A stretch of 36,254 nucleotides of DNA from Elusimicrobiales bacterium (GTDB lineage Bacteria > Elusimicrobiota > Elusimicrobia > Elusimicrobiales > UBA9959). Numbering within the stretch: position 1 is the first letter of the stretch; every line of letters begins with the position of its first letter. Made by a program: the position numbers and the translations under genes. Location of the stretch: positions 1-36,254 of the forward strand of contig JANZZP010000085.1 of NCBI GenBank assembly GCA_026419335.1, in the 5' to 3' direction. The notes under the pieces were generated by a model, which worked only from the letters and a program-made list of their open reading frames with translations, made no database searches and had not been told where the DNA came from. Positions 1-36,254 of this stretch are shown piece after piece.

Positions 1-414
1 TTTATCTGTCTTTTTAATATACTCAACAGCATAATCAAAATCATAAAATATATGAAAATTTGCTGTTGGTATATAATTTCTAAACATAAACTCTTTTGCA
101 ACTTGTTTTGAAGATTCAAGAACAGAGCCTTTAAGTCCAGGTCCAAAAACCATTTTACCAGATGCTCTTAATTTATCTGCTATACCTTTAGCTAACGGCA
201 ACTCCGGACCAACAATAACTATATCAATTGAATTTCTATCAACAAAAGATAATATTGAATCAAAATCAAGTATATCAATATCAATATTTTCAGAAATATT
301 AGAAAAGGAAGTATTTTTAGGAAGTGTATATAATTTTTTTAATAATGGACTTTGTCTTATTCTCCAACATATTGAATATTCTCTTCCACCACTTCCTAAA
401 ACAAGAACTTTCAT
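1..414 (-). CDS. purD: Phosphoribosylamine-glycine ligase PurD, N-terminal 138 residues (cut by window edge)
   Basis: PurD joins glycine to phosphoribosylamine with ATP to give GAR, the second step of purine synthesis. The visible part opens with the family's Rossmann-like start MKVLVLGSGGREY (residues 1-13). It continues with IVIVGPELPLAKGIADKL and VFGPG, typical of the PurD N-terminal domain. The ATG at 414 follows a clear GGAGG. The reading frame stays open to base 1, so the ATP-grasp part lies outside the window. It sits 11 bp after purF in the same direction. The usual GGREH is GGREY here, a Tyr in place of a well-conserved His; its effect is unknown. Confidence 0.93.
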   Translation of the reverse strand, partial: MKVLVLGSGGREYSICWRIRQSPLLKKLYTLPKNTSFSNISENIDIDILDFDSILSFVDRNSIDIVIVGPELPLAKGIADKLRASGKMVFGPGLKGSVLESSKQVAKEFMFRNYIPTANFHIFYDFDYAVEYIKKTDK

Positions 415-425
415 AAAACCTCCAC

Positions 426-1760
426 TTATAATACTGGATACTTCCTATCAAAACAAGCAGTACAAAAATTTTTATCCCCATTCCCACAAGCTTTTATAAG
501 ACTAGCAAGAGATATATAAAATAACTCATCAACCCCAATAAACTTTTTTATACTATCAATATCCATTATATTTGCTATAAGTTCTTTCTCACTTGGTGTG
601 TCTATTCCATAATAACAAGGACCTTTTACTGGAGGGCTGCCAATAATAAGATAAACTTTTGAAGCTCCTGCATTTCTAAGTTTTGAAACTATCTTTTTTG
701 AAGTAGTACCTCTAACAAGCGAATCATCTATTAAAATTATTTTCTTCCCTCTTATATTATCTTTAATGGGGGACAATTTTAAATCAGCTATAAATTCTCT
801 CAAGTCTTGATGAGGTTGTAAAAATGATCTAGGCGCATAATGATTTTTCATAAAAACAGGCATAAATTTCATATTTGATTTTTGAGCATAACCAATAGCA
901 TATGCAACTCCAGAATCAGGAACCCCACTAACTATATCAGCATTAATTTTATATTCCTCAGCAAGATATTTTCCAGCAAAATACCTAGAAGAAAACACGC
1001 TTCTTTCACATACTAACGAATCAGGTCGAGCAAAATAAACTTGTTCAAATATACATCTAAAATAGTTTTTTACTCTCTTAAACTTAAACTTCTTATATTT
1101 TCCATTCCTTACAATTCCTATTTCACCTGGAAAAATCTCATCATATACTTCATAACCACAACAATCAATTGCACATGTTTCTGAAGTAAATATAAATGAA
1201 TCATCTTTTCTACCAACTACAAGTGGTCTAAATCCCCAAGGGTCTCTAGCACAAATTAAACAATCTTGATATAAAAACAAAAAAGAGTACGCACCTTTTA
1301 ATTTTTCAAGTCCATCACATAAAGCATCAACAAAATCTTTCTTATCTGATAACGATATAAGATGAGCTATTATTTCACTATCAGTGGTGGTTTGAAATAT
1401 TGAACCTTTTTTAGATAATTCCTTTTTTAATTCTTCTGAATTAACTATATTACCATTGTGAGCAACAGCAAACTCCCCAAATTTAGTCCTAAAAAAAAGT
1501 GGCTGAGAATTAGTAATAGTAGAAGAACCAGTAGTAGAATATCTAACATGACCTATAGCATACTCTCCCTCAAGCATTTTAAGAATATCGCTATTAAAAA
1601 CTTCTTGAACAAGTCCCATAGAATTATAATATTTGTAACCATTTTTTCCAAACACAGCTATACCACAAGACTCTTGCCCTCTGTGTTGAAGTGAATACAA
1701 AGCAATATATGTCAAAAATGATGCTTTAGATGAATCAGTTATACCAAATATCCCACACAT
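426..1760 (-). CDS. purF: Amidophosphoribosyltransferase PurF
   Basis: PurF makes phosphoribosylamine from PRPP and glutamine, the committed step of purine synthesis. The 444-residue protein has Cys2 directly after Met, the Ntn glutaminase nucleophile, so no propeptide is needed. GHVRYSTTGSS and AHNGN belong to the glutaminase half. The phosphoribosyltransferase half carries the PRPP loop IIDDSLVRGTTSKKIV near residues 340-355. Cysteines in CIFEQVYFARPDS, GPCYYGIDTP and the C-terminal FCTACFDRKYP match the four ligands of the [4Fe-4S] cluster of the Bacillus subtilis-type enzyme. This implies an oxygen-sensitive form, a known family trait. It lies 2 bp after purQ and has no obvious Shine-Dalgarno, so translational coupling is likely. 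Confidence 0.97.
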   Translation of the reverse strand: MCGIFGITDSSKASFLTYIALYSLQHRGQESCGIAVFGKNGYKYYNSMGLVQEVFNSDILKMLEGEYAIGHVRYSTTGSSTITNSQPLFFRTKFGEFAVAHNGNIVNSEELKKELSKKGSIFQTTTDSEIIAHLISLSDKKDFVDALCDGLEKLKGAYSFLFLYQDCLICARDPWGFRPLVVGRKDDSFIFTSETCAIDCCGYEVYDEIFPGEIGIVRNGKYKKFKFKRVKNYFRCIFEQVYFARPDSLVCERSVFSSRYFAGKYLAEEYKINADIVSGVPDSGVAYAIGYAQKSNMKFMPVFMKNHYAPRSFLQPHQDLREFIADLKLSPIKDNIRGKKIILIDDSLVRGTTSKKIVSKLRNAGASKVYLIIGSPPVKGPCYYGIDTPSEKELIANIMDIDSIKKFIGVDELFYISLASLIKACGNGDKNFCTACFDRKYPVL

Positions 1761-1762
1761 AA

Positions 1763-2512
1763 TTACTTTACATATTCAACAGCATTTTTAAAAAAGTACC
1801 ATCCAACAGAATTTTCTTCTTCATTATACTTCCAAGGAGTTTGTATTGAGAAAAATGTTCTCTCTGGATGAGGCATCATACCCATAACATTCCCAAACTT
1901 ATTTGTGAGAGCCGCTATGTTACAGAGAGAACCATTTGGATTTTCAATATATTTCAAAGCATCAAGATTTGATGAAAGTATCTCACTTAAAATATTATTA
2001 TTTGCTATCAGTTTACCTTCCCCATGAGCAATCGGTAAGTAAAATTCTTCCGGAAGACCTTTAATAAATATAGAAGGAGATTTTCTGTTTACTTTAACTT
2101 TAACCCACCTACATAAAAAATGTCCACAGTCATTTAAAAAAAGAGTTACTCTTTGTTTAAAATCTGAATATGGCAATAAACCAGTTTTGACCAATACCTG
2201 AAAACCATTACATATACCTATAACAGGTCTTTTTGAATCTATAAATTTTTTAAAATTATTATAAAGTGATTTAATTCTAAGTGCAAAAATTTTACCTGCA
2301 GATATATCATCACCAAAAGAAAAACCACCAGGTAATGCAATTATATCATAATCATCAATATTTTTATATCCTTTTAAAACTTCGTTTATATGTACTCTCT
2401 CAGTAGATGCTCCAACATATTTAAAAGCATTTTCAGTTTCAATATCACAATTAGTTCCACAAGCTCTAAGAATTATAACCTTTGGTTTTTTTATAATATG
2501 TTTCTTTCCCAT
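1763..2512 (-). CDS. purQ: FGAM synthase glutaminase subunit PurQ
   Basis: PurQ is the class I glutamine amidotransferase that supplies ammonia to PurL for making FGAM from FGAR. The 249 residues include the start pattern VIILRACGTNCDIETE, the glycine-rich LPGGFSFGDDISAG, the nucleophile segment GICNGFQVL with the catalytic Cys, and the His-Glu pair in MMPHPER. It is slightly longer than the short Gram-positive PurQ (about 227 residues). Its start overlaps the end of purL by 22 bp. No better start exists downstream, because the conserved VIILRA segment begins at residue 12. Confidence 0.95.
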   Translation of the reverse strand: MGKKHIIKKPKVIILRACGTNCDIETENAFKYVGASTERVHINEVLKGYKNIDDYDIIALPGGFSFGDDISAGKIFALRIKSLYNNFKKFIDSKRPVIGICNGFQVLVKTGLLPYSDFKQRVTLFLNDCGHFLCRWVKVKVNRKSPSIFIKGLPEEFYLPIAHGEGKLIANNNILSEILSSNLDALKYIENPNGSLCNIAALTNKFGNVMGMMPHPERTFFSIQTPWKYNEEENSVGWYFFKNAVEYVK

Positions 2513-4905
2513 AACTGTCTCAACTTTTCTATATCAGATATAAAAAGTATCTTACCATTATTTCTAAAAACAATAGACGGAGCTGCTGTAGTATAACCAA
2601 TCTTAACAGCAGAAAAACGATTCATTAACTTAACAAACTCATTTTCTCTTTTTGAATCTATCTCAACTACAATTTTTGAACCACATTCACCAAAAAGTGC
2701 TTCTATATCAGTTATATTATATATTTTAATTAACTCATTCAGATTTATATCAGCACCAATAAAGCATAAAGACATTTCAAAAATACACGCAGCAAGTCCA
2801 CCTTCTGAAACATCATGAGCTGAAATTACAAAACCCTTTCTCATAGTTTCAAGAAGTTTAAGATAAACTTTTCTATTCTGTTTAAGATTTAAAGGAGAAA
2901 TATAATTGTTATCATTCTGAAATAATCTGCCATAAACACTTGCTCCAAGGCCTTTTCCAAACATTCCTACTACATATATCGGATTAGATGGTTTTTTAAA
3001 ATAAGATTTTACAATCTTTCTTACATCTTCAACTGGTGCAATAGCAGAAATCAAAAGTGTTGTTGGTATTCTATATATTTTTGAACCAATCTTTGTTTGA
3101 TTATAAAAACTATCTTTACCCGAAATATAAGGGACTTCCATATCAACTGAAGCATCCCTTGCCCCCATAGCAGCAAGACTAAATTCTCCCATAACTTTTT
3201 TATCATTTGGATTTGCTGCACAAAAATTATCTAAAGCGGCAGCTCTTGATATATCAGCTCCAACACAAGCTAAATTTCTTATAGCTTCATCAAAGCTATA
3301 TTTAGCCATCTCATAAGGAGAAATATCCGACATGTTAGGTTTCATTCCACAAGCAACAGCAAAACCATTAAATGAAGAAAAATCCCCACATACTTGTCCA
3401 GTCCAAATAACAGTAGCATCCGAAGGAGCATACTCATTAACACCACAAAAAGGTTTCAAAACAGTCTGCCCTATAACTTCATGATCATACTGTTGAATAA
3501 TCCATCTCCTAGATGTAACGTTTAAATCAGAAATTATCTTTTCAAATCTATCATAATAATCCATTACATAAATTTTTGATATTTTATTTTTCATTTTTGA
3601 TTCTATCCATATAGCCTTCCTTTCAATCTTAGGTAATCCTTGATGCAAAAAATCCATATCAAGTTCGACAATATTTTCACCTTTCCATTTTACAGTAAGT
3701 TTACGATCATCTGTAAATCTACCTATAATATACATTTGACATTCTTCAATTTCACATAATTTTTCAAGTTCTTTAATCTTATCTTCGTAGACACAAAGGA
3801 CCATTCTCTCTTGAGATTCACTAAGCCAGACTTGCCATCCTTCTATATCTCTATCCTTAAGAATTACTTTATCTAAATCCACCAAGGCACCAGTTTCACT
3901 AGCAAGTTCCCCAACCGCACTTGAAAAACCACCAGCACCACAATCTGTTAAAGCACTATATATAGAAAGTTCTCTTGCTTTTATCAACACATCAATGACT
4001 TTTTTCTCATTTATAGCATGTCCTATTTGCACATGACTTGAAGAAGAATTCTCATCAATATCTCGCGAAGAAAAAGTAGAACCACCTACACCATCTTTAC
4101 CAGTAGAACCACCAATAACTACAATATACGAACCTGGTAAAACCTTTTTATTAACAGCTTTTCTATTGATAATCCCTACACAACCAACATAAACTAATGG
4201 ATTATATAAATATCTATCATCAAAAAAAACACTACCACAAGCAGTAGGAATTCCAATTTTATTTCCGTAATCTCTAACTCCACTTACAACTCCAGATATT
4301 ATTTTATGAGGAGATAGAAAACCTTTTGATATATTATATTTTTTATCTGGAAAAGCAAAACAAAAATTATCAGTATTTAGAATAGGTTTTGCACCAAGCC
4401 CAACTCCCAAAATATCCCTAACAACACCTCCAACACCTGTCTCTGCTCCACCATATGGCTCAATAGCACAAGGATGATTGTGAGTTTCAACCTTAAAACA
4501 TATACCCCACTGAGATCCTTTTCTTAGCTCAATTACTCCAGCATTATCTTTAAATACACTTAAACAATAATTTTTGTTTAGTCTTTTTGTTGCATAAACT
4601 ATGGTATCCTTAAAAAGATTTTCGAAACGATAAACATTCTTTATTTTACCTTGATAATCTTTTATAGTTAAAACACATGGAGAATTAAATGTCTTATGTT
4701 TACAATGCTCAGACCATGTCTGGGCAATAGTTTCCATTTCAGCGCGGGTTGGATTCCTTGATATTTTTCTAAAATATTGAAGTATCATTTGTAACTCTTT
4801 GGAATTTAAAGACCAACTATATTTATTATTTAAATTGACTAATTGCTTCAAATTAATCTTAAAGATATCAAATAAATATTTATCTTTTGATAAAGATATT
4901 CTCAT
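2491..4905 (-). CDS. purL: FGAM synthase catalytic subunit PurL (standalone, without PurS region)
   Basis: PurL converts FGAR, ATP and PurQ-supplied ammonia to FGAM. The 804 residues include PTRAEMETIAQTWSEHCKHK (near 53-72), with the signature EHCKHK histidines. The Gly-rich segments HNHPCAIEPYGGAETGVGGV and GGSTGKDGVGGS follow, and SGKDSF and SAHDVSEGGLAA mark the second AIRS-like half. It resembles the longer PurL of delta-proteobacteria rather than the roughly 740-residue Bacillus form, but the N-terminal PurS-like region of that type is absent. That region is a separate gene just upstream. The ATG at 4905 has its own AGGAG with 5-nt spacing inside the end of that gene, so purL is initiated independently. 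Confidence 0.96.
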   Translation of the reverse strand: MRISLSKDKYLFDIFKINLKQLVNLNNKYSWSLNSKELQMILQYFRKISRNPTRAEMETIAQTWSEHCKHKTFNSPCVLTIKDYQGKIKNVYRFENLFKDTIVYATKRLNKNYCLSVFKDNAGVIELRKGSQWGICFKVETHNHPCAIEPYGGAETGVGGVVRDILGVGLGAKPILNTDNFCFAFPDKKYNISKGFLSPHKIISGVVSGVRDYGNKIGIPTACGSVFFDDRYLYNPLVYVGCVGIINRKAVNKKVLPGSYIVVIGGSTGKDGVGGSTFSSRDIDENSSSSHVQIGHAINEKKVIDVLIKARELSIYSALTDCGAGGFSSAVGELASETGALVDLDKVILKDRDIEGWQVWLSESQERMVLCVYEDKIKELEKLCEIEECQMYIIGRFTDDRKLTVKWKGENIVELDMDFLHQGLPKIERKAIWIESKMKNKISKIYVMDYYDRFEKIISDLNVTSRRWIIQQYDHEVIGQTVLKPFCGVNEYAPSDATVIWTGQVCGDFSSFNGFAVACGMKPNMSDISPYEMAKYSFDEAIRNLACVGADISRAAALDNFCAANPNDKKVMGEFSLAAMGARDASVDMEVPYISGKDSFYNQTKIGSKIYRIPTTLLISAIAPVEDVRKIVKSYFKKPSNPIYVVGMFGKGLGASVYGRLFQNDNNYISPLNLKQNRKVYLKLLETMRKGFVISAHDVSEGGLAACIFEMSLCFIGADINLNELIKIYNITDIEALFGECGSKIVVEIDSKRENEFVKLMNRFSAVKIGYTTAAPSIVFRNNGKILFISDIEKLRQLWERNIL

Positions 4906-5350
4906 TTATTCTCCTAATTTTCATATTATGTATAAGCTCATTAAAAAACTCTTCACGAACAAAATTTATAAATTCATCTATCGAGGAAGAACAATAAAAA
5001 CATTTACCCGTTCTTACATTAAATCTTTTGTTTATTAATTTGTTAACTATACCACTCACACTTTCTCCTACAACATCAGACACGCTATCTTTTAGAAATA
5101 TCTCTAATATAAATTTGTATCTTTTAAATAGAAATTTATCATTTCTTATATAATACTTCTCTACAACGGGATCTAAAAGTATATCCCTTGCTATAAGTTC
5201 AATATCACTAATATCATCACATTCTTTTATATCGTAAAGCTTTGTAAGTTTAAGATCAAAATTATTAACTTTAAAATGCTTAATAAAAAGTTCTCTTATG
5301 TTTTTACTTTCTTTATCATACTTATCAATTGTATATATCTCTACTATCAT
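4880..5350 (-). CDS. purS: Tandem PurS-like protein (two PurS repeats), FGAM synthase accessory subunit
   Basis: This 156-residue protein reads as two PurS-like halves. Residues 1-70 end in the pattern ARDILLDPVVEKYY, like the LxDPVxE end of a PurS unit. Residues 75-156 hold LEIFLKDSVSDVVGESV, matching the PurS pattern ExxxKxGVxDxxGxxx, then VRTGKCFY and a helix ending in FFNELIHN. PurS bridges PurL and PurQ in the multi-subunit enzyme. In long PurL proteins of delta-proteobacterial type, two such units form the N-terminus, and here they are encoded alone. The gene overlaps purL by 26 bp and starts 2 bp after purC. The assignment rests on pattern memory and position rather than on a search. 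Confidence 0.68.
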   Translation of the reverse strand: MIVEIYTIDKYDKESKNIRELFIKHFKVNNFDLKLTKLYDIKECDDISDIELIARDILLDPVVEKYYIRNDKFLFKRYKFILEIFLKDSVSDVVGESVSGIVNKLINKRFNVRTGKCFYCSSSIDEFINFVREEFFNELIHNMKIRRINENIFIKR

Positions 5351-5352
5351 AT

Positions 5353-6222
5353 CTATACACCTATTATCAATTTCATTATTTCAATATACTTATCTGATGT
5401 CTTTTCTATTATATCTTTAGGTAAAGACGGAGGTGGAGATTTTCTATCCCATAAAGTATTAAGAAGATAATTTCTAATAATCTGCTTATCATAGCTTTCA
5501 GGTTCAATACCAACTCTGAATGTTGAAGCATTCCAAAATCTTGAACTATCCGGAGTAAGCAATTCATCAATTAAGATAAGTTCACCATCTAATATACCAA
5601 ATTCAAATTTAGTATCAGCAATTATTATTCCTTTATTTAACAAAAAATCATGTGCAAAACTATATATTCTAAAAGAAATATCTTTTATTTTAGAGGCAAG
5701 TTCAAACCCAATTTTGTTTGAGACATAATTAAAATTAACATTTTCATCATGCGCTTTATCTGATTTAGTAGTAGGAGTGAAAATTGGTTCATCTAATTTC
5801 TGAGAATATTTAAGACCCTTTGGCAATTTTATATCACAAACACTACCATTTTTTTCATATTCTTTCCAAGCTGTTCCAAAAATATATCCTCTTACAATAA
5901 ATTCAAAATCTATTCTTTTGGCTTTATAACATAAAACTGTTCGTTTTTTATAATAATCATCTAAAAAAACTTTAGTTATATTATAAATTTCATCTATATC
6001 AGAAGTAATTAAATGATTTTTTACAATATTTTTTGTCCTGTTAAACCAAAAAACTGAAAGTTGAGTTAAAACTTCTCCTTTATATGGTATTTCATTTGGC
6101 AAAATCCAATCAAAAGCTGAAATTCTATCAGTTGTTACAATTAAAATCTTCTCTTCATCTAGATGATAAACATCTCTAACTTTTCCCTTATATGTTTTAA
6201 AATTTGATAAATTGGTTTTTAT
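5353..6222 (-). CDS. purC: SAICAR synthase PurC, apparently starting at an ATA codon
   Basis: PurC joins aspartate to CAIR to give SAICAR. Motifs seen are KGKVRDVY at the N-terminal nucleotide-binding sheet, IVTTDRISAFD, FIVRGYIFGTAWKEY, IIADTKFEFG, LTPDSSRFW and SYDKQIIRNYL near the end. The first TTG in frame (codes for L in WILP) would remove the first 39 residues, including KVRDVY, which the fold needs. Extending upstream, the frame has no ATG, GTG or TTG before the in-frame TAG that ends the transporter gene. The only sensible initiator is ATA at 6222, preceded by GGGAGGAG. That gives 289 residues, a normal length for the longer PurC type. The gene stands 9 bp after the MFS gene in the purine cluster. 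Confidence 0.9.
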   Translation of the reverse strand: MKTNLSNFKTYKGKVRDVYHLDEEKILIVTTDRISAFDWILPNEIPYKGEVLTQLSVFWFNRTKNIVKNHLITSDIDEIYNITKVFLDDYYKKRTVLCYKAKRIDFEFIVRGYIFGTAWKEYEKNGSVCDIKLPKGLKYSQKLDEPIFTPTTKSDKAHDENVNFNYVSNKIGFELASKIKDISFRIYSFAHDFLLNKGIIIADTKFEFGILDGELILIDELLTPDSSRFWNASTFRVGIEPESYDKQIIRNYLLNTLWDRKSPPPSLPKDIIEKTSDKYIEIMKLIIGV

Positions 6223-6232
6223 AACTCCTCCC
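6220..6232 (-). promoter_or_regulatory. Shine-Dalgarno and non-standard ATA initiator of purC
   Basis: Read on the minus strand, GGGAGGAG (6232-6225) is followed by TT and then ATA (6222-6220), AAA, ACC. Only one base separates this from an ordinary ATG AAA ACC start. The Shine-Dalgarno overlaps the TAG stop of the upstream gene. AUA is a very poor initiator in bacteria, so this would be a weak start, or it could be a sequencing error or strain mutation. Confidence 0.6.
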
Positions 6233-7377
6233 TAATAATTATAATTTATTCTTTTACTTTTTAAAACAACAAATAAGATAATAATAAGTGATACAATTAA
6301 AACATAATAAAAAAACATTTTGTAACCTAAATTTACAATACTCATTCCAACAAAAGCTCCAACCCCATAAGCAGTATACATAACTCCATAATTTTTAGCG
6401 TAATGAAGTAAACCAAAAAACCTCATTGTAGAGACAGGAGCCATAGCAAGCCAACCACCCAAATTAAACCATAAAAAAGCAAAAGCAATCAGATTAAAAT
6501 AAAAATTTATATTTAACAAGAGTAACAAAGATGAAATAAAATACATCAAAAAAGAAAAGATAACGCAAAAACTAAAACTAAACTTATCAGCCATATAACC
6601 AAAAAAAGGCCTCCCTAAAGCATTTAAAACAGCCATACTAGAAACAACATAGGAAGCTTTCTTAAGATCTAAATTTAAAAAATCTATAAAATATGTAGCT
6701 GTGAAAGATACAGAGGTTAAAGAAAATGAGCAACCAAATAAGAAAAATAAATACAAAATATAAAATTCTTTCATCTTCAAAACTTCAAAAGTATCCATAC
6801 CAACTTTAGAAAAATTATAGTCACTTATCTGTTTTGGAACTTTAACATTAAAATAACAGATAAAAAGCATCAAAAATACAATTAAACCGAAATAAAAAAA
6901 CGAAGTATTTAAAGGATAGTTTAAAATCAAGAATTTAAATATCTGTGAAGCAATAAATGAAGACAAACCAAAACCTGCTACTGTTATTCCCGTTGCTATA
7001 CCTTTTTTATCACTAAACCAAAGTGAAACAATCTTCAAAGGAACCCCATATAATATACCTGTCCCAATTCCACCTAAAACTCCATAAGTTAGAACAAAAC
7101 ATATAATAGAATTTATAAAATATGAACTAACCCAAGATGATGTTATCAATAAGCTACCTAAAACATAGGTTTTTCTAACACCAATTCTTTCAATCAAATA
7201 ACCACTTAATGGCATTGAAAAAGCAAAAAGTATAAGAAAAACTTTAAAAGGAAATCCACTTTGAATAGAAGTTATATTCAAATATTCTTCAAGGGGCTTT
7301 CTAAATATACTATAAGAATAAACAGTACCTCCAACAAGCATTATCAAAAAACTATTTATAAGATAAATTATCCTCAT
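6232..7377 (-). CDS. MFS transporter, oxalate/formate antiporter (OFA)-like
   Basis: A 381-residue membrane protein with about twelve hydrophobic segments. The start MRIIYLINSFLIMLVGGTVYSYSIFRKPLEE and the loop GYLIERIGVRKTYVLG match the OFA branch of the major facilitator superfamily. The second half repeats the MFS loop as GRPFFGYMADKFSF. Known OFA members exchange oxalate and formate or move other small monocarboxylates, but the substrate here cannot be read from sequence. It begins 1 bp after guaA and ends 9 bp before purC, so it is embedded in the purine cluster. Transport of a purine-related compound or of formate is conceivable but unproven. Confidence 0.8.
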   Translation of the reverse strand: MRIIYLINSFLIMLVGGTVYSYSIFRKPLEEYLNITSIQSGFPFKVFLILFAFSMPLSGYLIERIGVRKTYVLGSLLITSSWVSSYFINSIICFVLTYGVLGGIGTGILYGVPLKIVSLWFSDKKGIATGITVAGFGLSSFIASQIFKFLILNYPLNTSFFYFGLIVFLMLFICYFNVKVPKQISDYNFSKVGMDTFEVLKMKEFYILYLFFLFGCSFSLTSVSFTATYFIDFLNLDLKKASYVVSSMAVLNALGRPFFGYMADKFSFSFCVIFSFLMYFISSLLLLLNINFYFNLIAFAFLWFNLGGWLAMAPVSTMRFFGLLHYAKNYGVMYTAYGVGAFVGMSIVNLGYKMFFYYVLIVSLIIILFVVLKSKRINYNY

Positions 7378-7378
7378 A

Positions 7379-8914
7379 TCATTCCCACTCTATAGTAGCA
7401 GGAGGCTTAGAAGTTATATCATAAACAACTCTATTTATTCCTCTAACCTCTCCAATAACTCGAGATGAAATTTTATTTAAAACTTCATATGGTATTCTAG
7501 ACCAATCAGCAGTCATACCATCAACACTATCAACAAATCTCAAAGCCAAAACATTTTCATAACTCCTTTCATCTCCCATTACACCAACTGATCTCACAGG
7601 TAATAAGACACAAAAAGCTTGCCATATCTTTGAATAATATTCAGAAAGTTTTAATTCTTCTCTTACAATAAAATCTGCTTTCCTTAAAATATCAAGTTTC
7701 TTCTTGTCAACTTCTCCTATAATTCTTATAGCAAGTCCTGGTCCTGGAAAAGGGTGCTGCATTAAAATTTCATCATCAATTCCAAGAGATCTTCCAATCT
7801 CTCTAACATCATCTTTAAACAAATATTTAAGCGGTTCTATAAGTTTAAAACCAAGTTTTTTAGGAAGGCCACCTACATTATGATGAGTTTTTATTACTGA
7901 TGAAGGTCCTTTAACTGAAACAGATTCAATTATATCAGGATAAAGAGTACCTTGAACTAGAAATTCATAGGTTTTATCTTTTCTTGCTTGCTCTGTAAAG
8001 ACATCTATAAATGTCTTACCTATTATTTTCCGCTTTTTCTCAGGATCTTTAACTCCTTTTAGTTTTGTTAGAAAGACTTTAGATGCATCTATTATACTTA
8101 TATTAAACTTAAATTTCTTTTTAAAAACTTCTTTTATTCTTTCTTTATCGCCAATCCGTAATAAACCTGTATCGACAAAAATACACTTTAACTTATTTCC
8201 AATAGCAAGATGTGTTAAATAAGCAGCAACAGATGAATCAACACCTCCACTTAAAGCACATATTGCTTTTGAACTTCCAACTAAACTTCTTATATCTTCA
8301 ACAGTACTTTTAATAAAATCTTCAGCTTTAAAAATATTTTTAACTTTACATATTCTAAATGCAAAGTTTTCAAGTATTTTATTCCCTTCTTTAGTATGTT
8401 CCACCTCTGGATGAAACTGAACGGCATAAATGTTTCTTTTCTCATTTGCTATAGAACTTATTATACTGTTTTCTGTTACAGCTAAAACATCAAAGCCATC
8501 AGGTATTTTCTTTACTTCATCTCCATGACTCATCCATACCAACGTTTCCTTATTAACTCCTTTAAAAAGTAAGGAATCTTTTACAACTTTTACTTTGGTA
8601 TTCCCATATTCTCTTCTTAAACCTTGAAAAGTTTTACCACCCAAACTTTGAGCTATAAGCTGCATACCATAACATATACCAAGCACAGGAACATCAAAAT
8701 CATATACAGAATAACTTAACTTTGGAGCATACTTCCTATATACACTTTGAGGACCACCAGAAAGTATTATACCAATCGGTCTTTTTGACATTATTTCAGA
8801 AAAGGGTTTATTATATGGAAGTATTTCTGAATAAACATGAATTTTTCTTAATTTTTTTGCAATAAGTTGAGTGTATTGGCTTCCGAAATCCAAAATCAAA
8901 ACTAAATCAGCCAT
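7379..8914 (-). CDS. guaA: GMP synthase (glutamine-hydrolysing) GuaA
   Basis: GuaA aminates XMP to GMP using ATP and glutamine. The 511 residues show an N-terminal class I amidotransferase with LDFGSQYTQLIAKKLR, the nucleophile segment GICYGMQLIAQ and FHPEVEHT. The ATP-pyrophosphatase domain follows with the P-loop SGGVDSSVAAYL (near 218-229). The C-terminal dimerisation domain includes HPFPGPGLAIRIIGE and ends in the family signature KPPATIEWE. Length is normal. It follows guaB by 2 bp, so the two enzymes that take IMP to GMP are made together. Confidence 0.98.
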   Translation of the reverse strand: MADLVLILDFGSQYTQLIAKKLRKIHVYSEILPYNKPFSEIMSKRPIGIILSGGPQSVYRKYAPKLSYSVYDFDVPVLGICYGMQLIAQSLGGKTFQGLRREYGNTKVKVVKDSLLFKGVNKETLVWMSHGDEVKKIPDGFDVLAVTENSIISSIANEKRNIYAVQFHPEVEHTKEGNKILENFAFRICKVKNIFKAEDFIKSTVEDIRSLVGSSKAICALSGGVDSSVAAYLTHLAIGNKLKCIFVDTGLLRIGDKERIKEVFKKKFKFNISIIDASKVFLTKLKGVKDPEKKRKIIGKTFIDVFTEQARKDKTYEFLVQGTLYPDIIESVSVKGPSSVIKTHHNVGGLPKKLGFKLIEPLKYLFKDDVREIGRSLGIDDEILMQHPFPGPGLAIRIIGEVDKKKLDILRKADFIVREELKLSEYYSKIWQAFCVLLPVRSVGVMGDERSYENVLALRFVDSVDGMTADWSRIPYEVLNKISSRVIGEVRGINRVVYDITSKPPATIEWE

Positions 8915-8916
8915 AA

Positions 8917-10083
8917 TTATTTTTGTCTTCCCATACCTACGACTTGTGTTTTTTGTAAAAGCTTTCCTTCAGCTTTTATGGACGGAGCAATAATTATTTG
9001 AGTCATTTGCATTTGCTGGATATTTCTTGCTCCAACTGCTCCCATAGAAGTTTTTAAAGCCCCCACTAAGTTTTGAGTTCCGTCATCTGTTTTAGCAGGA
9101 CCAAGCAAAATTTCTTCTATTGTACCAGTAATGCCAACATGGACACGCGTGCCTCTTGGAAGATTAGCATGAGGTGTTGCCATACCCCAGTGATAACCTT
9201 TACCTGGAGCTTCAACAGCTTTTGCAAAAGGTGAACCAATCATAACAGCATCAGCTCCACTTGCAATTGCTTTACATACATCACCACCTGTAAGCATACC
9301 TCCGTCAGTAATTATTGGAACGTATCTTCCTGTTTTTTTAAAATAAACTTCTCTTGCTTGCGCACAATCTATAGTTGCAGTAACCTGAGGGACTCCTATA
9401 CCCAAAACTCCCCTTGTAGTACATGCTGCTCCAGGCCCAACTCCAACTAAAATTGCAGATGCACCAACTTCCATTAACTCTAAAGCAACCCTATAAGTAA
9501 CACAGTTACCAAGCACAACAGGTATTTTCATTTCTTTAACAAATTTTTCAAGATTTAATGGTTTTTGCTTAGAAGAATAATATTTTACTGTTAAAACTGT
9601 AGATTGAACAAAATAAATATCAGCCCCCGCATCTCTAGCGATAAATCCATATTTTTCAGCATTTTGTGGGATTGAACTTACAGCACAATACACTCCATGC
9701 TTTTTTATTTCTTCAACCCGCTTTTCAATTAACTTTATCTTAACTGGTTCCTTATATATTTTTTGGAAAACTTCAGTTGCTCTATCCGGTGGAGCGTTTA
9801 CTAATTCATTAATTGCTTCTTCGGGATTTTCATAGCGAGTGTTTACCCCATCCAAATTCAAAACTGCAAGACCACCAAGTTTATTAAAAGCTATCGCCAT
9901 CTTAACATCTACAACACCATCCATGGCAGATGCCAAAAATGGTATTTTGAGTTTTAATCCAGCAATTTCTACCGACACATCAACATCATCAGGATCTATT
10001 GTTATATTTCCTGGCACTAAAGCAACATCATCAAAACCATAAGTATATCTTGCCTCACGATTTCTTCCAATAAAATATGACAT
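8917..10083 (-). CDS. guaB: GuaB3-type IMP dehydrogenase (no CBS domains)
   Basis: A 388-residue TIM-barrel protein of the IMP dehydrogenase/GMP reductase superfamily. The active-site loop GVGPGAACTTRGVLGIGVPQ contains the catalytic Cys, and IITDGGMLTGGDVCKAIASG is the phosphate-binding part. The chain is about 100 residues shorter than ordinary GuaB and has no CBS (Bateman) insertion. With its starts YTYGFDDVALVPG and FLASAMDGVVD it matches the GuaB3 branch known from actinobacteria and cyanobacteria. Directly preceding guaA, it is the obvious IMP-to-XMP enzyme here. The start is set at ATG 10083, which has GGAGG 5 nt upstream. A TTG five codons earlier lies before that Shine-Dalgarno and is less likely. 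Confidence 0.9.
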   Translation of the reverse strand: MSYFIGRNREARYTYGFDDVALVPGNITIDPDDVDVSVEIAGLKLKIPFLASAMDGVVDVKMAIAFNKLGGLAVLNLDGVNTRYENPEEAINELVNAPPDRATEVFQKIYKEPVKIKLIEKRVEEIKKHGVYCAVSSIPQNAEKYGFIARDAGADIYFVQSTVLTVKYYSSKQKPLNLEKFVKEMKIPVVLGNCVTYRVALELMEVGASAILVGVGPGAACTTRGVLGIGVPQVTATIDCAQAREVYFKKTGRYVPIITDGGMLTGGDVCKAIASGADAVMIGSPFAKAVEAPGKGYHWGMATPHANLPRGTRVHVGITGTIEEILLGPAKTDDGTQNLVGALKTSMGAVGARNIQQMQMTQIIIAPSIKAEGKLLQKTQVVGMGRQK

Positions 10084-10128
10084 ATAACCTCCACTCAAAT
10101 ATTAACTTTGAATTAATACGACATTAAG

Positions 10129-10157
10129 ATTTAAAGAACCTTTTATAAATTTTACAA
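10129..10157 (-). promoter_or_regulatory. Possible sigma-70 promoter for the guaB-guaA-pur cluster
   Basis: The 100-bp gap 10084-10183 is the largest intergenic space inside the window. On the minus strand TTGTAA (10157-10152), 17 bp, then TTAAAT (10134-10129) gives a 4/6 plus 4/6 match to the consensus, about 45 bp before the guaB ATG. I see no convincing terminator for the HAD gene and no purine-riboswitch fold. The A+T-rich background makes chance matches common. Confidence 0.3.
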
Positions 10158-10183
10158 AATTTTTATATTAAAGAATTTATATT

Positions 10184-11053
10184 TTAAACTGTATAACCTT
10201 TCTTTTTTCTCAACTCATATATGCTTTTTTTAAACTCTTCATCATCTAAAAATAAACTCTTACCTGTAATACCAAAATACGCATGTTCAACTGGTGTATC
10301 TGGACAAATATAAGTTCCTCTTTTAATGCCTTTTGGATCTTTCTTTAATCCAAGCCAAATAAGCCAGATTTTAAGATTCGAAAAATCCTTTTCTATGAGT
10401 TCTGGACCAGATTTTATAATTTTATTAATATCACCAAAACCATCAAGCACACAAGCAGAATGAAAACCACAGTTTTTAGCTGCAACTATATCTTTTTCTG
10501 TATCACCTATAACATAAACCTGATTAGGATTTATATTTGTTTTTGTAATTTTAGAAGCACTTTTTACAGCAGCTAAAAGCATGTCTTCTCTTTTTTCATA
10601 ATCTTTACCAAAACCACCAAAAAGGAAATAGTGAGAAAGTTTTGACGGAGCAAGCTTAATGTAAGCACCCTCTCTTAAATTACCAGTACCAAGACCTATA
10701 AAAACATTAGGTTGTTCTGATAAATATTTTAAAAAGTAATCAATACCATTTATTTTTACATATTTACCATTACTAATTGAATTTTCCACTTCTTTTGGAA
10801 GATGCTTAAGATACAAATCTGATAGATTTTTGAATTCTACTCTGTTTGGCTTCCTCCTAAATGCAAAATAAAAAGCATTCTTAAAATTTACCTTATCTGT
10901 AACTCCTTGAAGTTCAAAATAATTACATATATTTTTAGGACCACCTAGTTCGACTATAGCATTATTTAAAGCACGCATTCCAGCTCCACCTGCTTTAATT
11001 AAAGTTCCATCTATATCAAAAAGAACTATTTTAATATTCTGTCTTTTTTCCAT
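10184..11053 (-). CDS. HAD-family phosphatase
   Basis: A 289-residue haloacid-dehalogenase-like hydrolase. Motif I is FDIDGTL with nucleophile Asp13 and acid Asp15. Motif II is around GLGTGN, and motif III/IV is YVIGDTEKDIVAAKNCG. A helical cap lies between motifs I and II, as in phosphoglycolate phosphatase-like members. After the core there is a C-terminal stretch of about 60 residues (from GLKKDPKGIKRG) that I do not recognise. Its start overlaps the end of hutI by 28 bp. The substrate cannot be told from sequence. Confidence 0.82.
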   Translation of the reverse strand: MEKRQNIKIVLFDIDGTLIKAGGAGMRALNNAIVELGGPKNICNYFELQGVTDKVNFKNAFYFAFRRKPNRVEFKNLSDLYLKHLPKEVENSISNGKYVKINGIDYFLKYLSEQPNVFIGLGTGNLREGAYIKLAPSKLSHYFLFGGFGKDYEKREDMLLAAVKSASKITKTNINPNQVYVIGDTEKDIVAAKNCGFHSACVLDGFGDINKIIKSGPELIEKDFSNLKIWLIWLGLKKDPKGIKRGTYICPDTPVEHAYFGITGKSLFLDDEEFKKSIYELRKKKGYTV

Positions 11054-12288
11054 ATTATTTTTCCCTTTTTTATACTCATAATATTTAAATTATCTCCAAA
11101 ATAGTATCCTAATTCTTTATAATTTTTTATATCAAGAATTATAATATCTGCATCCATTCCTTCAACTATCATACCTGTTTTATTCCCCAAACCAAGCAAA
11201 AACGCAGGATTATAAGTCGAGGCAACTATAGATTCTTCCAAACTCATTTTCATCTTTATTAAAGCAAGTGAAATCACAAACTGCATATTCCAACAAGGAG
11301 AGGTACCAGGATTAAAATCTGTTGATAAAATAACTACACAACCTTGCTCTATAAATTTTCTTACATTCGGATAAATATTCATATCTAAAAAATAATTTGA
11401 AGCAGGAAGGAAAACGCAAGCAACATTAGAATATTTAAGTTTTTTTATATATTCTTCATCTGCCCAATCAAGATGATCAGCTGAAACAGCTCCAATCATA
11501 GATGCTACAATACTTCCACCAGATTTAAAAAGTTGATCCGCGTGAACACGTGGAATAAGTCCTAAAGATTTAGCATAGTTTAAATATTCTATTGATTCCT
11601 CAACTTCAAAATATCCTCTTTCACAAAATATATCAACAAATTTTGCAAGTTTTTTCTCAACCACAACTGGAAGAACCTTTTCTTTCAGAAATTCAAGATA
11701 TTCTTTAGAATTCCACCCTTGAGGTATAGAATGAGCTCCAAGAAAAGTTGTTATTACATCAATTGGAATCTTGCTAGAAGCCTTTTTTGCTGCCTCAAGC
11801 ATCTTTATCTCTCCATCAAAATCTAATCCATAACCACTTTTAACTTCAATTCCAAGCGTCCCACACTCAATAAAACGTTTTGAAAAATTTAGTAAATTCT
11901 CTGATAAATCTTCTAAAGATGATTCTTTTATATGTTTAGCACTCAGATTTATACCACCACCAGCTTTCTTTATATCAACATAACTCATACCTTTTATACG
12001 CATCTCAAAATCGTTTATTCTTGGTTTTGCAAAAATACTATGAGTATGACAATCAAAAAAACCAGGCATAACTACTCTTCCACCTACATCTATAACATCA
12101 AATTTAACTTTGCTTTTCATCTGAAAAAGAACATCTTTTCTTTTTCCAACCTTTTTAATAACTCCATCATCAATAAAAATTGCTCCATCATCAATTATTG
12201 ATAGTTTAGAAAGTTCTTTTCCAATTCTAAATCTTCTTTCTCCTTTAAGAGTTAAAAGTTGAGATATATTTTCAACTAATAAAGCCAT
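11026..12288 (-). CDS. hutI: Imidazolonepropionase HutI
   Basis: HutI opens the imidazolone ring in histidine breakdown. The 420 residues begin MALLVENISQLLTL. They carry the metal-binding HTH of the amidohydrolase family (DCHTHSIFAKPR, near 79-90), then EVKSGYGLDFDGE, the zinc-ligand segment LGAHSIP, RVHADQL, DHLDWAD and STDFNPG, all typical of HutI. Longer starts are possible, but they fall inside the preceding gene and add a tail without family likeness, so ATG 12288 is chosen. Neither hutH nor hutU is nearby. The neighbours are a MenA-like gene and a HAD phosphatase. Confidence 0.88.
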   Translation of the reverse strand: MALLVENISQLLTLKGERRFRIGKELSKLSIIDDGAIFIDDGVIKKVGKRKDVLFQMKSKVKFDVIDVGGRVVMPGFFDCHTHSIFAKPRINDFEMRIKGMSYVDIKKAGGGINLSAKHIKESSLEDLSENLLNFSKRFIECGTLGIEVKSGYGLDFDGEIKMLEAAKKASSKIPIDVITTFLGAHSIPQGWNSKEYLEFLKEKVLPVVVEKKLAKFVDIFCERGYFEVEESIEYLNYAKSLGLIPRVHADQLFKSGGSIVASMIGAVSADHLDWADEEYIKKLKYSNVACVFLPASNYFLDMNIYPNVRKFIEQGCVVILSTDFNPGTSPCWNMQFVISLALIKMKMSLEESIVASTYNPAFLLGLGNKTGMIVEGMDADIIILDIKNYKELGYYFGDNLNIMSIKKGKIIWKKDRILK

Positions 12289-12298
12289 GTTTCTTACA

Positions 12299-13144
12299 TT
12301 ACCAAATAGCAGATATAATATAAACAATCCCAAATATTAAAACAAATTTTGCAGATTCTCTATTTAATAAAGAGTAATTAGAATATTTTATAAGTTTATA
12401 AATTCCAAGAGAAAAAGGAAGACATATGAAGTATACTATATTTAATCCTACAATTGCAAATGCAACAAAATAAGATAAGATATGCAAAACAATATAAATG
12501 ATTATAGAATTTTTAAGACCAATTAAATGAACTATAGTCTTGATTCCAGCTTCTCTATCTGACTCTGCATCTCTTATATTATTTGAAAGAAGTATATTCA
12601 CAATTAAAAAAGCTGTAGGAAGTGAATAAAAAATTGACTCCCAAATAAATTTACCCGAAAATATAAGAACCGAACCACTAACAATCAAAGGACCAAAACA
12701 TAAAAATATTACTAACTCCCCAAAAGCTCTATATTTAAGAGAAATAGGATTTGCTGTATAGAAAATTGTTAAAATAATACCAAACAATCCAATAAATAAC
12801 AAACTCCAAATAGAATATTTAAATACAAAATATATACCAATTATACTTGCAATTAGTAAAAAAAACCATGCTAAATTTATAACAACCCTCTTTGAAGTAA
12901 GATTTTTAACTATTCCAACATCATCTGCACCTTCCTTATCAACCCCATTAACATAATCATAATATGTATTTATAAGATTTCCAGCCAGATGGATAAGGAA
13001 TCCTGCTATAAATATTAAAATAAACTCAAATGTTTTAAACCAACCATTTATTTTTGCATAAACAGCAGCAATACTCATAGGAACTACTGATGCAGGCCAA
13101 GAATAAGCTCTAAGTATTATAAACCATTTTTTAATTGATTCCAT
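12299..13144 (-). CDS. menA: UbiA-family prenyltransferase, MenA-like
   Basis: A 281-residue integral membrane protein with about eight to nine hydrophobic helices. The first Asp-rich motif is NTYYDYVNGVDK (N59, D63 and D69) and the second is RDAESDREAG (D192, D196), which bind prenyl diphosphate and magnesium. The GNLINTYYDY context is typical of MenA, which prenylates 1,4-dihydroxy-2-naphthoate for menaquinone. The neighbouring polyprenyl diphosphate synthase, 3 bp upstream, would supply the side chain. Other UbiA substrates cannot be excluded because no other men genes are in the window. A good AGGAGG lies in front of the ATG. Confidence 0.8.
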   Translation of the reverse strand: MESIKKWFIILRAYSWPASVVPMSIAAVYAKINGWFKTFEFILIFIAGFLIHLAGNLINTYYDYVNGVDKEGADDVGIVKNLTSKRVVINLAWFFLLIASIIGIYFVFKYSIWSLLFIGLFGIILTIFYTANPISLKYRAFGELVIFLCFGPLIVSGSVLIFSGKFIWESIFYSLPTAFLIVNILLSNNIRDAESDREAGIKTIVHLIGLKNSIIIYIVLHILSYFVAFAIVGLNIVYFICLPFSLGIYKLIKYSNYSLLNRESAKFVLIFGIVYIISAIW

Positions 13145-13147
13145 ATA

Positions 13148-14080
13148 TTACCTCCTTCTTTGTGTTAATGAGTAAATATAATTATAAAATTCAATAGCAC
13201 TATCAATATTACCTAAACTTATAATGTCATCCTTAATATTTTCAATTAAAGATATAGCCTTTTGTCTTGCTTTTTGTGTAATTCCATTATCGATAATATA
13301 TCTTCTAATCTGATTTAACTTTATAGGATTTTTTGTAGAAAAATACTCGTTTATTTCATCTATTAATTTTTTATCACTCATTGCAATTATAATAGGATAT
13401 GTTATTTTCCCTTCAAAAAGATCTAAGAAAGTATCCTTACCAGTAGAATTTAAATCACCTTCTATATCTATAATATCATCAATTATTTGAAAACTAACTC
13501 CAAAATCTCTAGAAATTTTTTCTGACTCAATATAATTGTTTTTATTAGCTATAAAAATACATGATACACTCATCCATCTAAAAATCTGAGATGTTTTAAG
13601 TACCGCAAGATGAATATAATCATCCTCAGTTATAATTTTATACTTTAACCTCTCTTCAAAAAGAGCACCCTCACTCATTCTTTTTACACACTCAACAAGA
13701 GAAAAACAAATCTCAGATGAAATAGATTTAGCCTTTTCAAACGCAAAAGATACTATCATATCTCCAACGAGGATAGCCGTAGAGATTCCAAACATGCTAT
13801 TCAAGGTTTTGCTACCACGTCTTGAAGAGGCATTATCAATACAATCATCATGTAATAACGAAGCAAGATGAACAATTTCAGCAGTTGAAGCAATTTTTAT
13901 AGAATTATTCCAATCAATTCCAAGCATTTTAGAAAAATAATAACAATATAAAGTTCTTATACCTTTCCCAATAGGGTCTAAAAAGAAAGGCAAATTAAAA
14001 TCAAAATATTTTTTATCAACTCCTTTAAAACTATTTATTATTTCATCTTTTACTGCAAGTAAAAATTCGTTTTGATTCAT
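13148..14080 (-). CDS. trans-Polyprenyl diphosphate synthase
   Basis: A 310-residue all-helical prenyl synthase that adds isopentenyl units to an allylic diphosphate. It has GKGIR (38-42), the first Asp-rich motif HDDCID (D78, D79, D82) followed by RRGS, the KTS at 162-164, and the second Asp-rich motif IIDDIIDIEGD (D201, D202, D205). The segment GKDTFLDLFEGKITYPII fits the long-chain octaprenyl or heptaprenyl group. Gene order with the UbiA member suggests a quinone side-chain role. The ATG overlaps the TGA of the upstream gene (ATGA). Confidence 0.9.
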   Translation of the reverse strand: MNQNEFLLAVKDEIINSFKGVDKKYFDFNLPFFLDPIGKGIRTLYCYYFSKMLGIDWNNSIKIASTAEIVHLASLLHDDCIDNASSRRGSKTLNSMFGISTAILVGDMIVSFAFEKAKSISSEICFSLVECVKRMSEGALFEERLKYKIITEDDYIHLAVLKTSQIFRWMSVSCIFIANKNNYIESEKISRDFGVSFQIIDDIIDIEGDLNSTGKDTFLDLFEGKITYPIIIAMSDKKLIDEINEYFSTKNPIKLNQIRRYIIDNGITQKARQKAISLIENIKDDIISLGNIDSAIEFYNYIYSLTQRRR

Positions 14081-15822
14081 AATTTGATTTTGTTTTTTAT
14101 ACTCTGTTCTATTTTTTCTTTAATAAGATCTATTCTTTCTAGATTTATTTTTTGTAATATTTTTCCCTCATTTTCTTTTATTAAATTATCAAGCTCCTTT
14201 ATTTTTTTATCAATTTCACTATTTATTTTCTCATTTATCTGTAATTTAATATTTTCTAATTCTTTATTAAAACTATTTTTAATCTCATTAAATATAATAT
14301 CTCCTACATCACTTCCAATCTTTACGGATGGCTTTAATAACTCACCTGAGATTTCTCCATTTATATTAAAAGATTTTAAAGAATTAAGAACTCTTTCTAT
14401 CGCTATATTAAAATTTTTTTGAGAACTTATATTTACTGATGAGGTTGGTACAAAATTATAAAATTTAAGCATAAATGGAAAGTTAATCAAATCTTCTTTA
14501 AATTTTCCTCTTAACTCAAAATCTAACATAACATTTTTAAGTTCAAAAGAAAATTTATCATCTCCAAATTTAATATCAGATAATTTAAAGCCATAATAAT
14601 TAAAATACATATTACCATCTATTGGTTGTGTAGATAAATTAACATTTAAGTCAATATAAAAACCAGCTTTATTTTCTTTAGCTTTTACATTTACAATTAA
14701 TGGTTTAGGGTACAAATGAGGATTACTTGATAAATTCCTTATAATACCAATATACTCTTTTGGATTTTCAGGAGTTAATCTGCCATCTATAATACATTCT
14801 GTTAAAAGAAAAGTAGGATAATTTTCTTTTAATATATAGTGTATATATCTTCCTCTTTCTTTCTTTTCTTCAAATATCTTTTTCTTTGGTTTTTCAGGCA
14901 AATATTTAGTAAATTCCTTTGCCTTGTTGAAATAAAAAGAATATTTTTCAAAATTTTCATAAACTTTTTTACCAAATAAAAACCTAGATATATTATCTTT
15001 ATCCAAAGTTGGAATTTCTAATAGACTTGTAATTTTAACAATATCTCGTTTTTTTGCTTCATTAATTTCTGAAATATAATTCTTTATATTTTTTAACTCC
15101 AAAGATATCTCTTTTTGTTTTTCTTTAACAATCTTGTAAAAATCATCAAAATCTTTCTTTAATTGTGAGGCATATTTGATCTGTTTCATAAAATTCTTTT
15201 CACTTTTTATTAAAGAAATATCCTCTTCAAATTTCTTTATCTTTAAATCAATATTTAGAGATTCTATATCTGAATAAATTTTCTGATACTGAGATATTTT
15301 TTTTATTTTAATCTCATCTATCAGTTTAATAGTTTCAAGATTTTTAATTTCAACATCTAACTTACCAAGTCCTTGAGTCTTTATATCTTCAATTCTTTCA
15401 ATTAAAAAATCTTTAGCTATATTGCTATATCTTAAAATATATTTATCAAACGCTGACTTTTTCTTATTTATTTTTGCTGATGTTTTTCTTTTACCACTAA
15501 ATAACAATCCATTTATTTTTGCCTCTTCTATTATGAATTTTTTCTTAAAAAGCTGCTTTACATTTAACTTGATAGTAAGTTTTTCAAATTGAAAAAGATT
15601 TTTGAACTCGTCAGAAGAACTTCCAACTTCCATTCTATCTATTATAAAAGTTCCTTTTAAAAATGATGTTTTTAACCTATATATATCTACCTTTGCATTA
15701 AAAAGAGATTCTAAAGACTTTTCAATTCCAAATTCAAGTAATTTATCAAAAAATAAATAAAAGAATAAATATATAATTAAGATAATCAACATTCTTGGAA
15801 TAACATAACTATACCTTATCAT
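14077..15822 (-). CDS. TIGR03545-like membrane-anchored protein (AsmA-like)
   Basis: About 581 residues beginning MIRYSYVIPRM, then one N-terminal membrane helix (IILIIYLFFYLFFDKLLEFG). The next segment (SLESLFNAKVDIYRLKTS) resembles the opening of AsmA-like proteins. Long Lys/Glu-rich helices with coiled-coil character fill residues 120-290 and again the last 70 residues, around a more beta-like middle. This layout, with a DUF2062 protein directly ahead, matches the conserved pair I know as TIGR03545 and TIGR03546. Their function is not established. ATG 15822 is chosen because it falls just after the upstream stop; an ATG eight codons earlier overlaps that gene. Confidence 0.62.
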   Translation of the reverse strand: MIRYSYVIPRMLIILIIYLFFYLFFDKLLEFGIEKSLESLFNAKVDIYRLKTSFLKGTFIIDRMEVGSSSDEFKNLFQFEKLTIKLNVKQLFKKKFIIEEAKINGLLFSGKRKTSAKINKKKSAFDKYILRYSNIAKDFLIERIEDIKTQGLGKLDVEIKNLETIKLIDEIKIKKISQYQKIYSDIESLNIDLKIKKFEEDISLIKSEKNFMKQIKYASQLKKDFDDFYKIVKEKQKEISLELKNIKNYISEINEAKKRDIVKITSLLEIPTLDKDNISRFLFGKKVYENFEKYSFYFNKAKEFTKYLPEKPKKKIFEEKKERGRYIHYILKENYPTFLLTECIIDGRLTPENPKEYIGIIRNLSSNPHLYPKPLIVNVKAKENKAGFYIDLNVNLSTQPIDGNMYFNYYGFKLSDIKFGDDKFSFELKNVMLDFELRGKFKEDLINFPFMLKFYNFVPTSSVNISSQKNFNIAIERVLNSLKSFNINGEISGELLKPSVKIGSDVGDIIFNEIKNSFNKELENIKLQINEKINSEIDKKIKELDNLIKENEGKILQKINLERIDLIKEKIEQSIKNKIKL

Positions 15823-15823
15823 A

Positions 15824-16330
15824 CTAATCCCTAAAATACCATTCAAAAAACCAACTTAATCTTAAAATTTTTACTACTTTACTTTTTGAAAGTTTTATTC
15901 CAAGATTAATTAGATATCTTTCAGACAATTTCTTAAAACAAAGATATATTGGTAAAAACATAATAAAACCAATAATTACACCACCACAAACAACAGTATT
16001 ATTAAAATCAGTCCATGGAATTATAGGAGCATTATACATCCAACTAAAAAAATCATTTAAACAATCTAAATTTAAGATGAAATACCCTAATGGATCTGTT
16101 ATTTTATCTGTTATAAAAGAAATAAAAGAAAATAAAATGGTAGCTATAAAGAAAAATGGAATATTTGTTTTAAATATGAAAGCAGATATAAATAAAAGAT
16201 GTGCTGTTAAATTATTTTTCGGTATTATACCTAAAATAAAACCAAATGCAAATGCTAATCCAATAGAGGATGGATTTTTTTCTTTAAGGATTCCAGTTAA
16301 AAAATGTCTTATTATAAAAATAGGATTCAT
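15824..16330 (-). CDS. TIGR03546/DUF2062-like membrane protein
   Basis: A 168-residue protein with three to four hydrophobic segments. The segment SSIGLAFAFGFILGIIPKNN is the DUF2062 hallmark: a start P/S-x-x-[IL]-A-x-[AG]-F-A-[FL]-G, then GxxP. The next helices run at about 43-70 and 112-132. It pairs with the following TIGR03545-like gene (1-bp gap). Start at ATG 16330, since a TAG precedes it in frame; the GGAGG is unusually far away at 12 nt. Role unknown; DUF2062 relatives are thought to act at the membrane. Confidence 0.68.
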   Translation of the reverse strand: MNPIFIIRHFLTGILKEKNPSSIGLAFAFGFILGIIPKNNLTAHLLFISAFIFKTNIPFFFIATILFSFISFITDKITDPLGYFILNLDCLNDFFSWMYNAPIIPWTDFNNTVVCGGVIIGFIMFLPIYLCFKKLSERYLINLGIKLSKSKVVKILRLSWFFEWYFRD

Positions 16331-16338
16331 CTATATCA

Positions 16339-16926
16339 TCAACCTCCTCTAATAAAATCCTCATCCTCCCACTCTCCATACATTCCACTAATAGCATAAA
16401 GTCTTGGATCTTGATAATTTTTCATCTCCTCTTCTTTCAATTTTTTTATTTCATCTTTTATCTTAGAATATGAAATATCATACTTTTTAGTTCTCAAAGT
16501 CATAAAATACGAACCTATACACATTGGTAAAGATAAAAATATAAATAGCCATCCATATTTAAAAGTACCAAGTCTATTTAACATCCACCCACACAAACTA
16601 AGCCAAAAAGATAAAACAAACATTGAACCACATAATATATAACTTATAATAAAATTAAATTCGGATGATTTTGGAATTGCAAGCAATATTGTCGAAATAG
16701 AAATATAAACCATTATTACTATCGTAGACCTAAAAACCCAATTTTTCCATCTATCCTTAGACAATATTAAAACACCATAAACTGGATGATCAATTATTTC
16801 AGCATTTTCCCACTCAATATCTATAACTTCTTTCATATCGCTGGAAAAATTTTGAGATTTTTCGGAATACAAAAACTCATAGGGTAGTAAAAGATGAAAT
16901 AATAATATAAATATTAATCTAATCAT
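16339..16926 (-). CDS. Unrecognised membrane protein, 195 residues
   Basis: I do not recognise this gene. It has an N-terminal hydrophobic stretch (residues 1-20, MIRLIFILLFHLLLPYEFLY), which could be a signal peptide or anchor, followed by an acidic region. Three further membrane helices lie near 67-85, 90-112 and 120-138, before a charged tail rich in Glu and Lys that ends EDEDFIRGG. Short gaps tie it to the 97-residue gene upstream and the DUF2062 gene downstream. A role with the TIGR03546/TIGR03545 pair is a guess from position only. Confidence 0.6.
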   Translation of the reverse strand: MIRLIFILLFHLLLPYEFLYSEKSQNFSSDMKEVIDIEWENAEIIDHPVYGVLILSKDRWKNWVFRSTIVIMVYISISTILLAIPKSSEFNFIISYILCGSMFVLSFWLSLCGWMLNRLGTFKYGWLFIFLSLPMCIGSYFMTLRTKKYDISYSKIKDEIKKLKEEEMKNYQDPRLYAISGMYGEWEDEDFIRGG

Positions 16927-16929
16927 ATA

Positions 16930-17223
16930 TTATTCTGGTTTAAAATATTCTTCAATTTTATAAAATGTTGATGATTTCTTTAATGGTACCATAAAATCAA
17001 CATCCTTTATTTTCTTTATAATATCCTTTTTAGATTCTGTAGTTTTCAATTTTATTTTTGGTCTCAATTCAATCATATCAAAATAATGCCAATAAGTTGT
17101 AACTATTGAACTAACCATACAAGCGAGCATAAATCCACTCCAAAACAAATCTTCTCTGTCTTTTCTAATCCAATATTTATCTCTAAAAATTCGAATAAAA
17201 TCCTTTATGTTTTTTATATTCAT
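16930..17223 (-). CDS. Unrecognised small single-pass membrane protein, 97 residues
   Basis: No family recognised. A basic N-terminus with two Trp/Tyr-rich segments is followed by one membrane helix (LFWSGFMLACMVSSIVTTYW, about 26-45). A Lys-rich soluble tail of some 50 residues ends EEYFKPE. The positive N-terminal side suggests it faces the cytoplasm with the tail outside. Its ATG overlaps the valS TGA (ATGA), so it is co-translated. The absence of stops, the tight packing and the sensible hydrophobic pattern support a real gene. Confidence 0.6.
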   Translation of the reverse strand: MNIKNIKDFIRIFRDKYWIRKDREDLFWSGFMLACMVSSIVTTYWHYFDMIELRPKIKLKTTESKKDIIKKIKDVDFMVPLKKSSTFYKIEEYFKPE

Positions 17224-19898
17224 AACTCTGATATCATTTCTTTAAGTTTATCAAGTTTTATGATATTTTCCTTAACTAATTTTTCTATACGATTAACTTC
17301 AGTTTGAGGAGCCTTTTCTATAAATTTTGAATTTGAAAGCATAGTTTTCCACTTAGAAATAGATATGTTCAAATTCTCAATTTCTTTTATTATTCTCATT
17401 TTTTGTTTATCGGCGTCCATATCACTATCGATAACGATATAAATTTGACATCCTTTAGCAAATCCTCTTATTGTCCTAATACCAGATACGATAGAATAAC
17501 TAAGATTTTTAACTCTTGCTAAATGTTTTATATAAGATTCATATCTTTTAACTAAATATAAAACATTATTATCTGATGAAACTATTACATTTATTTCTTT
17601 AGCAGGATGAATTGAAAATTCTGATCTTAAGGTTCTTATTTCTTTGATAATAGCCATAAGAATTTCCATATTATCAATTGAATCCTGCTCATAAAAATTA
17701 TAAACATGAATAAATGATTGAGTAATAAATTCAAAATTTTCATTTATATATTTTTTTAGTGACTCATATATCTCTTGAGTAACAAATGGTATAAAAGGAT
17801 GAAGCATTTTGATAGAATTCTTAACAACATTCAGCATTACAGAAATCTTTATACTTCTTTTATCAGTTGTAAGATACATCTTTGATAATTCAATATACCA
17901 ATCACAAAATTCATCCCACACAAAATCATAAATTAAATCTAAAGCTTCGCTTAGCATATATTCGTTCATAAGTTTCTGATAGTTAGAATACACATTATAT
18001 AATCTTGAAAGTATCCATTTGTCTGATAAATCAAGATTATTTATATGAAGTTCATTTTCTTTTTCATCCTTTATATTCATAAATAAAAATCTTGAAACAT
18101 TATATAACTTGTTTATAAAATTTCTACCTCCAACTATAGCATTTTCTGAAAAAGGTATATCCTTACCACCACCAGCGTTTATAGCAAGAGTAAATCTCAT
18201 AGCATCAGTCCCATATTTTTGCATCATATCCAATGGATCTATTACGTTTCCCTTAGATTTTGACATCTTCTGCCCATATTTATCTCTAACAATTCCATGA
18301 ACATAAACTTTAGAAAATGGAATTTCATTCATATGAAAAAGCCCAGACATAATCATCCTTGCTACCCATAAGTATAAAATCTCATAACCAGTGACAAGCG
18401 CTGATGTAGGATAAAAATATTTAAGTTGTTCAGTTTGTTTCGGCCAACCAAAAACAGAAAAAGGCCAAAGAGCTGACGAAAACCACGTATCTAAAACATC
18501 AGGATCTTGAATCAAATCATTATCACCACAATCAGGACAACTAACTGGTTTTATTTCACTTACAATAGGTTTTGCTCCTTTTTCCATAATAACTTTAACA
18601 ACTTCACCCTTGTCGTTTGTAACTATTCCTTTGCCACTACATGTTTTACAATAATATGCTGGAATTCTGTGCCCCCACCAAATCTGCCTTGATATACACC
18701 AGTCTTCGATATTTATAAGCCAATCTAATAACATCTTTTTCCATTTTTCTGGATAAAACTTAATTTTATTACTGTTTATAACTTCAATTGCTTTTTGTGC
18801 TAAAGGCTTTGTCTTAACAAACCATTGTTCTGAAATTAACGGTTCTATATGATTATCACACCTATAACACTTTCCAACATTATGAATATAATCCTCTTCT
18901 TTTTCAATTAAATTACTGTTTTTTAAATCTCTTACTATTTCTTCTCTTGCTTTAAATATCTTCATACCTAAATACTTATCAGGACAGTTAATCATCCTAC
19001 CATCATCAGATATTACCACAACCAAATCAAGTAAATGTTTTTGAGCAATTTCATAATCTAAAGGATCATGAGCTGGTGTTATTTTAACAGCACCTGTACC
19101 AAATCCTATATCAATTTTTTCATCAGCTATAACTTTAATTTTTCTACCAACTATCGGAAGAATAAGATATTTTCCAATTAAATTTTTATATCTTTCGTCT
19201 GAAGGATTTACACATACAGCTGTATCCCCAAGCATTGTTTCTGGTCTTGTAGTAGCAACCACAATATATCCAGTCTTGTCCTCTAAATAGTATCTTATAT
19301 ACCACAATTTTGATTTTTCTTCTTCATATTCAACTTCAATATCACTCAAAGCTGTATAACATCTTGGGCACCAATTTATCATCCTTTTTCCACGATATAT
19401 AAGGTTACTTTTCCATAGCTGGTAAAATGCACTAATAACTGCTTTTGTTCTTTCTTCATCCATAGTAAACTTTATATTTTCTTTTGAAAAATCTATTGAG
19501 CAACCTAATTTTTTTAACTGACTTAATATAGTATCTCCACATTCAATATACCAACTCCACATCCTTTCAAGAAACTTTTCTCTTCGGATATCACTTCTAT
19601 TAACACCCTCTTTTTTAAGTGTTTTCTCCATGACATTTTGCGTTGCTATACCTCCATGATCAGTTCCAACCACCCAATAGGTATTTTCACCTTTCATCCT
19701 ATGATATCTAATAATAATATCTTGAAGTGTATTATTCAAAGCGTGCCCCATATGAAGAGCACCAGTAATATTAGGAGGCGGAATTACTATTGTAAATGGT
19801 TTTTTAGTCTTATCAATATTTGGAGAAAAAATCCCATTCTTTTGCCATCTATCAATCCATTTTTCTTCAACACTTCTAGGATTATATACCTTTTCCAT
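17220..19898 (-). CDS. valS: Valyl-tRNA synthetase ValS
   Basis: Charges tRNA-Val. It is an 892-residue class I enzyme with PPPNITGALHMGHALN (the HIGH motif is HMGH at 49-52) and KMSKSKGNVIDPLDM (the KMSKS loop). The editing domain contains TTRPETMLGDTAVCVNP and ITPAHDPLDYEIAQ. Two Cys-pair segments, CPRCYTALSDIEVEYEE and CYRCDNHIEP, fit structural zinc sites. A further CKTC...CPDCGD pair lies before DPDVLDTWFSSALWPFS. The anticodon-binding domain and a C-terminal coiled-coil arm of about 65 residues complete the usual ValRS layout. Confidence 0.98.
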   Translation of the reverse strand: MEKVYNPRSVEEKWIDRWQKNGIFSPNIDKTKKPFTIVIPPPNITGALHMGHALNNTLQDIIIRYHRMKGENTYWVVGTDHGGIATQNVMEKTLKKEGVNRSDIRREKFLERMWSWYIECGDTILSQLKKLGCSIDFSKENIKFTMDEERTKAVISAFYQLWKSNLIYRGKRMINWCPRCYTALSDIEVEYEEEKSKLWYIRYYLEDKTGYIVVATTRPETMLGDTAVCVNPSDERYKNLIGKYLILPIVGRKIKVIADEKIDIGFGTGAVKITPAHDPLDYEIAQKHLLDLVVVISDDGRMINCPDKYLGMKIFKAREEIVRDLKNSNLIEKEEDYIHNVGKCYRCDNHIEPLISEQWFVKTKPLAQKAIEVINSNKIKFYPEKWKKMLLDWLINIEDWCISRQIWWGHRIPAYYCKTCSGKGIVTNDKGEVVKVIMEKGAKPIVSEIKPVSCPDCGDNDLIQDPDVLDTWFSSALWPFSVFGWPKQTEQLKYFYPTSALVTGYEILYLWVARMIMSGLFHMNEIPFSKVYVHGIVRDKYGQKMSKSKGNVIDPLDMMQKYGTDAMRFTLAINAGGGKDIPFSENAIVGGRNFINKLYNVSRFLFMNIKDEKENELHINNLDLSDKWILSRLYNVYSNYQKLMNEYMLSEALDLIYDFVWDEFCDWYIELSKMYLTTDKRSIKISVMLNVVKNSIKMLHPFIPFVTQEIYESLKKYINENFEFITQSFIHVYNFYEQDSIDNMEILMAIIKEIRTLRSEFSIHPAKEINVIVSSDNNVLYLVKRYESYIKHLARVKNLSYSIVSGIRTIRGFAKGCQIYIVIDSDMDADKQKMRIIKEIENLNISISKWKTMLSNSKFIEKAPQTEVNRIEKLVKENIIKLDKLKEMISEL

Positions 19899-19901
19899 CT
19901 T

Positions 19902-21002
19902 TCACTCCTTGGATTTTATCATTGACGCTAAAATACTATTCGAAACAAAAAAATATTCCTTTTTAAATCTATATTTCCCAAAACTTTTTTCTAAATATCC
20001 ATCTTTATAACATCTATCTATTTCATTTTTAAAATAATAATAAACATCGGAATTTTCAGCTATACCATCACATGTTCTCAAAGAAAGCATCAATTTTTCA
20101 TTCATAATATCTATATAATCTAGTTCTTCAACATAATCTAATTCTATTTTACCATTATTAAGAGAGCTTATGTAAGAATGAATATCTGAAATATTTTTCA
20201 ATCTAATATTATAAATACAAGAAGAAGCCGACGGACCAAAACCAATAAAATTACCTCTCCTCCAATAATTTATATTATGATATGAATTATACAATCCCTT
20301 AAAAGAAAAATTAGATACTTCATATTGCTTATAATTATAATTTTCAAGTAGCTCAATAGTTTTAATATATATATTAGCTTGTGTATCAAAATCAACCTCA
20401 ATTTCTCCAAAAAAAGGAGTATTATTATGAATTTCAAGCGCATAAAGTGAAATATGATTAGGAATTAAATTTATAACGCTATAAACATTATTTTTAAAAT
20501 TTTCAAAATCTTGATTTGGAAGCCCATATATCAAATCAACATTAATTAAAAAATTTTTATGAATCATTTTATATTTTTCAACAAAATCTTGATAACTATG
20601 AATTCTTCCAAGAAAATTTAATTCTTCATTATTAGTTGATTGAAGTCCTATTGAAATTCTATTAACTTTATAATATTTTAAAATATCTATTTTTTCTTTA
20701 GTTAAACTTTCTGGATTTGCTTCAAATGTTATTTCTTTTAATTCTTTTAATGAAATATTATTTTCAATTAAATTAAAAAGAAATTTTATTCCATCAATAC
20801 TCAAACAAGAAGGAGTTCCACCACCAATGTAAATACTACTAACTTTAGTTAGATATTTCTTTCTTAAAGTTAATTCATTTTTTAAAGCATTTAAAAAATT
20901 TTTTTCTAAATCAATTGAAGTTATTGAATAAAAATCACAATAATTACACTTTTTTTTACAAAAAGGAATATGTATATATACAGAAAAAAAATCCTGAAAC
21001 AT
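19902..21002 (-). CDS. hemW: HemW-like radical SAM protein (heme chaperone)
   Basis: A 366-residue radical SAM protein with the cluster motif CKKKCNYCDFYS (CxxxCxxC followed by DF) near residue 15-26, as in HemW. It then has IGGGTPSCL, EANPES, NRISIGLQS and DLIYGLPNQ. The segment FGPSASSC and the C-terminal winged-helix-like tail are also HemW-like. HemW was once annotated as oxygen-independent coproporphyrinogen oxidase but is now viewed as a heme-transfer chaperone. The extra Cys typical of HemN is not seen. It starts 20 bp after the slipin gene. Confidence 0.88.
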   Translation of the reverse strand: MFQDFFSVYIHIPFCKKKCNYCDFYSITSIDLEKNFLNALKNELTLRKKYLTKVSSIYIGGGTPSCLSIDGIKFLFNLIENNISLKELKEITFEANPESLTKEKIDILKYYKVNRISIGLQSTNNEELNFLGRIHSYQDFVEKYKMIHKNFLINVDLIYGLPNQDFENFKNNVYSVINLIPNHISLYALEIHNNTPFFGEIEVDFDTQANIYIKTIELLENYNYKQYEVSNFSFKGLYNSYHNINYWRRGNFIGFGPSASSCIYNIRLKNISDIHSYISSLNNGKIELDYVEELDYIDIMNEKLMLSLRTCDGIAENSDVYYYFKNEIDRCYKDGYLEKSFGKYRFKKEYFFVSNSILASMIKSKE

Positions 21003-21022
21003 TAATCAATAAAAACTACTCT

Positions 21023-21763
21023 TTAATTCTTCTTTTCAGTAAATGCTTTAAGCAACTCTATTGGAATAGGGAAAACAACCGTTGATTGATTCTCTGTAGC
21101 AATTTCTGTTAATGTTTGCAAATACCTTAACTGAAGTGCAACTGGATTTTGTGAAATTATATTTGATGCTTCCATAAGTTTTTGTGCCGCTTGATATTCT
21201 CCATCGGCATTTATAATTTTTGCTCTTCTTTCCCTCTCTGCTTCTGCTTGTCTTGCAATCGCACGTTGCATCTCTTGTGGGATATCAACATTTTTTATCT
21301 CAACTGCACTAACCTTTATGCCCCAAGGTTCAGTATGTTGATCTAAAATCTTTTGAAGTTCTTGATTAATTTTTTCTCTATTTGTAAGCAAATCATCAAG
21401 CTCTTGTTGTCCTAAAACACTTCTTAAAGTTGTTTGTGCAAATTGACTTGTTGAATACATATACCGCTCCACATTAAGAACCGCTTTATCTGGATATATT
21501 ACTCTAAAATACACTACTGCATTAACTTTAACTGGTATGTTATCCTTAGTAATTATATCTTGCGAAGGCACATCAAATGTAACCACCCTTGTATCAATTT
21601 TAACCATCTTCTGAACTATAGGAATAATTACAACGAGTCCAGGCCCTCTTACTCCTGAAAATCTTCCAAGCGTAAAAACAACACCACGCTCATATTCATT
21701 TAATATATTAATAGCACTCATAATAAGGAAAAAAACTATTATTATAAGTGGAAGCATAGCCAT
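21023..21763 (-). CDS. Slipin / SPFH-band membrane protein
   Basis: A 246-residue stomatin-like protein. An N-terminal membrane segment ([18 protein letters not shown], 4-21) is followed by the SPFH domain: [40 protein letters not shown] and the Ala/Glu-rich coiled coil [18 protein letters not shown]. Slipins form membrane-bound oligomers and are often co-encoded with an NfeD-family protein or a protease. Neither is next to it here. The ATG at 21763 has GGAGGG with 5-nt spacing. Confidence 0.9.
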
Positions 21764-21793
21764 ATATCCCTCCTAAACTATAACATATCTCTT

Positions 21794-21816
21794 GCCATTA
21801 ATATTAAAATAATGGC
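21794..21816 (-). repeat. Inverted repeat ahead of the slipin gene
   Basis: GCCATTA (21794-21800) and TAATGGC (21810-21816) form a perfect 7-bp stem with a 9-nt loop in the 87-bp gap between the WG-repeat gene and the slipin gene. On the minus strand no U-run follows it, so it is not a standard terminator for the upstream gene. On the plus strand it is followed by a T/A-rich tract. A processing or regulatory hairpin in the slipin leader is possible. Confidence 0.35.
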
Positions 21817-21850
21817 TTATTATATTTTACAAAAAAAATAATATAAAACA

Positions 21851-22843
21851 TTAATATATCTTTCTTTTAAAAATAATATTTCCCCACCTATCAATATAAT
21901 ATAAGTTTGAATTATCCCTAACCTCAGCAATACCACAGTTAAACGTTGTTAAATCATCAAATGTTGGCTTCACTATCTCATTACCCTCATAATCTATGAA
22001 ACCATATCTACCATTCAAAACTACAACTGCTCTCATTTCATTAAAATAAAAAACAAAATCATATTTATTTTTAACAACCAAATTCCCATTTATGTCAACA
22101 AAACCCCATTTTCCATTTAACTTTACAGCAGCTCTTCCTTCAAAAAATGGTTCCGCTTCTTGATAAATAAAAGGAATGATAACTTTATCTTTTATATTTA
22201 TAAAACCCCACTTTTTATTAAGCATTACAGGAGCTAAATCGTAAGAAAATCCTTTAGCGGATTCATATTTAAGGGGTATAATAAAATTACCATCTTTATC
22301 GGTAAACCCTACCTTATCACCAACAACTAATTTTACAACTTCTCCTTCTTCAAATATAAGTTTTTTTAGCTTAATTTGATATGTATATAAAAGCCTATTT
22401 TCAACAAACTTTTTTCTCATTTCATCAACCAATTTTCTGATAGTTTTTCTATTATGAATTATATCTATAACTTTATTTCCTTTTAAATCTAATATACCCC
22501 ACTTATCATTTTTCCTAACAACTGAATATCCTTCATAAAAAGGCGAAACATAATCATACTCACAAGGAATAACCTCTTCACCGTCATCACAACAAAAACC
22601 CATTTTCGAATTTTTTATACATCTTTTAATTGTATATTTTGAAAGCTTAAAAGAATATATATTTTCCTCTCCATATCTTTTAAAAAATTTATTAATAACT
22701 TCGTCTCTTTCACGACATTTCAAATTATCTACAATATATATTATTTTCTTAAACTCTGATTGCGCTTGTTTTCTAAGAATTTCAAAATCATCACTAAAAG
22801 ACGAAGATTTTAAAAAGATTAACAGTATAACAAAAAAAATCAT
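21851..22843 (-). CDS. Secreted WG-repeat protein
   Basis: A 330-residue protein with a likely signal peptide (FFVILLIFLKSSSFS) and then a helical region to about residue 85. At least five WG-type repeats of the beta-strand kind follow: NDKWGILDLKGNKVID, NKKWGFINIKDKVIIP, NGKWGFVDINGNLVV, NGRYGFIDYEGNEIV and YYIDRWGNIIF. WG repeats are mostly found in surface or periplasmic proteins of unknown role. Its ATG overlaps the stop of the yajQ-like gene (ATGA), which ties it to that gene. The SD-less start would rely on coupling. Confidence 0.78.
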   Translation of the reverse strand: MIFFVILLIFLKSSSFSDDFEILRKQAQSEFKKIIYIVDNLKCRERDEVINKFFKRYGEENIYSFKLSKYTIKRCIKNSKMGFCCDDGEEVIPCEYDYVSPFYEGYSVVRKNDKWGILDLKGNKVIDIIHNRKTIRKLVDEMRKKFVENRLLYTYQIKLKKLIFEEGEVVKLVVGDKVGFTDKDGNFIIPLKYESAKGFSYDLAPVMLNKKWGFINIKDKVIIPFIYQEAEPFFEGRAAVKLNGKWGFVDINGNLVVKNKYDFVFYFNEMRAVVVLNGRYGFIDYEGNEIVKPTFDDLTTFNCGIAEVRDNSNLYYIDRWGNIIFKRKIY

Positions 22844-23337
22844 CTATAATTAGTAAAAATTAGAGTTATTCCAAAATCTAAACTTTTTAAATATGCTATT
22901 GTCTTTTGCAATTCATCCTTTGATTTTGAAAAAACTCTTATTAAATCTCCTTGAATTTGAGAATTAACTTTAAGTTTAGCATCTTTAACTGTTTTAACTA
23001 TTTCTTTAGCTTTATCTTGAGGAATACCTTGCTGAATTTGAACAACCATCTTTGCTCTTGAACCTAAAGTATTTTCTATACCTAAGACTTTAAAATTTTT
23101 TAATGGTAAATTTCTCTTTGCCATTCTTGTTAAAAGAACATCATAGAGTGTCTTTACCTTATATTCATCAATAGAAATAAGATATATCTTATTTTCTTTT
23201 TTGTCAAAATTAATTTCTGAATTAGTATCTTTAAAATCATATCTATTTGTTATTTCTTTCATTGTAACCGAAATTGACTCATCTACTATATTTGTATCAA
23301 CTTTAGAAATTATATCAAAACTATATTCTTGTGCCAT
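22840..23337 (-). CDS. yajQ: YajQ-family nucleotide-binding protein
   Basis: A 165-residue protein matching the YajQ family throughout: MAQEYSFDIISKVD at the start, NRYDFKDTNSEINFDK, LLTRMAKRNLPLKNFKVL, and the closing DLIRVFSKSKDELQKTIAYL. YajQ proteins bind nucleotides or RNA, and a Xanthomonas member binds cyclic di-GMP; the role in this organism is unknown. ATG 23337 is chosen over a TTG two codons earlier because AGGAGG lies 6 nt upstream. That Shine-Dalgarno sits inside the end of the radical SAM gene, which overlaps by 17 bp. Confidence 0.9.
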   Translation of the reverse strand: MAQEYSFDIISKVDTNIVDESISVTMKEITNRYDFKDTNSEINFDKKENKIYLISIDEYKVKTLYDVLLTRMAKRNLPLKNFKVLGIENTLGSRAKMVVQIQQGIPQDKAKEIVKTVKDAKLKVNSQIQGDLIRVFSKSKDELQKTIAYLKSLDFGITLIFTNYR

Positions 23338-24349
23338 AGACAACCTCCTCTTTTATATACATATCATTAATTACCTTACTAGTCAAACAAGCCAAATCAT
23401 AGACAAAGTTAAAATTAGAGGAATAAACATAAGAAATTCCAGGGCACCAACCACATATATTTATCATATTACAAAATTTACATTTATCAGGTTTAAATAA
23501 AAGATTTTTACGCAAATTTTCTAAAAGTTTTGAATTCCATATATCTGAAAAACTACTTCTTTTTAGATTACCTAAAGGATAGGGAAATGTAAGACACGGG
23601 AATACTTCTCCATTAGAACTTATAGCACATAAGTTTCTTCCAGCTCCACATGGGAAAAAATCAATGTTTTTAAAGTTTTCATTCACCTCAATCTGTACAA
23701 TTTTTTCTTTAATTATTTTTCCAAATTTTTTACAATCAATTTGAAATTCCTCATTTTTTTTCACACCATTATTTGATGGAGTTATTATTGGATCGAATCT
23801 TACAATAAAATCATTTTTTTTAGCAAATTCTTTTATCCACCATAAATCATTGAAATTTAAATTAGTTATTGGAGTTTTAATAATTATTCTAAAACCAATA
23901 TTTTTAGCTATAAAAATATTTTTCAAGGTAACATCAAAACAATCCCTATCAGTTGTTTTATTATGCACTTGTTTTCTACCATGAAGACTTACTTCTATAT
24001 CACGCACACCATACTTGTAGGCAACTTTAAGTTTATTTTCACATTCAATCCCAAGTGATGAAAATATCCTTACATTAAACTTTATTTTATAACATAACTT
24101 AAATATCTCCTCAATATCTTCTCTTAAAAAAATCTCACCACCTGTAAAGGTAATAAAAATTGTTCCCAATTTCTTTAGCTCATAAAGAATTTTTTCTATA
24201 TTACGAATGTTAAGCATATCATAAGAAAATTTATTATCAATATAACAAAAAACACAATTATTACAACATCTTTTAGTAAGCTCTATTGTAACAAATAAAG
24301 GGATATTATTAACATAAGATAAAGAAACAAGTTTTTTAGAAACACTCAT
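23321..24349 (-). CDS. SPASM-domain radical SAM peptide maturase
   Basis: A 342-residue radical SAM enzyme. Cys28, Cys32 and Cys35 in CCNNCVFC give the CxxxCxxC ligands of the SAM cluster. ITFTGGEIFLRED is the SAM-binding GGE motif. The C-terminal third has a SPASM-type Cys set: FPCGAGRNLC, SNGEVFPCLTFP, CKFCNMINICGWC and a last Cys near residue 320. These would hold auxiliary iron-sulfur clusters, as in PqqE and AlbA-like enzymes that modify peptides. It overlaps the peptidase gene by 14 bp and follows the PqqD-like and small-peptide genes, so the 46-residue peptide is the likely substrate. The chemistry (thioether, C-C or other cross-link) cannot be read from sequence. Confidence 0.88.
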   Translation of the reverse strand: MSVSKKLVSLSYVNNIPLFVTIELTKRCCNNCVFCYIDNKFSYDMLNIRNIEKILYELKKLGTIFITFTGGEIFLREDIEEIFKLCYKIKFNVRIFSSLGIECENKLKVAYKYGVRDIEVSLHGRKQVHNKTTDRDCFDVTLKNIFIAKNIGFRIIIKTPITNLNFNDLWWIKEFAKKNDFIVRFDPIITPSNNGVKKNEEFQIDCKKFGKIIKEKIVQIEVNENFKNIDFFPCGAGRNLCAISSNGEVFPCLTFPYPLGNLKRSSFSDIWNSKLLENLRKNLLFKPDKCKFCNMINICGWCPGISYVYSSNFNFVYDLACLTSKVINDMYIKEEVVYGTRI

Positions 24350-24668
24350 ACAAAATTTTCTTAAAATTTCTAAAATACCTTAAAAGCCAACCTAATATAT
24401 ATCCTGAATATCCATTCCAAAAGCTTAAAACTTTACCAATTATATCCTCCCTTTTAATATTATGAAATGACAAATCATCATCATTTGATATTATCACTTC
24501 TTTATCATCTACTTTATAAACTCTATGAACATATAATCTATTTAAAAATTTATATAAAACAATATCACCTATCTTTATATTATCTGAACCAATTTTCACA
24601 AATAAATACTCATCCTTTATAAAAGGTAACATACTAGTTCCAAAAACCTTTATTGATAGTATTTTCAT
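24336..24668 (-). CDS. S26-type signal peptidase-like protein of the peptide module
   Basis: A 110-residue protein of the S24/S26 type. GTSMLPFI (Ser12) is the nucleophile box, NIKIGDIVLYK a core strand, and YVHRVYKV (His48-Arg49) the box D. A His rather than Lys makes it like the ER/archaeal/SipW signal peptidases. SNDDD follows as the acidic box. No N-terminal membrane anchor is present; a hydrophobic, aromatic tail (SGYILGWLLRYF) could touch the membrane. It overlaps the peptide gene by 4 bp (ATGA), so release of the leader from the modified peptide is a reasonable guess. SPase-like proteins in such clusters may also have no cleavage role. Confidence 0.75.
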   Translation of the reverse strand: MKILSIKVFGTSMLPFIKDEYLFVKIGSDNIKIGDIVLYKFLNRLYVHRVYKVDDKEVIISNDDDLSFHNIKREDIIGKVLSFWNGYSGYILGWLLRYFRNFKKILYECF

Positions 24669-24805
24669 GATCTTCGTCTTAAGGTTTTACACGCAAGCTG
24701 ATTTATCGGACCTGTCTGACACTTACCACAAGAAAGAGCAGCTGTTTCATATATTTTTTCTTTCTTTATAGATGGTTTTATGTATTTTTTCTTATTACTT
24801 TTCAT
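24665..24805 (-). CDS. Putative RiPP precursor peptide, 46 residues, three Cys
   Basis: This short gene lies between the PqqD-like and peptidase genes. The peptide starts MKSNKKKYIKPSIKKEK and has the YxxPx[IL] pattern (Tyr8, Pro11, Ile13) that RRE/PqqD domains recognise in lasso and other RiPP leaders. The C-terminal half has Cys26, Cys29 and Cys39 in SCGKCQTGP and QLACKTLRRRS, a plausible core. The start has GGAAGGG about 4 nt upstream. It overlaps the pqqD-like gene by 11 bp and the peptidase by 4 bp, so all four genes look translationally coupled. TAA before Leu24 would suit a signal-peptidase-like cut, but that is inference. I do not recognise a named family. Confidence 0.72.
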   Translation of the reverse strand: MKSNKKKYIKPSIKKEKIYETAALSCGKCQTGPINQLACKTLRRRS

Positions 24806-25046
24806 AAATCCCTTCCAAAATCATTTCGTTTATAATCGAATCAACATCTTTTTTTGCTGTATTAAAATCAATATCATAATTATAGCTAATCTCTTTTACT
24901 ATTTCATATTTATCTACACCATTTAACAACCTTTCAAACACAATAGAAGCAGTTTCATTTAATTCATAAAGTATATTTTCATCCGTATTTATTAAAAATA
25001 TCTCTGTTCCTATTCTACGCCAAACAGTATTTTTTGATAGCTTCAT
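24795..25046 (-). CDS. PqqD-like RRE protein
   Basis: An 83-residue protein with the PqqD-family pattern VWRRIGTEIFLINTDENILYELNETA, then a helical second half with EIVKEISYNYDI and ending INEMILEGIYEK. PqqD-type proteins (RiPP recognition elements) bind the leader peptide and present it to a radical SAM enzyme. The downstream small peptide and SPASM enzyme fit that role. A longer frame with an ATG at 25070 would begin inside the tRNA, so ATG 25046 is chosen. There is no Shine-Dalgarno; TATAAT ends 7 nt before the ATG. Confidence 0.82.
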   Translation of the reverse strand: MKLSKNTVWRRIGTEIFLINTDENILYELNETASIVFERLLNGVDKYEIVKEISYNYDIDFNTAKKDVDSIINEMILEGIYEK

Positions 25047-25053
25047 AAAAAAT

Positions 25054-25059
25054 ATTATA
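25054..25059 (-). promoter_or_regulatory. TATAAT box between tRNA-Gln and pqqD-like gene
   Basis: On the minus strand TATAAT (25059-25054) starts right after the tRNA 3' base and ends 7 nt before the ATG at 25046. A start of transcription at the ATG would give a leaderless message. The -35 position would fall in the T-arm of the tRNA and matches TTGACA poorly. Otherwise, RNase Z cleavage after the tRNA would leave a 13-nt leader without a Shine-Dalgarno. Confidence 0.35.
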
Positions 25060-25130
25060 CTCCCGGGCATGGACTCGAACCATGAACAACGCCTCCAAAG
25101 GGCGCTGTGTTACCATTACACCACCCGGGA
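25060..25130 (-). tRNA. tRNA-Gln(UUG)
   Basis: A 71-nt cloverleaf without encoded CCA. The acceptor stem is TCCCGGG/CCCGGGA (7 bp) and the discriminator is G73. The D-arm is GTGT/ACAC around AATGGTA, and the anticodon stem GCGCC/GGCGT holds the loop CTTTGGA, so the anticodon is TTG (Gln, CAA). The T-arm CATGG/CCATG has the loop TTCGAGT. All stems pair, apart from one G-T pair. It stands 35 bp after spoVG and 13 bp before the pqqD-like gene and is probably cut from a longer transcript. Confidence 0.95.
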
Positions 25131-25165
25131 TTTTTTTACCCCTTTAAAAAAATCCCTAAAGAATT

Positions 25166-25450
25166 TTATTTTTTATCTTCTTTTCTAACTTGCTGCTCGT
25201 TTAATGCCTTATTGTATGCATCAAGAACTGCTTTTTCGAGCTTACTTCTAAAATCATTTGTTATTGGATGCGCGATATCTTTATAAGACCCGTCCTTCAC
25301 CTTCCTTGAAGGCATAGAGACAACAAGTCCCTTCCTACCATTAACAATTTTGACGTTATGAACCACGAATGTATTATCAAATGTCACAGTGGCAAACGCC
25401 TTAAGCTTTGATTCGGGTCTTAAATGAATTCTCACCTCTGTTATCTCCAT
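25166..25450 (-). CDS. spoVG: SpoVG family protein
   Basis: A 94-residue SpoVG protein: MEITEVRIHLRPESKLKAFATVTFDN, then VVHNVKIVNGRKGLVVSMPSRK and the C-terminal DIAHPITNDFRSKLEKAVLDAY. SpoVG binds DNA or RNA and regulates genes in many non-sporulating bacteria. ATG 25450 is chosen because AAAGGAGAG lies just upstream; an upstream TTG precedes that site. It follows ispE, as in several other bacterial genomes. Confidence 0.95.
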   Translation of the reverse strand: MEITEVRIHLRPESKLKAFATVTFDNTFVVHNVKIVNGRKGLVVSMPSRKVKDGSYKDIAHPITNDFRSKLEKAVLDAYNKALNEQQVRKEDKK

Positions 25451-25478
25451 AATTTTCTCTCCTTTCAAGCATCTTTTT

Positions 25479-25499
25479 CTGGCAGTATCTATAAGCCAG
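25479..25499 (-). repeat. Small hairpin between ispE and spoVG
   Basis: CTGGC (25479-25483) and GCCAG (25495-25499) give a 5-bp stem with an 11-nt loop in the 60-bp ispE-spoVG gap. No U-run follows on the minus strand. It may be a weak transcript fold upstream of the spoVG ribosome site, or chance. Confidence 0.25.
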
Positions 25500-25510
25500 C
25501 TATATTTTTA

Positions 25511-26368
25511 TTATACAATTTTTACTTTAAAAATAAAACTATATTTATCTTTCAAAACATTAAAACACTTATCCACATCTTTTTTATCATAACTAACTCC
25601 AAACACACTAGACCCTGAACCACTCATTAGAGAAACTAGTCCAAATGATGAAATATCTTCTTTTAATTCCTTTACCTTTTTTTCAAGGATAAAAGCAGAA
25701 TTTTCTAATCTATTAAACAAATACTTTGAAAAATCAACTCTATCGCATTCTTTTAGTTGACGTAAAAACTCATAAAACAAATCTAATTTTGTTTTATAGT
25801 TATATCTCATATTAGAATAAACTTCTTTTGTTGACAGAAAAATATCAGGAAAAACTAAAATTATATAAGGCATTTCTGCTTTAATATCTAACTCCTCAAT
25901 AATTTCCCCTCTTCCCTTCCCAATAGCAATCTTTCTGTTATCAAAAAAAAACATTATATCACTTCCTAATCTCGAGGCTATACCTCTAACTTTACTTTTT
26001 TCAATACCATATATATCACACATAGCTAAAAGTGTTGAAGCACAATTAGAAGAACCACCACCTAGTCCTGCTCCTTGAGGTATGTTTTTCTCTAAATAAA
26101 TATCAAAGCCATTTTTAATTTTAAATTCTTTTTTAAATTCTATTAAAGCCCTATATATAAGATTATTCTCTTTTGAAACATCTTTAAAATTAACGTTATT
26201 CTTTACAAAAATATTAATATCATTATCAGTTCTTATATTGAATTTTATCCTATCACATAAAGATACTCTTGTAAACAAAGTTACGATATCATGATAACCA
26301 TCTTCTCTTTTCTTACAAACTTCTAAAAAAAAATTTATTTTAGCATAGGATAAACATTCATAATTCAT
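25511..26368 (-). CDS. ispE: 4-Diphosphocytidyl-2-C-methyl-D-erythritol kinase IspE
   Basis: IspE phosphorylates CDP-methylerythritol in the MEP isoprenoid route. The 285-residue GHMP kinase has the catalytic Lys10 (SYAKINFFLEV), the ATP loop PQGAGLGGGSSN (97-108), and LGSDIMFFF with the catalytic Asp, plus the closing SGSGSSVFG. The usual Asp after GGGSS is Asn108 here. The Met-Lys-type start and full length are normal. Its ATG overlaps the TPR gene stop by 4 bp. Confidence 0.95.
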   Translation of the reverse strand: MNYECLSYAKINFFLEVCKKREDGYHDIVTLFTRVSLCDRIKFNIRTDNDINIFVKNNVNFKDVSKENNLIYRALIEFKKEFKIKNGFDIYLEKNIPQGAGLGGGSSNCASTLLAMCDIYGIEKSKVRGIASRLGSDIMFFFDNRKIAIGKGRGEIIEELDIKAEMPYIILVFPDIFLSTKEVYSNMRYNYKTKLDLFYEFLRQLKECDRVDFSKYLFNRLENSAFILEKKVKELKEDISSFGLVSLMSGSGSSVFGVSYDKKDVDKCFNVLKDKYSFIFKVKIV

Positions 26369-28518
26369 TCTTTTATCTCCATAGTACCAATATCAATTTC
26401 AATTAAATTAATATTATCATCAATTATAATTTTCTTTGGATAGATAAACTTTTTATCACCAGTTAAAACAAATTCGTCAACTGATAATTTATACTTATCT
26501 TCTCCATTAGTATATATCAAAGTATCAAAAAATATAAAATTCTTATTATTTTTTAACTCTAAACTATCTCGCTCTTCAAAAACTCCTTTAAATATAAAAT
26601 TTGAATTAATACTCTTATTAAAATTTTTTTCAAAAAATATATTTTTAAAGTCTAAAAATAATTTAAGTAAATTTAAAGAATCTTTTAATTTTTTTTCATA
26701 TTTTTTAAGATTCTGATAAGATGAAAAATCAATTTTTTCTTTAAAATTAACTTCTAAAATAGGAAACATAAGTGGACCTAATAATTTAAATTCTGAAATA
26801 TCTGGTTTGTTTATAAACACAAAAGAAAAAGTATATTTAAACTTTTTAGTAAAAAATAATTTCTTATATTTAAATAAAACTTTTAGATTACCACTTAGCA
26901 CATAATATTGAGGAAAATGTTTAACAAAGTTATCTAGAACTAAATTTGACTCTAATTTGTCTATAATATTTTTAATAGAACGATTAATTATTTTCTTACG
27001 ATCATAATTATCAAATAAAAATGCTTTAATATAAAAATCAAAAGCTTCATTATAACGTTTTAAAGTAGTAAGAATATCTGCTTTATGTTCAAATATTAAA
27101 GTATCGAACTCTCCAGATAATTTCATTAAAGATTCAGCTTTCTCTATATAATCATAAGCTTTAAAATAATCACCTTTTTTATAATATGCCCACGCTAACG
27201 AATCTACATAAGCATAATTAGTTGGTTCCTTCAAAACAGCCTTTTCAATCATTTCAAAAGGTGAAGGTAAAGTTATAGAATCAACCTCAATTTTAACATC
27301 AACCATATCTCTATCTACCAAAGAATAGCCAAGATAATTTAACACATTAGAATCATCTGGTTTTTTTGTAATTAAATATCCAAAATGCTTTTTAAAACAC
27401 TCCACATCATTTAACTTTTCACATATAACTCCAAGATTGTATCTAATATCATACATGTCAGATTTACTTAATACCGCAATCTCAAAATATTTTTTTGCAT
27501 CAGCATATTCTTTCATATCCATTTTACCTAATCCAAGATAGTACGCTATATCATGATTATCAGGCCATTTTTTAGCTGCTTTTTCAAGGATATCAACTGC
27601 TTTTTTAGTATTCCCCATCATTATTTCATAATAACTCATCCTTATAACATGTTCAATAGAATCTTCCCAATCTTCAATCTGCGAAAGATATTTAGAAGCA
27701 TTTAAATAGTTTTTTTTATTTTCTTCTATAAGAGCAAGCCAAAAAAGCGCTTTCTTATCTTTATTATTTTCAATTAAAAACCTGAGATATTTTTCTGCCT
27801 CATCAATATTCCCTTTTGAAATATATATTTCAGACACTCTTAGAATAATTTCTCTGTTATAAGGTTCTATAGCTAGTATTTTAAGATACTCACTTAAAGC
27901 TTTATCAATATATCCATTTTCTTCCCAATACAACGCCATAAAATAATAAGGTTTTATAGAAGATGAATCAATTTTAATGGCCTTATTTATATACTCAACT
28001 ACTTTTTTAGTATTTTTTTTTAATGAATATAATACAGCTATATTATAGTAAACATCTGCAGCTAAAGTATTGTCTATTTCAAGAATTTTATTAAAATAAA
28101 ACAATGACTCTTGTATATTATTCGTATTTAAAAGAGCTAATTGATAGTATGCTTCTATATTTTTAGGGTCAATCTCAATTGCTTTTTTATAAGCACGCTT
28201 TGCTTCATTTATATCTCCCTCTTGAGCCTTAACAGCAGCATACAAAACCCAATTATCAGCATCATTTGGTTCAAGTTCTATTATCTTTTCTATATTAGCA
28301 GAAAGTTTATCAATGTTTATCTGATTAGTCCTATATCCTTTAAGGGCAAGATTATACAAGTATTTATAAAGAAAAGGGTCTTTTACTTGAGAATTAATTT
28401 TTTCAATTATCGAATAACTAGTACTATAATTTTCTATTTTCTCATAATAAAGTGCATCAACAAAATCAGAGTAAGGAGATGAAAAAGCAGAAAGTACCAC
28501 CACCATAAAGAATTTCAT
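26365..28518 (-). CDS. TPR protein with LolB-like C-terminal domain
   Basis: A 717-residue protein with a signal peptide-like start (FFMVVVLSAFSSPYS, no lipobox Cys). A long series of tetratricopeptide repeats runs from about 75 to 520, for example NIEAYYQLALLN, AYYKKGDYFKAYDYIEKAES. The segment NVLNYLGYSLVDRD...YVDSLAWAYYKKGDYFKA is the kind found in TPR proteins encoded next to lolB and ispE in proteobacteria. Residues 538-717 (YYVLSGNLKVLF, EFKLLGPLMFPILEV) look like a LolB/DUF4292-type beta domain, an outer-membrane lipoprotein-handling fold. This is inferred from pattern and from position before ispE. It overlaps ispE by 4 bp. Confidence 0.62.
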   Translation of the reverse strand: MKFFMVVVLSAFSSPYSDFVDALYYEKIENYSTSYSIIEKINSQVKDPFLYKYLYNLALKGYRTNQINIDKLSANIEKIIELEPNDADNWVLYAAVKAQEGDINEAKRAYKKAIEIDPKNIEAYYQLALLNTNNIQESLFYFNKILEIDNTLAADVYYNIAVLYSLKKNTKKVVEYINKAIKIDSSSIKPYYFMALYWEENGYIDKALSEYLKILAIEPYNREIILRVSEIYISKGNIDEAEKYLRFLIENNKDKKALFWLALIEENKKNYLNASKYLSQIEDWEDSIEHVIRMSYYEIMMGNTKKAVDILEKAAKKWPDNHDIAYYLGLGKMDMKEYADAKKYFEIAVLSKSDMYDIRYNLGVICEKLNDVECFKKHFGYLITKKPDDSNVLNYLGYSLVDRDMVDVKIEVDSITLPSPFEMIEKAVLKEPTNYAYVDSLAWAYYKKGDYFKAYDYIEKAESLMKLSGEFDTLIFEHKADILTTLKRYNEAFDFYIKAFLFDNYDRKKIINRSIKNIIDKLESNLVLDNFVKHFPQYYVLSGNLKVLFKYKKLFFTKKFKYTFSFVFINKPDISEFKLLGPLMFPILEVNFKEKIDFSSYQNLKKYEKKLKDSLNLLKLFLDFKNIFFEKNFNKSINSNFIFKGVFEERDSLELKNNKNFIFFDTLIYTNGEDKYKLSVDEFVLTGDKKFIYPKKIIIDDNINLIEIDIGTMEIKE

Positions 28519-28531
28519 AAAAATCCTCCAA

Positions 28532-28972
28532 TCATAAATATCTTTCCATCATTATAGCATCATACTTAAAATCATAGTATTTTTTTCTAATATTATAAAT
28601 CTCAAAACCATTCTTTCTATATAAATTTATAGCATCATTATTATTTTCTCTAACTTCAAGTAATATTCTCTTAACCTTTAAATCTTTTGCAATTTCAAAA
28701 ACTTTATTTAAAAGTAAAGAACCGATACCATTCTTTATAAATTTTTTAGACACAACAAGTGAATTTATTTCTATTTCATTTCCAATAATCCAAAAATTAA
28801 TAAAAGCACATATTTTATTATAAATTTCAACAACAAAAGTATATGAATTTCTTTTCTTAAATTCATTTAAAAAACCATTTCTTCCCCAACATGGATAAGA
28901 ACTACTCCATTCAGATTCTATGGAAGCCAATGATTCAATATCATCTATAACTGCTTTTCTAATAACTATCAT
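28532..28972 (-). CDS. rimI: GNAT acetyltransferase, RimI-like
   Basis: A 146-residue GNAT enzyme. IEINSLVVSKKFIKNGIGSLLLNKVF carries the acetyl-CoA pyrophosphate loop (KNGIGSLL), and NNDAINLYRKNGFEI closes the fold. RimI acetylates the N-terminus of ribosomal protein S18. Position directly after tsaB, with a 4-bp overlap, is the common gene order and supports the name. Confidence 0.82.
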   Translation of the reverse strand: MIVIRKAVIDDIESLASIESEWSSSYPCWGRNGFLNEFKKRNSYTFVVEIYNKICAFINFWIIGNEIEINSLVVSKKFIKNGIGSLLLNKVFEIAKDLKVKRILLEVRENNNDAINLYRKNGFEIYNIRKKYYDFKYDAIMMERYL

Positions 28973-29643
28973 CTTATTTCAAATTTGGCTGGCTTAAGAT
29001 ATATTGGTTCATATCTACAATTGGAAAAATAATATGCTGCATTTATTATGTTAGCTGGTATAATCTTCATAATTTTTAAATTAGGGAAAATAATATTTTT
29101 ATTATTTTTTAGTATGTCCAAATCTATATCAAATTCATCTTTATCATAAATAACCATTCCTTTAAATTTATTAAGTTTTTTAGACATATCTTCAGAACTA
29201 AGCCATTGAGGAGTTCCACATTTAAATAATCTTTTTTCCCTTATTTTATAAAACGCAAGATAATATTCATCTCTGAAAGCATGAGATATTACAGCAATAT
29301 CTTTATTATAATCATCATTTTTAAATATATTATAAGCAAGACATTCAAAAACATCAACTCCAAATACCTTACATTTAGAAATAACTTTATATACACTAGC
29401 AAACGTATAAACAGAGCGTATTGCAGTAAATCTACCAGGACCTCTAACAATACATAAAGTTGTAATATCTTTAAATGAATAATTTAGTTTATTAATCATT
29501 TTTTTTATTTGATTTATCATAATTTCATCAAAATTTATAACTTTTTTTGAAAAAGAAACTTCTTTATTTTGATCTTTTAACATTATTTTTAAAAAAGTTG
29601 AATAATATGATAACGCACAAATTAAATCTTTTCTTTTATTCAT
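28969..29643 (-). CDS. tsaB: TsaB, t6A synthesis protein (divergent)
   Basis: A 224-residue ASKHA-fold protein that partners TsaD and TsaE for N6-threonylcarbamoyladenosine in tRNA. The segment TLCIVRGPGRFTAIRSVYTFA matches the conserved GPGSFTGLR patch. The usual start (LAIDTS) is replaced by a less conserved LICALSYYSTFL. The neighbours tsaE and rimI strengthen the call. It overlaps tsaE by 8 bp. tsaD and tsaC are not in the window. Confidence 0.78.
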   Translation of the reverse strand: MNKRKDLICALSYYSTFLKIMLKDQNKEVSFSKKVINFDEIMINQIKKMINKLNYSFKDITTLCIVRGPGRFTAIRSVYTFASVYKVISKCKVFGVDVFECLAYNIFKNDDYNKDIAVISHAFRDEYYLAFYKIREKRLFKCGTPQWLSSEDMSKKLNKFKGMVIYDKDEFDIDLDILKNNKNIIFPNLKIMKIIPANIINAAYYFSNCRYEPIYLKPAKFEIR

Positions 29644-30076
29644 ATTTCAAAATTCTTATTTCTCTCTTATTTAGATTTTCAAAAATTATTTTTATAATAT
29701 ATGGATTAAAATTTTTATATCTTTCTGTTTCATAAGGCCATTCAATTGTAACCACATTGTCACCCTCTAAATATTCCATTATTTCTAAGAAATCATAAAT
29801 TCCTTTAGTTCTATAAAAATCACAATGAACCAAATTAAACTTTTTAGTTCTATAAATTGAAACTAAAACAAAACTTGAACTAATGACAACCTCATTTGAA
29901 CCAAGACCTCTAATAATTCCATTTACAAATGTAGTTTTACCAACACCAATTTCTCCTTCAAGTAAGATAAGGTCACCTTTATTAAGTGTTTTTGAAAAAT
30001 TTGAGGCAAAATTTAGAGTATCATCCTTAGACAAGCTTTTAAAAGTGTTCAAATGTTTCAATAGTTTTTTCTTCAT
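29636..30076 (-). CDS. tsaE: TsaE, t6A synthesis ATPase
   Basis: A 146-residue P-loop protein. The Walker A is GEIGVGKTT (41-49), VHCDFYR (83-89) is the acidic segment, and TIEWPY (110-115) is the closing motif. The conserved SPTF switch is SSSF here (66-69), so the Pro and Thr are changed. The start lies 38 bp inside the end of thiL, and no strong Shine-Dalgarno is seen; a later start would remove the segment before the P-loop. Confidence 0.88.
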   Translation of the reverse strand: MKKKLLKHLNTFKSLSKDDTLNFASNFSKTLNKGDLILLEGEIGVGKTTFVNGIIRGLGSNEVVISSSFVLVSIYRTKKFNLVHCDFYRTKGIYDFLEIMEYLEGDNVVTIEWPYETERYKNFNPYIIKIIFENLNKREIRILKYE

Positions 30077-30995
30077 AATTTAATATATCAACTCCTCTAC
30101 CTTCTTCAAGATGTCCAATTTTAAAGAGATAAGGTAAATTTTTTTTCAAAATTTCAAAATCCTTAGGTTTAACTGTAAAAACAGGATTATAATCATCACT
30201 CAAAATAGACGCTTTGAAGATATCATTAATACTACTAAATTTTTCTTTCACACAACTATGAGAAGTTTCAACTATAAGATTTTTATCTATAATTGCTCTA
30301 AGCGAATTGTTTTCTGCTATTATTTGAGCAGTTTTATATAATCCATCTGAATTATCAATCATAGAAGTAGCAAAAAAAGAAAGTTTTTTTCTAAAACTAT
30401 CAAATAATGGAGGTTTTGAAAATAAGTCTATAACTTTTTCCTCATTTTCTGTAATATCTGATCTTTTTTTACTTTTCATAATTTCCACAGCAACATAAGA
30501 AAAACCTGTTTTACCCAAAATACATATAAAATCACCTTTTTTAGCTCCTTTTCTCCTAACAACTCTGTTTTTTTTAACTTTACCAATTAAAGTCATTGTA
30601 AAAAAAAGCGTTTGGCTTTTTACCAAATTGCCTCCAATATTTTTTATATTAAATAAATCTAATTCTTTTTTAAGAGCTCGTATAAAATTTTTTATCCACT
30701 GATTTTCTGTCTTATCATTTAAACCAGCAGTAACTAAACAATAAAGAGGTTTTGAATCTCCCATTGAATAAATATCACTTACATTAACTCTAACCAACCT
30801 TGATGCTATTTCATTTGGTTTTAAAAAATCAGCAATAAAATGAGTATTATCTACTATATCATCAGTCGTGACTACAAGATAATCTTTCTGATTGTAGTTT
30901 ATTACAGCACAATCATCACCAACCCCAATAATTATTTTTTCGTCTTTATAATCAAAAAATTTGTAAATATATGAAAGAATATCTTTCTCTTTCAT
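30039..30995 (-). CDS. thiL: ThiL-like thiamine-monophosphate kinase (divergent)
   Basis: A 318-residue protein of the AIRS/ThiL superfamily: IGVGDDCAVI (23-32), TTDDIVDNTHF (43-53), VNVSDIYSMGDSKP (70-83) and IDNSDGLYK fit ThiL. Several usually fixed positions differ: GGDT is GGNL (121-124), DISDGL is DNSDGL, and the GGEDYEL site is SDDYNPVF. It may be a slow or altered ThiL, or a related kinase. It overlaps nnrD by 4 bp and tsaE by 38 bp. Confidence 0.65.
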   Translation of the reverse strand: MKEKDILSYIYKFFDYKDEKIIIGVGDDCAVINYNQKDYLVVTTDDIVDNTHFIADFLKPNEIASRLVRVNVSDIYSMGDSKPLYCLVTAGLNDKTENQWIKNFIRALKKELDLFNIKNIGGNLVKSQTLFFTMTLIGKVKKNRVVRRKGAKKGDFICILGKTGFSYVAVEIMKSKKRSDITENEEKVIDLFSKPPLFDSFRKKLSFFATSMIDNSDGLYKTAQIIAENNSLRAIIDKNLIVETSHSCVKEKFSSINDIFKASILSDDYNPVFTVKPKDFEILKKNLPYLFKIGHLEEGRGVDILNYEEKTIETFEHF

Positions 30996-31870
30996 TTTTT
31001 TATTTTTTTAATAGCATCAGGTATAAAGTCAACAATATCTCGAGCTATAACTCCATAGGGAGTAAGTTTTTCTGAAGATAACTTTCCACATATCGAATGT
31101 AAAAAAACACCACAGACTGCAGCTTCAAAAGCACTGTTTTTATCAAAACCATATATCTTACCTTTTTGTGCCCATATTCCACCTATCAACCCACTAAGTA
31201 TATCACCACTTCCCGCTTTAGATAAACCAGAATTTGGAGCATCAAGAATAAAAAAATTATTTGAATCTAATACAATAGTATTGAAGTATTTAAGTACCAC
31301 AATACAATCTGTTTCATTTGACAGTTTCTGTGCAAGTTTTTTAGGTTCATCTATATCAAAAAAGCGCTTAGCTTCACCAATATGTGGTGTTAAAATAGCA
31401 AGTTTCTCTTTTAATATAGAAATATTTTTTGATAATGATATAGCATTCAAACCATCAGCATCAAGCAAAAAAGGCTTTTTTATATTTTTTATAACTTCAA
31501 TAATAAAATTTTGACTTTTATTTTCTCTACCAATTCCAGGTCCAAATACAATTAAGTCAGGAGATATATCTTCAACTAATTTCAAAAATATATCTACATC
31601 TTTTAAAGAAAAAAAATCTTTTCCTCTACCACTAAATACAATAGACTCTGGAAGAGATATTGAAATATTATCCTTTATAGAAGACGGCACAAATATATAC
31701 ACCAAGCCACACCCAACTTTAAGAGATGAAACAGAGGCAAAATAAACAGCACCAGGCATTGAAAACGAACCACCACAAATAATTACTTTACCAAAATCAC
31801 CTTTATGTGATTTATCATTCCTTTTTGGAAATATCTTTCTTATATAATTTATATCTATTTTTTTAATCAT
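30992..31870 (-). CDS. nnrD: ADP-dependent NAD(P)H-hydrate dehydratase NnrD
   Basis: NnrD repairs hydrated NAD(P)H. The 292-residue ribokinase-like protein has GKVIICGGSFSMPGAVYFA, VFGPGIGRE, FLLDADGLNAIS, LTPHIGEAKRFF and the catalytic NSGLSKAGSGDILSGLIGG. Only the dehydratase domain is present; the N-terminal epimerase (NnrE) half usually fused to it in other bacteria is missing here. It overlaps acpS by 8 bp. Confidence 0.92.
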   Translation of the reverse strand: MIKKIDINYIRKIFPKRNDKSHKGDFGKVIICGGSFSMPGAVYFASVSSLKVGCGLVYIFVPSSIKDNISISLPESIVFSGRGKDFFSLKDVDIFLKLVEDISPDLIVFGPGIGRENKSQNFIIEVIKNIKKPFLLDADGLNAISLSKNISILKEKLAILTPHIGEAKRFFDIDEPKKLAQKLSNETDCIVVLKYFNTIVLDSNNFFILDAPNSGLSKAGSGDILSGLIGGIWAQKGKIYGFDKNSAFEAAVCGVFLHSICGKLSSEKLTPYGVIARDIVDFIPDAIKKIKK

Positions 31871-32198
31871 ATTCCCTAATACAGACTGCTATTGCGTAAT
31901 CTTTAATATGACTTATGCTAACTAAACATTTATCTTTTCTACCATCTATTAGAACCTCTAAATTACCATCTTTTTTATTTAAAATTTCTATTTTATTTAA
32001 ACTCGGTATTTTTTTATTTGAAATACACTTTATATAAGCTTCTTTTGCAGCAAATCTTGCTGCATACCTTTGAGCATTATCTTTAAAAGATTCACAATAT
32101 TTGATTTCTCTGTTTGAAAAAACTTTATTTAAAAACCTTTTATTCTTTATAAGCCTTTTAATTCTTTTAGTATCAATTATATCTATCCCAACTTTCAT
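31863..32198 (-). CDS. acpS: Holo-[acyl-carrier-protein] synthase AcpS
   Basis: A 111-residue AcpS that transfers 4'-phosphopantetheine from CoA to acyl carrier protein. Asp6 in MKVGIDIIDTKRI, the segment ARFAAKEAYIKCI with Glu and Lys for Mg2+ and CoA, and VSISHIKDYAIAV match the family over its whole usual length. It lies 10 bp after glmS. Confidence 0.95.
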   Translation of the reverse strand: MKVGIDIIDTKRIKRLIKNKRFLNKVFSNREIKYCESFKDNAQRYAARFAAKEAYIKCISNKKIPSLNKIEILNKKDGNLEVLIDGRKDKCLVSISHIKDYAIAVCIREYD

Positions 32199-32208
32199 AT
32201 GCTAAGAT

Positions 32209-34080
32209 TTATTTAACAGTAACACTTTTGGCAAGATTCCTGGGCTTATCTATATCAAGACCTTTTTTAAAGGCTATATAATAGGCAAACATTTGAAGAG
32301 GAATTGTAGATGTAACAGGGCTAAACCATTCAGACACCTTCGGCACTAATATCCTCCAATCTGCTCTAACTTGTTTTGAAGAAATATCATCACACAAAGC
32401 TATAACCTTTGCTCCTCTTGCTTTAACTTCTTCAATATTAGATCGCATAAGTTCAAAATCACTAGTAGAAAAAGCAATTGCTACAACAGGAATACCATCA
32501 TTAATTATTGCAATAGGTCCATGTTTCATTTCACCTGCAGCATAACCCTCCGCATGAAGGTAACTAATTTCTTTTAACTTCAAAGCACCTTCTAATGCAA
32601 TAGGATAATTTATTCCACGAGCTATATATAAGAAATCATTTTTATCAGATACATCATCAACTATTTTTTTTATATACTCTTCCGATTTAAATATTTTTCT
32701 TATGATTTTAGGTAACTCAATAAGTTCTTTAGCATATTCTCTTGCTTTTGTTATTAAGAGTTTATCTCTCTTATATGCTGTATGTAACAAAAGCACATAT
32801 AAAGCAGCAAGTTGTGATGTAAAAGCTTTTGTAGAAGCAACCGCAATCTCAGGTCCACAGTGAGTATACAATACCCAATCTGCTTCTCTAGAAACAGTTG
32901 AACCTACAACATTTACAATAGCAAAAATCCTATTTCCATTTCTTTTAGCAATTCTAACTGCTTCAAGAGTATCAGCAGTCTCACCTGATTGAGTAATAAC
33001 ACATATAAGAGCATTTTTATCTAAAACATTTTGCCTATATGGAAATTCACTTGCCAAATCAGCATCCGCGGGTATACCAAAACTTTCAAAAAGATACTTT
33101 CCACATAAACAAGCATGATATGCAGTACCACAACCGATAAAATGAATATATGAAAAACTTTTTAAATCTTTATCACTCATTCCAGTTTCTTTTTCAAATA
33201 TATTTGAATCAACTGGTAAAATCCTTCTCATAAGTGTATTTTCAAATGCTGTATCTTGTTCAAATATTTCCTTAATCATAAAATGTCTATAACCGCCCCT
33301 TTCTGCCATTTTTATATCCCAAGATATTAAATTTATCTCCTTGTTCTTTTTTTTCCCAGACATATCAAAAAAAGCAATATTTTTCAAATCCATAAAAACA
33401 ATTTCATCATCATCAACAAAATATGCTTTTTTTGTATGCTCAAAGAAACCAGAGACATCTGAGCTTATAAAAAACTCTTCCTCTCCCACTCCAACGACTA
33501 ACGGACTAAACTTTCTTGCTGCTAATATAACACCTGGAAGTTTTGACCATATTGCAGCAATAGCAAAACTACCTTTTAACTTTGAAATAGCATCAATAAA
33601 AGCCTTAAAAAAAACCGGTTGTAAAAATTCAGATCTTATTACCATTTCTTTCCTTAAATTACGATTAATTAATTCTTCAATAAGATGAGGAATTATCTCA
33701 GTATCAGTATCAGATCTAAAACTGTGTTTATCCAATTCGTTTTTAAGCTCTAAATAGTTTTCTATTATACCATTATGTACAACAACAATTTCTCCATTAC
33801 AATCAATATGCGGATGAGCATTTTCTTCAGTTGGAATACCATGAGTTGCCCATCTTGTATGCGCAATACCGCAGGAAATATTTTTATAATTTTTTTCTAA
33901 AACTTTTTTTGCAAGCAAATCAACTCTTCCTTTAACTCTATCAAGTTCTATCTTACCTTCGTAATCTAAAATAGCAATTCCACAAGAATCATATCCTCTA
34001 TATTCAAGTCTTTTAAGTCCATTAATTAATACTTTAACAGGGTCTCTTTTTGTTCCAGTATATCCAACTATACCACACAT
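32209..34080 (-). CDS. glmS: Glucosamine-6-phosphate synthase GlmS
   Basis: Makes glucosamine-6-phosphate from fructose-6-phosphate and glutamine, the first step to UDP-GlcNAc. The 623-residue protein has the Ntn glutaminase with Cys2 (MCGIVGYTG), RLEYRGYDSCGIA, AHTRWATHG and VVHNGIIENY. Two SIS isomerase domains follow (FIGCGTAYHACLCGKYLFE, ITQSGETADTLEAV, EISYLHAEGYAAGEMKHGP), and the C-terminus ends KPRNLAKSVTVK. Only 4 bp separate it from pdxJ, so a glmS ribozyme leader is absent. Confidence 0.98.
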   Translation of the reverse strand: MCGIVGYTGTKRDPVKVLINGLKRLEYRGYDSCGIAILDYEGKIELDRVKGRVDLLAKKVLEKNYKNISCGIAHTRWATHGIPTEENAHPHIDCNGEIVVVHNGIIENYLELKNELDKHSFRSDTDTEIIPHLIEELINRNLRKEMVIRSEFLQPVFFKAFIDAISKLKGSFAIAAIWSKLPGVILAARKFSPLVVGVGEEEFFISSDVSGFFEHTKKAYFVDDDEIVFMDLKNIAFFDMSGKKKNKEINLISWDIKMAERGGYRHFMIKEIFEQDTAFENTLMRRILPVDSNIFEKETGMSDKDLKSFSYIHFIGCGTAYHACLCGKYLFESFGIPADADLASEFPYRQNVLDKNALICVITQSGETADTLEAVRIAKRNGNRIFAIVNVVGSTVSREADWVLYTHCGPEIAVASTKAFTSQLAALYVLLLHTAYKRDKLLITKAREYAKELIELPKIIRKIFKSEEYIKKIVDDVSDKNDFLYIARGINYPIALEGALKLKEISYLHAEGYAAGEMKHGPIAIINDGIPVVAIAFSTSDFELMRSNIEEVKARGAKVIALCDDISSKQVRADWRILVPKVSEWFSPVTSTIPLQMFAYYIAFKKGLDIDKPRNLAKSVTVK

Positions 34081-34084
34081 AAAT

Positions 34085-34807
34085 TTAACTTATTAATTCT
34101 TTCATTTGAGTAACAGCAGATTTAAGCCCTACAAAAACTGATCTAGCAATTATTGAAAAACCAATATTAAGGCAATCCATACCAGTAATTTTTGCAACAG
34201 GTCTCACATTATAATAATCTAAACCATGTCCTGCATGAAGCCCCATCTTTAGTTCTTTTACAAGATATGATGCAAGTTGTAATCTTTCCAGTTCTTTTGC
34301 CTGATTTTTCTTTCCCCAACTTTCAGCGTAGGTTTTAGTACACAATTCAACCACATCTGCTCCCATTTTATATGCTGTTCTTATATAGTTTGCTTCGGGA
34401 TCAAGAAATAAACTTACTTCTACTCCTTTATCAGAAAGGGTTTTAATTATTTTCTCAATTTCTTTAATCTGATTTTTATCAGATAACTTCAAACCACCTT
34501 CAGTAGTTACCTCTCCTGGTCTTTCAGGAACTAAACATACTGAATCTGGAAGGTATTTTAAAGCGACAGAAAGCATTTCTTGAGTTGGTGCCATTTCAAG
34601 ATGAACTAAACACTTAACCTCCTTTCTTATTCTTTCTAAATCATATTCTTGCATATGACGCCTATCACCACGTATATGCATCACAATCATATCAGCTCCA
34701 CTACTTATTACAACCCTTGCGGCTTCAACTGGATCAGGATTAGTTTCCCTTCTTGCTTGTCTTAGTGTGGCAACATGATCAATATTTACACCTAACTTTG
34801 GTGGCAT
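34085..34807 (-). CDS. pdxJ: Pyridoxine 5'-phosphate synthase PdxJ
   Basis: Joins 1-deoxyxylulose-5-phosphate and amino-acetone-phosphate to pyridoxine phosphate in the DXP-dependent vitamin B6 route. The 240-residue TIM barrel contains KLGVNIDHVATLRQARR, MIVMHIRGDRRHMQEYD, CLVPERPGEVTTEGG, LDPEANYIRTAYKMGADVVELC and LHAGHGLDYYNV. A strong Shine-Dalgarno (GGAGGGGG) stands before the ATG. Confidence 0.97.
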   Translation of the reverse strand: MPPKLGVNIDHVATLRQARRETNPDPVEAARVVISSGADMIVMHIRGDRRHMQEYDLERIRKEVKCLVHLEMAPTQEMLSVALKYLPDSVCLVPERPGEVTTEGGLKLSDKNQIKEIEKIIKTLSDKGVEVSLFLDPEANYIRTAYKMGADVVELCTKTYAESWGKKNQAKELERLQLASYLVKELKMGLHAGHGLDYYNVRPVAKITGMDCLNIGFSIIARSVFVGLKSAVTQMKELIS

Positions 34808-34822
34808 ATAACCCCCTCCTTT

Positions 34823-36157
34823 CTAAACTTTACCTATTTCATCTAAATAAACTTTATAAATCTCATCAATTAATTTATTTAATTTAGATTCCAATACATT
34901 TCCTTCTGCCAAAATTCTTAAAACTGGTTCAGTTCCAGAATATCTTATAAATATCCTGCCATTTATTATTTTTTCCTGAGATTTTATATAATTCAAAAAA
35001 CCATTAATCTTTTTAAAAGGAATTTTTTCGCCTACTTTAAAAGATTTTAACACACTTGGATATCTTTTCCACATTTTTTTAACCTCAGAAACCTTAATCG
35101 ATATCTCATTACAAATCTTTAAAAATTCAAGTGATGTAACTATTCCATCTCCTGTATTTAAATATCTTGAAAGAATAACATGTCCACTTGTTTCTCCACC
35201 AACAACACTATTATATTTCTTCATGGCATCAATAACATTCCTATCTCCAACATCGACAAATATAACCTTTATTCCTTTATTTTCAAGATATTTAACAAGT
35301 CCATAATTAGACATTTGAGTAAGCACCACTGTTTTATTTTTCAAAATTCCTTTTTCAAGATAATATGTTGCAAAAAGCATTATCAAATCATCTCCATCAA
35401 TTATATCACCATTTTCTGAAATAATAATACACCTATCAGCGTCTCCATCATAAGAAATACCACACCAACACTTGTTTTTCAAAACAACCTCTCTAAGCAA
35501 TTTTGTATCCAAAGAACCACATCCAACATTAATATTAAAACCTGTTGGTTGTGAACCTATAAGCTCATACCTAAATCCCAATTTGCTAAAAACTTCTGGA
35601 GCAATAAAAGATGCAGAACCATTAGAACAATCAATTGCCAAATACTTATCATTTCTTAATCCTGAAAAGAGATTTAAAACATAATCTAAATATTCTTTTC
35701 TAAAATCAACATTATTTATCTCATATTTAGTATTATTTTTTTTCATATTTATTATATTTGTAAGAGATATAATCTTTTCTATCTCTAATTCTTTTCTTGG
35801 TGATATTTTATTACCTTTTGAATCAAAAACCTTTATTCCATTATATTCTGGAGGGTTATGACTAGCAGAAACCATTATACCAAACGATGGTTTTTTTAAA
35901 GAAATAATATATGATAAAGCAGGAGTAGTTAAAACTCCAAGATTATATACTTTGATTTTCTTAGTTACTAATTCATTTGCTAAGATTTTTATAATATCTT
36001 CTCCACTATCTCTAGTATCCCTTGCTAAAAAAGCAATTCTTTTTGAACTTTTAAACACCTTAGAAACAGCAAAACCTATTTTTTGAATCATCGAACGTGT
36101 TAAAGGAAACTTAAAAGGTATCCCTCTTATACCATCAGTTCCGAAATATTTAGACAT
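34823..36157 (-). CDS. glmM: Phosphoglucosamine mutase GlmM
   Basis: Turns glucosamine-6-phosphate into glucosamine-1-phosphate; with GlmS it feeds UDP-GlcNAc synthesis. The 444-residue protein has FGTDGIRGIP at the start, the phosphoserine loop GIMVSASHNPPEYNG, the metal loop SYDGDADRCIIIS, GGETSGHVILSRYLNTGDGI and the C-terminal phosphate loop IRYSGTEPVLRI. No Shine-Dalgarno precedes the ATG; TATAAT lies 6 nt before it, so the message may be leaderless. Confidence 0.97.
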   Translation of the reverse strand: MSKYFGTDGIRGIPFKFPLTRSMIQKIGFAVSKVFKSSKRIAFLARDTRDSGEDIIKILANELVTKKIKVYNLGVLTTPALSYIISLKKPSFGIMVSASHNPPEYNGIKVFDSKGNKISPRKELEIEKIISLTNIINMKKNNTKYEINNVDFRKEYLDYVLNLFSGLRNDKYLAIDCSNGSASFIAPEVFSKLGFRYELIGSQPTGFNINVGCGSLDTKLLREVVLKNKCWCGISYDGDADRCIIISENGDIIDGDDLIMLFATYYLEKGILKNKTVVLTQMSNYGLVKYLENKGIKVIFVDVGDRNVIDAMKKYNSVVGGETSGHVILSRYLNTGDGIVTSLEFLKICNEISIKVSEVKKMWKRYPSVLKSFKVGEKIPFKKINGFLNYIKSQEKIINGRIFIRYSGTEPVLRILAEGNVLESKLNKLIDEIYKVYLDEIGKV

Positions 36158-36163
36158 AATTAA

Positions 36164-36169
36164 ATTATA
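36164..36169 (-). promoter_or_regulatory. TATAAT box just before glmM
   Basis: TATAAT (minus strand 36169-36164) is followed by 6 nt and the glmM ATG, in a 27-nt gap after the preceding stop. Sequence 17 nt further upstream does not resemble TTGACA. If used, transcription would begin at or near the ATG. Confidence 0.35.
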
Positions 36170-36184
36170 GCATTTTAAGAAATT

Positions 36185-36254
36185 TTACTGAGCTAACCTT
36201 GATAGGGTAATTCCAACGATATTCTCATCATCTATATATTGCCCGCAAGTCATT
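36185..36254 (-). CDS. C-terminal end of an unidentified gene (partial)
   Basis: The last 22 codons before a TAA at 36187-36185 read as a plausible protein tail (GQYIDDENIVGITLSRLAQ), in the same direction as glmM and 27 nt before it. The rest lies beyond the window. I cannot assign it; cdaA and ybbR are commonly found in this position, but nothing here confirms either. Confidence 0.45.
   Translation of the reverse strand, partial: MTCGQYIDDENIVGITLSRLAQ

Follow-up and report, generated by a model that had tools for sequence, protein, structure and literature searches.

In sactipeptide and ranthipeptide systems (SkfB, AlbA, SCIFF/CteB), a SPASM radical SAM enzyme is found together with a small Cys-containing precursor, and SPASM enzymes catalyse many reactions. 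The SynChlorMet cassette includes two radical SAM enzymes and is not known to include a signal-peptidase-like enzyme. In Bacillota, a pathway was described for the linear polyphosphorylated peptides, LPP (Popov et al., Nat Commun 2026; PMC13381572). In the accessible parts of that paper, the LPP leader consensus is given as YxxPxVLxHQxIxFETxxS, with cleavage after F-E-T, the phosphorylated residue of the proven LPP is core Ser3, the cores vary and no radical SAM enzyme is mentioned. Additionally, the accessible portion of another report indicates that HprK-type kinases of lasso pathways phosphorylate a C-terminal Ser (PMC9266682). The phylum Elusimicrobiota is known for huge, poorly characterised proteins, according to the available sections of PMC11573180.

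Here, the window, a stretch of 36,254 nucleotides from an Elusimicrobiales bacterium, was found to carry a cassette that, with a probability of about 0.78, matures a RiPP in the manner of the LPP pathway (RRE, SipW-like peptidase and HprK-like kinase) with the addition of a SPASM radical SAM enzyme. The cassette probably represents an unnamed RiPP family that merges LPP-type and radical SAM chemistry and has a surface function.

Organization of the cassette

The genes of the PqqD-like protein, the peptide, the S24/S26 peptidase and the SPASM radical SAM enzyme lie on the minus strand and overlap by 11, 4 and 14 bp (Table 1), and the ORF check confirmed the location and the overlaps given in the initial annotation. 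Its calls of a PqqD-like protein and an S26-type peptidase were likewise sustained by Pfam, in which the E-values were 5e-11 for PqqD, 3e-7 for Peptidase_S24, 1e-14 for Radical_SAM and 2e-12 for SPASM. The PqqD-like protein also matched lasso_PqqD_Strm at 4e-11, under the NCBIfam cut-off. An alternative in-frame ATG of its ORF, at 25070, falls within tRNA-Gln, and the start of the homologue in a related locus (L002) is aligned with 25046.

Table 1. Features of the cassette in the window
Feature	Position	Strand	Basis
Discrete RRE, PqqD-like leader-binding protein, 83 aa	24795..25046	(-)	PF05402 E 5e-11
Precursor peptide, 46 aa: MKSNKKKYIKPSIKKEKIYET / AALSCGKCQTGPINQLACKTLRRRS	24665..24805	(-)	Homologues, alignments
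Inferred leader M1-T21; RRE motif Y8xKP11xI13, cleavage motif Y19-E20-T21	24743..24805	(-)	LPP leader match
Inferred core A22-S46, 25 aa; C26, C29, C39, terminal S46	24668..24742	(-)	Conservation in relatives
S24/S26 (signal-peptidase-I/SipW-like) leader peptidase, 110 aa	24336..24668	(-)	PF00717 3e-7, alignment, AF2 model
SPASM radical SAM maturase, 342 aa	23321..24349	(-)	PF04055, PF13186, Cys pattern, peptide co-occurrence

Among the window ORFs, no transporter, kinase of the HprK-like type, NTP_transf_5 or recognisable immunity gene adjoins the cassette. The missing transporter and immunity genes had been noted from the outset, and the sole transporter that Pfam (1e-5) detected among the 28 other window ORFs, an MFS protein, is encoded about 16 kb from the cassette. 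Custom profiles for the HprK-like kinase and the giant protein described below gave no match in the window. Upstream sequence of 5 kb or more was available for 42 loci, and 19 of these have type IV pilin-like genes there; none was found in the window.

The precursor peptide

The short peptide with a YxxPxI leader and three core Cys was recovered as initially described, with Y8-I-K-P11-S-I13 in the leader and Cys residues at positions 26, 29 and 39. Its ORF is not a product of chance, since it has 15 close homologues, 583 matches by profile at E ≤ 1 and 35 loci in genome_contigs, a collection scanned with two exact patterns that divergent cores would escape. Thirty-two of these loci are titled Elusimicrobia, Elusimicrobiales, Elusimicrobiota, Elusimicrobium or Endomicrobia, and three only 'bacterium'; among the 120 of 583 homologues listed, an organism is given for 16, of Elusimicrobiota or Endomicrobia types for 15 and only 'bacterium' for one. 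A viral origin was also considered, and none of the 17 pattern matches in viral_contigs was confirmed.

The search for the peptide beside PqqD and SPASM genes elsewhere, which the initial annotation had suggested together with an alignment of the cores, led to 54 of 340 Elusimicrobiota genomes and to 134 distinct relatives with constant Cys geometry. The CxKC motif, the third Cys 7 residues before the C-terminus, the terminal Ser and the YxxP of the leader were each present in 134/134, and Lys28 and Leu24 are invariant in the alignments. At the cleavage motif, xET occurs in 122 of the 134 relatives (FET in 98, YET in 3), the –1 residue being otherwise Gln (9), His, Lys or Ser (1 each). The leader cut is predicted after Tyr19-Glu20-Thr21, and the C-terminal Ser would be the expected kinase site.

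The median pairwise identity of the peptide is 0.64, versus 0.38 for the radical SAM enzyme, 0.35 for PqqD, 0.32 for S26 and 0.30 for the kinase of relatives, and it exceeds that of these proteins in 1269/1275, 1428/1431, 1481/1485 and 1176/1176 pairs, respectively, while synonymous codons of the peptide genes vary despite protein conservation. This near-invariant core suggests a physiological rather than antagonistic role, and it also leads us to expect one conserved partner instead of changing targets. A bacteriocin of the sactipeptide or ranthipeptide type, thioether-linked, exported by an unlinked transporter and killing competitors, would be in line with a small, cationic core with three Cys, as well as with SkfB (6efn, 1e-11) being the closest solved relative of the radical SAM enzyme in the PDB. 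However, typical bacteriocin cores are not known to be near-invariant or more conserved than their own enzymes, no immunity or export gene was recognised nearby, and the cassettes of the window and L002 occupy the same housekeeping locus, all of which makes this function highly improbable.

The radical SAM enzyme and the peptidase

The SPASM radical SAM assignment stood (PF04055, PF13186), and against the initial count of about eight auxiliary Cys, seven were counted, or eight with C241. The Cys residues are arranged as CX3CX2C at 28-35 and, in the SPASM pattern, as CX12GX4C at 234-252 and CX2CX5CX2C at 290-302, followed by C321. Instead of acting on the Cys, the enzyme could introduce a C-C link or an epimerisation elsewhere, leaving the Cys free, in a disulfide or bound to a metal, with the remaining steps still LPP-like. 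The variety of SPASM reactions, the invariant Lys28 and Leu24 as possible sites and conceivable metal binding by CxKC speak for this option, but the exactly spaced Cys core best fits thioether chemistry, and such a reaction is regarded as rather unlikely.

The peptidase has a predicted catalytic triad (Ser12-His48-Asp63, by alignment), and in 5 of 27 aligned peptidases Cys replaces the Ser nucleophile. It matched sigpep_I_arch at 3e-8, under the cut-off, and its AF2 model (pLDDT 90) matched the LexA C-domain (6e-4) and the SpsB signal peptidase (9e-4) in the PDB. Because some giant proteins are fused to an S26 domain, the S26 profile was built from proteins under 175 aa only.

The cassette could also be conceived as trimming the core to a small redox cofactor, PQQ- or mycofactocin-like, for an enzyme, perhaps the beta-propeller of the giant protein. 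The combination of PqqD and SPASM follows this logic, and in both of the giants inspected a PQQ-repeat-type propeller (PF13570) lies close to the C-terminal end, at 92 and 91 bits and under the cut-off of 133. On the other hand, propellers of this type often bind no PQQ, the cassette has no trimming peptidase other than the S24/S26 protein, and the constant length and terminal Ser argue for retention of the whole core. The radical SAM enzyme scored 60.6 bits against PqqE (cut-off 381) and 68 against the mycofactocin enzyme (cut-off 265), and the peptide matched neither PqqA nor MftA in NCBIfam. A cofactor is considered improbable.

Distribution of the cassette and its kinase

In the 340 genomes, the family radical SAM enzyme (at least 300 bits) was found in 51 of the 54 peptide genomes versus 5 of the 286 peptide-less ones, and the HprK/PEPCK-fold kinase that is the fifth gene in relatives (E ≤ 1e-40) in 51 of the 54 versus 4 of the 286, these cut-offs having been fixed after the score gap was visible. 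With related genomes counted as independent, Fisher values were 6e-51 for the enzyme and 5e-52 for the kinase. The PqqD/SPASM maturation module of the RiPP type proposed initially withstood the search for radical SAM and PqqD genes lacking the peptide and is well supported, since 51 of the 56 genomes with the enzyme carry it. In four of the five remaining genomes (G161, G174, G305, G330), the radical SAM gene is at a contig end. A kinase-PqqD-radical SAM unit occurs in G240, with no peptide on the contig, and in G002, with the peptide on another contig. In G145, kinase and PqqD genes lie away from a contig end, and neither the peptide nor the family radical SAM enzyme was found in that genome. 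G004 has peptide, S26, PqqD and kinase but no radical SAM match of at least 300 bits, even with 8 kb of sequence visible downstream, and G118 showed only partial matches to the enzyme.

Two arrangements of the recurring gene set are seen, and 54 of 55 distinct cassettes have a PqqD-like gene within the locus. The kinase is present in 49 of 55 distinct loci, in 47 of these 49 at ≤300 bp from PqqD, and is unlinked in G001, the syntenic relative of the window. Its model (pLDDT 95) matched the folds of PEPCK (4e-9) and HprK/P (4e-5). The phylum also has a second type of cluster that includes this kind of kinase, and the four candidate precursors there (L117-L120), picked by motif without requiring a terminal Ser, all end in Ser.

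Giant exported proteins

The N-terminal domain of a family of giant exported proteins, of up to about 10,000 codons, was identified in 25 of the 340 genomes, 23 of them with the peptide (Fisher 9e-19, related genomes counted as independent); the other two carry other cassette genes at contig ends. This domain is missing from 31 of the 54 peptide genomes, and no giant lies near the cassette in the window or in L002. A large neighbour (at least 700 aa) occurs at 36 of 42 loci, which is only an upper figure because the criterion also takes in non-giants (L016, L018), and a control of 20 random regions of 20 kb gave 8.6%. Since adjacency could reflect shared ancestry, it was evaluated through this control, co-occurrence over the 340 genomes and unlinked cases such as G001, in which the giant is on another contig. 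The cassette is genetically tied to the giants, and its product therefore probably has a role at the cell surface rather than as an antibiotic.

No NCBIfam or Pfam family could be assigned to the peptide, the best candidate being SCIFF, which matched residues 12-41 weakly (E 0.007-0.014) and under both cut-offs (PF13165 16.7 bits, cut-off 27; TIGR03973 15.3, cut-off 50). This match would suit an Elusimicrobiota counterpart of SCIFF, a thioether peptide of clostridia with six Cys, next to which kinase and giant would lie only incidentally. However, the peptide has three Cys, versus six in 45 residues in SCIFF, the radical SAM enzyme has no fused RRE, the occurrence is confined to 54/340 genomes, and kinase and giant co-occur with the peptide even where unlinked. 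The chance that such a counterpart is present is very slim.

Proposed pathway and its significance

For the LPP-like pathway with an added radical SAM enzyme, we infer cleavage, phosphorylation, cross-links and function from the genes, conservation, synteny, co-occurrence, cleavage motif and Ser read in the sequences. The PqqD-like RRE would bind the YxKPxI leader and present the precursor, whose Cys core the radical SAM enzyme would alter, most likely by thioether cross-links from C26, C29 and C39. The HprK-like kinase, probably encoded elsewhere in the lineage of the window, would phosphorylate the invariant Ser46, and the S24/S26 peptidase would cut past Tyr19-Glu20-Thr21, freeing a 25-residue product. 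Points against this pathway are the lack of such a kinase in the window, the incomplete sets in G145, G004 and G118, the non-Thr residues at –1, the peptidases with Cys for Ser, the peptide genomes that lack the giant domain, and the departures from LPP in phospho-site, NTP transferase and exporter set out below. The best candidate partner of the matured peptide would be the co-occurring giant exported protein. It is tentatively suggested that the phosphorylated, radical-SAM-cross-linked peptide might be dedicated to this protein of up to about 10,000 residues, as its prosthetic group, its anchor or a factor in its assembly, in which case LPP-type and radical SAM chemistry would be merged in a RiPP pathway acting as the maturation system of a giant cell-surface protein.

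With the proposed pathway, an uncharacterised RiPP family would extend across one phylum, and one small precursor would be the substrate of three enzymes, namely a radical SAM enzyme, a leader protease of the signal-peptidase-like kind and a kinase for the C-terminal Ser. The near-invariant core would offer a rare handle on the use of such peptides to their own cells, and the giant-protein link a concrete functional hypothesis for the phylum. Cleavage site, phospho-site and Cys geometry are predicted precisely enough for direct testing.

Comparison with known systems

As had been supposed, the combination corresponds to no named class in the family libraries or the literature searched, the nearest relative being LPP (May 2026). 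The kinase, the LPP-type cleavage site, the invariant terminal Ser, the conservation across the phylum and the link to the giants go beyond the initial annotation. The action of these three enzymes on one precursor was not described in the accessible parts of the LPP paper or in the literature searched, a body that excludes most subscription papers. Compared with SynChlorMet (NCBIfam ScmA-F), the kinase of relatives resembles the HprK-related ScmC and the window radical SAM enzyme the SPASM ScmE, both under cut-off; the window peptide matched no Scm model, and the literature searched returned no paper on SynChlorMet. A SPASM enzyme and a Cys-containing precursor are shared with sactipeptides and ranthipeptides, which differ from the present system in its separate RRE, S24/S26 leader peptidase, kinase and conserved core, and in the lack of immunity or export genes recognised nearby.

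With paeninodin-type lasso peptides, as far as the accessible portion of PMC9266682 describes them, the system has in common the HprK-type kinase and C-terminal Ser, the discrete RRE and a YxxP/WxxP leader, whereas the signal-peptidase-like leader protease, the radical SAM enzyme and the Cys core are particular to it; no domain of the lasso B2 Cys-protease or macrolactam synthetase C was present among the window ORFs scanned. Likewise, neither the NTP transferase (PF14907) nor the MsbA-like exporter of LPP was found among these ORFs. Judged against the accessible parts of the LPP paper, the system shares with LPP the discrete RRE, the SipW-like Ser-His-Asp leader peptidase, the YxxPx[V/I] leader and the (F/Y)-E-T site, a motif recognised by sequence whose spacer is two residues shorter than in the LPP consensus; an HprK-like kinase as in LPP accompanies the cassette in relatives and is absent from the window. 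In contrast to the LPP of Bacillota, the Elusimicrobiota system adds a SPASM radical SAM enzyme, has a near-invariant three-Cys core instead of variable ones, and is expected to be phosphorylated at the C-terminal Ser rather than at core Ser3, core position 3 being here a Leu.

Genetic Organization of the Cassette

The four cassette genes follow one another on the same strand, and neighboring ORFs overlap by 11 bp (PqqD/peptide), 4 bp (peptide/S26 peptidase) and 14 bp (S26/radical SAM). These overlaps, claimed in the initial annotation, proved exact when the window ORFs were read again, and its PqqD-like, signal-peptidase-like and SPASM radical SAM identities all agree with Pfam matches. The radical SAM enzyme (rSAM) carries a CX3CX2C motif, and its SPASM cysteines are residues 234, 252, 290, 293, 299, 302 and 321.

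Cassette genes in the window and the evidence for their identity
Feature	Position	Strand	Evidence
PqqD-like protein	25046-24795	minus	Pfam PqqD
Precursor peptide, 46 aa	24805-24665	minus	homologues in relatives
S24/S26 peptidase, 110 aa	24668-24336	minus	Pfam Peptidase_S24
SPASM radical SAM enzyme, 342 aa	24349-23321	minus	Pfam Radical_SAM + SPASM

A single tRNA-Gln lies directly upstream of PqqD, and the other scanned window ORFs are housekeeping-like (purine synthesis, a valyl-tRNA-synthetase-type ligase, SPFH, DUF520 (YajQ), SpoVG and TPR), including a further radical SAM protein that by eye resembles HemW, and a GHMP kinase (IspE-like). By eye, the order TPR-IspE-SpoVG-PqqD-peptide-S26-rSAM-YajQ-WG repeat-SPFH-HemW-ValS is common to the window and L002, a cassette locus of genome G001, whose metagenome assembly bears the title Elusimicrobium minutum. 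L002 differs by the insertion of an endonuclease I gene on the upstream side of PqqD. The window can therefore be assigned with near certainty to the Elusimicrobiota. The WG-repeat protein of the window (21851-22843) has five repeats, and the protein in the corresponding L002 place appears similar by eye. Additionally, 42 loci have 5 kb or more of sequence upstream, and in 19 of them pilin-like genes and genes for large type IV pilin-like proteins come before the cassette, lying upstream of the kinase in L001, L004, L011, L025 and L027, for example; the one large pilin-like protein tested (844 aa) matched N_methyl and carboxypeptidase-regulatory-like domains, with lamin-tail below cut-off.

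Conservation of the Precursor Peptide

The initial annotation had proposed looking for the peptide beside PqqD and SPASM genes elsewhere and aligning the cores. An alignment-based scan of one genome per species (84,980 species) recovered 35 peptide loci, a profile search returned 583 homologues at E <= 1, and the peptide was present in 54 of 340 genomes of Elusimicrobiota, the phylum of G001. Among the matches listed (the close-homologue search and 120 of the 583 profile matches), all 134 distinct peptides contain YxxP, CxKC and a terminal Ser, and all have their third Cys seven residues from the C-terminal end; nine residues lie between the second and third Cys in 83 peptides and ten in the other 51. 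In the same 134, the residues preceding the core are FET (98), IET (17), FEQ (9), LET (4), YET (3), FEH, LEK and IES (1 each). The terminal Ser was likewise found in 55/55 distinct peptides read from loci.

Pairwise identity was higher for the peptide than for rSAM in 1269/1275 pairs, PqqD in 1428/1431, S26 in 1481/1485 and the kinase in 1176/1176, with median identities of 0.64 versus 0.38, 0.35, 0.32 and 0.30, respectively. Since synonymous codons vary in the conserved columns of the peptide gene, this pattern means that selection acting on the peptide itself holds its sequence. Identities among the four enzymes are correlated (r 0.79-0.93), as expected from shared inheritance.

The HprK-Related Kinase

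In relatives, an HprK-related kinase gene is found upstream of PqqD. Four kinases tested against NCBIfam matched HprK_rel_A (down to 1e-9) and ScmC (9e-9), all below cut-offs, and the PDB matches of a structure model (pLDDT 95) were PEP carboxykinase at 4e-9 and HPr kinase/phosphatase at 4e-5; in an alignment of 23 kinases, the P-loop Gly and Lys, one His and an Asp-Glu pair never vary. Of 55 distinct loci, 49 have the gene, and in 47 of these it sits no more than 300 bp from PqqD; it was not found in the other six (L002, L019, L033, L035, L072 and the window). In G001, the kinase is on contig C6 and the cassette on C23; therefore, the lineage of the window probably keeps its kinase unlinked.

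It had been put forward that rSAM and PqqD homologues occurring without the peptide would speak against the proposed module. Over the 340 genomes, with cut-offs chosen after the scores were seen, the cassette-family rSAM was found in 51/54 peptide genomes versus 5/286 without peptide, and the kinase in 51/54 versus 4/286; the rSAM counts did not refute the module. Contig ends explain the exceptions G161, G174, G305, G330 and G113, and probably also G118, G119 and G137, because the peptide or its neighbors are close to a contig end. A further exception is G148; kinase-PqqD-rSAM is separate from the peptide in G240 and G002; G145 keeps kinase and PqqD, peptide and rSAM not being found; G004 has peptide, PqqD, S26 and kinase, and no strong rSAM match was found; and in G329 the sole kinase match is weak and unlinked (3e-33).

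A Giant Protein as Candidate Partner

Downstream of many cassettes lies a very large protein whose N-terminus, by eye, is hydrophobic and signal-peptide-like. Among 42 cassettes with enough sequence (13 others were too short), 32 have a same-strand ORF of at least 700 aa within 3 kb, a count including some proteins that are no giants, against a rate of 8.6% at random positions in 20 regions. In four further cassettes (L074, L075, L082 and L083) the S26 domain is fused to a large protein downstream, the first three carrying the giant family's N-terminal domain, and six, including the window and L002, have no such ORF.

An N-terminal domain that members of one giant family have in common (alignment A8) was found in 25 of the 340 genomes, 23 of them with the peptide (Fisher 9e-19, ignoring the relatedness of genomes); in the other two, G113 and G330, the kinase or PqqD-rSAM is at contig ends. 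This domain and the peptide lie on different contigs in G001, G116, G117 and G333, and thus their association is more than adjacency. The domain was not found in 31/54 peptide genomes, and in ten loci shown a different large protein occupies the giant's place. Open frames span 8,832-10,482 codons in nine of the 25 genomes and 298-6,956 codons in the other 16, one with an internal stop. Giants that stand next to the cassette or co-occur with it include those at L094 (2203-19902), L034 (8569-16134), G152:C35, G324:C38 and G325:C3. Pfam Ig-like domains were found in all three N-terminal pieces tested, and the two C-terminal pieces examined contain Pfam fn3 and lamin-tail domains, with a PQQ-repeat-type beta-propeller match at the end that stays below the Pfam cut-off.

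Proposed Maturation and Comparison with LPPs

The linear polyphosphorylated peptides (LPPs) of Bacillota are made with a discrete RRE, a SipW-like Ser-His-Asp peptidase, an HprK-like kinase, an NTP transferase and an MsbA-like exporter, as described by Popov et al. (PMC13381572). Their leader consensus is YxxPxVLxHQxIxFETxxS, cut after Phe-Glu-Thr, and core Ser3 is phosphorylated (PMC13381572). The window leader, YIKPSIKKEKIYET, fits this consensus with a spacer two residues shorter. Ser12, His48 and Asp63 of the window peptidase, which has an S24/S26 fold in its predicted structure, align with the LPP-type triad. The nucleophile position is Cys instead of Ser in 5/27 aligned peptidases; L034, L035, L076, L079 and L080 have GGCMRP there, a naturally occurring exchange of Ser for Cys in an enzyme of signal-peptidase-like type. 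The predicted cleavage product would be AALSCGKCQTGPINQLACKTLRRRS.

Core position 3 is Leu in the window peptide, whereas LPPs have the phosphorylated Ser3, and the sole invariant Ser is the C-terminal residue. In paeninodin-type lasso peptides, HprK-type kinases act on the C-terminal Ser (PMC9266682), and by likeness to these the terminal Ser would be the expected kinase site here. Within the phylum, this kinase type also occurs beside one to three rSAMs in six clusters of a second kind (L115 and L117-L121), five of them with PqqD; among the genes tested, Pfam matches were NTP_transf_5 (L115, L118, L120 and L121), ABC exporter (L119, L120 and L121) and Peptidase_S24 (L120). A motif search that left the last residue free gave candidate precursors in L117, L118, L119 and L120 and none in L115 or L121; all four end in Ser, which supports the C-terminal Ser as putative kinase site. 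LPP-type gene sets that include radical SAM enzymes thus extend beyond the cassette family of the window.

The rSAM is the element added relative to the LPP set described, and the terms "radical SAM" and "Elusimicrobi" are absent from the main text of PMC13381572. The likeliest reaction is thioether cross-linking of core Cys, because three Cys are fixed in the core; the enzyme may instead perform other SPASM chemistry, a less likely reading than cross-linking.

The RiPP-type maturation module of the initial annotation was correct in substance and can now be sharpened by the LPP-like features, the radical SAM step and the near-invariant core. Neither an exporter nor an NTP transferase of LPP type was found among the window ORFs scanned for them, and the window also lacks the kinase, so the cassette is not to be classed as an LPP member. 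Taken together, the comparison points to an uncharacterised RiPP family with LPP-like recognition, cleavage and, in relatives, phosphorylation, combined with a radical SAM step and a core that hardly varies; it would work like an LPP pathway plus a radical SAM enzyme, while standing outside the LPPs as described.
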